A stretch of 64,000 bases of DNA from Cerioporus squamosus (taxonomy: Eukaryota; Basidiomycota; Agaricomycetes; Polyporales; Polyporaceae). Shown piece after piece: positions 1 to 64,000 of the stretch. A program made the translations under genes and the position numbers. How positions within the stretch are numbered: position 1 is the first letter of the stretch; each line of letters opens with the position of its first letter. The notes below the pieces were generated by a model that had not been told where the DNA came from, made no database searches, and saw only the letters and a list, made by a program, of their open reading frames with translations. The stretch is from positions 248,001-312,000 of the forward strand of contig JABYQS010000015.1 of assembly GCA_022592435.1 (NCBI GenBank), written 5' to 3'.

Positions 1-461
1 CCGCACGCGTATACACAGTCGCAACCTGCACAAAGACTCAGGATGAAATGTGGTGATGTTACCAGCAACTCTAACGCTATGGCCTGCCAGGTATCCGCAT
101 ACTAGCACCTGCAACTGGGCCGGCACCGACTGCTGGGCCACCCATCCGTGGGGCGCAGCGGGCGCTGACAGATCATCATGTGGAAGCTAGGATTCTGTCC
201 ACCGAGGGGTAGTACGTTACTGCTGGAACATTCAATCCTTGATCTCTGACAGACATTTGACAGGCCTGTGTACGATGCCCGACTGTGTGGAAGTAAAAGC
301 TCCCTCGCTCTTCTGACGACCTGTCTCGCTGCAGCTTGAGACCCTTTTCTCTTTCGCTCTCTGTGCGGCTTGTCTGCTCCTTGGACTGGACTGGTCGTGT
401 CTGCTCTTTCCATCACCAACACGGTCGGTCATTGGGACCTACTTACTTTGTGGCTGAACAT
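1..461. other. Gene-free leading stretch / upstream region of first gene
   Basis: I see no supportable gene here. The part nearest position 462 is pyrimidine-rich (CT-rich runs around 340-420), as is common just upstream of fungal start codons, so it probably holds the promoter and 5' leader of the first membrane-protein gene. Open frames on both strands are short and have no recognisable domains. Confidence 0.4.
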
Positions 462-1170
462 ATGGCGACCTTCCTTTCGAAGTCTAAACACTTTCCTTTC
501 TCCCCTTTGCCTTCGTCATTACCCTTCCCGCATCTTCTCTCTGCGCAACTCTCTCTCCTCCTATGGATACGCCACACATCCGCCACACCCATCAGCAGCG
601 AGTCCCTCGAACTCTCCCCCACTCCCAGCCCTTCATCCACGCCCAACTGGTCTCTCCCCGCGTCCTTCTTCACCCCAGCCGCAACAACCGCCCCCGCGCC
701 CTTCTTCACCCCAGCCGCAACAACCGCCCCCGCGCCCACATCTAACTCCGTCCCCACATCTGCGTCCGAAGGCCTCGGACCACCAAGGAGTGTCTCTCCC
801 CTCTTCATCGCGGTCATCGTCATCGGGAGCATCGGCGTTATATGCATCTCAATCGGGCTGGGGATGAAGCTCTGGAGGCGGTACAAGCGGCGGCGCCTGC
901 CCCCGTCGGCTCTCTATAGGCAGAGCATTGGAGTCGTGGGAGACGGTGCTCGAGTCTTGCGCGTCGGCACCCCGTCCGCTCAGATGAGTCCTGGACCGGA
1001 TACGAGAGGCGATAGGATCGGTTCTGGAGTGCTTGGTGCCGAAGGTGATTTTCATGCGCCAGGTACGTTGGGCTACCTAGCAGTGATCTCTGCCTGCTGA
1101 CTTGAGCTCTTTTCTAGTTCCCCAAATGCGACAGACCCCTACCTCCGATATACAAGAGGGCCGGAGGTAA
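462..1170 (+). CDS. Single-pass membrane protein, tandem paralogue 1
   Basis: Likely join(462..1062, 1118..1170), 217 aa. The start is the first ATG of the frame (MATFLSK). A hydrophobic N-terminal stretch resembles a signal peptide or anchor. It is followed by a Pro/Ser/Thr/Ala-rich ectodomain containing a perfect 12-residue duplication (FFTPAATTAPAP twice), then a transmembrane helix (SPLFIAVIVIGSIGVICISI) and a basic stop-transfer segment (LWRRYKRRRLPPSALYRQS). A 55 nt GT-AG intron joins to a short last exon ending in EGRR. The next gene has the same transmembrane plus W-R-R-Y-K-R-x-R-L-P-P-S-A-x-Y-R layout, so the two are tandem duplicates. Function is unknown. The topology suggests a plasma-membrane or cell-wall sensor-like protein, but this is inference. 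Confidence is good for the gene, low for any role. Confidence 0.65.
665..736 (+). repeat. 36 bp perfect tandem duplication inside the coding region
   Basis: Two consecutive copies of a 36 bp unit (starting cttcttcacc at 665 and again at 701). They encode the residues FFTPAATTAPAP twice in the Pro/Thr-rich ectodomain. The unit keeps the frame and is a likely site of length polymorphism between alleles. Confidence 0.85.
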
Positions 1171-1742
1171 CCATCTTATGTTCTTGGCCGCATACGCGAT
1201 CACGTGGACGCGAATGGTCTTCCTGCAAACATGCACGTTGGTAGCTTAATTCCTGCACTAATAGGGCCTAGGGAGTATCTGCGTTGCGTCCTGTACTTCA
1301 CAATCCCAATGATGTTCTGTGCGCACGGGCATGCTCGATGGCTGCGAAAGTGAGTGCGAGCCAGATCTTCAGGCACGAACAATCGCGGGCGGTCGCCGAG
1401 GTTGTTCCCAAGGCTCCCTCCATGACAGGCGTGTGAGCACCGTAGACTGGGACAAGCGAGACCATGAGGACCCCATGTGTTGGACGGTCCCGCTCGGACT
1501 ATCAGCGTCGTGACTCGGTGATGTTCGTCCTCTGATGTACCAGAATGTAGTAACAGAGTGGACTCTGGGCTGTCCGTATCAATACAAGGTGCGCCGCGAA
1601 GATGCTTCTGCTTCGCGCCGTCATCGTGACCTTCGCTAGCAAGCCTACGGCACCAAGCCTGCAAGCCCTTGCACTGCTGGAGTGAGCAGCCCTCCATCCG
1701 CGGGAGCGTAACACCACAATAGGGCTGCATGCAAGCGCAGTC
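1171..1742. other. Intergenic between tandem membrane-protein genes
   Basis: No gene supported. The stretch contains a 15 bp word at 1193-1207 with a CACGTG palindrome that recurs at 2747-2761, in each case just after the end of a paralogue. Otherwise it is the 3' region of gene 1 and the promoter region of gene 2. Confidence 0.4.
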
Positions 1743-2745
1743 ATGATCTCCCGCCGCAGGGATGCCCCAAGCCTCTCGATGTCATCCTCAACCTGCTCTC
1801 CGATACACCTCCTCGTAGCCACCTTTGCTGCTTCCCTGTGGATACCCCGCGTACTCGCCGCCCCAGCTACGGCTAGCGACCCATCTCCATCAAGCCTGGA
1901 CATCCCTCCAGCCACAACAGACATCGTCTCCCCCTCCCCTCCCATCCAGGCTGTCAGCAGCACCCACCTCTCGACGTACGGCATCGTCGGGATTGTCATC
2001 AGCGGCTCGCTCTTCGTGACCGTCGTCATCGGGTACGGGCTGAGGCAGTGGAGGCGATACAAGCGCAGCCGCCTCCCGCCCTCGGCGCAGTACCGGGAGA
2101 GCGTCCGCGTTGCGGCGGGAGAGGGGACTGGGGCTGCCAGTACAGCAGGAGAGGGCGCGCCCGCGGCGAGCGAGGGAGCGGAGACTAGGGAAGTTGTGGC
2201 GGGAGGTGTGGGGGTGTCAGGCGCCGCTCCGGCTGGGTCAAGGAGTTCAAAGAGTGGGCCGAGGAGAGGAGAGAGGGATCTGAGGGAGAAGACAGTTGCG
2301 AGGTCATCCGAATCAACGAAGCCAACGCGCGGGTCGGAGAGAAAGGCTCGACGCGAGTCGAAGCCCAGCCCTGGGCAGGCGAGCGGCGGCGCAGGTCCCT
2401 CTGCTGGTCCTGGGCCCAGTACGCAAGGTGAGTTGAGGACCGGCTTGAACGCGCGTGCTATCTGCTCAAGTAAGTATGTGCTGGTGTATAGCATCCCGGC
2501 AGGAAGCCGTACTCTCTGGGATAGAAGAAGTTCCAAGGTGAAACGGCGCATGATCTGGTCGTCGTGCGGTAGCGGGTTGTTGGTTTACGCGTTAAGTTAT
2601 CGGAACGGTGAGCGAGGTTATACCCAGGGCTTCTCGTTGTACCGTCATAATGTGCTGTATTGCTCGAATGGACGTGCACTGAACACCCCTCCTCGTCATG
2701 AAGTTCTTGCTTGGCTCAGCCTTCCTGTCAACGAATCAAGCCTAA
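1743..2745 (+). CDS. Single-pass membrane protein, tandem paralogue 2
   Basis: The first exon 1743..2427 is well supported. A signal-peptide-like N terminus (the second in-frame ATG, MSSSTCSPIH, is an equally good start) is followed by a Ser/Pro/Thr ectodomain. A transmembrane helix (YGIVGIVISGSLFVTVVIGY) comes next, then the same basic juxtamembrane motif as the preceding gene (QWRRYKRSRLPPSAQYRES). The cytoplasmic tail is Gly/Ala- then Arg/Lys/Ser-rich and low complexity. A GTGAGT donor at 2428 and a CTCAG acceptor at 2719 would add a short exon ending at 2745. The implied intron (~290 nt) is long for this genome, so the 3' end is tentative; read-through would extend the frame to 3023. Role unknown. 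Confidence 0.6.
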
Positions 2746-4382
2746 GTACGCGATCACGTGGCCCGGTGGGGCGCGGCAATTACACGCGATCGGCGGGCGT
2801 TCCGGACTCTCCACCTGGCTTTGAACTCGACGACGACCATCTACACCGCAGCCTCTCCTCTCATCCTGCTGTGATCTGCGCAGAGCATCCAAGCTGGCTT
2901 AAACCGTCATATGACTCGATGTACCCTCTAGAATTGTCTCGGCTTCCGTGGAGAGGACGAGTCTTGTTCTATGCATTGTCCACTTGTCACGGTATGCACT
3001 CAAATCCCGGTCTTGTGGTGTAGATGGCCTGACTAGCTCCAGCCCCCAGATGTCAGAACTCGCTGCGTTGGAGCAGTGGGACAACGTAACGACAGGATGC
3101 GGGAGGCCTGACTGGCGCCCTCTCATTGTCAAGACAGCCTCCGACGTTCGCGACGGCATATAGTCAGGCGGATTCAACCTCTGTCTGTGCCTTTTGGCAG
3201 CTGATGAGCATTCCTCTGAGTTATCGTGACAGGCAGTCTAGGAGTTAACATGCATACGTCGTGGTCAGTGAGAAGCACGTCGTCTGCCGTCATCGACCTG
3301 TCCTCCACAGCCTCTCCGGAGCCAAGGTTGCCTGGAGTCGGCGAGGCCGGCGGACAATGACGTTGAGAAACCCCACCTGCAGGTAAGTCTGCACTCCCTC
3401 ACATAGCATCCGTACAGTCCCGCCTGACGCGCGTATACTTAACCAGGACGAACAGACTATGGCGCAGGACAGGCCGAGGCGCGGTTTCCTTGCCAAGAGT
3501 ACCCATGCCAGAAGACCCGGTGCCAGAAGAGCGGTGGTGGCCACGTCTTGTTGGACGTACGGCATGATCTCGAAGGCGGGAGAAGTCAACTGAGTCGCAT
3601 GCCGTTGAAGTCCCAAGGACAGCGCGCACCGGTATCCTCTCGGAGCGGCCCTCCGCCGCCGCTTCTCAAGGTTCCACGTCGCACGCTCTGTGGCGAGCAG
3701 GCGGCGAGGTGCGGAAGTGAGCGTGAGCGGCGATTGCGCAGCGACAGCCAGTGCGAACGGGTCGGTATATGCGCGTGCACCGCATGCGCACGGTTGCCTT
3801 CTTTGACCGACATTGCAAGCTGTGGGCAGCCGCTGTTCTGGTGGTGGAACATTCGTGTCATTCTGACAGATGATCGCATGGCGCGGGATAGCGTTTGTTG
3901 CGTTCACTGCCTGCACACTCGAGTTAAGCTCAGCTGCGCGGTGGCATGCTCGCGATACTACCCGTCGCCGGGACCGCAGAGGTGCAGCAGGCTTCTCTGC
4001 GCCCACTGCGACTCCGAGCAGGAGAGACGATGATTGGATGGCGGGAGGACTGGGTGACCGGATAGGCACGATCGCGGGAGTTATGGCCGGGAAAGGAAGG
4101 TATCCTCCCCGAAGCGGCTCGGGCGCCAGAATGGGGAGGGCCGTGATAGGTTGAATTAGGTTCGCGTTGATGATTGCGAGTCTGGCAGCGCTGGAGAAGA
4201 CTCTACGACAGCCCAGACGAAGACCATGTCAGGCCCACATTGCCCTCTCCCTCTTCCTCTTCCTCCTCCCCGCCCCACAGGCACCGCCTGCGCTGTCCTC
4301 CCTCCCCTCCTTTCCCTAGTACTTAGTCCCCGCCTCGGGCGCGACGCTCTTCCCCAGAGCGTTGCCCTGCTAATTCGCCGGA
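2746..4382. other. Gene-free stretch; possible eroded sequence
   Basis: No confident gene. A short plus-strand frame from 3870 begins with a signal-peptide-like segment (MIAWRGIAFVAFTACTLELS) and a 259-codon minus-strand frame spans 3290-4069. Neither shows a known domain, and they overlap on opposite strands. This may be a decayed third member of the neighbouring membrane-protein cluster or simply GC-rich noncoding DNA. The end nearest 4382 is CT-rich leader for the next gene. Confidence 0.35.
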
Positions 4383-6829
4383 ATGCTTCCGCTAGATGTC
4401 CTCTCGCTTGTTTCCTTGGCCATCTCCACCTTCGTCGACTTCCCTCGCGCGTGCGCTGCGCTTGTCAACGTGACTATTGACGACACCTTGGGCGACCCGA
4501 ACACCCGAGCCCAGATCGTCTACGACCCGCCGGGAGTGTGGAAGGTCGGGCAGAACTGCACGGATTGCACAGCGCAACCCGATCCTTCGCAGCTAACCAA
4601 CGCGACTTGGCATGACGGGACGTTCAGTGCGGTAGTCGAGAATGGGAACGCCTCGAATCAGCCCTTGACTGCAGCTGTTACCTTCGAAGGTGAGCATTGG
4701 AGATGTGTTTCGGTCTGCTTTTGCTATCAGCCGCCGTACCCCGGCTCCGAGCCCTCCTACTATGTCATCGGGAGTGTAATGGGACGGTTGTCTGGCCCAG
4801 GGGAAGCACCGTTGCTATCCATGCTCCAAATCATCCCCATACCATCCCATTCATGGTTAATCCCTGAGCGTTTGGTTACCGTCCCCTTCCCGCGAATGTG
4901 TAGATCATTGACCGTGCCCTCGTCTCCGTTCAGGTGTTGCCGTATATGTCTATTGCGTCGTCACGCACTCGTTCAAATCTCCTGTCGGAAACTCGGATAT
5001 GAGTTTCTTCATCGACGGTAACCTGGTCGGCCAGTTCGTACAGCCACCAACGGGAGACACCACATACGAATATAACGTGCCTGTCTACGTCAATGAATCC
5101 CTCCCTCCCGGCTCGCACACCATCGCCATCGTCAATGGGGTCCCCAATGGCAATCAGTCCCTCACTTTGTTGGATTATATAGTCTACACGTACGTTTTCC
5201 CAGCGCTGTTGCCGGTGTCCGTTCCCACTGATCCGGCATACGCACAGACAAGATATTACTTCCACGGCGAACTCAACTGCATCTCTCACGCCCTCTGCTA
5301 CAGTCCCCGCCGCCAGCACTACATTACCTCCTTCCCCCAATGCCATGGCCGAGAGCGCGTCATCCGGTTCCTCTCACACGCGCACTATCGTCATTGCTAC
5401 AGTCGCCTCTATTGGCGGTGTTCTTCTCCTGGTCATCGTGGTCGCTCTTATAATCTACTGCGGCAGGCGACGAAATCGTTCATACACACCACCCGCTGAC
5501 GGAGTTCTCGCACGCGACGCTGCGCCCATTGACGAAGATGACCCCGGAACGAGCGGATGGGTGGAAGGGACATGGACCGGGGACGATGAATCCACCGTCG
5601 GGCGGCGCAGTAACTCTGGTAAGCGGAAACGAGGTGCTTCCAACGCGCAGGGCCCTGTTCCCCCAGTGCCGTCAAAACCTGTACTCCCCGTCCTTCCCAA
5701 AACAAAGAGTCCTGGCGTCCCTCAGTCGACGATAAGCGGCGTTCCGGCTTTCCGCATACTGTCACCTTCACAGATGTCGCGCGCTCGCGCAGACCCAGTC
5801 CCGTTGAGCCCGACATCTTCGTTCGGGAACCTCACAAGTCCCATGCCCGACTCGGCCACCTACCTTATCACCCCAGCCGAATCTGCGGCCTACCCGGGAC
5901 CTGCACGGTACACCAGCACAAACACCAACACAAACACCAACGACACCTTCCTCGACATGGGCCGTTCGTTCACAGACGCAGATGCCAGTCTCACGACCCT
6001 CTCCTCCCACAACGCGCATCCCTTCGCGACCGCACAGGCCGTCATGCCCTCGTCCTACGCACCCGCCCGCCAGCGATCCGGCCGTGACCGCTCGGACAGC
6101 AACCAGTCTACATCCTCGCAGGCCACAGTCTCTGCTGCACTTCCCACCGCGCCCCCAAGCGCGCTCTCCGCCGCCACCCGGGGCCCCGCCCGAGGGCCCG
6201 CGAAGAAACCGTCCAACTCCGATCTCGTCTCTCCATCTGCATCCACCGTAACCTTTACAGCCCCGTCATCGTATGGTAACCCCGCCGGCTCGAGCACGAG
6301 TGCGGGACGGATCGTGCGGTCGCCCTCGCCCTCGACGCTGCCGTCATCGTCTGCTGCGACAACGCCGACGAGCACGACGACCTTGATGCCAAAGCGACAA
6401 GCGAGCAATGCGGGCGCGACATCGCGAGGTCCGGCGCCCCCGCGGCGTGTGGATCCTGTCGACCCGGCGATGCAGCCCCCACGGGATCCTGATGCGTACA
6501 AGCGGGAGAAGGAGCGGGAGCGGGAGCGGAGACACGAGCGAGAGCGGGACCGGGACCGAGAACGAGAACGACAGAGAGGGCAGGTGCAGGGCCCGAGGCA
6601 GGCGCAAACACATCCACAACCCCAGCCCCAGCCTCAGGCCCGAGGACAGGAGCGAGCGCAGCCGCAAGAGCATGAGCAAGAGCAGCAGGCGCAGGGCCAG
6701 GCGCAGAACAAGGAAGGGCGCAGGCAGGGGATGATGATGTCGGACCGCGATCGCAAGCGGTTTGGCTTCCTCGACGTCCCGCAAGACGCAGCGGACAGCC
6801 GGCCGCCGTCGTATCGCGAGACGGGCTAG
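4383..6829 (+). CDS. Large single-pass membrane protein with glycosylated ectodomain
   Basis: Consistent model join(4383..4689, 4934..5189, 5248..6829), 714 aa; all three exons stay in frame across GT-AG introns. A hydrophobic N-terminal signal peptide leads into a Cys-containing beta-rich ectodomain with many N-x-S/T sequons (NVTIDD, NCTDC, NATW, NESLPPGSHT). This looks like the galactose-binding-like ectodomain often seen in Agaricomycete membrane proteins. A Ser/Thr/Pro stalk follows, then one transmembrane helix (IVIATVASIGGVLLLVIVVA) with an RRRNR stop-transfer. A ~440-residue disordered cytoplasmic tail follows, with a strongly charged Arg/Glu repeat (about 6500-6580) and a Gln-rich block. 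Family function is unknown to me; a wall-integrity sensor-like role would fit the topology only. Confidence is high that it is expressed as one protein. Confidence 0.8.
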
Positions 6830-7652
6830 CCGGGGAGGCTTTCCATGAGTTGTGGTGCGTTCCGCCCTCTGTTTTGCTTTTTTGATTGCGTTTGGGAAGA
6901 CCACGGTTTACGATGTGCGCAGTCCGTATCTATGTTCATGATCCACCTACACCTACTAGAGGACTCCAGACCCCAGACCCCCGGACCCTAGCCATCGCAG
7001 ACCGCGGGTCGGCAGGCTTGCGACCAGTGGTGCTGTGTTACTTCACCGCACTTGCGCACGACTTCTTACGACCATGGAAGATGGATGTTCGTGATCTTGC
7101 TCCATCTCTTCCTCTTCTCCCCCTTGCTTTCCGCAGTTGTCCATATGTTTATTCGCATTCGCACATCTGTCTGTATCTTATACGTACGTACCTACACATA
7201 CACACACATAGCGGGTTGTGCGTTGTATCGCTTGCTTCCCGTGCTCGGACCCTCGCTCGTTTGCTGCTTGCTAGTGCTTGCTGTTGTCTGTTTCTGTGGA
7301 TGGAGGATCCCCATATATTTGTAATGTAGTCAGTCACAGGTCGCGCTTCGTATTCTGCGCACATCGTACAGTCTTCCGCGCATGTACGTACCACTATCGT
7401 TGTCTTGTGTCTTGTGCAATCTACGCAGCCTTGGGGGCAACGTAGTGCCTTCATGAAGTACTAGTCGTTTGCAGGCTCATTATGGTACAAAAACACAGGG
7501 TACGATACGGCGTGAAGTACTCATACATTCCATCATCAGAGTCATAGCTCACACAGTCCGTCACTGGCTCATACAGTCATCAGAGCAACACAACCACCAG
7601 AAGGTAAAGGTGAGAGAGGTGGTACTGGCAGGAGCGCCATCGTCGAAGAGGG
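6830..7652. other. Intergenic, 3' regions of convergent genes
   Basis: Lies between the stop of a plus-strand gene and the stop of a minus-strand gene, so it should hold both terminators. It contains a T/C-rich stretch and a TACGTACGTAC / ACACACAC simple-sequence patch near 7180-7210. No coding sequence is supported. Confidence 0.5.
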
Positions 7653-8189
7653 CTATGAACGAGCCCACTTCGTCTTCGAATGCTGTTTGCGCGACGGCCG
7701 GCCCCACGCGAAGTTGTCCTCATCAAGCATCTCGGCCTGCATCAAGCCCCGACCATGGTCAGCATAAGGACAGGGGAGGCGATAGAAGCACTCACAGGTT
7801 CGGGATGCGGTTCCACCGCCCGTGTCCTCGCGGGTTCGGCGGCGAGTGTCATTGCTTGGGAATACGAAGGGGGCTGTCCGAGCACGAGCGCAGACGGAGG
7901 GAACAGATCAAAGAGAAGAGAAGTCGTAGGAGGGGCAGACATGGGGACGGAGAGATGTTCATGTCAGCGGGAGGGCAACGATCACTTCGTGAAATGCGGC
8001 ACTGACCAAGGAGATGACATAGCTCTCTCCAGAATCGAGTGTGTCGAGGGAGGAGCGTCTGTCCGAACCGTTGGAACGCTGCAGTGGTGACGGTCGGTTT
8101 ACTGCCGCGTATAGAGGCGAAATGGGTTGTCGACGACTCACGTTGGAGCTCCTGGAGGAGAACAGCTTCGCGAAGGCTCGAGGCGCCAT
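7653..8189 (-). CDS. Small EMLDDxNxAW-family protein, member 1
   Basis: Four short exons joined by phase-0 GT-AG introns give a 93-residue protein. Exon 1 (8189..8142, 16 codons) reads MAPRAFAKLFSSRSSN. Exon 2 (8078..8007) contains DRRSSLDTLDSGESYVISL. A middle exon begins PPSYSQAM. The last exon reads AEMLDEDNFAWGRPSRK and a Lys/Arg-rich tail to the stop at 7653. The same exon layout, the same SYV element and the same terminal motif occur in the genes at 10542 and 22305. There is no signal peptide, no transmembrane segment and no C-terminal CaaX box, so it is not a mating pheromone precursor. I do not recognise the family. An upstream TATAAAG supports this start. Confidence rests on three-way conservation. 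Confidence 0.7.
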
Positions 8190-10431
8190 CGATTGTATAG
8201 GATGGGTGGTTATGAGGTTGTTTGGGTGATCGACACTGAGATCGAGGTTGGAGCTACTGGAGGATGAAGATCTGAAGTGGCAGCGCTTTCTCCGCAGATG
8301 GTCAAGTAGCACGTCAAACGTGGTGCTAGAAGGGTGGCGCTCCTCAGGAAAGCGACGGGAACGGGGAAGAGGGGACAGAGGAATGGGTAAAGGCTACGAG
8401 TAACGAGTCGACGGGACACCGTCGCTCCACAACTTCGAGCTTTATAGCAACCTCTCAGTGGCGCGGGGCCAACCGCCTAACGGAGAGCCGCTGCTCATTC
8501 AGCGAATCAACAAACAGACAACAGGGATCCAGGATGGTAAGATGGAGCGTGCGCGGCTGACGGATCCCAGCGTGATCCCAGCGAGTGACCTCAGCCAGCG
8601 GCGGGCCCAGCAGGCTACCGACCACGTAAGGCGGACCATGGAGCCGGTGCCACTCCGTGCTTCACGACAAACTTGGATCCAGCTGACCAGGTCATTCGAA
8701 CGAGTGGACAGGCTCGGACAGGTCGGCGTGCGGGGTAGTGCTGAGACGCGGACGATGACAGAGGATGCTGTGCCGTGTGTGCCTTTCGTGACCCGCTGGC
8801 GTCCTGCTCCGACCAGTGGTTTTGTCTCTCTTTGGAGTATCGTTCTCAGCGCCTGAGCTATGCCCGGACGTCCGAAGAGTAGACAACGCGAGAGGACAGT
8901 AATGGGTGCCCGTGACCGGCTTTCGGCGTTCCTGACTACGGCATTGTCAGAAAGGACCGCGGTATTGACTTGGGACGCACCGGAAGTCATGCGCTGAGGG
9001 ATTTTGGCCTACCCTCGCGCTGTGAGGGGTGGGAAGATGTGCAGAAGTCATGAACCTTCGCGGCTCAGCGACCTCCGTCAAGAAGGAAGAAAGTGAGAGG
9101 TCAGCTGCGACTATCGTGGGTTGTCAACTTGAACAGTATATTGTAACTTCAGGCACTTACAGGACAATTCAACGAAGTCTTGAGCAAAGGCAGAAGATGA
9201 GTATGGCGTTTGCCCTAGCATCTTCCATGGGGTACGCGAACTGTCGAGCCACAGATAGAGGGGGAAAGTGAGAATCCCGATCGGGATTGTTCGTGGGTGC
9301 CCACAGAGACAGCAGGACGAAGGGTCGATCCCAGAGCCGGTCAGGTGATGGCAGCCTTCCGACCTCGTCTTGCAGGGGCATTCGACGACGCTGCTCCTAG
9401 GCCGGTCAGTAAAACTGTCTCTGAGACTGGTGCGGGAGACGTACATCAGCTCAGGACTCCCGCAACTTCAATGAACTCTGCGTGAGGTCTTATGCATGCA
9501 TTCAGTTGGTATTCATTATACGGAAACTCACGGGCCAACTTGCTTGTAGCAACGACTGCGGCATGTTGCTGATGGCTGCAAAGGAGAGAAAGTCAATCAC
9601 AGCATCGAAAGATCTAGTGAAGTCCACAGATACCCTGGAGCTTCACATCGCTACTACCTCATGTTTCCGCAGGTTGCCAAGCCCATATGGACTTCAAACG
9701 AAGTAGACCTTCGTCAAACTCGAAAGCTCGGCGTGGCGACTCCGCACTTCTCGCACTCTTCGGGCCAGTGGTGCTGCGGACATGAAATGGCAGTCAGAGT
9801 GGTGCGTGACGCATGAAGAACCGTGAACCTACAGAGGGACGGTTGCAGACGGGGCTTGGTCTTTCCCAACGGAGTACTTCCCTACTGCCCAGAAATGCTT
9901 GGGGTGGGTACCAACCCTTGGAGCGCAGTCCTGTCCTTCGAATGATTCTCAGCACCCAGGGTGTCTTCGCAGCCGATGTGAGGGAGCAGCAACGGTGTAT
10001 TGCTCAAGCTTCCTGTAACACGACCATCGCATCGTTGAAGAGCCGATTGAGTCAGACGGGGCCCAACCTCGCGCGATGATACGGATCTTGATGTTCAACC
10101 GCACTTCCGGACGTCACTGGAGCGAGACGGATCCAGTGCAGCGGAGCTACGAGGACGCGCGAGTAGCCGGAAACCGGCGTGAGAGGAGGGAGCGATCCTA
10201 AAGACTCGCCTTGTGTGGTAATTCATGGATTCCGGGAGGATCCGCAGTAGGGCTCGACCAATAGCCAGGGTGCTCGGGATCTATACAACCTCTTTTGAGG
10301 GCAGTGCCGAAGGAGCCGACATATGCTCCAGTGGGTTCGAAGAAAGCTCACGGCCAAGGGTAGCCCCGGGACGACCTGCCCCGCAGCATGCTTGGCCCTT
10401 GGCGCGTCCTGAAGCAATGTCCGGTCAGGCA
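8190..10431. other. Gene-poor region
   Basis: The first ~250 bp are promoter and leader of the minus-strand small gene. From 8460 to 10430 no frame shows a recognisable domain, a convincing intron chain or homology to neighbours. A weak plus-strand possibility starts at 9050 (MNLRGSATSVKK) with usable donor and acceptor sites. Near 9540 a TTGTAG acceptor precedes a Cys-containing frame that only faintly resembles the small-gene terminal exon. I treat this as intergenic or decayed sequence. Confidence 0.35.
8440..8446 (-). promoter_or_regulatory. TATA box of small gene at 7653-8189
   Basis: TATAAAG on the minus strand about 250 bp upstream of the ATG at 8189. The same heptamer precedes the other two members of the family. 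Confidence 0.45.
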
Positions 10432-10438
10432 TATAAAG
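10432..10438 (+). promoter_or_regulatory. TATA box of small gene at 10542
   Basis: TATAAAG 110 bp upstream of the ATG at 10542, followed by a C/A/T-rich leader ending in ACCAACATG, a good start context. Confidence 0.6.
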
Positions 10439-10541
10439 ACGCGGCAGGATGCTGCTTGGGACATACCAAACAGCACCCCAACAACACTTCTACTCGAACT
10501 CACTCGCCCCGATATCACACTCTTCCTTCTCATCTACCAAC

Positions 10542-11158
10542 ATGTACTCGTCCAGTATCGAACTCGGCCGCTACTATCAGAAGGTCAGTACGATACGCAG
10601 ACTCTGCAGACCCCACCACCCAAGTGCTGACTCGAGCGGTTGCAGTCTACCCACTCACACCAAGGCCCCTCAAAGCTGAGGCGATTGATCCGCTGCCTTC
10701 AGCGTCGCCCTGAAGACGAGGTCATGGTTAGGACACTCCCGGATGTTACCATGGGGTTTGCTGACTTACCTGCATGCATGTATAGGGATCCGCGTATCTG
10801 CCACATCACCATGCAGGAAGCACTGAGAGTTTCGTCAGCATCTCCCCAAGCGTGAGTTAGTCTTTATCAGTGTTCCACGATTCCATGCTTAGTCGGGGCT
10901 ATATCTAGGAGGTGGAGATCTTTAACAACGAAGATATGGCATGGAGCCGACCTTCGAGTCGGTCATCTCGTCGGTCAAAGAAGTTGCAAGACCGCCATGC
11001 GAGTCTAGCCTCTCAGCAGGTACGTGGCCTTCTTCGCAGAGTACCATGGTCAGGTATGCTGACGAGCTTGACAGGGCGGCTGCGCAGAGATGCTCGACGA
11101 TGAGAACTCTGCTTGGGCGCGACCATCAAAGTCTCACCGTCGCGCTCGCCGAGCCTGA
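10542..11158 (+). CDS. Small EMLDDxNxAW-family protein, member 2 (double motif)
   Basis: Five small exons with phase-0 introns. Exon 1 is 10542..10583 (MYSSSIELGRYYQK, donor GTCAGT). Exon 2 starts after a GTTGCAG acceptor (STHSHQGPSKLRR). Exon 3 contains HHHAGSTESFVSISPS, matching the SYV element of the paralogues. Exon 4 reads EVEIFNNEDMAWSRPSSRS. Exon 5 reads GGCAEMLDDENSAWARPSKS and ends in a basic tail RRARRA. Exons 4 and 5 are thus two tandem versions of the motif, which the other two members carry once. The donor after exon 2 (GTTAGG) is the least certain boundary. Function unknown. The acidic motif, invariant A-W and Arg/Lys tail suggest a short interaction module, possibly nuclear; this is inference. 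Confidence 0.65.
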
Positions 11159-11905
11159 GTCGCCGAGTCTACACAGCGGAGCTGAGGAGGCCAGAGCTAG
11201 CTATATTCATTAGGACTATTGTTGTATTCACCTGGGATTGGACTGTACTCGCCTTCTGTCCCATAATCTCCGTCCATCCTAATTGAGTTGTCATTACATC
11301 ACACTCACTTGCACGAAAGATGCACTTGTCGACAACTCAATAGTTGTGAGAGACTTGACGTTGACGACTGCGGGGTAGCTGCGCTTACCCCGGACCTGTA
11401 CTGTAGCACATCCCACGCTCGAGACGGAGATAGCGAGACGGTGGGATGCCGAAGGACTGGTTGGGATTCTGAGCGGTTTCCGTAGCTGCGGATGACTGAA
11501 TGGCTCCATGAGGAGGATCACTAGGCATACGTACACAAGCCGTCAGCTCGGTGCAATGGGAGATTGCGGTATGGACGTACCTAAGTATGGTTATCCAGGC
11601 GTAGCGCGCCTTGGCGCTGCGAGACCTACGCTGCAACTAATTGCATGTATATGGAATCCGAAAGATTCGCAGGAAGGACCACTCCTATCATACATTTGAC
11701 TCGGTGAACGGAAATATACAGCAGCGAACTGGAGAGTACAGAGGGCATCTTAGGCGCCTCACAGACGCGCCAGCTGCAAGATGTATGGCGAGCTCTTGGT
11801 GGACTTAACCTTGTCCACATCGGCGCGTGTGATAGGGCGGCATTCATGGGCGTGGTTATAGCCGAGCCTAAATGTCGAGCGCAAAGAGATCGTCAGTCCA
11901 GAGAA
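11159..11905. other. Intergenic, convergent 3' ends
   Basis: Separates the small plus-strand gene from the minus-strand thiolase. No coding potential that I can support; short frames on both strands have no motifs. Confidence 0.45.
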
Positions 11906-13739
11906 TCAACCGGCCTCAGAAACGCCGCACCGCTTCCGTCCGTCTTCTCCACCTTCCTTGAAGAATTCAGGGCGCCGCAGCAGGCTGCAGACCACTGCGC
12001 CTCCAAGACCTATGTTGTGCACAAGGCCGTACTTACCGCGCTTGTCGGGAACGTCGAAAAGTCCGGGCGCCTGCATTGGTCCAGCCCCTAAAGGATCGTC
12101 GAGCATTCAGTAGTACTGCGGTCAGCGCACGAAGAATACGACAGACGGGCCCCGAGAAGACTCACACTGTCGGAGTTGCACTGGATGATCAACGAATCAG
12201 CGAACGGCGTCACAAGAGGCGGTGGAAGAGCGGTCGGCTTACTGGCGATGTAGAAGTGCATGCCGATTCCTGTCGCGCCCAACGGATGGCCCTTCGCTTC
12301 AAGGCCGCCGCTAGGGTTGACCACGAACTTCCCTCCATACTGAGAACATGCGTCAGCAGACCTTCCCGCAATCGAGGCAGCATCCTACCGTATTATCGCC
12401 ACGCTCGACCAGCTTGTGTGCCTGGCCATGCTCGCACAGGCCGAGGGCGTCGTACGTCAGCAGCTGATTGGCATTCCGTGAATGCATGCAAATGACATAG
12501 CGCTACACGTAGCACCCACCTCATTTGCCGCAAAGCAGTCATGGAGCTCGACAACGCCGACTTGGTCACGACCCTCCTTCCCCTCGAGACCGGCCTGGGA
12601 GAACACCTCGTCCGCACAGTTCTTGGACATGGTATACCCTACCACGTCCATCTCGCTCTTGTTCTCAAATGTAGCCGGGTCATCGGTGGTCAACGCTTGA
12701 GCCACAATTTCGATTGCTTGGTTCTCGAGACCGTGTTTGTGCACAAAATCCTCCGAAACAACGATGGCGCACGCAGCGCCGTCCTGTGCCGAATAATCAG
12801 CGTCGCGATGATCAGTAAGGTCAAGACTACTCACGGAAGTCGGACTGCACATGAACTTGGTGAGCTGTTTAGTGATTTTCGGCGCGGCAAGGACCTGTTC
12901 CACCGTCCACCCGTCGCGGAACTGGGAATAGGGGTTGTTCACCGAGTGCTTGTGGTTCTTGCTGGCGATCTGTGCAAGATGGTTGACGTTCGCGCCGTAC
13001 TTGTCAAAGTACTCCTGCGCTCCGTTGGAGAACAGGCGCGGTGCGCCAGGCCCGTGGTTCTCTCCAGTGCTCAGGGTCTCTTCGAGTTCCCGAGAGGCCT
13101 GGTATGCAACCAAAGTGGGAGGCTCTCTGTCCGGGAAGTTCGTTCCGAGGCTGCCGCGGGACATGCGCTCAAAGCCGAGAGCCAGAGCGCAGTCGTATAG
13201 GCCTGATTTAACCAGAGTGTTGGCGTTGTAGAGAGCGGTGCTACCGGTGGAGCAGTTGTTGTTGACATTGGTGATGGGGATACCCGTCATTCCGAGTTGG
13301 TACAGTGCCCTCTGAAACGACTCCGTGAATGGGCGACTTGTATCCACACTGGGTGCACATACCTGGCCGGACGTCGAGTCACCGTAACAGTATCCGACAT
13401 AGGCGACCTCAACAGCATCGTATGTCAGGCCTGTTAGGAAGTGTCATTGGCTGGCGGGACAACACCCTCCTTGAATTGCTCACCAGCATCGAGGAGCGCC
13501 TTCGTGGCGGCTTCCAACCCCATCTGAAGTAATGCACGCTGAGATCACGTCATATCTCGAAGTTTTGACACTGACCTCTTCTGTAGTTCTCTGACCACGA
13601 GGCTATCCGACCATGATGCTCAAGCTCTGACTTCTGGGTACAAGGTGAGAGAGCCGAGCCGTACCTTTATGAAAGCCGTACACCCCACTCCGACGATGAA
13701 GGTCCTTCGTCCTCGTCCCTTGGTGGCCATATCGCTCAT
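11906..13739 (-). CDS. SCPx-type thiolase (acetyl-CoA C-acyltransferase)
   Basis: Thiolase-fold enzyme that cleaves 3-ketoacyl-CoA with CoA in fatty-acid or sterol side-chain beta-oxidation, usually peroxisomal. Exons read in order: [71 protein letters not shown] (nucleophilic Cys in NNNCSTGS), [46 protein letters not shown] (catalytic His/Gly loop), MHFYIA-MQLRQ-WAGPMQ, and [16 protein letters not shown] near the C terminus. The core is that of the N-terminal thiolase of SCPx; no SCP2 lipid-transfer domain follows, as in other fungal versions. It is interrupted by about nine small introns, including a 51 nt one after STSGQ. Divergent from the octanoyltransferase gene across 299 bp. No obvious PTS1 at the C terminus (ends SEAG). 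Complete as far as I can see. Confidence 0.9.
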
Positions 13740-14038
13740 GCGCGAGATCACTGCTCAGGCTTGGTAGTGGGAGTTGCGGTCACGGTGTACAGCACGCAGC
13801 TGTGAAAGACAGTCGTCGTCGTCGAGCGAACCAGCAATGAAGAGCGTTCCCGAGGAGTACTTATGACCGTCGGCTTCTGAGAAGGCCGGACGGCGGAGTA
13901 GTCCAATGTCCATGATTGCGGACATGGCGGTCAGCTGGACCCCCGTGCGACAGCTACGTGAGCGCACGAAGCGCTGGGCGCGTCGGCGAGACGCGTCTCT
14001 TGGTCATCGACCACGTCCTCCGTACTCTGCTCTCCACC
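13740..14038. promoter_or_regulatory. Shared divergent promoter region (thiolase / octanoyltransferase)
   Basis: 299 bp between two divergent ATGs, the only space available for both promoters. No clear TATA box is seen. The plus-strand frame is open through much of it, so a longer octanoyltransferase N terminus cannot be excluded. Confidence 0.5.
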
Positions 14039-14839
14039 ATGGCTTTGCCTCCGATATTCTTTCACTGTTTCAAGAAGCCGGTTCCGTACGCGACTGCTCT
14101 GTCTCTGCAGGAGCGGATACACTCGTTGCAACTCCTCGCACGGAAGGCGTCACGAAGTCACCAGGACTATCTGCTTCTGCTCGAACATCGCCCGGTGTTC
14201 ACCTTCGGACGAAGACAGCACGAGTCTTCAGAGGAGGTTGGCGCGGAGATGATGCGCTTGAAAGGGCTGGGAGCGGATTGCGTTCCCACTCAGAGGGGTG
14301 GACAGACGACGTACCACGGACCAGGTCAGATCGTTGGCTATCCTCTCCTCGATCTCGGCCGTACCTCTCCTCCCATGGGAATCCGTGACTACATCTGCAG
14401 ACTCCAGAAAACCCTTGAACTGCATCTCCTCGAAGGCCACAACATCCGACACGTACCCAGTGAACACACCGGCGTGTTCCTCGACCCTCACATCAAGGTC
14501 GCGAGCATCGGGGTCCAAGTCAGGCACCGTTTGACTACGCATGGTTTCGCAATGAATGTCACCGAAGAGCCTCTACCCTGGTTCGACAAGGTTGTGGCCT
14601 GCGGCTTGACTGACGTCCGGGCTGGCTGCATCGTGGGGGCAGCAAAGCAGGAGACGACGACGAACCCGATCACGGTAGAAGGCGAGCTTCCGGCTCTCAT
14701 CTCCCGGTTCGGGCGGGTCTTCCGGAGGGATGTGGTGGAGTTGGATGTCTCGGCAGATGGAGAGGTTGAAGAGGCCATACGAGCAACAGAGAGGGAAGCG
14801 GTCGAGGCAGGTCCTTGGCCACAAATACCCACGCCTTGA
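14039..14839 (+). CDS. LIP2: Lipoyl(octanoyl) transferase, LipB/LIP2 family
   Basis: Transfers octanoyl from acyl carrier protein to lipoyl-domain lysines, the first step of protein lipoylation in mitochondria. Single exon, 266 aa from the ATG in CCACCATGG. Family motifs are intact: LLLEHRPVFTFGRRQ near the N terminus, RGGQTTYHGPGQIVGYPLLD (substrate pocket), HIKVASIGVQVRHRLTTHGF with the conserved Lys before ASIGV, and DVRAGCIVG with the active-site Cys. The frame is open 41 codons upstream (to 13916), which could supply a mitochondrial presequence, but the Kozak context favours 14039. Length matches the family. Divergent with the thiolase. Confidence 0.92.
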   Translation: MALPPIFFHCFKKPVPYATALSLQERIHSLQLLARKASRSHQDYLLLLEHRPVFTFGRRQHESSEEVGAEMMRLKGLGADCVPTQRGGQTTYHGPGQIVGYPLLDLGRTSPPMGIRDYICRLQKTLELHLLEGHNIRHVPSEHTGVFLDPHIKVASIGVQVRHRLTTHGFAMNVTEEPLPWFDKVVACGLTDVRAGCIVGAAKQETTTNPITVEGELPALISRFGRVFRRDVVELDVSADGEVEEAIRATEREAVEAGPWPQIPTP

Positions 14840-16402
14840 GTACGTACATTCACGGTTTGAAAGATGTCGATTATCGAGTACATGGCAGGACATCTGGCAA
14901 GCCTCGGTCCTTGACCGTCCTTCACTCTGTCCATCGCATTCTCTGAAGGTCTGAGATATCGTCAGATCACCACGGCAAAGATTGCATTGTGCCAGGCTGC
15001 AGGCACGACACGGGGTCATTGGTGAGAATCGACCTACTTGCCCTGCAGAATTTCATGTACTCACCTTCGAGGAGTAGGGGGTTGCGTTGGGTGCATGTGG
15101 CGGTACTCCAATCTACTACCTCTTGACGTCTATGATTATAGACGACTGCACATTGGCCTTCTGCTTCGCTGAATCTATCTGGTCATACTGCAGTGCTCGC
15201 TTTGAACGCAGGGCACGCTGGCGGCCAGTTCGCAGCAACTCGTGAACCCGGCGTCCTCGAACTGCTGATGCCTCTGATGCTCACGGTCCCATGGTCACTC
15301 AGTGTATACTTCAGCCGAGATATTCACGCCTTCCTTCGCCATATGCTCATCACTCGCATTCATGTGCATCTGTGACTGACCCACATTGCATGCGGTCATC
15401 TGCTTTCGTCAGACCCCCTCGTTTCCGTCTTCCTCGCATTTCCTGGGACACTCGTCCTGGCACGTCAACTGGTCGAAGGTGTGTGCCTAGCAACTATGTC
15501 GATCGTTCGTTCATTCTGCCCCTTGATTCATCTTTTCCCTGAAAAACCGACAGTCCGCACATGCCTATTTGTTCATGGCCGTCGAGGATCACTCTGTCGG
15601 GCACTCCCCGACTTTCGTATACGACGATGAAAAGACTGGTATAACGCAATCTGCAAGGTATACGCATGAGTCTTTTTTACTTGTGCTCAAGTAGGTTCTC
15701 TGGCTTTTATATCTCATGCGACAGGATAAAAAATACCTCCATAGGGACGGACCTCAGCCATAGTCTTTAGAAGCTCGCATCGGCTCCGCCACATACCGTC
15801 TGGTCCGTTGGCCTATCGTTATGTTTCCATCAAATGCCGCCCACGCGGTACAAAACCAGCCTTGTCGATGTTCCAGAAATAGGCTACCCTACAAATCGTA
15901 TACTTGAGCAGTTGATTCCTACTGCGGGAACGCGTCGCAGCCCAGCGCGTGGATGCTGACCTTGTGGTTGCTATAGCACCTGCATGGTTATCGGGGCTAG
16001 CTCTTGGCTAGTTCCGTCGCCCCCCGGGCGCCAGTGCATACCTTGTGGTGCGTTCCTTCCTTCCACGCGATCTGGGAGGTATCGCAACGAGCGGGCCTCC
16101 TCAGGACACACATGGTCGCAGCGTCCGCTCCACTGCGTGACCTTTGATTGTCGCGATGTCCATGCAAACCGGGTTTCCCACTAAAGGGTGCGCGCTCTCC
16201 ATCCCGGAAAATACATCACGAAGGATAGTCAGCCTACCAAGTCGTTCTCGCGTTGAGTGCATTCCGCAGCCCACCAGCCATGCGGGCCCTATATTAAGGA
16301 CGGCCGTGCGATGCGGGAGGTTCTTCATCCCGTTGTGGGCTTCAGACTTCGACGCCTTCTCTTCCTCCAAGGCTTTCGACCTCTCTCCTCACGTCACTGG
16401 CC
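14840..16402. other. Gene-free stretch; promoter of glucanase gene at its end
   Basis: About 1.5 kb without a supportable gene. The distal part is slightly AT-richer (15,540-15,740). The last ~120 bp hold the TATA-like element and leader of the GH16 gene. Confidence 0.5.
16290..16297 (+). promoter_or_regulatory. TATA-like box of GH16 gene
   Basis: TATATTAA 113 bp before the ATG at 16403. Confidence 0.45.
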
Positions 16403-17728
16403 ATGCGTACAACAGCGGTGCTGCTTACTGTCTCTTCTCTAGCTGCGTCCGCTCTGGCAGCGACGTACCCTCTGAAGGACAGCTTCGTCGGCGAGGGCTT
16501 CTTGTCCGGTTTCAGCCACGAAGCGATCGCCGATCCCACCCACGGTCGAGTGTAAGTCGCCGGATATCACCCAATCTGAGCTCTTCTGTCCAGATTTGAC
16601 GCTTACTTTGCTTGTCCAGTCAATATGTCGATCAAGCGACTGCACTCGCTCAAAACCTGACCTTTGCGTCCGATACCTCATTCGTAATGCGCGCCGACGA
16701 CACTACTGTCCTTGCCGCCAGCGACGCGGGACGCAAGTCCGTCCGCATCAAGAGCAACGCCGCGTACACCACGCACGTCTCTGTGTACGTACCATCCCTG
16801 TCTTCACCTCTCGCGCTGCAGGGCTGACCGCTACCGCAGCTTTGACATCAGGCACATGCCGCAAGGCTGCGCCACCTGGCCCGCGGCCTGGGAGGTCAAC
16901 GAGGCTAACTGGCCTGCCGACGGTGAAATCGACATCGTACGTACCCCTCCTCTCCCGCAATCTCGCCGCAGGGTGTTCTGACCTTGGATGTCCGGTAGCT
17001 CGAGGGCACGAACGACATCGAGCCCAACCAGATGACGCTGCACACCAGCCCCAACTGCGCCCAGCCCGCGACCGGTCGGACCATGACCGGATCCGTCGTC
17101 TCGACCGACTGCGACACCAACGTGAACGGAAACCAGGGATGCGCCGTACAGGCACCGACGGCCAACAGCTATGGCAAGTCCTTCAACGCTGCCGGCGGAG
17201 GATACTACGCGATGGAGCGCACGAACTCCTTCATCAAGATATGGTTCTGGTCGCGCAATGATGCCTCCGTCCCTGCGGATGTCAAGGCGGCTGGTTCGAG
17301 TGTGAACACCGACAACTGGGTGGGTGCTCCCTGCAGCGGTCCTGCTCGACGAGTCATGGTGTAACTAACACCGTCGTTTGATGCAGGGCGAGCCCACAGC
17401 GCTCTTCGTCCCCGATACGTGCGATATCCCCTCGCACTTCGGGGCGCACAACATCATCATCAACCTGACCCTCTGTATGTCGCTTTTGTTCCGTGTTTGC
17501 CTGCGTCCATTTGACCCCATCCCTCCCGCAGGCGGTGACTGGGCCGGTCAAGCTCAGTTCTTCAACACACTCGGCGGTTGTCCCGGCGACTGCGTCAGTG
17601 AGTAGCATTGTCAAGTTGGTGCTGCTACCGGCTTATCAAACTCGGGTTCCGTAGCCTACGTCAACCAGAACCCAGGTGCGTTCAGCGAGGCCTACTGGGA
17701 TATTGCCGGGGTTCACGTCTATGCCTAA
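16403..17728 (+). CDS. Secreted GH16 endo-beta-1,3(4)-glucanase
   Basis: Hydrolyses beta-1,3/1,4-glucans of fungal or plant walls; secreted. The N terminus ([20 protein letters not shown]) is a clear signal peptide, followed by [12 protein letters not shown]. Exon 2 starts at 16620 after an intron from 16552. Catalytic region: [20 protein letters not shown] leading to E-I-D-I-L-E-G-T-N-D, with the family's E-x-D-x-x-E nucleophile/acid residues split by an intron between I and L. Further conserved blocks are [28 protein letters not shown] and [11 protein letters not shown] at the C terminus. About seven small introns. Length and architecture match typical basidiomycete GH16 laminarinases without a carbohydrate-binding module. 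No sign of damage. Confidence 0.92.
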
Positions 17729-18035
17729 AGGGCTGCACATTGTGAGTGCTCACCGCCCACCGCCATACGCTATGTAGTGCAGAAGCTGACTACATGTCTT
17801 GGGCGCAGCCAGCCGCGCAAGACGCGGGCAATGTTAGAACACATTTGTACAACACCATTCGTTGCAAGAACCACAACACAACGCTCCCTTCGATTCGTGT
17901 ATTTATATTCTACGGTCATGGTCTTCCGCGTCAGATACAATCCTCTACGTCGCCTTCGACACCTGAACACCCGCGGTCTGACACACGGAGACGCGGAGCT
18001 CGTGCATGCAGCCAAGAACCGAACGATTCTTCTAT

Positions 18036-19943
18036 CTAGTTTGCGTTATCGAGCATCAAACCCACCACAACTTCGTCCGCTAACGTGCTGAACGTCTGAA
18101 CAAGCCGGTCCTTCTCCCCCTCCGCATTGAAACGCACCCCCATCCGCCTCAGCCCCTCGCACCTGAACACGAACCTGCGCACCCGACTTCCGAGCGAGGC
18201 CCGGTGCGCGAGCGTCGACAGGATTAAGGTGCAAGCCCCCCTGAAGGTGGTCTCGTCGACCCGTGAGCCCAGCCTCCAATGGACGACGAGGTGCTCCAGG
18301 CCGGCACAGATGGGGGCACCCGCAGACGTGAGCGACGTGAGGGCTTGGAACAGGTCACTGGGGTTCTGACGCTTCCAGGTAAGCCGGGTGATGGAGGGGA
18401 AGCTGGCAAGCAGCTGGATGGCTCGCGTCCTATCGATCCTGATAGACGAGGTCGGGATCCAGACGCGTAGCTGCCTCACAGAGGCCGACGCAAAGGTAGA
18501 CGCAACGGACCCGATTGTGTCATGCCTGCCTGGGTGCTCCCGGACAGCAACCTGTACGTTGATGAACGGCGTGTCTGCGACGGACGCAACTGCCTCGCAG
18601 ATGATGACGGCCCTGTGGTGCTGCTCTTCCTTGCGGAACTCCAACGCAAGTCGGTCGACCGCATGCACCGCAGGCAAGTCTCGAATTTTCGAGGGAATGG
18701 GTTGGGTGGTCTTGTTGCGAAACTTGACAATGACATCCGAGGGCAAGGCGAGGTGGTGTAGGATGTCGGACGCCCATGAGGAGCTTGTATCCTCGAAGGT
18801 GAGCTCGCGGAGCTGCCCCAAAGATACAGACCCGGATTCGGCGAAGCGACGGTTGCTTTCAGGCTCACTGGTATTCAGAAACCGTAAGCTGGTGAGAGAA
18901 GGGTACCGTCTGAGAAACAATAGAAGTTCATCGAGGCTGGGCCTGCGGGCTTCGGAGCATAACCTGCATGCAGCACATCCAACTGTGAGGCTTCGCATGC
19001 TTCCACCAGTTATGGATGTTAGGAGCACGGACGGAATGCTGAGGACGCGGAGGGAGGGAAGATTCACGGCATCGGAAGATTGAGATTGTGGGAGGAGTGG
19101 AAGCGCCCCACCCCCCAGCTCGTCGGTTGTCGCCAGCTCGCCTGGCAAGTGGGATATAACAAGCGTCCTCAGGCGAGGCATTCCAGAGCGCAGTAAGGCA
19201 AAGAGGCGTCTCGCGTCCTGAGGATAAAGTTCGACGGACAGTGCTGCTATTCGGTGGGCATGTGAGGATAAGGCAGTGTGGGCGATATCTGAGAAGCCTG
19301 TGAATGTGAGGAAGATGTCTCGAGGAGCAGATTGTTCCAGGGACATAGTGAAGCATCGGTACCATCCCGACTCCGGGTCGACCATAAGGCCACTGAGAGT
19401 CATGTGCTTGGGGAAGCGGATGGGGTTCCTGAGCATATCTACCCAAAACTCTGCAGTGCGGCGGAGAAGATCCCGCCACATACGACAAACATGGAGATAC
19501 GTCAGCTCTTGGAATCCTTCAGGCTCTATGCGACCGAAGATCTCCATCAAGAGTTCGGGTGGTAGATGGCGGTGGATGGGGGCGGTGGCGTTATACATGG
19601 AAGACAGGATGCGCGCGTATTCTCTGTGGTACGCAACCTTTTCCAGCATCCATTGCTGCCCCTCAGCAAGTGGTAATGCCTGCAAGATGTTCCTGTCTTC
19701 AGCTGTTAAGTCGAGCGCGACCCCGGTGCCACGCTGGCCAGTGGACTCTTGAGCATCTACGTCCATTTGAGACGCTAGTTCAGGGTTGTGCGACGTGATG
19801 CTACCTGATTTCGCGGTTAGTGTATTCATTGTCGGTTGAATGAAGACATACTGTTGATCTCCAGGTGCACTGAGGAGGGTCTTGGGCACAGGAGGCTGTA
19901 GAGTACGTGGAGGTCTGAACAGAAGCGCCTCTGGTCCAAACAT
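18036..19943 (-). CDS. F-box protein with leucine-rich-like C-terminal region
   Basis: A single long open frame. The F-box-like motif is near residues 105-155 (IHRHLPPELLMEIFGRI, then LTYLHVCRMWRDLLRRTAEF), which would bind Skp1 in an SCF ubiquitin ligase. The remainder has leucine-rich, strand-helix-like segments typical of substrate-recognition regions (SLTSLRFLNTSE, SLGQLRELTFED, LEHLVVHWRLG). The in-frame ATG at 19829 (MNTLTAKSG) is an alternative and perhaps better start than 19943. Agaricomycete genomes carry very large, fast-evolving families of such proteins, so the substrate cannot be inferred. It lies divergent to the NmrA-like gene. Confidence 0.85.
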   Translation of the reverse strand: MFGPEALLFRPPRTLQPPVPKTLLSAPGDQQYVFIQPTMNTLTAKSGSITSHNPELASQMDVDAQESTGQRGTGVALDLTAEDRNILQALPLAEGQQWMLEKVAYHREYARILSSMYNATAPIHRHLPPELLMEIFGRIEPEGFQELTYLHVCRMWRDLLRRTAEFWVDMLRNPIRFPKHMTLSGLMVDPESGWYRCFTMSLEQSAPRDIFLTFTGFSDIAHTALSSHAHRIAALSVELYPQDARRLFALLRSGMPRLRTLVISHLPGELATTDELGGGALPLLPQSQSSDAVNLPSLRVLSIPSVLLTSITGGSMRSLTVGCAACRLCSEARRPSLDELLLFLRRYPSLTSLRFLNTSEPESNRRFAESGSVSLGQLRELTFEDTSSSWASDILHHLALPSDVIVKFRNKTTQPIPSKIRDLPAVHAVDRLALEFRKEEQHHRAVIICEAVASVADTPFINVQVAVREHPGRHDTIGSVASTFASASVRQLRVWIPTSSIRIDRTRAIQLLASFPSITRLTWKRQNPSDLFQALTSLTSAGAPICAGLEHLVVHWRLGSRVDETTFRGACTLILSTLAHRASLGSRVRRFVFRCEGLRRMGVRFNAEGEKDRLVQTFSTLADEVVVGLMLDNAN

Positions 19944-20236
19944 GCGCGCCGCGGCCTTGGGCGCCCGATGGCGCTTATCTCCGAGTTAGCGTACTTGAAC
20001 CACAACTCGAACTCGTAGCATCTGTCGCGAACGGTCAAAGAAATATGGAACTTGCTTACGACGCGCACAAGTTTTGAATGCACAATGCCTTCGATAGGGA
20101 TAGGCTCGTATGCGGCCGGCCCGGCCGGCGCGCTGTAGGTTCTGAATCGCAGCAATTAGAAGTTCTGAACTTGCACTTGTTTTCAACCTCAACCTGGTCG
20201 CACTCAGTCGCTCGTCACTGTGATATTTTTCACGCT

Positions 20237-20902
20237 ATGCGTCTCTTGATACTTGGCGGTACTGGACCATCCGGTTTGCAGCTCATTGAGCAGGCTCTTG
20301 CCCTCAAGCACACCGTTGTCGTTTATGCCAGGTCCCCCCAGAAGCTACCGCAGACGATCTCCTCCAACCCGTCAGTCACTATCGTAACCGGCGAACTCAC
20401 CGACGAGACAAAGCTTGGTGAAGCCATGGACGGCGTTCACGCCGTCCTGTCCGCTCTCGGACCGGCCGTGAAGAACGGTCCCTTCCATCCGAGCAACACG
20501 CCGCTCGCTCGTGCCTATGCTCTTCTCATGAGCATCATGAAAGAGCACAACGTCAAGCGCCTCATCGCGCTGGGCACTGCGAGCATGAAGGACGAACACG
20601 ACAAGTTCAGCTTGGAGTTCTCCGTCTTGGTGGGAGGCGTCGCGATCTTTGCGCATAACGCGTACAAGGACGTCGTGGCCATTGGCGAGACCATCCGGGC
20701 AGCGCCTCCGGAGGAGCTTGTCTGGACGATAGCGAGGGTCCTGCTGTTGACGGAGAAGCCGGACAGAGAGTTCCTCGCGGGTTATGTCGGCGATGGGAAG
20801 ACTAGGACAAAGTTGACGCGGGCGGCCTTTGCGGCCTTCGTGCTGAAGGAGGTAGAGGCAAATGAGTGGTGCCGGAAAGCTCCGCTCATATCGTCGCCTT
20901 GA
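20237..20902 (+). CDS. NmrA-like / atypical SDR NAD(P)-binding protein
   Basis: Single exon, 221 aa. The N terminus MRLLILGGTGPSGLQLIEQA is a Rossmann dinucleotide-binding motif (GGTGPSG). VVVYARSPQKL follows the second strand where NADP-preferring members carry Arg. Then come VTGELTD, GVHAVLSALGP and VKRLIALGTAS, typical of NAD(P)H-binding (NmrA/HSCARG-like) proteins, and a C-terminal EFLAGYVGDGKTRTKLTRAA segment. It may be a reductase/epimerase or a redox sensor; the substrate is not predictable. The upstream ATGs in the frame lie before a TATTTTT-rich leader, so 20237 is preferred. Confidence 0.85.
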   Translation: MRLLILGGTGPSGLQLIEQALALKHTVVVYARSPQKLPQTISSNPSVTIVTGELTDETKLGEAMDGVHAVLSALGPAVKNGPFHPSNTPLARAYALLMSIMKEHNVKRLIALGTASMKDEHDKFSLEFSVLVGGVAIFAHNAYKDVVAIGETIRAAPPEELVWTIARVLLLTEKPDREFLAGYVGDGKTRTKLTRAAFAAFVLKEVEANEWCRKAPLISSP

Positions 20903-22304
20903 GTGCTTTTGCAGGTATGTTCTTCTTCAACTTGGGTGTACATGCAGTTAATGGTTTCCACCCGAAGTTCAAGCAACATTCAGGGACAGGATGGACTCTC
21001 TACGGCGTCATCGGCCCAGCAGTCCATTCTGTGTCGCACTTGCTTATTGGGATGCAGTGGAGGGTGAACATCACCCAGCGATCACACCTCGGAATAACAC
21101 ACTCATTTAGTCTTTTTGTAGCCAGATGACATCAGAAGTCGAGGTTGTGAGTACTCTGGATCTCTTTCGTGCAATCCCACGACTGAAGCGTTACAGCTGT
21201 ATTCTATACCAAATGGATCATCCGCATTTGCTGCAATATTCTCGCCAGCTGGTGTCTCTGTTACTCCCGGTCATCCATTTCTTCATTCGCAGCGGGCGAG
21301 ACCATCCTCGGTGTACCACGAACGTGAGAGGTAGCTCGATCGTGATTATTCACCACGTCGTTCCAGGACACCGTGCGCATTCAATCCAATATCCGGGCTT
21401 CATATGAGCGATCATGATTCCCAGGCGTTGTTCTGCTTCGCGGGCCTGGAGTCGGAGTCTGCGTGGCACGAGGTTCTCGCCCTGCGGTCCGCTCTCGAGC
21501 GCCACAAAGGGTGGCCGTGCTACATACAGTTATAGTACCCGAGGTATCTGCACGCTCTCATCCTGCGAGGCCGCTGTCGTCCCGAAGTGACAAGCTTCCT
21601 CAACTTTCGCAACTGGTCTGCGGCCGCCTCGATAAGCCAGCACGGCTTCGCAGAAGGAAGAGTTCCCGGCTCCTCTTGTCGCCGTCTCTGGTGTCCTTCT
21701 TTTGCCTATGGGCGTACACAGCGAGACTGCTGCAGAAGTCTAGATGTCATATGGTTCAGGCATGTCCTGTAACCCTCCTGGAATAACTCGTGGCAGGCGT
21801 GCGGCCCGCCTGCCACGTACCGCATCCTCGTCGCCGGCTCCCCGATCTCCGTATTCCCATCGCTGATACCAAGGCTCTGGTACATGGGGTGAGTTTAAAG
21901 GTTGGATGTACGTACGTACAGTGTACCTCGCGCAAGTGGATATCTCATACCTCATCTGTGTTACTGCATTGATCGATGTTCGTGGTCAGCCAAACTCTGG
22001 TTGCAATCGCGCATTGAGCGGCCGCGCAGCAAGTGTTCACGATGTACGCAATAGTTTTTTGCACGCTGAGCAACTCGCACATCATGACTGGTGCCCTGAG
22101 CCGGACTTCTTTCATCGACTGCATTGAGTCGGCGTCTCGAGGATGCAATGTCTTAGAGTTCTTCCAAGTCGCCGTGTAAAGGTAGCGGCCAACGGACGGG
22201 CGGGGTATAACCAAAGGCATGTAGACCTGGCAACGTAGAATCACAAGTGTACACAGCAGATACAGTAGGCGCATCGAGTCCGTGTCCAGGGTGCCGGTGA
22301 GGCT
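20903..22304. other. Gene-free stretch
   Basis: 1.4 kb with only short frames lacking motifs. It contains a TACGTACGTAC patch near 21,910. Its end borders the 3' end of the minus-strand small gene. I see nothing further. Confidence 0.45.
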
Positions 22305-22791
22305 CTATCGTCTTGAGTTCTTGCTCTTCTTCGGCTTACCCCAAGCCACGTTGTCATCATCAAGCATCTCCGCCTAAACGGCGCACGATAGATATTCAGC
22401 ATTTTATGAAGACGCCGCAACCCGGGTGCACCCACATAGTCACTCCCGCTCGAGGCCGTGGTACTTGTTGACTGAGATGACTTAGAGGGCTGCCGCTGAG
22501 TAGGGATGATAGGCCCCGGCTGAGAGAAGCAAATGTATTGAGCATCACCGAAGCGGAGGACGCAAGAGATAGAAGGGCGCTCACAAGTTGCACGTAAGAT
22601 ACCGGAGATGATGTCGAAGAGCTCTGGCTCATCACGGATGACCGTCGTGACCCGGAGTGCGCGGAGGACTGAATGAACACGCCACGATGCGAGAGGCAGT
22701 CAGCGAGGGTCCACCTGTAGCCCAAGGGATAATGTGGACGTACCTGAGATGACGCTGATGACTTGAACAGTGACAGGCTTGGACGATGCAT
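22305..22791 (-). CDS. Small EMLDDxNxAW-family protein, member 3
   Basis: Four exons with phase-0 introns, mirroring the gene at 7653-8189. Exon 1 is exactly 16 codons (MHRPSLSLFKSSASSQ, donor GTACGT). Exon 2 carries SGSRRSSVMSQ and ends PVSYVQL (donor GTGAGC). Exon 3 is Ser/Thr/Gln-rich (PGPIIPTQRQPSKSSQ). The last exon reads AEMLDDDNVAWGKPKKSKN and stops after SRR. Shared with paralogues: exon 1 length, RRSS...SYV element, position of the terminal motif at the last exon boundary, and the basic tail. No known domain and no secretion signal. Function unknown. Confidence 0.7.
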
Positions 22792-23998
22792 GGCTGGTCA
22801 GGGGAATGGCGGCTTGGAGGCTGGAGTGTTGTATGAAGGAGGGATGGTAATAGAATGCCAAGGGCACACAGACACTGCCAGAGCAGATATAGCTCGAGGG
22901 ATGGCAGCGGAAGACCTACAGGACAGGGATGCCCGCCGAGCGAGTGCTTTATATGCTCAGAACAAGAGGCGCAACCACTCCATCTGGCATCTCTTCTTCC
23001 CATCTTTCGCAGCAGTCTTCGAACTCGCCTCTGTCTCAGGCTCGTGCCACACGGACGCATCCGGCAGCGTGTATGGACCTGCGGACAGAACGACATCTAG
23101 GCATTCACGGAATCGCGATCAAGCCGACTCGGATCGCCTGACGAGGCCGAGCCATAGGCCCGTCTCAAGGCCGCGGTCTCTGGCGCGCGGGTAGAGGACG
23201 GACTTCCGCATAGAAGACGGAAGGAGGTGCAAGGTGCCATACAGTACAGGCCTGGGAGAGATGCTTTAAACTCGAGACCACCCGTCCCGGGCATGCTTCC
23301 CATAAAACCCCGACACGTACACCCATAACGGGAGCACCATTCACAGCCGTTATTTTGGGCGGGCGCAGAACGGTACTGCCCCGTTATAGAGCGGCAGGTT
23401 CATTCAGATGTTCTCGCGAAGAAAAATGAGGCCGATTCAGCGAGCGCAGTTGCTCCTTCTATCGCCATTCCGTCAAACAGAGGACCGCATCAGCCCCTGT
23501 ACAGAGGAATTCTGACCAAAAAGTGGAAGATGCAGGTACATGTCACAGAGTGGCAGATGCACGCATGTTGAATGTAAAGGCGGGGCGCATGATCACCACA
23601 CATACACGCCGCAAGGTTCTGCGCAGCTTCTTGCAGCGTGACCGAGTGCAAGCCATGCGACGTATGGAAGAATCGAATACACTCACGGATATGATGCATC
23701 CACACAGACCAGACACGATGTGTCGAGGAGGGTCAATGATGAATTGATTCGCTCTAGTGGGGATGCGGGGTAATGATTTTGATGGACGCTCTTCTGTCGC
23801 ATAGGACGGCTAAACGTACTGGACCAGTGACGTCCAAGCTGTTATGAGTGTCTGCATACAGTACGCGTCAACTATTGACTGGTCTCGGAAACGGTGAGCT
23901 CACCTACCGTGGGCCCCTTGACATTGTTCCAGGAACACAGCATGTGGGCCGCACCCCGCGCAGCCCGAAGGAAGACGGCTGAGTGACAGGCGCGACAT
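22792..23998. other. Promoter of small gene and gene-free stretch
   Basis: The first 160 bp are leader and promoter of the minus-strand small gene. Beyond 22,960 I see no supportable gene; frames are short and domain-free. Confidence 0.45.
22947..22953 (-). promoter_or_regulatory. TATA box of small gene at 22305-22791
   Basis: TATAAAG on the minus strand 156 bp upstream of the ATG at 22791, identical to the heptamer before the two other family members. Confidence 0.55.
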
Positions 23999-25171
23999 TC
24001 AAGCTGAGAAGTCCGTATGCTTCAAGAGCTCTTCCCACTTGAACTCGCTCGGTCTCTCGTGGAACGCCTTCAGCAGAGCAGCGCGCTCATTAGAGCCCTC
24101 GTTCCACAGATAGAACCGCTGTAGATGTATCGCCAAAAGCTGAGCGTCCGACTGGCTCAACATGAACCGCGCGCCGTCCTCGCCTGTCCCCACACTTGCG
24201 GAGCCTCCAGATGGCGTAATCTCCCCGCGAAGCAGAACAAGTCCATGTGTCTTGACCAGGTCCGTGTAATGCGTCAGCACGAGATAGGGCGTGGCGAAGG
24301 ACTGGCGAGTCTTGTACTCCTGGAGAGGGGTGAAGAGGACAGTCGACGTCTGGGGATTTGACGATGGTTTGGGCGACGAGAAGAGGTCGGCGGCGGTGGT
24401 TGGTTCCGGTGGTGAACCATGGAAGCCCCATTCCATGAGGTAGAACTCGTAAGCAGGTTCACCAGAACTGCCTTCCACCTGCGCATTCTCTCGGGGGACA
24501 GGAAGGACGAATGTCGGGTACTTGGACGCCGCGTCGAGCATCTTCTGGTAAGTCTCGATTGGGACTGTTGCGCAAAGGTAACCTCGTCCTGTGCCTCCAG
24601 AACGGGACTCGTGGTAAGCCCTCCACAGTAGCGAAATCTGTTCTGGTGTATGTGGAGTTTGCAGCAGCTTGTCAAAATTGATAATACTCGACAGAGGCTG
24701 ATCCCTCGCGTAAGCATGAAGTAGGCTCGCGACATTGCCACGAGTGCGTACCTTGACCGGTGAGCTATCCTTCCGAGGAGCACTTGCGGGAGGTGAACCC
24801 GTTGCAGGAGACGATGAAGAAGAGGAAGTACTTGCAGAAGGATCGGACAATACTTCGGACGCCTTGCTGCTCTCCTCCTTCAGTCTCTGCAACCGTTTCT
24901 GCCGCTCCTGCTCCTTCAGCTCTGCTCGAAGATCGTCGACGCTCTTCCCTTGCCTGAGATATTGTGAGCTACTGTAGTGAATCAGAATCTTCGACGATAC
25001 TCACTCCTGGGCACGCCTTCGTAGCTTCTCCGCGTACTTTTCTTCATAGTTAACCCTGGGTGAGGACAAGCCAGCGTCGCGCTTGATGGATGTCGACGAG
25101 AGGAGTCGTAGATTCTTCACAGGCAGGCATCCACGCCGTAGAGAGAAAGGCAGCAATGATCTAGCGAGCAT
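23999..25171 (-). CDS. ATP11: ATP11, F1-ATPase assembly chaperone
   Basis: Mitochondrial chaperone that binds the F1 beta subunit during ATP synthase assembly. The N terminus (MLARSLLPFSLRRGCLPVKN) is a basic amphipathic presequence. NYEEKYAEKLRRRAQ, interrupted by one intron near 24,955-25,003, leads into a coiled coil (LRAELKEQERQKRLQRLKEE) and a Ser-rich linker. The conserved domain then follows: LSSIINFDKL, ISLLWRAYHESR, GYLCATVPIETYQKML, YEFYLMEWGFHG, VLFTPLQEYKTRQSFATPYL, LTHYTDLVKTHGLVLLRGEI, and C-terminal LQRFYLW. Length (~370 aa) matches fungal Atp11. Divergent from the glycosyltransferase gene across 218 bp. Confidence 0.93.
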
Positions 25172-25389
25172 TATTGGACCAATAGTTCCGCGGATAGTAG
25201 TATTAGTGTGGTGGTAAAGTGGTCGAGGGCAAGGAGGGAAGGAGCGCTGGCAGCAACGGAGCGCTCGCAGGAGGTGAGCAGGAAAGGAAATTCCCGACGC
25301 GACACCTCTTGATCCTAGCCTCCATCATCCAGTTCATCGGCCTCTGACTTCCCTTAGCTGCCCATCAGGACGGCGCGCACGGTGACAAA

Positions 25390-27287
25390 ATGAGCGGAAG
25401 CACTGTGCTGAAGCTTCTGCACATATCAATTGGACTCTACGTCGTTGTCGCTGTTATCCATACTACCTGGCTTTACCTGCTGTTACCGTTGTCGCGTTGC
25501 TCCTGGCGGTCGACAAATTCTGGGCCTGCAATTTCTTATCATGCCGACCGATTATCTCAGAGTACGGGCTCGAACGTCCCCGAGATCAACCTCGATCTGG
25601 ATCTCGCAGTTCTTCTGGACGACAACCACTGGGCAGACGTTTCGACTTCGCGGTACGCGTCCTCAGAGCGAGTGCAACTCCCCCGCTCCAGGGTCTCTGC
25701 TCGCAAGATAGGGCGCATCTCAGGCTATGGAGTGAACGGAGAGACCCTGATGTCCAAGGCTTTCTCTGAAGCTATGCATCCGACGCGCATCATCCCGTTC
25801 TACTTCAAGGCCAGCCATCCCGTCGATCCGGACGACGTTACGATTACCACTCTAGTGACAAGCAATAGATTCCGGGTCTTCAAGCAGCTTGTTGAACGCT
25901 ATCGCGGCCCCATCTCCGTCACCATCCATATCCCGCTGCCTCTGCACTCCTCGTTCTCGACTCTGAAGCCAGACCATCCTTCCCGCGCCGCTCTGAGCAA
26001 TCTCCACGCCCTATATGCGTCGTCTCCTCTGTTCTCCCGATACGTCGACGTCCATCTGGCCCTGTCGCCCTTCTCTAGCGCTCTTTCTCCTGGGGCCAGC
26101 TCCAGCATGGAAGGCGAAGGCGGCCGGCAGTTCAACGTCTGGCGGAATGCCGCACGCCTCTTCGCACGGACTGACTTTGTCATGATGCTCGACGTCGACT
26201 TTGCAGTCTGCACCGACTGGCGCGGTTTCATCCGAGACTCTCTTCTGGCGGCCTCCTCCAACCCAATCCGTCACACTGTTCGCACACTCCACCGTGCCCA
26301 GACGTACATTCCAGATGGCGCGAACAGCACAGAAATAGTCCAGCGGCTCCGCGAAGGCTCCGTGGCACTTGTCGTGCCTGCTTTTGAACATGTAAAGCAA
26401 GAGGACGGCGTGGACCAGCGCAGCTTCCCCGGGGATAAGCAGGCGAGTAGTTTGCCGCGTCATCGTTCCGGATAACCCCTTCCGCAAACGGTGGTACCCC
26501 CTCGAACTCTGAGCAAATAGCTGACTAGGGCCCCGCAGACCTTAGTCAAGTTAGCGCAAGCTAAGCCACCTGTCGTCGCGTCCTTCCATGCCTCCTGGGC
26601 ACCCGGGCACAGTAGCACCGACTATGAGAAATACTACTCGATCCCAGCGGGCTCGGGCGGCATCTACAAGGTTGAGCAGTACCAGAGTGCGTACGAACCG
26701 TATGTCATTACGAACAAACGTGTCAGCTGGTCAGTTCTTCCTCAGCGCAAGGTTTCGAACGTCTCTAATTTTCGCCTGCACATCGTGTAGGTGCGACGAA
26801 CGATTCGCTGGCTATGGCGGGAATAAAGCGGCCTGTCTCTTCGAGATGTACCTCAGCGGCGTTTCCTTCTACGTCCTCTCAGATCACTTCCTCATTCATC
26901 AAAGCCATAAATACGAAGAAGAGGCGCGAAGGGAAGAGGTGCGAGATTTTGGACTTCGCTACGCTCGGACTATAGTTGAGCCTCTGCAGCGCAAGTCGAA
27001 CAGGAAGGTGTATGCCGACTTCAAAGAAGAGTCATGCCTCCGGTACGCCGTCTTTCTTCGGGAAATCAGCCAATCTCACGGCACCCGTGATTCCAAGATA
27101 TCTCTACCGCTACTATCGCGAGGGTACGCTGCACACCGAGCGCGCTGCCAATGCCAGAGAAGAGTGCAAGAAAATCAAGAATATCTCGAAGACCGTCTCG
27201 CAGGTAACATCGCCCATGATAGTCCATCCAGAGTCATTCAGTGTTGACGCTCTACGTCCCCTCTTACTTCAGCTGATCAATGGATGA
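25390..27287 (+). CDS. LARGE/B4GAT1-like (GT49) glycosyltransferase
   Basis: Type II membrane glycosyltransferase, probably Golgi. Exon 1 starts MSGSTVLKLLHIS with an N-terminal transmembrane anchor. Core features are RIIPFYFKASHP, VTSNRFRVFKQLVERYRGPI, FNVWRNAARLFARTDFVMML followed by D-V-D (metal-binding DxD), then AVCTDWR, ALVVPAFEH, GYGGNKAACLFEMYLSGVSF and FLIHQSHKYEEE. These fit the GT49 fold of LARGE and B4GAT1. The first intron (26443-26538) uses a GC donor (CAG|GCGAGT) because the nearby GT would break the frame. Further introns lie near 26730-26790, 26940 and 27042-27097. After the last of these the frame reads YLYRYYREGTLHTERAANA to a stop at 27287. Acceptor sugar unknown. Confidence 0.82.
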
Positions 27288-27710
27288 GCTTCTTGCTGCA
27301 TTCATGTCTCGTGCCTTGTAAAGCAATTCCCGCTACCACCCTCTCGGCAGAAGTGAGGCTCTCGCAAAGCATTCTCAAGCATCTCTTCGCTTTACGCTGT
27401 ATGATTGATTGTATCGTATATGCAATGTACATTACTCCCCCTTGATTGGCATTACGACTCCCACTCGTGAGCTCTAGGATATCCTGGCGGCACCGATACC
27501 ACAACACCGACGTTCAAACCACCGGCACCGTGCGTATCTGCGATAAGCATCCATGACGTCCTCGCTGTCAGTGTCCCTTCCCTGTCCATGAGCACGACAC
27601 CACATAAATGGCATCGCCGAACACCCGCCAGAGCCATGCCCAGAGTGCGGCTTCTTTCTCTCGCGAGTGCCAGCACGGTAACCGAACAGACGTGCTTCGC
27701 GGCGTGAGTA
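27288..27710. other. Intergenic, convergent 3' ends
   Basis: Between the stops of a plus-strand and a minus-strand gene. No coding sequence supported. Confidence 0.55.
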
Positions 27711-30440
27711 TCATAGTGCCCAGATTTTGACGACCGAGTCCCGCCCGCCCGAGACCATGTATCGGTCCATATACCGGAGGCGTTCGACGGGGCGTGTGTG
27801 CCCGTTCGTCAAAAGCGTGGACTGCTGCATGCTCGTCCGGTTGTATATCTGGGAAAGACAGGAGACAAATGGTCAGCGTTCCGTCCGGCGGCCGCAGGAG
27901 AAGCGCGCAATGAGGCTACGACACTGCCAAAACGGCAAGGAAGCGCACCTTGATGCCGTTCTCGCCCGTCGCGGCGACGATCTTGCGGGTATCGAACTGC
28001 AGGGCCGTGACGGCATGGTCGTACTTCAGCGTCTCAAAGATGCCGCCCGTGCGCACGTCCCAGATCTGTGAATGTAAAAACGGAAACAATGAAACTCGAT
28101 GGCAGGGGAAGGAACCACACTCGATGAGAGACGTACTCGGATAGACTTGTCGAGACTGCCGCTGACAATGTGCAGCTCGTCGAACTGGAGACATGTGACA
28201 GGCCCGGTGTGCCCGAGTAGAGTACGATGGGGCTGGCCAGTGCGCACTACGTCCGAACGTCAGTTACTGGCCACGAAGACATGGAGAAGCAAGTGATATT
28301 GAACTCACTGTCCCACATCCTGACCGCACCGTCTCCGCTGCCGCTGACGAGAGCGTAACCCCAGAACTGCAAGGCACCAACGAAATCCTGGTACAACTCC
28401 CATGTGCCGTCCGCATACGGGGGGTCGGTACGGCGAATGTACCCGCGGCGGCCGCGGCTCCGGGGAACAGATGAGCGGGGAGGGCAGTACCAGGCGCCGC
28501 CGTTGGTGGATGCGAGATTGCCCACAAGATGTCCATAGTCATGACGCATTGGCCAGTGTTGAGGTCCCACTGACGCATCGTCTTGTCCGACGCACCCGTC
28601 ACCTGAGGTCGATCAGCATATGCAGAACAGAACATTGGACTATGGCACATACCAAGCACTCATCCTCGAAGTACATCGTGGACACCGCCTTCGTGTGCCC
28701 TTCTAATGTCCGGACACACGGTCCTTCTCGCTCCACTGCACTTGCGGGACGACTGCTCTCACTTCCGCTTTGTCGGATGCCGTTTGCCCGCTCTTCTGTT
28801 GTCTCGTCCTCTTCTGCCACATCACTGAGGCTGAGCATCTCTCCGGACTCCCACTCTTCGTCTTCGTCCACTTGCCGCAGGTCCCAGACCCGTACGGTCC
28901 CATCCTCGCTGCCAGTCAAGCAGATGTGGTCTTCGACTTGGATGCACTTCACCGTCCCGCGGTGCCCGCGCAAGCGGCCGATCTCCTCCCCAGTGAGCAG
29001 GTCCCACACGCGTGGTTGCGTGTCATCTTGGCTCGCACTAACAAGGGTGCCGTAAGGTTCGGAGAAGTCGAGCGCAGTGATAGGTGTCGTGTGGCTTTCC
29101 AGTGACTAGGGAAGAGGGGAAAAGAGACAGAGGGTATGAGAAACATCCTAAGCCACATGGGAGTAGAAAGTACCATGAAAGCCATCCCTGGTGGGAGTTC
29201 GTCGTGTTCTGATGGCAAGAACGCGGGACCTTTCCGTCTCCTTGAGCTTGGTGGCAAGTGAGCGGAGCGGGAGAGACTCCTGGCAGGTTGACTTGCAGAC
29301 TCCTCTAGCTCTAGACGTTCTCGGACGCCTTCCACTACCGATCCACACAGTCTGAGACGCCATGGCGAGGTAGACACGAAAGAGGCACGTACACTCGTCA
29401 TCCAGCTCCAGCTCCTCCTCCTGCAGTCTGAGCAAGTCCTGTTCCAGCTTCGCTCGGATGGCATCCAACGCTTCGATCTTGTGAGAAATCTCCTCAATCT
29501 CGCTGTTTATGAGAGTCTGGGATGGTTGCCTTGAGGGACCAGAGGAGCACGAGAGACTGTGAAGCACGCACCCTGCGAACGTGGATATTCTCCTTGTCGC
29601 GCTCAATCTCATGTGTCTGCCGGATGAGCTCGTCTGCCCCAAAGTGCTTGGTCGCACTAAGACTCTGCCTCCCTTTCCGCTTGGCTTTGACCTTCCTTCC
29701 TCGCTGTGTCCGCTCTGCCCGTCCGACCATAACCACGTCATCCTCACTTGCCACGCTCTCCCCATCGTGGTCTTCGTCGTCACCCAGCATACCTCTCGCC
29801 CCTAAGCTCATCCTCTTCAGCCCCAGCCTCGGCGTGTCCACATTCCTCGTCTGTCTCCTCCGTATACGGCTCTTCTCTGCACTTGGGATGGTCGCCTTGA
29901 AGCCTCGGAGCAGAGAAACGTTCTGTGCGACGTCGTCAGGTTCGGGGACTTCTTGATCCAAGAGTTCTTCGGTGGCCTCGACGATCTGGAGGTCGCGCGA
30001 CGTCACCCGGCGCGAGCCGAAGCCGAGACGCAGGGGAGCGCGTCCGAGCGTAGCAAAGTCGACAGTTGAGCTACCTCCACCAACGGACGAGCGAGGCCTT
30101 CCTGAGACGGTTGCTGCACCAATCATGCGTGGGGTCATAATCACGGGGGCCACTGGAGGGGAAACCACCGCGAGCAGATGGAGCAACAGAGATGACGGTT
30201 TGCCTACTCAGCCTCCTGCTTGTTAGGTAGACCACAGAGAGAACACGCACAGTCTGCAAGGATTTTGGCCGAGTCATGTTTGCGAGACGTGAACGGCGAC
30301 AGAATGGCCTTGGATACTGCGTCAAACTTGCTGGAGCCAGACGAGGTGCTGCTGGTGCTGCCTCCTGGCAATGGCTCAGGCGCGGCGCGCTTCTTGTCTT
30401 TGTTGGGTCCAGAAGTCTTGCTCGAGCTCGAGGACGCCAT
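27711..30440 (-). CDS. MDV1: MDV1/CAF4-like mitochondrial division WD40 adaptor
   Basis: Adaptor that links the outer-membrane receptor Fis1 to the dynamin Dnm1 in mitochondrial fission. The N-terminal exon ([17 protein letters not shown], then [17 protein letters not shown]) leads to a long disordered region and a coiled coil ([37 protein letters not shown]). A seven-blade WD40 region follows with repeats such as [91 protein letters not shown] and a final [13 protein letters not shown] at the stop. Introns split several blades. Order and spacing (N-terminal helices, coiled coil, WD40) match Mdv1. An acidic insert ([16 protein letters not shown]) lies within the propeller. Confidence 0.88.
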
Positions 30441-30692
30441 GATGGTCGTTGCCCGTCAGGGCGAGGGTTGTGGACGAAGATGAGGAGCCGCGTCGCTTGT
30501 CTGCACACCGCGACGCGTCCGAAGCGCCGGCACGTGCAACTTCGTCACTACTACACCCGACTACGCCGAAGCCACTGGCAGAAGGGGAAGAGGCGGACGA
30601 AATGCTACAGAGTGGTATTGCTTGACAATCTATGTGTGGATATCCGGTTACAGTACAGCATTATTGAATCCTAGAATAATCTCTTGCGCCAG

Positions 30693-31618
30693 TTATACAT
30701 GGGAAGTAGGCCAGCCGAAGTCGAGGACCATGGCGAAGCCGAACCTTCGTAGGTCGTACTCGCGACGTAGCCACGGCAGTCGCATCGAGAGTTGCTCCGG
30801 GCTCATGATGACCTTCGACGGATTTGAGGGGTTAGGCTGGGGAACCGATTGCTTGCCTGACGGAGATGGTTCTCGTGTGGGCTCGGGGTCTTCTGCTGGG
30901 GAGGTAAAGGACGGGGATGCGCTCGTGGTCCTCGCTCTGGCGCGTAGCCTCTGCGCTACTCTCCAGATCAAGCTCTCTGGGAAGCTCAGGCTCGGGGAGG
31001 GTGTCGCCTCCGGCACAGCGGTTTCATCCTCTGGGATCTCGCACGTACCCGAACCCACGTCCTGCTCTCCTCCAGCTGCCTCGCACTGCTGCTTCTCGCG
31101 CACCCTCTCTTCCGCGACCATCTCCTTTTCTAGACTCTCCTTCACTCGCCTAACCGACAATTCCTCCCATTTTGTGGTGTTGAAAGGTGCAAAGAAGCCC
31201 TGCGAGAGGTCGCACCAGCAGCGATCGGCAACGGGAATTATGGTAGGGAGCTTCTCGTCCGGTAGGTTGGGGAGGAACAAGCGCAGTGCATCAGCGTATG
31301 TTGTCACGTTCTCCGACCATGGCCGCACGAGAGGGGTCTCGATGGGGACTGGAGGCCAGTAGCATGTCGACATGAACATAGCTGTGAGTAGGACCATGCA
31401 ATAGAAACTACATCGTTGTTCAGCGTGTCTTCATGCGCCATAGCTGAAGTGACACTCACCATGGCCGAGCATGCATGGTAGTCGAGAACAGAAACAGCAG
31501 GAGGAAGTATGGTGGCGCAATGGGTATTGGGAGCAACACCAATGGCAGGTACCATCGTGTGCACCTAGCGAAAGTAATGAGCCTCCCGCAGGCAATCATG
31601 CATCACTACTCACCACAT
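30693..31618 (-). CDS. Two-helix membrane protein, unrecognised
   Basis: The large terminal exon (downstream of ~31,396) and the exon before it join in frame. A hydrophobic segment (WYLPLVLLPIPIAPPYFLLL) and a second one (FYCMVLLTAMFMSTCYWPPV) precede a soluble region with PWSENVTTYADALRLFLPNL and RCWCDLSQGFFAPFNTTKWE. A coiled, acidic/basic helix (VRRVKESLEKEMVAEERVRE), a Pro/Ser/Thr linker and a conserved-looking C terminus (LSMRLPWLRREYDLRRFGFA) follow. The start at 31618 gives a two-codon first exon and is uncertain; the frame is open ~80 nt further upstream. Same strand as the MDV1-like gene, whose ATG lies 252 bp downstream of this stop. I do not recognise the family. Confidence 0.55.
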
Positions 31619-32853
31619 CCTGAACAATGTACCGAACTTCCAGCACTGTCTGACAAGTTTGCGATCCCCGACGCAGACCAGTCGTAGACAGAGCTCTCAG
31701 ATTGACAATGATACAAACGGCGAGAGGATGCGAGGGAAAGGTATCAGCTCGAACGAACTCATAAGACAATAGTAATCAATCCCGTTTGAAACTTCTATAG
31801 TAAATCATCTCGAACGGATTAGGAAAGTGCCCTTTCTATAGATGGTAAGTTGGCACGTTCAGCTGCACAGGCTGCTCTCTTTCCTGCAGATTCACAATGT
31901 AATGGAAGTATAACTCCCTCTCTGTTGCCTGCAAGCGTTGCGGAGGCAGTCCGAGAGGGAGGGAGGCTATAGACATCGAAATCGGAGAGAGCGCCGGCCA
32001 GCGCTTGAGCTGTGGGTTCTGTTCCCGAAAGCCAATGTAGAAGCGGACCTCCAATACCACTTCGCGGAGTTCAAGTGTGCATTAAGTGACATGATCTCCG
32101 CTTGACCTCACGACGATGGACGGTAGCGAGCGAGTGAGACTGACGTTCAAGCTCAAGCTCGCAGTCGCTCAGATATGTAAACCCTGAAGACGGCGGCGCA
32201 CGAGGGGGGGCGCAGCCCACCCGAGTGCGCCGGTGTTATGGATCTCTGAGTAGCTCATGCACCTCGGCTTTTCCGTGACAAGGGCACGGGTAGACGCTAG
32301 TGTAGTAAGAGTCAGTCATTAGTAGAACTAATAGGGATGTAATAAATCGCACACCAACGGACTAAAGTCAGTACTAATCCTTATTTGGACTCCGATGGTG
32401 ACACAAGATCGGGAGTAAGCCTGCGAAAGGCGCCCATTACGTCTCACGCCCCTAACACTGCAAAGAGAGCATCCTTTCCTGGGTTAGTAAAGGCATAAAA
32501 ATTGGGTTGCTGAAAGTAAGAGTTTTATGATATCTAAAATCCTGCACGTAACCCCCTTACACTTGCCACAATAGGTCTATAAGCCTTCCAAATCTGCCTA
32601 AACGAGACTTTCCTTGGAGGCTTACCGTCTCGTAAACGTAAAATATCCCACCTGGCGGAATCAAGGAAGGTTATCATTTTGCCAGGATTTCAGCAGGGCG
32701 GAAAGGATGCGTCCGTTGCAGTGTAATAGGCGCGTGCGGGGAGCGCGTCGGGTAGACGCCTAGAAGTTCTCCTCACTTCGAGAGCGTTCTTCAGTTCCTC
32801 CCCATTAATATCGACCTTCGAGCTCACCATCGCCAACGACGACCAGATCCAAA
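31619..32853. other. Gene-free stretch with an AT-richer block
   Basis: No supportable gene. From about 32,300 to 32,680 the sequence is clearly AT-richer than its surroundings, with paired words such as agtcagtcatta / aaagtcagtac, which could be a decayed transposon fragment or LTR remnant. The last ~100 bp are leader for the p23 gene. Confidence 0.4.
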
Positions 32854-33778
32854 ATGACATTTCATCCAGAAGTTCTGTGGGCTCAGCGCAGCTCCGAGAC
32901 TGATGAGAAGAAGGTGAGCGATCCGACTTCAAGTTGCGAAGCAGCGTACGCGTCAGTACTCACCAAGTGGCGTTGCAGAACGTCCTGTATGTGACGGTTA
33001 ACCTTCCTGATATCAAGCCCGACACGCTCCAGTACAACCTCACGCCAACAAGGCTCGAGTTCAAGGCGAAGGCGGGCAAGTGAGTGTCTCTACACTGTCA
33101 TAGACGCGTCCAAGTACGCGTACTGACGCGTATACTTTCCTCTAGCGCCGAGAAGGGCATCGAGGAGAAGGACTATGAGTTTGCAGTCGATTTGTACGAG
33201 GAAGTCGTGCCCGAGGTATGCCCTGTCATCCTCTGATTATTGAGTCCGACGATCGCTCATACTTCGCCATGGACAGGCATCATCGAAAAACCTGACGTCG
33301 CGTTCGTTCCAACTCCTCCTCCGCAAAAAGGAAGCCAAGGCCGAGTACTGGCCCCGCCTGACTAAGGAGAAGGTCCGCAATGCGTTCATCAAGACCGACT
33401 TCTCCAAGTGGGTCGACGAGGACGAGCAGGACGGGGACAAGGCGGCGCTCGACGAAGACTTTGACATGGGCGGGATGGGCGGCGGTATGCCTGGCATGGG
33501 TGGAATGCCCGGGATGGGCGGTATGCCTGGTATGGGTGGTATGCCCGGCATGGGAGGCATGGGAGGCATGGACATCGAGTCTGTAAGTACCTAGTGTTTC
33601 TTCCTCCGTCTTAAGGTGCTGAAACGTCTAATTGGCGCAGATGCTCAAGTCCATGGGTGGTGGCGGCGCGGGCGGTTTCGACCCAGATGCCGCAGGTTCC
33701 TCCGGCGCGGATGTCGAGGACGATGACTCGGACGACGACGGCCCCCCGCCACTTGAGGAGGCGGAGCCCAAGGCATGA
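32854..33778 (+). CDS. SBA1: p23/Sba1 Hsp90 co-chaperone
   Basis: Binds the closed ATP state of Hsp90 and slows its ATPase. Five exons. Exon 1 reads MTFHPEVLWAQRSSETDEKK, exon 2 NVLYVTVNLPDIKPDTLQYN, exon 3 EKGIEEKDYEFAVDLYEEVV. Exon 4 begins ASSKNLTSRSFQLLLRKKEA and includes the diagnostic EYWPRLTKEKVRNAFIKTDF and KWVDEDEQDG. The C-terminal tail has a Gly-Met repeat (GMPGMGG, four units near 33,484-33,560), then an acidic end (DVEDDDSDDDGPPPLEEAEP). The CS-domain fold and acidic tail match the family; the Gly-Met repeat is common in fungal Sba1. Complete, stop at 33776-33778. Confidence 0.93.
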
Positions 33779-34058
33779 TTCTCGTGATCGGAGACGGAAG
33801 TAGTTATACAGAAGGGACGTGCGCAGTTTATTGAACTGACGGCTTGTAAACCATCTCACTGATGCTGCAATGTATTTCTTGTGCAATACCATGCGCTCAA
33901 TGCAATCGACTATCGGTGCCGTATGGCCAGCATACGAGCGCGGATTGTTGAAACCAACGCGATCTCTACGCTACATGAGAATACACCGCACACATTCCAA
34001 GTTCAGTCGGGTCGTGTACAGAAGGACAGCCCATCGCAAGACCGTGCATGTCGATATC

Positions 34059-35170
34059 TTAGAGCCTGGTAACGCACCATGTCAGGACCCAGAACTTCGC
34101 CCCTTCACCAACAGGCTTCAAGTCATCCCTGTTCAGCTCCCTCACATCCGCATCCACTCGGATCCTTCTAGGCGGGAAGACGCTCTCCCAGAGCTCCTTC
34201 CAGCTCTCGGGCGAGTGGCAGAACATCTGCTTCCCATGCGAGTTCGGCACTCCCGCCTCGACGCGGAACCCCTTCTCCGCCCTTCCGCTCTGCAGCCCGA
34301 ATATGATGGATCCAGGCTCGGGGGAGAGCAGCCCTGCGATCTTATGAGCGAGCTGTACCTGCTCCTCCTCGGAGAACAGGTGAAACACTGCGGAGATATG
34401 TATGGCGGAGACGTGTCCGCGCAGCGGGTTCAAGGATGTGAGCGCGGAGAGTTCGGGTCGGGTCGTTGCCGGAGGGGACGTGAAGGGCGGTGCGAGGTCC
34501 AAGTGTGCGGGGTCGAACACGTCGCCCGCGAAGAAACGTGCGGGGAACGTCTCCTGAGTGGAGTTGAACAGTTTATGGCCAAACTCCCAGAACTCTGTTG
34601 ACTGTCGGTCAGCCCAGTGAGGAGACATGCCACAACTTGTCACTGACCAGGATGAATGTCGGTTGCGACGACGTTGTGGACAGGGAAGCCATCGGCGACG
34701 GCTTTCCTAACGTCGTTGCCGACTAGCCATAGGTGAGCAGTTGCAACTTGTTCAGTCTCTTCAGTTATGGTCACTCACAGCAACACCCGATATCTAGGAG
34801 AATCGCGTCTGACCGCTCTCGGCCGAGCTTGAGCAGGTGGTTGTATGCAGGGAAGCGCGGTGAGAGCTTCATCCTGGGCCAAGCTCAGTATACAAATGCT
34901 GACGCTGGACAGATACAGAAAAGGCACTTACTTGATGAAAGCAAACCGACGTATACACGGGTACGGATGGACCTTGAATGCTTCCGCCTGCACGTCAAGT
35001 ATGTGCTCGCGAAGTGCGGCATCGTCCTGAATTCCCGTTTGCTGCCTGACGAAGTCGAGTTCCTCGGGTGTGACAGACGAGTACGAAGCCTCCAATAGCG
35101 GGTTGCGCTCGGCCTTTGCGTGGCTGTTCGCAGCATGAGCGGGTTCGGAAGCATCGAGAATAACCGTCAT
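34059..35170 (-). CDS. SAM-dependent methyltransferase, tandem copy 1
   Basis: Class I SAM methyltransferase resembling fungal secondary-metabolite enzymes of the AusD type. Exon 1 (start 35170) reads MTVILDASEPAHAAN, then EELDFVRQQTGIQDDAALRE and VHPYPCIRRFAFIK. A second exon carries FPAYNHLLKLGRERSDAILL followed by D-I-G-C-C, the SAM-binding motif I. A third carries GNDVRKAVADGFPVHNVVAT-D-I-H-P. The last exon runs from EFGHKLFNSTQETFPARFFA to FCHSPESWKELW and ends VTRL. A TATA box sits 75 bp upstream. The neighbour at 36232-37430 is a close paralogue in the same orientation. No biosynthetic backbone gene is visible nearby, so the substrate is unknown. Confidence 0.8.
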
Positions 35171-36231
35171 TGCAGGAGGAGGTATGGGTGGGCGAGATGA
35201 TGAAGATGGAATGAGAGGTGGATACCCTCCTGCTATGGTCGCATTTATAGAGGTGATTCACGGGACGTGTATGATCCAGCTCGAGTGCAAGGAGCCGAGA
35301 CATGCACGTATGGTTGCACTCTTGCCTGGCTAGCTTTGGGCTAGCTGCTCAAGGTTTGGACACGCCTGTCAACTAATCGGAAGTCAACTTCCTATCGTAC
35401 GTAGCGGGTTGCACTCACAGAACGGTGATCGCACCGTCGAACGAACATCAGGCCACTCCTGTCCGCTATAATCGCGGAGAACTTGACAGCTGAGTTGTGT
35501 CATCGCTTGGAGAAGATTTGTTCGGGACCGTACTGAGACGCATCCCGACGGCGAATATAGGGCGCTTCTTCTCACGCGATGGAGTTCTTCCTTGGCAATG
35601 CTGTCGATCTGTCCAGGTTAGCTCAGGTGAGTGCCCATCATGCACGAAATGCCATCGGCTGAGTTAGCTGTTCATCAGCAACGACAGTAAGAGAGCTGGT
35701 AACCACACTAGTCGCGACTCTCACCTCCGACATGGCACCGAGCGGCAGGCCGATGATGTTGTGGGCGCTGCGACCACTGTACCAGATGGTGAGTTCAAGA
35801 CTCTGGATCGCAAACCGGTCATGCCTATTCGTCGCTGTCAGTCTCATGCCGGAAACCCTTTCACTTGGCGTTCTGATAACACGCGGAGGGTGAAGGCCTG
35901 CAGGGTAACATAGAGCTGCCGTGAGCTTGAGCTAGACCATTCGCGATAAGAGAGTCTCTGACCACATGTTTGTTCCCCAGATTCGCCTGCGCCACACAAG
36001 CGCAAAAGCAAAGAGTACGCGGAGCAGTGATTGATATTGAAATTCCCCTAGTAAGTATACGCAGCTCGGCATACACACCAATCGCGACAACCTATGAGGT
36101 GATCAACTGTATAGCATACACAAGGAGTTAAGACATCTGTGGTGTGGTGAGCCATGTATTACGCAATGCCGAAGATACCTCACGTTGAGATGCCTCTGGA
36201 CTCAGCTCCCTAGCCATATATCCAAGACCGC
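35171..36231. other. Intergenic between the tandem methyltransferases
   Basis: Contains the promoter of copy 1 and the 3' region of copy 2. No further gene supported. Confidence 0.5.
35244..35250 (-). promoter_or_regulatory. TATA box of methyltransferase copy 1
   Basis: CTATAAAT on the minus strand about 75 bp upstream of the ATG at 35170. Confidence 0.5.
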
Positions 36232-37430
36232 CTACAACCGGGTGACCGACCAAACGAGCAAGTAGAACTTACTGCCCGACGTATGGCCCTTGGACTCAAG
36301 GTCTGAGCGCTTCACCTCGTGCAGGAACGCTTCGACCTTCACAGTCCCCTTCTTGAAGATCTGCCCGTCCCAAAGCTCAACCCAGCTCTCGGGTGAGTGG
36401 CAGAACATCGTGATGCCGTGCGAGTTCAGGCGTATCGCCTCCGTCCGGAGCCCCTTTTCGGGGCGTCCACCGTGCGACCCAAGGATCATGGAGCCCGGCT
36501 CGGGAGAGAGCAAGCCTGCCAGCGATTGCGCGAGCTTGAACTGCTTCTCTTCGTCAAAGAGGTGGAAGAGCGATGAGGCATGAATGACGGAGACATGGCC
36601 CCGGAGAGGGTTGAGAGACTTAAGGGTCGACAGCTGCGGGACCGGAGTGTCCGGGGGCGCATAGAAGGGCGGGATGGCTTCGAGATGAGCGGGATCGAAG
36701 GCGTCTCCCGGGATGAACGGGACTGGGAAAGTCTCCGGGGTCGACCTGAAGAGCTTGTGGCCAAGCTCCCAAAACTCTACGGAGGGAAGGTACTGTATCA
36801 GCCGACCACCATGGGTATCACTCAGGAATCAATGTGTACGTACCAGGGTGAAGATCGGAGCCGATCGCGCCCTCAAGAGGGAAACCGTCGGCAACAGCCT
36901 TACGGATGTCGTTTCCAACTACGGGTCACAGTGTGCAGAAGTCAGGATGGAATGGGACCATATGGGATATAAAGAACGTACAACAGCATCCGATATCCAA
37001 GAAGATAGCACCCTTGCGCTCCTTGCCGATGGCGAGCAGACGATGGTATGCCGGAAATCGGCTCAGCTTCAGCCTAAGGGAGAACAGCGATGTTTCAGCA
37101 GCAGGTCGTGGTGGTTCCGATTGAAGCTCACTAACACAACGAAGGAGAAGCGACGGATGCATGGATACGGATGTATCTATAAGGAAATCGAAGTACTCGT
37201 TGAGTTTGACGTTCGTCCCGATATGGATGAAGGTTAACTCTACCGCGTATGCTTCAGCTTGAACCGCCAAGACGTGCTTCTTCAGCTCTTCGGGGTCCTG
37301 GATACCTGTCTGGGCTCTTCATGAACTCGAGAGCCCGGTCATCGACGGTGTCATGGTATAGCTCCTCATCGAGGGGCATTATTCCCTTCGATCCGGGAGA
37401 GCCAGAGTGCTTGTTGTCGGGGTCAGCCAT
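36232..37430 (-). pseudogene. SAM-dependent methyltransferase, tandem copy 2, apparent frameshift
   Basis: Same exon layout as copy 1. Exon 1 starts at 37430 (MADPDNKHSGSPGSKG) and reads DDRALEFMKS, then QTGIQDPEELKKHVLAVQAE. The QTGIQ part is one base out of frame with the start, because of an extra C (agCCCag) near 37,310-37,316. Downstream exons are intact: HPYPCIRRFSF, LKLSRFPAYHRLLAIGKERK, AIFLDIGCC (motif I), GNDIRKAVADGFPLEGAIGS, ELGHKLFRSTPETF, and the last exon ending FCHSPESW ... SVTRL. Identity with copy 1 is high in the last exon. Either the gene is recently inactivated, or the extra base is a sequence error and the gene is functional. No intron signal was found that restores the frame. 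Confidence 0.65.
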
Positions 37431-39301
37431 GACGGTAAATATGCAACCGGAAGTGAAGCTGGGTCAGTACGGGCTCCGATGCAACGAGAGTATATGTATG
37501 CGTCGGATTTGTTCGGCATGGGCAATGTCATCGTGCGTACGCGGGCCTCTCACGTGCAGTGAAGTCCGCTATATCTAGCGGATCGAGCTCGGAGTACGGT
37601 GGGTCCGCCAGACAACAAGTTAACGCACCGATTTGCCGGCAGGTGTGACTCGATGGTATAAGTGGCGAGGACGTGGAGGTACTCTGTTGGACAGAGGGAC
37701 TCGGAACAGTGTATGGGTGCCACTAGGTGTCAAGTCGACTCATGCATTCGCAGGAATGGCCATGGAGTGAAGTGAGGCGAGACCAAGGCGAAACACTTGA
37801 CACGAACACTTGTAACAAGGACACACAAGCCCAAAGCCAAGGATCAAAGTGATCGATCATTGGTGCGTCTAAGGCCGGCGTGGCACGGGGACTAACCTTC
37901 AACATCATCCTGCAAGAAGGACACACTCAACGACATCTGTGGGTAAGTGCGATAGTTGACTCGAAGAAGCCATGTTCGTCCAAATAAGGTCCCCCGTGCA
38001 TAAGGAAAGAGATGATAATGTGAACGAAGTGGCTTGGAGAGATGCCGCCTGTAATTCGAAGGAAGTGTGAGCGCGGCACAATGCCCTCGGTAATTCATGG
38101 CGACATCGCAGACGACCCACGGGAGCCGCCGGGGGAGTCTTGAGGCGGCCAATCCGGACCAAAATTGTTCACGACGAGTGACTTGTCGGCCGTGAAGGCG
38201 CGTCACGATATTCCCGAACGACGACGGTCCTTCGAAAGCAGAACGCGCATGCAAGCCAGCGGCGAGACGAGGAAAGGCGCCTGCCAGTGCGGCTGGCAGC
38301 AACAGGGCAGCAACCAGCCCTGCTTAAGCGCTTGCTGCTACTTGACGACCACCATGACCACTGGACTGCTCACCTTTAAGACCTTATACCAGTCTACTGA
38401 TACCATGTGCATTTCTACGCCGTCGCCGCTTATGAGTGAGGATAGAACACGACAGACTGCTTACTCATAGGCTCGTCCAACGTTGGCATAGTGAGTAGCC
38501 AGCCATTAGAATATGGTAGTACGCCGACAAAATCAAGACCGTGCACTACTCTCTCGCGTCCCGGCGGCAGATCCGCGTAAGCACCGGTAGAGGCTCGCAT
38601 GCACGCTTGTGCTCTATGTATAATATGGGCTTGGTGTACCAGTGCACGCATCTCATCGTGACCAAGTACTCAGGGTCAGCCTGAGATATCTCGCAGTCCA
38701 GGCAAGTGGTACTTCCATAACTTCGTGAGGGGTATCTGATCTCCAGGATTTGAACAGACTATGGCGGTGGTCGTTATCGTGACGAAGAGAATTAACGCCC
38801 ACCGCATCTACGATACTCAGAGCCTCATCTCGCAAACGGTCGCCGCGCCGCCGATGGCTCTGAACTCACGTCAGCGGCATCTAGCCGCTTCTCATGCAAA
38901 CGGTACGACACCCACACGAGGTCCATGTGCGAGGCTAGCTCGCTTCTTGATAGGCCGACAGATCCCCGGACGGATGTCCAGGGAGCACAACTGTCGGCGC
39001 GGAACCACGGTGGCCCCCCCGCTTCTCCCATGCAGAGGCTATACCTGGAACTACACCAACACCGCGCCCATCATCAGGCCGATCGGCATGCACTCTGCCT
39101 CCCCAGCGTTCAAAGCTCAAACTCCAGGTCACTCAGGTGGACCGTGGTCGGCTGTGATAATGGTATGTATGTACGTACCTCACCGTATACATCCAGGCCA
39201 CCGTTTGATCGCGCTTTCAGTGCCTTAGAGCCCTAACATGCATTTATCGGCCTGTTGCCAACGCTACCTGGTCAGTCCAGAAATAACTCATCCAGAGCGT
39301 G

Positions 39302-39349
39302 CTATGTATATGCCGCATGCATACATAGCATGATCATCAAGGATGATCA
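39302..39349. repeat. Two adjacent short perfect inverted repeats
   Basis: CTATGTAT at 39302-39309 pairs with ATACATAG at 39321-39328. Immediately after it, TGATCATC at 39331-39338 pairs with GATGATCA at 39342-39349 across a 3-base loop. Possibly a cruciform-prone remnant; no function is evident. Confidence 0.6.
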
Positions 39350-39742
39350 TCGTCTGTGGCGGTTCTGTGGGCTCTTCCTTAGGGCGTGTATTCATGGGAC
39401 GCATGATATGTTCTGGCAAACCCTGGCAAACCAGAAGGGAGGTTTGCATGCCTGCATCCATGAGCGCTACCGGGATCCGATCTTCTCTGGTTCCAGCCGA
39501 CGTGCGGTTTGCTACACAGAAGGGACCTCGATGCTATTCAGGGGAACGCGACCGGCACATTGGGTTTGGGAGGTGCCCTTCCGTACCGCGGCAGCCAACA
39601 CCCGACTGTTTGTTGCCATTCGGAGGGTGTGGCGTGCCGCGGAACGCATCGCCATTGTTCAATCGCCCATGAAGTTGGGCGCGGGGCCACGGTGAATTGC
39701 GTTTGCCATAGTTCGCATTCGGACGCTTTGGCCGTGGCGGAG

Positions 39743-39748
39743 TATAAG
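39743..39748 (+). promoter_or_regulatory. TATA-like box of secreted-protein gene
   Basis: TATAAG in a GC-rich context, 196 bp upstream of the ATG at 39939. A CT-rich leader lies between. Confidence 0.4.
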
Positions 39749-39938
39749 AATGGTGCGCCCCGCAGGCCTCCATTCTCATCCACCCTCCCTCCCGACTGCT
39801 CCTTCCTCTTCTCCCTTCCCGCGATCTGGGATCGTCTTCTGAGTCTGACGACTTGGTTTTGCACAGCGACCCGGTGTCCAGCTCCGCTACCTGCCACTCC
39901 CTCGCCCGACGTAGATCGCCGTAGTATCACGACCAACC

Positions 39939-41278
39939 ATGAAGTGCTCACTCTTCGTCGCTCTTTCTCTCGCGCTCGCGGCCACCGCGCGCCCGCGATA
40001 CATCAGCCGCCGTGCCGACTTCACTCTGCAGAACGGCAAGGACGCCATTGCGCTCAAGTGAGTAACTTCTTTGTGCCACATGCCTTTTGTCCCGGCTTCT
40101 TTGTCCCAAGTATAGCCATTGACGCCGACGGCCCGCTTCTCCTCCAGCGACAAGTTCAAGACCTTGAGCGCGAGCTCCCCTTGCCAGGCTGGGGAGAATG
40201 CCTGCATCAACGACCAGTTCGCTCAATGCGTCAACGGCAAGTTCGTCACCCAGGCTTGCGCCCCGGGCACGATGTGAGTATTCGGATACTGAGAGACCGC
40301 TGAAAGGCCCTTATTCTGACATTCTCCCGACCATGCAGTTGTGCTGCTCTTCCCCTTGTCAACTCGGCGGGAACGAGCATCACTTGCACTACCGCCGCCG
40401 ACCGTGATGCTCGCATTGCTGCCACCGGCGCGACCGCGGGAAGCTCGGGCTCCAGTGCTAGTGCGAGCGTTGCGTCTGCTGCGTCCACTGCGGCCACGAA
40501 GACGACGAGCTCTGCTGCTGTAAGTCGCCTGGATGCACGGCCGTCAAAGACCATCCGACTGATATCTTTCTTCTAGGCATCGAGCACGGCGTCCACTGCC
40601 GCTGGTGACAACTCGGCGACCGGCAGTGCCGCGGACGGCGGCGACGCCCAGAAGTCGCTCACGCTCCTCTCCTCGGTCATCGCCACCGGGTTCGCAAACG
40701 ACGGCCAGGACCAGCCGGAGGCAGGCCAGGTCGCGTCGGCCACGTCGACGAACAACTTCATCAACTTCTGCGCGACGGTGCCTAACAAGCAGATCACGAA
40801 CGGGCTGCAGGTCAAGGAGGGCTCGTGCAACCCCGCGCCGATGGGCGTGATCGCGTCGACGGCGAACATGCCGTCCTGCAAGTTCGTGAGCCCGAAGAAC
40901 GGCGACAAGATCGCGGCGAACCAGAACTTCACGATCCAGATGGCGATCAAGAACCTCAACACGGGCTTCTTCACGAACCCGAACGAGAACTACTTCGCCG
41001 CGCCCCAGACGGTCGACGGCAGCGGCAACATCAACGGCCACTCGCACGTCGTCGTCGAGGCGCTCCCCTCACTCGACACCACGGCCCCCACGGACCCTAC
41101 GAAGTTCGCGTTCTTCAAGGGCCTCAACGACAAGGCGCAGAATGGCGTTCTCTCCGTCGAGGTCGCCGGCGGTCTCCCTGCCGGCACCTACCGTCTTGCG
41201 TCCATCAACTCTGCCGCGAACCACCAGCCCGCTCTCGTTGCTGTCGCGCAGCACGGCGCCCTTGATGACATGGTCTAG
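39939..41278 (+). CDS. Secreted protein with CBM19-like N-terminal domain
   Basis: The signal peptide MKCSLFVALSLALAATARPR is followed by RYISRRADFTLQNGKDAIAL. A small Cys-rich module (CQAGENACINDQFAQCVNGK, then CAPGTICAALP) resembles chitin-binding CBM19. A Ser/Ala/Thr linker with acidic patches leads to a ~240-residue C-terminal domain, which includes NFCATVPNKQITNGLQVKEG, PSCKFVSPKNGDKIAANQNF, NGHSHVVVEALPSLD and GGLPAGTYRLASINSAANHQ. Intron boundaries lie near 40060-40145, 40274-40338 and 40521-40577. Proteins of this type are widespread and abundant in basidiomycete secretomes and are sometimes mislabelled as ribosomal protein S17; their activity is not established to my knowledge. Convergent with homoserine kinase. 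Confidence 0.85.
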
Positions 41279-41667
41279 TGAGTGCTTGCCGTCTCGGGAG
41301 ATCGAACCTCGCTGACATCAGGAAACCCACTCAGCTTCACGGTCGCATGAGCTCGTCGTCCCGAGCGGTTCCATGAGAAAGTAACATTATCTGGCGTATT
41401 TATTGGGGTGTAGATCATCCGGAGCACTTGCTGCTGTATCCGTAGTATACGACCCGGTGTCCAATACCAGTCGACTGTCACTCATTCACATATCTGCAAG
41501 CAGCGTGCGATCACCACCAGCGCACCGTGACCATAGTGATTTCTGCTTCGACGCTGACAGTGATCTGGGGATGGGTAGTGGCCGTCCGTACCTATCAAAG
41601 TTTCGTCACTCGGGACAAGGAGTGGCTGATATGTCTATATGCTACATCGTATGCTTTACACGCATCT
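41279..41667. other. Intergenic, convergent 3' ends
   Basis: Between the stops of the secreted-protein gene and homoserine kinase. AT-richer patches near 41,380-41,400 may be polyadenylation signals. No gene. Confidence 0.5.
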
Positions 41668-42864
41668 TCAAGGGTTCTGTTCTACAACGCTACCGCCGGC
41701 GACCTCAAGGACCTTCCAATCAACTTCGATCCCATGCGTCTTGAAGATGGCGCGCGCGTCCTCGGCAATGGCGTCGAAGCCGCCGGTGGCGAGCGCGAGG
41801 ATTGTCGGCCCTGCGCCTGAGAGACAGATCCCGAGGAGGCCAGGATGTGTCGATGGGGTGATGTTGTTCGTCACCTCGGGCAAGCCGGGGATCTGCGAGA
41901 ACTCGTGATGAGTGCCGTATACTAGGTGGTGGTAAGTGGGGCACGCACGAGAGTTTTGCGGTAGGGCTGATGGACGCGATCCTTCATCGCCTCGTAGATG
42001 AGTTCTGGGTCGGGCGGCGTTTGGGCGAGTGCTGTAGTCAAAACCGCTAACCGCTGAAGGTTGAACACCTGTTGGACAGCCGGCTAGTGAGCGGTCGTGT
42101 TCGGTCTCTGCTTGACATCATGACAAACGCACCAGATCTTTTCTCGAGTACTCCTGAGGAAGTACACTTCGCGCCTTCGCGGTGCTGAGCTCGAACCGCG
42201 GGATGATCGCAAGAGCCTTAATGCTTTGCGACCATCCGAACCGCACATAGTGCCCAATGCCCAAGGGAGGCTGAGGAGGGTCCATGCCCCAATCTTCACC
42301 CGCATCCGGGGGATACTCTGGCAGAACCTCGCTCAGCGGCACGCTCGCAGCCTCCGTGGCGACAGCATCCAGCTCCCTGAGATACGACCCCACGAACCCG
42401 CCCACCAGCGCCGCAGTGACGTTGTCGGGATGCCGCTCTACCATCAGCGCAAAGTCGAGCATGCGCTCCACGGGTAGCTTGAGCTGCCCGAGCTCGTTCC
42501 CAAGCAGGACACCCGCGATGACTGCCGCGCCGGACGAGCCCAGCCCACGTCCGAAAGGGATCTCGTTTGCGCAGTGGATGGTTAGGTTCTCGGGGAACTT
42601 GGAGATGCCATGACAGCGCAGGACATAGAGTGCAACACGCGTCGTGAGGTTCCTGTATGCATCGAGAGGGACCTCATCCGCGCCTTCGCCGGAGTAGGTT
42701 ATGCGGGGCGGTCGGGCTGGATCGGATGCGCTCGGCGGTGCAACGGTGACGGTGAGAGCGAGATGAAGAGAAAGCGAGAGGCCGACGACGTCGAAGCCAG
42801 GCCCGATGTTCGCTGAGGTCGCGGGGACGCGGATGGTGAAAGAGCGCGAGTTGGCCTGGGACAT
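41668..42864 (-). CDS. THR1: Homoserine kinase
   Basis: GHMP-family kinase that phosphorylates homoserine for threonine synthesis; cytosolic. The N terminus FTIRVPATSANIGPGFDVVG carries GHMP motif 1. Motif 2 is EIPFGRGLGSSGAAVIAGVL (ATP-binding loop), then MVERHPDNVTAALVGGFVGS, LSTAKARSVLPQEYSRKD, FNLQRLAVLTTALAQTPPD, and motif 3 GLLGICLSGAGPTILALATG near the C terminus. Two introns (42,115-42,063 region and 41,945-41,895 region) interrupt the C-terminal third. Full length for the family (~355 aa). A TTTAAATA lies just 29 bp upstream of the ATG, implying a short leader. Confidence 0.95.
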
Positions 42865-43178
42865 CGCTGCTCCGAGAAGAACTATCGGCGTCTATTTAAA
42901 GCTGCTGTATAGATGACTCTGCGGGAGTCCCGGGGGTCCTTGCTGGGGCTCTCTCTGCGTACAACCTAGACGGATGCTCAAGTCATGGGCGGGATATGGT
43001 CAGTTCCCGTATGTCTCATCTCAAGCCATGAGAAATCGTGAAGTTCATTAGTGGGCATTAGGAGAACATGACGAAGGAAGGGAAAGGTATTATGCTAAAG
43101 GCGGGTATGCGCGTATATACGTGTGCTCCAGATTCACCGTCTAATCCAACATCTACCGAGACGAGAGAGATACGCCGC
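42865..43178. other. Promoter of THR1 and 3' region of dynein gene
   Basis: 314 bp. The THR1-proximal part contains a TATA-like box; the dynein-proximal part must hold its terminator. No gene. Confidence 0.5.
42893..42900 (-). promoter_or_regulatory. TATA-like box of homoserine kinase gene
   Basis: TTTAAATA on the minus strand, 29 bp upstream of the ATG at 42864. Confidence 0.4.
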
Positions 43179-46100
43179 TCAACCGCCAGCAGTCAAGCAG
43201 ACAGCCCGAGTCGCAACTAAGGAACCTGCAGCGGTGTCGAAGGGCAGGTCCACCGTAAACATGACGTCGCTGCGATCGCCGTTGAGGTACACCGGCAGGT
43301 TGACCCTGTTCGGTGCTACCTCTTCCGACTGAACCCAGCGGACTTGTGATGGCCCAAGACGGACAGTCTCGCCATCGTTCAGTACCAGCTTGTCTGTTGC
43401 CCAAGCAGCACCCTCGAGCACGAGACCTACGAGACAAAAGTGAACACGATACAATAGAACCGGACAACTCTGAGGCTTACCATCGACGATGAACGCGCCG
43501 GGATCGTTGACCTTCTCGAGATCGAGCTCGAGTCGCAGCGTCTCCAAACTCCACCTCTTGCGGTGCGCGACAGCTTGCCGAGTGGCTGTGATGTAGGCCT
43601 CCGGGAAGAACAGCCCTCCAAGCCAAACCTCGACGTTGTTCAGGTTGTCGAGTGTAGCGATCTGATCCAGCTGCGCAAGACGACGCGCGAAGTTGGAGAT
43701 CCACTCGGAGACACCCATCGCCTTGTGCACCTTGTAGCGCCTCCAGTGATCAGGGATTGTGCCTGAAGCACTTCGTCAGTCATAGCATCAGTTGGTACGG
43801 CGTCACGACACCTACCCTTGGTGAGCGAGCTCATGAGAGTGCGGAGGTGGTTTGTCTGCTTCAGAGCGCCTTCGCACACCTTGACGACATCTGCCAAGTC
43901 TTTGCGGACTTGTGATAGCAACTTGCTCCCGATCGAACCCTCGCGGAAGAAGAGACGGTACAGAGGGTCTGAGTGCTCCGCGCTTTGCTTCTGCAGGGTA
44001 TGGAAGTTCTGTTGATTCGAGCGTTAGCCACAGGGTCCAATGGACCGAGTCATCGCTCGTCTTACCGCTGGAAGCTGCTGGAGCCATTCCTTGCACCGCT
44101 CGTGGAGTTGGCGCATCCATGCAGGCTGTTGAGACGCTTGGCCTTGAGAGGGTCCGGCAGTAGGCGTGACCTCGTCATCGTCATCTGCCAGCGTACGCAT
44201 CTTGCGCAGCTTCCCGAGGAGCTCGTTACCTGTTCCGGCATCAGTACACGATCAGTCAGGTAGGAACATGGTCGAGAGCACCTTGAGCAATAGCAATGAC
44301 GCGCTCGGCGGTAGGAGGCAGACTGAGCCATGAAGGCGGCTCTCGGTCGGGCAACTGCTGTACCCAGGAGAGGAAGTGCTCCAGCTTCGTGCCGTCCGGA
44401 ACGGTGAGAACCTTAGAGCCGGTGACACTCGGAACCAGGTCGAAGTCGACGTTGTACGCCGACGGAGTGAAGAGTCCGTCGACGAAGGCATCAACAATTC
44501 TCTGGTCGAAGTCACTGTCCACCCTGCCACCATACACCGACTGCTTGATGAGGGTACGGATGGCGTCCCAGGGTATAGACGCCGGGTCAATGTTCGCACG
44601 GCCCTTTGCGACGCTGTTGAGCCAGGTGTCGATTGTGGTAAAGGCAGCTGCCATGTCGGAGTCGTTGAAGTCGTACGTCTTGCTCCAGCCAAGAGGGACA
44701 TAGCGCAGACGCTCCTGTACGACAGCATGGAACCACGCGAGCAGGAAGTACAACCGGACCTTCTCCGCTGGTCCCTGAGAAAGGCGGTTGGGGGCGATAC
44801 CACGCAGCGAGTCGGACAGGTTGGCCTTGACACCCGGTGGAGGCTCGTTCATGAGGATGCGCGATTGGCGAAGGATATTCACGGGGATGTTCGGGTTCGC
44901 CTCCATCGTAAGGAAGAGGCGGAAGTTCCTGTGCGGGCCGAGAGTCTGCAGCTTCTTCTCTAGCTCTCCGAGCCAAGCAGGTGCGAGGTGCACATTCTTG
45001 AGCAGCACCCAAGTGCCCTGTCGCGCCGCCATTCCTACCGCTTGCTCCGCGAGCTTGAAACCTTCTTCGGAGCCCATCGCGATCGACGCGCAGCGAGAAC
45101 CGGTGTTCTGCACGAGGTTCTCCACACGATAACTGGCGTCCGTTCCGGGAACCGCAACCAGCGCTACAGGCGTAGCAGGCTGAATCTCGTCGCTGACTAT
45201 CTTGCCAAGCTCGTAGGCGGACTCGGCGGCGAGGTCGGTCTGGAAGACAACGCGCACGAAGGCTGCTGTGGACTGGAGGAGACGATCTGGGCGCAAGCAC
45301 TTGACGATAATCATGTTGCGGATTGCCTCGACCGCAGCTGGACGCAGTTCATCAGTCAGTCAAGAGTCCAGGAGTATGATTGGACAGTACTCACGGGTGC
45401 TTGGATCCCAGGGTGTAGGGACGGCCTGTTCAGGACTGCTCGACTCGAGGAATGGCACCCATTCATCTTCGTGCTCCGTGAGATGAGTGACCACCGGCTT
45501 GAACATCGACTGTTTCGCGAACGTGACAACCCGCTGCACCTGATCGGGCGTGAGGATGCTCGACTTGAAGCCATCCGTGTTGGTGACGAGGGCACCGTCT
45601 CCGCTCTCGAGGAAGAACTCCAATTCGTCCGCGATCTCCTCGACCCCACGCAGCTTCACCTGCGCAAGCAATACGGCGAGCATGACATGGTCACGATGCA
45701 GCAGCGCTCGCGACGTCCTCTTGAAGACAACAAGGAAAAGGTCGTTGAGGAGGATCTCCCTGCGCCTGACGTAATCCGTGACATTGTGTAGGTTGGGGTT
45801 GTGGTGTAGGACGTAGTCGAAGATGTCAAGGAAGTACCTCAAAGAGAACTGGTAGAAGTGGTTGACGAGGTTGAGCTGCTCCAAGATGAAGAACACGGCG
45901 CTGCAGGCTTGGGCTATGGGAAGATACTCGGCCGTCACCTCTTCCACCTCCTTCATGACGAGGTCAGTCTCTTCCACCTTGCGAGTGATCTCGGCGGCTT
46001 CCCGCTTCAGTGTCTCCAGGGTGTTGATGACCTTGTCGTCGTCCAGGATGTTACCAGACGACTCGTTGAGCGCCTGGAGCAAGAGCTTTTCGAGCGTGCG

Positions 46101-49100
46101 CAGTCGGAGACGGAACTCTCCCTGCATCTTCATCAAGTCCGTGCGCTTGCGCTCCGTGTCTGGACGCTCCACCTTCAGCACCTGGTCGAGGGACTGGCTC
46201 TGCAGACTGCTCCTTGTCATCGTGAAGTTGACGAAGGTAACCCGACTGCAGATATCGGGCGAGAATTCGACGGAGGGGTCGCGAGTAGACAAGAACATGG
46301 TGAACGAAGGGGAGAAGTCAATATCCTGACTACCGAGGCGTATGAGGACACGACCCCCGGTGCGCCTGATCTCCCTGTTGAGGACGGGGTTGAGGATAGG
46401 GTCAAGATGCTCGACATCCTCAATGAGAAGGGTATTGCCGAAACGCAGGGCGCTCTCGAGCACCTTGAGGAATTTCTCGTCGAGGAAACTCGTGGTCTGG
46501 ATCTTGCGGTCCTGATACTCTTTAGCCAAGAACGTGGTGGCCTGGCCAGTGGGATCGATGATGAGGGGATAGCGACTGTATCGCTTGATCATGATGGCGT
46601 TCTCCGTGCACAACGTGTCGGAGGGCAAGCCCTTCGACTGCCAGCTGAGACGGTCGTCCGCTGTGGACAGGTAGTCGGGGAGGGAGAGCTCCGCCTTGAA
46701 CTTGACTCCAGCCTCGGAGAGATGTGCCGACCACTCCTGCCACATCATTTCACGGTACTGTTGGTCGAAGAAGCCCGCGTAGGCGAGGAATGCCGCGGAG
46801 AGCAGAACGTCGCCGACAATGGTACCCATCTCTGTGTCGAACGTACGACTGCCGTCCTCCCAACGTGTCTTCTCGGAGGACAAGCTTTCCAGAAGCTTCA
46901 TGCTGCGGTCCACCTTGCTCTCGACGCGCTCCATCTCTGCCTTGATAGCCTCAGTCTCACGGATGAGACCCGCATACTCCTCCTTGTACCGCTCGATACT
47001 GGCCTCGAGCTCAGCGATCATCGTCACCATCATCTGGGCCTGTTGCTTCGTAGCTTCTGCCTGGTCTTCGAGCGATTGGACCTCATTGCGCAGAGGCTCG
47101 ACCTTATCCAAGATCTCGGAGAAGCGGACTTGAGCGATCGCCCATTTGACGAGGGGACCGCAAGCTTTACTGGCGCGCTGCACGGTTTCAAAGTTGTACG
47201 ATGGACGGCTGAGGAAATCGCGTTTCATGATGTCACGGAGCTGCTTCGTAGTCTGAGTGGCAGTATCGTAGTTGACGATGCGTTGGATGAAGTCGTCACG
47301 ACGAATGATACCCTGCACCGTGCGCCAGCTGTCGATCTTGTGACCCAACAGTGTGCAGACGGACTCCATCGCGAGCTTGACGGCCTCGGGCGGGTTGGCC
47401 ATCGTACGCACTTCCTGTAGATGCTGACGCTTGATGTTGCTGACAGCCGACTGGGCTTCGAGGACTGCAGGCTCTGCATCAGCTAAGTCTGCCATGACGA
47501 CCTCACGACGCTGCTTGATGTTCTTGTCTTGCTCAGCAAGAGCAGTCTGGATCTCGAGAGACGCCGCCTTCTTCTGCTCAGCTTCCTGTTGGTCCGCCAC
47601 CATGCGCTTGAGCTTCTCATTTGCTTCCTGATTCTTCGCCTCCAGTTGTGTCCGCTTGATGGCGAGACTCTTCCGCAGCTCTTCAACCTGCTCGACGGTA
47701 TCCTTGAGCTTATCGAGACCGACGTGAAGATGGCGCTGCTGCTCCTCGAGCTCCTCGCGCTTCTCATTGTGCAAACGGACGTAATGGTTGATACTATGAG
47801 GCCACAGACAGTTAGTCATACAACTTTTCCTGTTGAGCATGTCACTTACAAGTCGAGGTAGTGACGCGGGGTAACGTAGTTGTAACGACCCTGGCGCCGA
47901 CTGAGCCGTTGGTTGATCTGATGCATCGACTGATGGACGTGGACCAAGCCGTTGACGACAGCGGCACGATGCGTAGGGGGCATAGAGAGCTCGCGGTAGG
48001 CGATGGGGAACATGGAGGGAGGATTGTAGGAGGGAAGATCCAAGTCAAGCGTGTTGGTGAACTCCATGCCGACCTGGTAGAACGCCTGATCTGACCAGTC
48101 GCCGAACCAATCGAGCACGCAACGATTGAACAAGGCGGGAGAGGTGGCCGCACGAGAAGCTAAACCGTTCTCGGGAGGGTTCATCGTGAACACAACGTGC
48201 AAGTTCTTCGCCACCTGCTGCGTAAACCATCGGTAGAGCTCTTCCTGGGAGTCGAGCATAAGACCGTCACGCTGCGAGCCTTCCTTGCAGGCCGTCATCA
48301 GAGCAGCATGTTCGTCCCCTTCGAAGAGACCGGGAACCTCGGCGTTGGCGAGCAACGTGTTCATGCGTTCCAAGAAACCGGAGTCGAGTACGTTCGACTC
48401 ATCCATAATGAAGCATATCTTCTCGCCCTTGCATCCTGCACGACGCAGGACAGTTCGAAGGTCCTCGTCGAAGTCCTCACCAGTGTACTTGTTGGATACC
48501 TTGATCTGGAAGATGCTAAGACCGTTCATCCAGGCAACGAAGCGCGACAGCGTAGTCTAGAGCGAAAGATTAGACTGGTACACTTGGGTTGACCGATATC
48601 ACTAACCTTTCCACTACCGCTGACACCGATGAGGAGCAAGTGGCCCTGGACTTGACGGAAGACACGATCGATACGGAGAACATGATCCAGAACATCGTTA
48701 AAGAGCACGAGCGGAACGTCCAGCTCTTCTTCGTAGAAAACGCGCAGTCGAGCCTTCGTGTACTCGCGAAGAACCTCGCGGTCGACCGGGATATAGTTCT
48801 TCGATGTCCAATTGGAGAAGAGGATCGGCCTAGAAAGCGCCTCATCGCGGTTGATAGTCGGGAAGTGGCTCGTCGCGGCATTGTCGATGGCCTCATCCGT
48901 CCATCGCTTCTCCTCCTCGGAGACAAGACGATCCTGGAAGAGACGCAAGGCTTCATGAGCCCACACCCGTACCAGGCCCTCGACGGACAGAATTTCCAAG
49001 GGCCGGATGGCTTCGTAGATACCACGGACCCAGCGCGTGAGTTCACGAGGACTGTAGACATAATGAGCCTGGATATCGGTGGTGAAGCGCTTCTGGGACG

Positions 49101-52100
49101 CCAGGTAGACGTCGACCATGGCATCCGTAAGAGGCTCGGCGTACGTGCGGAGATTGGGGACCACCTTGAGCAAAGCACGGTTGTAAGTTCCGTAGATCTG
49201 CTTGAGCGACAGCTCTCCGGGTAGTCGACCATGACGAGCGGTGCATGACGCAAGAAACGGTGGCTCAAGGGGACACGACCAGGGTCGGTAGGCGGGTTGC
49301 AAGCACCCACGAACTGGATGCGCTCCAGCTTGACCCAAGCCATGTCACTAGTTCTCCAATAACCTCCGCACTCGACCAACTGGCGAATGAAGGAGATGAC
49401 ACGCTGAGTGCCATACTTGTCAGTGGCAGGGAGGTTGATCTCATCGCAGAAGACGACGAGCCAGCGACCAATCTGAGTCGGGGCGAGGATAACGCCGTTG
49501 GGGGTCTTACGGTACTCGCAGTACTGCTCGAAGGTCTTCAGGATCAACTCCGGCACAGTGGCACTGGAGAAGTTCAGACCAACAACCTCCATGTCCGGCA
49601 GCTTGCGCAGAGCACTGAAGAGCGTCATGGTCTTTCCGGAACCAGGAGGACCACAGAGCATCAGCGGCTTGTGCTCAGAGAGCCACGAGTACAAGACCTC
49701 CTCGTGACGCACGGTATCGACCGTGGGTACGACGACATCCGAAGCCGTGACAGCATGGGCCTCGATCTCGATGACTGGAACGCGAGCCTGCCAAGCGCTC
49801 CACTCTCCGTTGGCGACTTGTACGTCGTAGTCCAGGAGGGAGCCGCCTGGGACGAGAGGAGGAAGGTCAACCCCAGTGTGCTTCCGCAGGAAGTCGCCGA
49901 GCTCAGCGCGGAGCTCTAGGCGAGCGTCTCCAGAGAAGGCCCAGATGATGTTGACAAGCAGACGCTTGGTGACATACTGCTCGACGCGCTCGTGGGATAA
50001 GGGGAAGTCGGAGTGTTGGATGTTGTACTCGATGACGTTCCGGACGGTCTTGTTGATGAGGGAAAAGAGTGTGTTGAGGGCTCGGGTGACCGTGAAGTCC
50101 ATGATGTGTTCAATGGTCTCGGCATACTGAAGAGCGCTCATGATGAGCTCACCCTCGCCGAAGAAGGGCTCGAGGATGGCGGCGATCTGCTTCTGGGTGG
50201 CGAGGTGCGGTGATGTGCCCTCTCCATCTGAGCGACGAGTAGCAAGCTCGGCAGCCTCATCATCCTCTGCATCAAGAGGAACCGTCGACAGCGTGTCCAA
50301 GTAATGGCGGAATACCATGGAAGGCTCCACGACATCTTCGCTGAACCAGATCATACCACAACGACTGACGGTGGCGAGGGTCGCGTACTTGAGATGCTCG
50401 ACTTCAAACATGATCCGCACATTGGGAGGAAGGTTGAGACGCTCTCCGTTCGGGAGAGTGAGCAGTTTGTTGTCGTCCAGTACACTATACGCTCTGGGTT
50501 AGCATCGTCGCTACGGATGTGTGCTGGGACAAACCTGTTCAAGTTCTCGACCCACTCCGGATCGACGTCACCGTCGAAAATGATCCAGTGCCTCTTGCCA
50601 CTCTCACCGCGGACGTCATCAACGATTTTCCGCAGTGCGTGCGTGAAGAGACCGTCCTTCCACTCGCGAGTCGTAGGGTCCAGCGTACCATAAAGCGCGT
50701 CCTTGTGCATCGCCTTGGGGTCGATGACGTATGACACACCCTCGACACCGTCCAGCCTTTCCAGAGCGGCTAGGAGCACTTGCCACGCGTTAGTCTTGCC
50801 ACTACCGGATGGACCGACCATCATGAGACCGTGCTGGATCTTCTGGATCTGGTAGAGCTGCAGGATCTTGTTGATCCAGCGCTCGCCCTCGATGAGCCGA
50901 CGCTCAGCGCAGACCTTGCTGATCTGTTCACGGAGCGCGTCGAGATCCACTGGTACGTAGTCAACGCCAGGGAACACGTCCGTTAACAGACTGCACTAGA
51001 GGTTAGCATTAGTTGTATAAACCAAGTCATGCGTACATACCTGGTCAACAGAGGAACATCATCAGCGACGAGCTTGGGAACGATGGTCTCGGTCACACTC
51101 TGAATCACGATGACCTGTTCAGACGACGCATCCGAGAGGCCAGCAGCATCGGCACCCTCGTTCCTCGATGCGAGCAGGCGCTCGCGCTTGAGGATACCAG
51201 CGGACGCCAAGACAGCCTTGAGGGCACGGAGACCGAAGTCGTAATGGGGCTGAGGGGAGAGCTGCTCGTCGCACAGGTTGAAGAATGGCACAATCTTCGA
51301 TGCAAGGGACTCCGCCGTGCGAAAGCCTTGCGAGAACAGCATGACCTGAGCAATGAGCTCGCGATCGGGACGCGTCATAGCCATGGGACGGAATAGCTTT
51401 GTCAGGTTGGGCGGGAGCTGCGAACGACCGGCGTAGTTCGGGTTGGTCGTGATGAAGATACCCATGTTCTGGTTGAGCTTGACGTTCTTACCGACAAGCT
51501 CGATCTCCGTGTTCGGGTTCTTCACGAGCGACGCGAGTCCCTGCTGGATACTCTGGACCTCCTGCGAGACGGCACTAAGAATACGCTCCTCGAGACGGTT
51601 GAACTCGTCGAAGCATCCCCACGCGCCGACTTGACACAGACCGACGAAGATACGACCCATGGCTTGCAAGTCGAACGTCTCGTCGCAACAGAATACGAGG
51701 ACGAAGCGACCCAGCTGTACACCAAGAGCTTTGACAGATTCAGTCTTGCCTATTGAGTTGGTCAGCATCGCGTTTGCCCGACGCCCATGCGTTGAAACTC
51801 ACCAGTTCCAGCAGGACCGAACGGAGAACCGCCAAGCTGGTTGTCCAGTGCCTGCGTGAGGGTAAGGTAACATCTGTCGGTGAGCGGCGTCTGCACCAGA
51901 CGATCCGGTACACCGAGGTACTCCCATCCGTATGGGAACGACGCGTCCGCAACCCGGATGGAAAGCCTATCGAGAGGGTTGTCGACATTCCGGTTCAGGT
52001 AGAAACGCATCTGGTACAGCCACGAGAAGGCCCGGTTGTCCGCAACGCGCTGCTGGATCAGTGTGCGCGTCACGTCACGCTGGTGAACCAGTTCGGTGAT

Positions 52101-54502
52101 GAGATGTTCGCATTTGCGACGCGTGACTGGCGTGAGCTCCGTGAGCACAACGTCGGCGAGGAGGTCCAGAGCTTCCCGCACAGTATCGAGAGGGCCATCC
52201 AGAGGCTGGGAGCTCTCCAGCGCGCCTTCAACGGATGCCGTCCACACAACCTGGACAGCGAGGACGACAAGCTGAGCAGGGTACTTCTCCAGCCAGCCTA
52301 TGAACTGATCCTGAGGCAAGGGAGAAACCGTCCCATAGAAGGACTGAAGCTCTGCTACAGCGTCGCAGAGAAGTTGTGCCAGAGACACCCGCATCTCCGC
52401 CTCGAGCTTGGTTAGCCAGTCGTTGATCTTGGGGTAGTCCTTGAAGAGAATAGGGTCCTTGAACCGGACTTCCTCGGCCTCTCGAGAGGCCATGCCTTCG
52501 ATCTGGGACAAGTCCTCGGACAGCATAATTGTCGAGATACCCGCAAACATCTTCTTCAGATGTTTCATGATACGCAAGATCTCCTTGCTGTTACCGATGA
52601 TCTCCAGCAGATCCTCGTCGCCGACGAAGTAGAACCGGGGGAAGGAGGAACGCTCCCGCTCAAGATACTCTCCGAGCGCCTTCTGGATCTTCGTCAGCAG
52701 ATCCGCCAGCCGCTCAAGAGACTTCTGGATGCCTTGGATGTTCATCACGTCAATGACGAAAGGCGACTTGTAGACCTTCTTCATGACCGCGAGGAACTCG
52801 GAGTTGATGTTCTGGAAGCGTGCCGACTCGACAGGGAGAAGGTGCTTGATGTCTGCGCTTCCGGAGAAGATACCTTCGAGGTAGACCCACCGCCGTTGCA
52901 CGTCGATCCAGACGTCTGGAAGATAACGTAAACCAAAGAGTCGTCGGCGACAGAGTCATCGACGTACCGAAAAGTACGTGTATGCGATTGAGTTTCTCCT
53001 CCCAAGCGCTTGCCTCTTCCTCGAAGACTATGGATGGCGTTGAGCACAAAGCGAAGAACAACATCATAATGGTACCCACCCTTGTAATACGGAGACAGCT
53101 TCATCTGCGTGAGCGAGTTCAAGTTCTCGCTGCACTTGTTGAATAGGTCGTCCCATCCCCTACAAAGAACCATGAGCGTCACGAGCAGTCGGGCCAGAGA
53201 CGCAGACATACCTGATCAAACGGCACTTGTTCTGGTAGTTCACCAGGTCGAGGGTATAATTCGTCCATGTCTCCTTGACTTGTCGGATGTACTCCTCAAG
53301 AGCCATCTGCCCACGAGTCAGTAAGATGAGCATATGCGAATTCGTGCACGACGTACCTCTCCTTGCGCCTGAATAATGACTTCCTTGATGAGGTTCTCGT
53401 TCTTCCGTAGGTCCATGTCGTAGACATGTCCGAGGGTCATCCTACGCTGGCGGTCGGTGGCGACACTCATAGGCAAAGCAGAGGAGACACTCACAATGGA
53501 AGACTGATCTGCGACGGCACCCTCAACACCTTGAACAGCTGCTTCCAATGCCTATCCTTCAACGCCTCCGACTTGAGCTCCGAGATGAGCGTGTTGGCCT
53601 TGAGGAGTCCACGCAATACGTCCTGCACGTACTCGAACGCGGCATACTGTCGCATGCGCGTGGGCATCTCCTTCGTCGACGACAGCAGAGCATCCAACTG
53701 TTGCCTGAGCTTCCTCGGCTGTACCGTTGCCCATGTCATCTCGCGCAGTTCGCCTATCTGGTTCCACACACCCGACAACGCCGTCCAGACGGCCTTCAGG
53801 TCACGAAGCTCCTCGAAGACGGGCTCTAACCGCGTGTGACGGATGAGTTCGAGGTCGAGGGCCTCCTTGGCTTTGCAGACGAGCTCGTAGTCTTCTTGTA
53901 CGCGCGTGAGCTTGCCCTCGAAGATGTTGATGGTATTAAGTGCCGTGTCGGCGCGCATGCTGCCCTGTACTGGCCGCGTTTGCTCCCATTCCTGGATGAT
54001 GTCGTTAATCTTGTTCTCTACGATCTTGTCCTCCGCGACAATCTTGAGTTGAAGTCCCGCTGCGACCGCATAACCCCATTCGCGTCTCATTCCCTCTGTG
54101 ACCAACGTACGAGCACGCACCTAGTTGTTCCTGGATTGAATCGTTCTTTCTCTTGAGGATCTCGTTGAACGCGCTCCACTCTCCCCTCAGCTGGTCACTA
54201 TATAGCCAGTCGTCCGGAAATTGGTATCGAAATCGTTCAAGGGTCTTCTCTCCGCTTGCGCAGAGCTCGATCATTGGACCCCATGTCTTCGTCTTGCGTT
54301 TAAGGTCTTGGACGAAGGTGATGAAGGTGACCGCCGCGGCGGTGGAAGAGTTGGAGGGTGCCAACAACTACGTGGAGTATAGTGCACAGGTCAACTACTG
54401 CAGTATGCGCGACTGTATGCACGAGCAAGATGTGGACATACCTCCATGTTGTTGGACACACTGGTTGGAGGGCAAGTTTGGGCACACGCGACGCGTCGCT
54501 AG
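43179..54502 (-). CDS. DYN1: Cytoplasmic dynein heavy chain, 5' end missing
   Basis: Minus-end microtubule motor. About 3500 residues are visible; the C terminus is complete (ends [16 protein letters not shown]). Order from the 5' side: late tail ([33 protein letters not shown]), linker, AAA1 with the Walker A split by an intron ([16 protein letters not shown], about 51,740-51,810) and Walker [19 protein letters not shown]2 has [12 protein letters not shown] (~50,800), AAA3 [19 protein letters not shown] (~49,650) and AAA4 GVSGSGK (~48,610), with [14 protein letters not shown]. The coiled-coil stalk and microtubule-binding domain lie at about 47,760-46,880. AAA5, AAA6 and the C-terminal domain follow. 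Family members are 4300-4700 residues, so roughly 1000 N-terminal residues are absent. The visible gene stops exactly at a transposon edge. In the last visible frame a TAG at 54,499-54,501 is in frame, so either an intron acceptor (CTAG) lies there or the gene is broken. Confidence 0.9.
54497..54502. repeat. Target-site duplication, left copy
   Basis: CGCTAG flanks transposon copy 1 on the left and recurs at 60420-60425 after its right end. The final AG of the right copy is shared with the first two bases of transposon copy 2. Because the end alignment is slightly ambiguous, 6 or 7 bp are both possible. Confidence 0.7.
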
Positions 54503-54533
54503 AGGCTCTTGACTTATAGGCGTAGCGGGCCCC
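54503..54533 (+). repeat. Left terminal inverted repeat, transposon copy 1
   Basis: 31 bp, matching the reverse complement of 60389-60419 at about 25 positions; the shared core includes CTTGA, TATAGG and GTAGCGGG. Confidence 0.85.
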
Positions 54534-54596
54534 CGAAAATTAATTAAATTAAATGAAATTAAAGAAATTAAATCGTAGGGGGAGGAGGAGAAGGAG

Positions 54597-54620
54597 GGCG
54601 CGACAGGTATTTGTCGCGCC
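54597..54620. repeat. Subterminal hairpin in transposon copy 1
   Basis: Perfect 9 bp stem GGCGCGACA / TGTCGCGCC with loop GGTATT, following a run of AATTAAA-type AT repeats. Placed just inside the left end. It may bind transposase or act as a transcription end signal for the minus-strand gene; this is inference. Confidence 0.7.
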
Positions 54621-54886
54621 ATTTGGTGGAACAAGATCCGCGAAGTGTGCCGTCGACGAGACCGTGCACTACAAGATGATAGAGTATGACGTACGCGTGT
54701 TCCAAGAACTAGAGCCGAGTATGTACTCGCTACCTCTGCAGCCCGCCCGGAGTCGGTTCACTTGAAGATGAGCCGTCTTCTCGACTGTGGTTAAGAGCCT
54801 GACACCATGACGTCCGTGCTACGGCTTAGCCTCGCTTCGGCTGCGTAGGCTAGATGCGGAGTTTGAGTGAGCGTAAAACAGCTGCA

Positions 54887-57800
54887 TCATGACAGACGTA
54901 CCTTGCAAGGTCGTGATAGGAAGATGCCTTCGCAATTGGGCTGCTTGCAGCGCTTGCATGTCCGAATCTTGCGGGTCCTGGCCGTTGGTCCAGAGCTATC
55001 GTGTGTGTGCGTAGCGTTGAGGTGTTGGGAGATGGTCATAGGCATCATCTCTGCGACGACTGGAGGAGCGAATGCCACCGTCTCCGGGCCCGGATGCTTG
55101 CGCTTTGCCGCTGTTCGACCCGTGCCAGCAGCATTTGATGGTCCCTCAAAGTATGGGAACTGCACGCTCGTCTGTTGCATGCTGATCTGGCCGAGGAGAA
55201 TCCCGACATGCCACGGATCCTCCGAGGTGCCGCCGCTTGATGATGGTGCCGTATACGGATCGTGATTGGCGTTTGAACGGTGCGAGCCATGTCGGAGTTC
55301 GTCGTTGAGCGTTGCGCGGGGATAGACAGAGATGGAAGGCATAGAGGAGACACAGGGGACAAGCAGGCGTCTGATTTGGTCGCAAGCAGCCTTGTACTGC
55401 TCAACGGAATTCTCTTCGTTGCGGTAGTCGAGCCAGATCTTGTAGTATGCCTTGAGATGTTCGGGAAGCTATGACACATTGATTAGCTTCACGCGAGCGA
55501 CGAAACACGGATGAGCGAACCTTGTAGAATATGTTCTTGCCATCACAGTAGGCCGACCATTCCTGAGCTACCGTTACCCAGTTTGGCTGCTTTGCGCCTG
55601 AGAAAGGGCCGTTCGGTCGCTTCGCAAGGACCCGGAAAAGAGAACGCTCTTCGGGCGTGTGAATGGGAAGGATGGCGACCAGTGTACCCTGTTGCGCAGC
55701 CAGGTAGACATGTCGGATCTTCTCTGACCGTGCGAAGTCCGAGCGGTATGGGAGCATCGCGAGCTTCGTCCGTGTGGTCTCAGGGAGAGGTAGTAGCCCA
55801 AAGACCTCGGTCGTAGGCTCGTAGTCGTTCCCATTCACCCAACAGTCGATGGCGCGGGGTGCTGACGTGGTCGATCGGGGTACAAACACAGCGGCGGTCT
55901 CGTCCACGAGTCTGGCTATGCGGTTCCTGAGCCAGACGTCGTACGAGCCCTGGTACGGCTTGCCAGTCCGGTTCAGGGTGCCGACCTGCCGGTGAATGTT
56001 CTATCAGCAAAGGCTCGTGGGATAAGTGAGGATAATGCCATACCGCGACATTATGACAGAATCGATAATCACGTATGAGATTCACAGCGAAGCGCGGTGA
56101 TGCATTGTAAGAGCCAAAACGTTTCGCAATATTCTGATGGATGCCGCCTTCAACGTTGTTTGTCCCTCGGATGCATCGGTATATGGTGAGACCATCGCGA
56201 TCCTTGCCGCTGACCATGTACAGCTGGATGCCCGGAGGATCGGAGTAGTAACCGAGGCGGATGTTCTCGAGGACGTTGGCAGCTTTCTCCCAAGAGGCGT
56301 TGTTGAAGAGTGGAAGGCCCGTCGTCGCATCCTTCAATGGTCCATACAAAACTAGGACATCGCGAACGCGCTCAAAGAGAACACTGGGCTTAGGAGCGAA
56401 ACGCCGGACGCGCCGCCACAGCCAGTCCGGATGAGACAGAAGCATCTGCGCCCACGAGATGTTGCGCTTCTGAAGCACAGCCTCGACCGCGCTCTTGTCG
56501 CCAGGATCCGGAAGCAAGATTGCGTCGCGGAGAGCTCGAGTAAAGGGCCGGCGGAACCCGTGATGGATAGGGATCTTGAACTGGTCCATCAAGTGCCAGA
56601 TGTCGCCCAAGACACGAGAGCGCACGAGCGGCTCCTGATAGTTTGCTGTAGAGTCCGCAAGTTGCTGAATGAGTACCTGCGCACGAGCGAGCGCTGCGGG
56701 ATCTGATTGTGCATCCGCTATGGACTCCTCGGTAGCTGGGTCGTACGCGATGTCGTTGTGCCAGTCGCATACATCGTCGTCAATAGCTGCACTAGGCTCT
56801 AACTCCACATCGCCGCTGTCCAAGGACGTCGGGTGCTGAGAGGTTGACGGTGTGGGTGGTGTGGCGTGAGGGGAGTCGACGGCAGCGGCAGCTTCTGCAA
56901 GGGGCAGTCCAGACGGCGAGAATGTGGAGCCAGAGAAGATGGAGAGGTTGGGGAGAGGGGAGTCCTGCATCGGTAGGTTGAGTTCTTCGCCCAGATGGTA
57001 CGGTGCGAGGTCTCGGGTGGCGCAGAGTAGTTCGAATGGGCATGCAGCGGAAATCTGTGTGATGGGAGTCTCCGTACGGGATGCTAGAAGCTCCTCGCGG
57101 ACCTTGTACCCCGACTGAATCACCCGCGTGATGTTCACGATGGTACGCGTCTTGGTGACGTTGACATTCTTGAACTTCGAAGGCCTGTCGAGTGCTATGA
57201 CGCCATATGCAACTACAGAGCGGCGGTCCCGCGAGAGAAGTTTCACCTGCGTGCCAGGAAGTGTAGAGGCGGTGATTGCAGTGGTAGGAAGAGGGCAGGA
57301 GATGACAGAGCTTCGTAGACAGCCCATGTAGCGTATACGTCGAGTGCGGCATACTTGACGTGCGCATCGGATAGCGCAGGCTCATCCCACCCATCGCTGA
57401 TCCGTACGGACTCATCCTTCGGAAGGTGGCGCCGCAACACGAGGGCAACAAGTTCGGCGAGCCCAGCGTTAGCTTGACTTGTAACGCCGCGGGACTGCGA
57501 CAACAATCCCAGCTCGACTGCACCGACAAAGGGGAGGGAATCGGCCTCCGAGGGGTCCGGAAGGCCGCAGTCATGGTAGAGACGCGTGAGGTCTGCTTTG
57601 ATGTGGACCCCGATCTTCTCGACACGGTTGCTTCGGAGGAATACGAGGAGAGTGGTCGGCAGATGTAGGTACCCCTCCTTCAAGAACTGAGACACCTGTA
57701 GGGATAAGTATGCATGAGACGACGTCGCCTAGTAGTACCGCAGTAAGTGACATACCGGGATCAGAAGCACTGACCGCTTGTACGTCAGTGAAATGAGTGC

Positions 57801-60310
57801 AACCCGCCCTTGAATGCCGTTGGCACGGTCAACAGACCACTCCATATCCATCGCGACCTGGATCCGAGAAGACTCCGTGTCTCCGGTAAGTTCCTCTATG
57901 ATACCGTTGATGCGATGATTGATCTGGTATGTCGAGCTCAGAATTGTGATGTCCCATTCAGACGGGACGACGAGCGGGGGCAGATCAGAGCTAGGGACTG
58001 GGGTAACGTCGCGGAGAAGGGACGGGAGAACGCGCTCGAGTTCGGGCTTATCGCCACGGACATTATCTGTGAAGACCAGTTGTATGTCGCTATGACCGTA
58101 CTTGCGAAGAGAGTGCGGTATTCTTGCAAGTAGAGGCATGAATTGGTCGTGTGCTTTCGTCGGGGTGAGCGTCATGGACCGGCACTCGCCATACTCATTC
58201 ACAACGGTGTGAAGAGCGCTGAACACCTCCTCGCCGTTGACCTTGATCAAATGCTTTGGGACCTATGACAGGCTATCAGTCTGAGGTGGAATACGAATGG
58301 TTCAGTTACGTACCTTGTGACTATGATCCATACAAATGATAGTCGCTGGAAGCATGGCCGAATACTGGTCCATCTCCTCCCCATACTTCTCAATAAGCGT
58401 GTTATAGACATCACGGAAGTAGGCCTGCGTTGGAACGAATCCCGCGTACCCACTCAAGTCGGCCCAGTCACTGAACTCGGTGTGTAGCGCGAGGAAGCTA
58501 GTGCTGACAAGGGGCAAGCGAACCTTGACCATTTCCAGGAACTGCGCCATCAGTCGTTCATATCGTCTGTAGTGAAACGAACGGATCGTCTTCACGAAGG
58601 GCGACGGCCCGAGACCGCGCTGGAACGATGAACGGAGAAGACCGGCGAGTCGATCTGTGAGGCCGTTACGATAGCTAAGCACGAACGTGAACTCCGCAGT
58701 GATGGATGGTGGAAGCACTGAGAGAAGGGATGGCGACCAGCTCGGGTAGACCTTCTTGCAATCTTCATGAGCGCAGTAGTAGCGGTATCCAATGATATAC
58801 ATATTGTCCTCGACATCGATGATACGGCGAGGAGCGCGGGGAAAGCTCAAGCAGCGGAGCATCACAAAATGACCGTCCTTGTTCTTCCGGTTTGAACCCT
58901 TGCATGCGGGACAGGGAATACGTCGCGGATGTATCAGGAGGTGCGGGAGCCAGACGAAGTATCGCGGCAAGTAGAAAAGTGCCGGGTGGAGTTGAGCGAT
59001 GTTTTGTGCCAAGAAGACCGGTGCTCGAGGTACAAAAAGAAACTGCCCGCTGTCGTAGCACGATGGCTTGCCGGACGGGTTGCGGGCCATCTCGCATCGT
59101 AACCTCTCGCAGACATTGCTGTAGTCTGCCGAGAGCCACAAGGGGAGTGTCGGACGCAGGCGCGTCTTCCCAGTCTGCGTGTCTGTTGCTCCATCGCCAG
59201 ACGCACCCTCGCCAGCACCGGTGCCGCCGTCCTCGTCATCCTCGTCATCCTGAGGCTGACCGTCGGCACTGTCCTCTTCCCGAGCATCCCCACCATCCCA
59301 CTCTGCATCGTCACCCTCCCAATCGAACTCATAATTGCTGCCTATAACAGCCAGTCAGCGAAGGCAGCTCAGATGAAACAGAACGAGGTACGTACCTGTC
59401 GTAGTGTCAGCCTGCAGGCTTGTCCTCCACTTCGGGTCTGACAGTGTCGCTATCCGCACAATGTCGATGTCGTCAAGCGGACGACTCTTCAAAGACGATT
59501 GAGCTAAGGAAGAGACGTGAGCGAACAGCACGAGTAGACGTAGTTAGCGACATACATGGCCCTGACTCACTTGATGTCGGCTGCGAGGAATCACCGGGGG
59601 TTCGCACACCGTCTGAACCAGGTCGGCGTGCGCTGGCAGCATCCGGACCGGGTGAGGCTCGTGGTACTGAGCTGCGAGGAGGCTCGGAGGAACCTGTCAT
59701 GAGTATCGAGGGTTCACGGCTGCGTGTCGTGCTCCCTATGCATAAGCGTTGTCAATATATATTGCCAGCACACAGCCAGCGTGATGCCTCACCATCCACG
59801 ACAGAGCTTGCAGCCTCCCGCCGACCTTCACTGCCGGACGCGACATTCTCGAGCTCCCCATTCCCTGACTCCGCAACCGTGGTCGTTACTGGTGCACCAC
59901 GAGCTTCGCTTTGCTCCTGCGTCACAGCGGTCGGTCGTGCTTGACCTGCAGGTTGGAAATGAGCCGGTCACAGTCGAGTTGCGGCAGGGGCAAGTAGCAA
60001 TATACATACCTTGCGCCGTGAGCGATTTCTTGAAAGAGTTTGTGTTGGGTGTTGCGCATGCTGTTGCGTTCGCTGTCTTCCTAGGTCGTCCGACTGGGTT
60101 CCCCTTCGTGCCTGCGTCAGGTCTGTTCTTGGATCCCTTCGGGCGACCTCTAGGACGTTTCGGGGGCTTGGGATTGGACGTGTCGGTAGCGAAGCTCCCA
60201 GAAGACGCCTCCATGCGCGATGAGCCTAGCACTGGGGTCAGACGTGCTCTATATGGTGCAGAGGTGTTCCGAGAGGAAGACGTGTCAAAAGACTGCCCAA
60301 ATGCGTACAC
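54887..60310 (-). pseudogene. Transposase with inserted DEDDy exonuclease, copy 1 (frameshifted)
   Basis: A multi-exon gene starting at 60310 (MYAFGQSFDTSSSRN). Parts in order: two AT-hooks (KRPRGRPKGSKNRP, NPVGRPRKT), then Ser/Pro and acidic linkers (DDEDDEDGGTGAGEGASGD). A zinc-binding region follows (IPCPACKGSNRKNKDG, YYCAHEDCKKVYPSW). The first DDE acid is in IICMDHSHKVPKHLIKVNGE (~58,325) and the second in DIQLVFTDNVRGDKPE (~58,060). A WRN-like exonuclease is next: exo I VAMDMEWSVD (~57,845), exo II HIKADLTRLYHDCGL (~57,585), exo III VKYAALDVYATWAVYEAL (~57,330). The candidate third DDE acid is in RCIRGTNNVEGGIHQNIAKR (~56,140). The C terminus has a zinc knuckle (RTCKRCKQPNCEGIF) and a stop at 54887. 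A one-G deletion at 57293-57295 shifts the frame right after exo III, so this copy should make a protein without the terminal third. Introns are small with GT-AG ends. Confidence 0.85.
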
Positions 60311-60388
60311 AAAGGGATGACGTAGAGTGTTTACACGAGTTACTTGTGCCCCATAAGTAGTAAGTCATTTTCAAACTCAGTCACCTCA

Positions 60389-60419
60389 GGTCCCCGCTAC
60401 ACCTATAGTTCAAGTGCCT
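60389..60419 (-). repeat. Right terminal inverted repeat, transposon copy 1
   Basis: Reverse complement of the left end with about six mismatches over 31 bp. Followed at once by CGCTAG. Confidence 0.85.
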
Positions 60420-60423
60420 CGCT

Positions 60424-60454
60424 AGGCTCTTGACTTATAGGCGTAGCGGGCCCC
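60424..60454 (+). repeat. Left terminal inverted repeat, transposon copy 2
   Basis: Identical to 54503-54533. Its first two bases (AG) double as the end of the target duplication right of copy 1. Confidence 0.85.
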
Positions 60455-60517
60455 CGAAAATTAATTAAATTAAATGAAATTAAAGAAATTAAATCGTAGG
60501 GGGAGGAGGAGAAGGAG

Positions 60518-60541
60518 GGCGCGACAGGTATTTGTCGCGCC
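60518..60541. repeat. Subterminal hairpin in transposon copy 2
   Basis: Same 9 bp stem and GGTATT loop as in copy 1. Confidence 0.7.
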
Positions 60542-60807
60542 ATTTGGTGGAACAAGATCCGCGAAGTGTGCCGTCGACGAGACCGTGCACTACAAGATGA
60601 TAGAGTATGACGTACGCGTGTTCCAAGAACTAGAGCCGAGTATGTACTCGCTACCTCTGCAGCCCGCCCGGAGTCGGTTCACTTGAAGATGAGCCGTCTT
60701 CTCGACTGTGGTTAAGAGCCTGACACCATGACGTCCGTGCTACGGCTTAGCCTCGCTTCGGCTGCGTAGGCTAGATGCGGAGTTTGAGTGAGCGTAAAAC
60801 AGCTGCA

Positions 60808-63800
60808 TCATGACAGACGTACCTTGCAAGGTCGTGATAGGAAGATGCCTTCGCAATTGGGCTGCTTGCAGCGCTTGCATGTCCGAATCTTGCGGGTCCT
60901 GGCCGTTGGTCCAGAGCTATCGTGTGTGTGCGTAGCGTTGAGGTGTTGGGAGATGGTCATAGGCATCATCTCTGCGACGACTGGAGGAGCGAATGCCACC
61001 GTCTCCGGGCCCGGATGCTTGCGCTTTGCCGCTGTTCGACCCGTGCCAGCAGCATTTGATGGTCCCTCAAAGTATGGGAACTGCACGCTCGTCTGTTGCA
61101 TGCTGATCTGGCCGAGGAGAATCCCGACATGCCACGGATCCTCCGAGGTGCCGCCGCTTGATGATGGTGCCGTATACGGATCGTGATTGGCGTTTGAACG
61201 GTGCGAGCCATGTCGGAGTTCGTCGTTGAGCGTTGCGCGGGGATAGACAGAGATGGAAGGCATAGAGGAGACACAGGGGACAAGCAGGCGTCTGATTTGG
61301 TCGCAAGCAGCCTTGTACTGCTCAACGGAATTCTCTTCGTTGCGGTAGTCGAGCCAGATCTTGTAGTATGCCTTGAGATGTTCGGGAAGCTATGACACAT
61401 TGATTAGCTTCACGCGAGCGACGAAACACGGATGAGCGAACCTTGTAGAATATGTTCTTGCCATCACAGTAGGCCGACCATTCCTGAGCTACCGTTACCC
61501 AGTTTGGCTGCTTTGCGCCTGAGAAAGGGCCGTTCGGTCGCTTCGCAAGGACCCGGAAAAGAGAACGCTCTTCGGGCGTGTGAATGGGAAGGATGGCGAC
61601 CAGTGTACCCTGTTGCGCAGCCAGGTAGACATGTCGGATCTTCTCTGACCGTGCGAAGTCCGAGCGGTATGGGAGCATCGCGAGCTTCGTCCGTGTGGTC
61701 TCAGGGAGAGGTAGTAGCCCAAAGACCTCGGTCGTAGGCTCGTAGTCGTTCCCATTCACCCAACAGTCGATGGCGCGGGGTGCTGACGTGGTCGATCGGG
61801 GTACAAACACAGCGGCGGTCTCGTCCACGAGTCTGGCTATGCGGTTCCTGAGCCAGACGTCGTACGAGCCCTGGTACGGCTTGCCAGTCCGGTTCAGGGT
61901 GCCGACCTGCCGGTGAATGTTCTATCAGCAAAGGCTCGTGGGATAAGTGAGGATAATGCCATACCGCGACATTATGACAGAATCGATAATCACGTATGAG
62001 ATTCACAGCGAAGCGCGGTGATGCATTGTAAGAGCCAAAACGTTTCGCAATATTCTGATGGATGCCGCCTTCAACGTTGTTTGTCCCTCGGATGCATCGG
62101 TATATGGTGAGACCATCGCGATCCTTGCCGCTGACCATGTACAGCTGGATGCCCGGAGGATCGGAGTAGTAACCGAGGCGGATGTTCTCGAGGACGTTGG
62201 CAGCTTTCTCCCAAGAGGCGTTGTTGAAGAGTGGAAGGCCCGTCGTCGCATCCTTCAATGGTCCATACAAAACTAGGACATCGCGAACGCGCTCAAAGAG
62301 AACACTGGGCTTAGGAGCGAAACGCCGGACGCGCCGCCACAGCCAGTCCGGATGAGACAGAAGCATCTGCGCCCACGAGATGTTGCGCTTCTGAAGCACA
62401 GCCTCGACCGCGCTCTTGTCGCCAGGATCCGGAAGCAAGATTGCGTCGCGGAGAGCTCGAGTAAAGGGCCGGCGGAACCCGTGATGGATAGGGATCTTGA
62501 ACTGGTCCATCAAGTGCCAGATGTCGCCCAAGACACGAGAGCGCACGAGCGGCTCCTGATAGTTTGCTGTAGAGTCCGCAAGTTGCTGAATGAGTACCTG
62601 CGCACGAGCGAGCGCTGCGGGATCTGATTGTGCATCCGCTATGGACTCCTCGGTAGCTGGGTCGTACGCGATGTCGTTGTGCCAGTCGCATACATCGTCG
62701 TCAATAGCTGCACTAGGCTCTAACTCCACATCGCCGCTGTCCAAGGACGTCGGGTGCTGAGAGGTTGACGGTGTGGGTGGTGTGGCGTGAGGGGAGTCGA
62801 CGGCAGCGGCAGCTTCTGCAAGGGGCAGTCCAGACGGCGAGAATGTGGAGCCAGAGAAGATGGAGAGGTTGGGGAGAGGGGAGTCCTGCATCGGTAGGTT
62901 GAGTTCTTCGCCCAGATGGTACGGTGCGAGGTCTCGGGTGGCGCAGAGTAGTTCGAATGGGCATGCAGCGGAAATCTGTGTGATGGGAGTCTCCGTACGG
63001 GATGCTAGAAGCTCCTCGCGGACCTTGTACCCCGACTGAATCACCCGCGTGATGTTCACGATGGTACGCGTCTTGGTGACGTTGACATTCTTGAACTTCG
63101 AAGGCCTGTCGAGTGCTATGACGCCATATGCAACTACAGAGCGGCGGTCCCGCGAGAGAAGTTTCACCTGCGTGCCAGGAAGTGTAGAGGCGGTGATTGC
63201 AGTGGTAGGAAGAGGGGCAGGAGATGACAGAGCTTCGTAGACAGCCCATGTAGCGTATACGTCGAGTGCGGCATACTTGACGTGCGCATCGGATAGCGCA
63301 GGCTCATCCCACCCATCGCTGATCCGTACGGACTCATCCTTCGGAAGGTGGCGCCGCAACACGAGGGCAACAAGTTCGGCGAGCCCAGCGTTAGCTTGAC
63401 TTGTAACGCCGCGGGACTGCGACAACAATCCCAGCTCGACTGCACCGACAAAGGGGAGGGAATCGGCCTCCGAGGGGTCCGGAAGGCCGCAGTCATGGTA
63501 GAGACGCGTGAGGTCTGCTTTGATGTGGACCCCGATCTTCTCGACACGGTTGCTTCGGAGGAATACGAGGAGAGTGGTCGGCAGATGTAGGTACCCCTCC
63601 TTCAAGAACTGAGACACCTGTAGGGATAAGTATGCATGAGACGACGTCGCCTAGTAGTACCGCAGTAAGTGACATACCGGGATCAGAAGCACTGACCGCT
63701 TGTACGTCAGTGAAATGAGTGCAACCCGCCCTTGAATGCCGTTGGCACGGTCAACAGACCACTCCATATCCATCGCGACCTGGATCCGAGAAGACTCCGT

Positions 63801-64000
63801 GTCTCCGGTAAGTTCCTCTATGATACCGTTGATGCGATGATTGATCTGGTATGTCGAGCTCAGAATTGTGATGTCCCATTCAGACGGGACGACGAGCGGG
63901 GGCAGATCAGAGCTAGGGACTGGGGTAACGTCGCGGAGAAGGGACGGGAGAACGCGCTCGAGTTCGGGCTTATCGCCACGGACATTATCTGTGAAGACCA
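60808..64000 (-). CDS. Transposase with inserted DEDDy exonuclease, copy 2 (5' end outside window)
   Basis: Same gene as in copy 1, with the N-terminal exons (AT-hooks, zinc region, first DDE acid) beyond the window edge. The visible part starts in the region just after the second DDE acid (TDN) and includes exo I (MDMEWSVD, ~63,767). A single 638-codon frame (61701-63617) then covers exo II, exo III and the VEGGIHQ segment without a break. It is intact where copy 1 is frameshifted because it has GGGG rather than GGG at 63214-63217 (reading SSPAPLPTT). Downstream exons lead through GKPYQGSYDVWLRNRIARLV and KNIFYK to LPEHLKAYYKIWLDYRNEEN and the C-terminal zinc knuckle. This copy is the candidate autonomous source. 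Confidence 0.85.

Follow-up and report, generated by a model that had tools for sequence, protein, structure and literature searches.

The closest described relatives of the locus reported here are DNA transposons of the Dada superfamily, a group whose transposases have been likened to IS256 (PMC3706591). In that work Kojima and Jurka (2013) described the same exonuclease, in the same place as in our locus, in Dada elements of Laccaria and Ectocarpus, for which alone it was reported among the 36 entries of their Table 1, and suggested that it processes cleaved 3′ ends. Dada families with defined ends target small RNA genes and have short subterminal inverted repeats instead of terminal inverted repeats (TIRs), the absence of TIRs being stated for Dada-U6 and Dada-U1, and an apparent 8-bp target site duplication was noted for Dada-U1 and Dada-tIA. 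In zebrafish Dada-U1 the apparent 8-bp duplication is CTGCGAAT and tandem copies have GCGAAT between them (PMC3706591). For the bacterial ISCth4/IS256 elements, the part of PMC7780238 considered here gives an 8-bp target duplication, spacers of 6–8 bp for ISCth4 and of 5, 6, 7 and 19 bp for IS256, ISCth4 integration that is best at 6 bp, and the possible use of either end by IS256.

We analysed a window of 64,000 nucleotides from the genome of Cerioporus squamosus. The original prediction placed two aspartates, exonuclease motifs I, II and III and then a glutamate on one gene, and all of these motifs were found in that order in a single minus-strand gene within 54887–60214, modelled from GT-AG splice sites and built without transcripts. 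Exon 1 (60010–60214) encodes AT-hook-like motifs (KRPRGRPKGSK and GRPRK) and is followed by exons 2 (59793–59945), 3 (59571–59735) and 4 (59396–59503). Exon 5 (58314–59341) carries DUF6729 (PF20499), the Cys4 zinc-binding residues C354, C357, C400 and C405 and the first catalytic aspartate, D549 (58328–58326); the second, D619 (58067–58065), lies in exon 6 (57756–58262) together with the start of the exonuclease and the exo I residues D692 and E694. Exo II (D757), exo III (Y837 and D841), the DxxH motif (D1087 and H1090, at about 56604–56593) and the catalytic E1238 (56151–56149) are all encoded by exon 7 (56044–57695), and exons 8 (55521–56000) and 9 (54887–55468) complete the model, the latter with a C-terminal zinc knuckle, C-X2-C-X4-C-X8-C (C1604–C1621).

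The exonuclease, which had been predicted to be of the WRN type, matched the Pfam model DNA_pol_A_exo1 (E 1.4e-11) and the WRN exonuclease 2fbt (E 3e-7), with the D-E, D and Y/D motifs aligned and the WRN-type DEDDy set complete; the match is beyond chance. Profile searches also matched DUF6729 to the zinc-binding region plus the sequence after it (E 1.4e-11). The zinc-binding region and the C-terminal knuckle of the original prediction were thus recovered, whereas its AT hooks stayed below threshold (Pfam AT_hook, E 0.081, short of the cut-off) and no Pfam DDE model was matched, the best hit of the segment between the two aspartates being DUF4895 at E 0.24 and the segment with the glutamate giving nothing. 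The DDE assignment is therefore based on the motifs, on their spacing and on the architecture known from the literature. Two single-sequence AlphaFold models, computed from the window sequence read through the introns, had mean pLDDT values of 34.7 and 33.0 and were uninformative on the fold. In a six-frame search of the organism's own genome only the array described below, on contig C57, and contig C197 were matched; viral contigs scanned with two segments of the protein gave no relatives. Other PF01612 loci (on C228/C723, C135, C137 and C429) were judged by eye to be separate exonuclease genes and not further elements.

By published description, the protein resembles Dada-1_LB and Dada-2_LB of Laccaria bicolor and Dada-1_ES of Ectocarpus in its DDE triad and DxxH motif, in the CCCC zinc region on its N-terminal side, in the zinc knuckle at its C-terminus and in the introns of its gene; it also shares with them a DEDDy exonuclease that follows the second D and precedes DxxH, here with every DEDD residue retained. 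The triad and DxxH were identified by motif only; the two aspartates are 70 aa apart, compared with 68 in Dada-U6_DR, and the CCCC zinc finger lies 144 aa ahead of the first, compared with a published 135. The predicted insertion of the exonuclease within a DDE core thus agrees with the published Dada layout, and the view that fungal proteins of this kind had so far gone uncharacterised is not supported, the Laccaria elements having already been described (PMC3706591). This layout is not new. What is new here is the surrounding mobile element, with its TIRs, five head-to-tail copies and non-autonomous relatives that share its ends. Taken as a whole, the gene probably encodes a Dada-type transposase with a DDE RNase H-like core and a DxxH motif, in which a DEDDy 3′-5′ exonuclease is inserted after the second D and ahead of DxxH; the DNA transposon would multiply by an IS256-type copy-out/paste-in route. 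DUF6729 is uncharacterised in Pfam, and its position here suggests that the domain belongs to a transposase of the Dada type that bears an exonuclease.

The gene is one unit in a head-to-tail array of five with sharp ends. Unit 1 of the autonomous element (54504–60418, minus strand, 5,915 bp) has the ends GGC...GCC, which are common to its relatives, and is flanked on the left by an 8-bp target duplication, TCGCTAGA (54496–54503), and on the right by a 6-bp tandem spacer, TCGCTA (60419–60424), identical to the first 6 bp of that duplication. Its left TIR, GGCTCTTGACTTATAGGCGTAGCGGG (54504–54529, plus strand), and right TIR, GGCACTTGAACTATAGGTGTAGCGGG (60393–60418, minus strand), belong to a family found genome-wide and are imperfect, 20 of 24 core positions agreeing between the two ends when counted by eye. 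Unit 2 (60425–64000, minus strand) runs past the window, and the array extends to C57:332095. The terminal repeats, the array and the non-autonomous family had not formed part of the original prediction. The right flank of the array on C57 is unlike the left one; the matching flank, with the partner of the 8-bp duplication, sits on C197 (L010) and not on C57, so an assembly join or a rearrangement is involved. As assembled, units 1–4 each show 1–3 one-base length differences and unit 5 shows 14. In the assembly the exon 7 frame of unit 1 is broken by a single base that differs from the five other copies, and exon 7 of unit 2 (61965–63617, minus strand) is one uninterrupted open stretch of 551 codons with exo II, exo III, DxxH and E. 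A 62-nt intron at 57246–57185 was rejected, as it merely offset the broken frame of unit 1 and unit 2 reads through. Compared with the majority of units, unit 5 has 11 synonymous and 14 non-synonymous codon changes, numbers that are uninformative on selection.

The non-autonomous relatives are about 650 bp long and have in common with the window element only about 60–90 bp per end, within which the ends are shared; we infer that the window transposase moves them. At least 26 sites were found, and flanks were read at 23. Perfect adjoining 8-bp duplications were present at 18 of the 23 sites, with 17 different sequences because C10 and C604 represent one site on two contigs, which holds one unit on C10 and three on C604. 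The remaining sites showed a 9-bp repeat (C554), an 8-bp duplication plus an additional base on the left side (C246), a duplication agreeing at 6 of 8 positions (C79), a 6-bp repeat only (C724) and no repeat (C178). These features set the element apart from published Dada elements: it has TIRs, its duplications are mostly of 8 bp instead of 6–7 bp and occur at varied, unrelated sequences with no specific snRNA or tRNA gene seen as target, and its knuckle is CCCC, with a Cys at the position of the His in the published CCHC finger. An Rfam scan of the window gave no gathering-level match, and no tRNA was found in the window or in the autonomous flanks. A weak Rfam match (E 0.75; L009, L010, L067 and L073 scanned), lying some 2.9 kb away from the insertion on C197, was dismissed, as were weak matches in non-autonomous pieces (E 2.9 and 3.4).

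We searched the genome for head-to-tail junctions, defined as an exact right end, 0–30 arbitrary bases and an exact left end, a definition that misses junctions with degraded ends. Fourteen junctions were found at eight loci, and the spacer was 6 bp in all of them; a reversed control of the search returned none. Twelve spacers were the first 6 bp of the duplication of their own array, and the other two came from elsewhere, as expected if the circle or dimer had another donor, donor loci for these two being sought and not found. All spacers of known origin derive from the right flank. The nine distinct spacers share one length, which implies a fixed enzymatic offset. Arrays of the approximately 650-bp units, seven in number and all on other contigs, had only 6-bp spacers. 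These numbers bear on the idea that the arrays are artefacts, created by an assembler that looped through identical units. The split of the autonomous insertion's flanks over C57 and C197 is in its favour, and the single-base length differences resemble assembly noise; a false cycle, however, would not yield a spacer of 6 bp that coincides with part of the duplication at the same site, as is the case for at least one spacer in six of the seven short-unit arrays (the exception being C756). We regard an artefact as highly improbable.

The same junctions speak to an ordinary cut-and-paste Dada element whose arrays arose later, through host recombination, replication slippage or neighbouring insertion. 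Tandem arrays of short elements (MITEs) in corals were ascribed to replication slippage, as the portion of PMC2872659 considered here states, and unequal crossing-over could alter the copy number of an existing array. Slippage or recombination between 8-bp duplications nevertheless predicts 8-bp spacers, against the 6 bp of every junction found, and adjacent insertion was rejected since it predicts an extra CC ahead of the right duplication, which occurred in none of seven arrays. This origin of the arrays is thus quite unlikely.

Together, the 8-bp duplications (18/23 sites) and the 6-bp, flank-derived spacers (12/14 junctions) are junction marks which suggest that the element may multiply by a copying mode known chiefly from bacteria. 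In such a route the left terminus would be linked through its 3′ end to flanking DNA 6 nt past the right terminus, which corresponds to the IS256-type figure-eight step, and the product would be a circle of the element plus 6 bp. The circle could then insert elsewhere with an 8-bp duplication, or produce a head-to-tail array by recombining with a copy already in place. Double-strand cuts that keep 6 nt of flank at the right end only, followed by host end-joining of the linear molecule and recombination with resident copies, would yield an identical circle and identical arrays by cut-out instead of copy-out, and the right-only origin of the spacers suits such an asymmetric cut. Precise, lossless ligation at nine distinct junction sequences would be required, and since host end-joining is usually variable while the junctions are precise, we disfavour this scheme and rate it unlikely.

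The copy-out reading finds parallels in described systems. According to the part of PMC7780238 considered here, IS256/ISCth4 share the 8-bp duplication and a circle-junction spacer of about 6 bp taken from the flank; those elements are bacterial, with figure-eights and circles demonstrated, whereas the C. squamosus circles are only inferred, and in IS256 either end can donate, whereas spacers of known origin here come from the right flank only. The eukaryotic DDE element KolobokP likewise shows multimers and flank loss, likened by its authors to IS3/IS256 copy-out (Kojima and Bao 2022, PMC9587614); it differs in its long terminal direct repeats, the TTAA duplications of Kolobok and a homing nuclease, and the part of that report considered here shows no fixed 6-bp spacer rule. 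Zebrafish Dada-U1, too, has tandem copies with a 6-bp spacer, and its apparent 8-bp duplication and GCGAAT spacer stand in the same 8/6 relation as in the C. squamosus element. We tentatively propose, at a little short of even chances, that exonuclease-bearing Dada elements and their short relatives multiply by IS256-like copy-out/paste-in in a eukaryote, the 6-bp "target duplication" given for parts of the Dada superfamily then being the circle spacer and not the duplication.

To our knowledge the IS256 family has no exonuclease domain, and we know of no experiment on a transposase-borne exonuclease. In our scheme this domain would most likely act on 3′ ends, trimming or proofreading them while strands are transferred or in second-strand repair; this step is a guess in line with the suggestion of Kojima and Jurka. 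The domain might instead play no role in transposition, being a passenger that is inert or regulatory, or a host enzyme that became fused, with the DDE core doing the work, and its restriction to the Laccaria and Ectocarpus entries of the Dada table fits that view. All DEDDy residues are nevertheless retained in a divergent domain, and an identical insertion point was reported in fungal and brown-algal elements (PMC3706591); an uninvolved exonuclease is somewhat unlikely.

The genome of C. squamosus offers a natural experiment on the design of an exonuclease within a transposase: the element is putatively autonomous, its short relatives are numerous and nearly identical, and the junctions follow a sharp 8/6-bp rule. 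This rule could account for the wavering of the Dada paper between 6 and 8 bp, and DUF6729 gains a likely function. If the 8/6 rule reflects circles, a replicative route of DNA transposition described in bacteria also works in eukaryotes, and this could account for the tandem Dada copies in fish and make the duplication length of the superfamily easier to settle.

The transposase gene of the window was predicted to run from 60214 to 54887 on the minus strand in nine exons, by a GT-AG splice model built on sequence alone, without transcripts. The predicted protein is 1,626 aa long when exon 7 is taken from unit 2 (60425 onward, minus strand), the adjacent head-to-tail copy; in unit 1 (54504..60418, minus strand) exon 7 showed a one-base frame difference from the five other copies. 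The original prediction of a DEDDy exonuclease inserted in a DDE-type transposase held for the order of its motifs (D, D, exonuclease, E), which were found on one spliced minus-strand gene, and was weaker for the AT hooks, as the N-terminal AT-hook-like motifs were sub-threshold in Pfam. A DUF6729 match (Pfam, E 1.4e-11) containing C354/C357/C400/C405 was followed, by motif reading of the predicted protein, by D549 (MDHSHK) and D619 (FTDN). The exonuclease domain lay C-terminal to D619 (Pfam, E 1.4e-11) and aligned with WRN 2fbt (E 3e-7) at D692, E694, D757, Y837 and D841. Downstream of it came DIWH (D1087, H1090), E1238 (NVEGG) and, at the protein C-terminus, a Cys4 knuckle. None of the Pfam DDE families matched the protein. 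Since exo II, exo III, DxxH and E of unit 2 all fall within one reading frame open for 551 codons, separate transcripts, an alternative raised with the prediction, are needless for these parts in that unit. Other 3'-5' exonuclease-domain genes formed closely similar pairs, the two members lying on separate contigs (loci L017/L018, L022/L027 and L023/L024), which suggests that both haplotypes were partly assembled.

The exonuclease-inside-transposase layout is already known. The window protein matches the description of Laccaria and Ectocarpus Dada transposases, in which the interval from the second D to DxxH holds a DEDDy exonuclease, and that account defines Dada by DDE plus DxxH, an N-terminal CCCC finger and a C-terminal CCHC finger (Kojima & Jurka 2013, PMC3706591). 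The Dada architecture was recognised in the window protein by motif, the likeness being judged from the published description. However, Dada as published has a 6-7-bp duplication, a small-RNA target and no terminal inverted repeats, whereas the window element has such repeats, its family mostly shows 8-bp duplications and no small-RNA target was seen. Because these three features differ and the layout was matched by motif only, the element is best regarded as a probable Dada-type variant rather than a confirmed member. The role proposed for the Dada exonuclease by Kojima & Jurka is processing of cleaved 3' ends (PMC3706591); a role of any kind in transposition is presumptive here.

The window unit has a period of 5,921 bp and was repeated five times on the array contig (C57), with a sixth copy on C197 cut by the contig end. 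Units 1-4 were nearly identical and unit 5 was the most diverged (26 mismatches, 18 gap openings); one-base length differences, 1-3 in each of units 1-4 and 14 in unit 5, may be assembly noise or decay. The element ends read GGC[A/T]CTTGA...TATAGG.GTAGCGGG and agreed with each other at 20 of 24 core positions, counted by eye. With up to three mismatches the end motif occurred 48 times in the genome (reversed control, 0 and 1); 11 occurrences belonged to autonomous copies and the rest to ~650-bp non-autonomous elements, which form two families ~70% alike, some members being truncated. These short elements have ~60-90 bp at each end in common with the window element and are presumably moved by its transposase. 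With units in tandem or closed into a circle, the AT-rich left end (60425-60500) would sit ~250 bp upstream of the predicted start codon (60214), an arrangement that may recall the junction promoters known from bacterial elements that form circles. Beside the transposon, the gene for the cytoplasmic dynein heavy chain seems to be divided in the assembly: its N-terminal part, DHC_N1 (PF08385), continues to its own end on C102 (C102:26901-28400, L073), and the next part, recognised by eye at about 53491-54447 (minus strand), may start at a separate ATG ~57 bp from the transposon left end.

Ends, duplications and junctions were all read in one genome assembly. There were at least 26 non-autonomous sites, of which 23 (16 single, 7 arrays) were read and those on C181, C436 and C135 left out. 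A perfect adjoining 8-bp duplication flanked 18 of the 23, comprising 13 single elements (C10, C623, C179, C124, C146, C48, C101, C173, two on C1, C93, C694 and C253) and five arrays (C17, C78, C604, C852 and C756). At the remaining sites the repeat was 9 bp (C554), 8 bp with one extra base at the left (C246), 8 bp agreeing at 6 positions (C79) or only 6 bp (C724); no duplication was seen in the flanks at C178, where the right end of the element differs. C10 and C604 have identical flanks and thus represent one site with one and three units, respectively (C10:81361-82013; C604:2916-4883), perhaps as two haplotypes, so that the 18 duplications comprise 17 different sequences; these gave no sign of a fixed target. 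On C10 the right duplication is preceded by 16 bp left over from a second right end. The duplication of the autonomous element, TCGCTAGA, flanks the C57 array on its left side and the C197 copy on its right. On C57 itself, the sequence beyond the right end of unit 5 is GCCCTCGG, which differs from the duplication, and an assembly join or rearrangement is therefore involved.

A whole-genome search for an exact right end followed within 0-30 bases by an exact left end, which altered ends would escape, found 14 head-to-tail junctions, all with a spacer of 6 bases. Recombination or slippage between the 8-bp duplications predicts 8-bp spacers, seen at none of the 14. If a second element had inserted directly beside the first, extra terminal bases would be expected in the right flank; none of the seven arrays has them. 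Twelve of the 14 spacers were identical to bases 1-6 of the duplication at their own site (remainder in brackets): TCATTG(AC), TCTCCG(TG), ATCATA(CT), CATACC(GT) and GCACGA(AG) once each, CGCGGG(CC) three times and TCGCTA(GA) four times, the last in the autonomous array. The other two were foreign (TAGCAC on C604, AAGTTC on C756), and a search for their donor loci found none. On C79, two more junctions that the exact-end search misses follow truncated units and keep the 6 bp; the array there (C79:392705-396034, L074) encloses two identical truncated 345-bp units, each followed by CGCGGG. Such a constant 6-bp offset across nine different junction sequences, taken from the right flank in every case of known origin, is a sign of enzyme chemistry.

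Comparable chemistry is described for bacterial copy-out/paste-in elements. The ISCth4 transposase connects one element end with flanking DNA at a distance of 6-8 bp from the other end; the resulting junctions integrate best with 6 bp, and the target duplications measure 8 bp. The spacers given for IS256 are 5, 6, 7 and 19 (PMC7780238). The window element's family has the 8-bp duplication of ISCth4 and a junction within its range; circles are established for ISCth4, whereas here we infer both circles and strand polarity. Flank loss in a eukaryotic element, KolobokP, was likened by its authors to copy-out (PMC9587614), and the resemblance of Dada transposases to IS256 has been remarked on (PMC3706591). 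We favour a copy-out-like step, whose product would then insert elsewhere or recombine with the resident copy, because of the 6-bp rule, the ISCth4/IS256 chemistry, the Dada-IS256 resemblance, the KolobokP comparison and Dada-U1. In the published account of Dada-U1 there is an apparent 8-bp duplication, CTGCGAAT, yet GCGAAT separates tandem copies, and a 6-bp duplication was inferred from this spacing plus two other reasons (PMC3706591). By the 8/6 rule, Dada-U1 is open to another reading, namely an 8-bp duplication and a 6-bp spacer.
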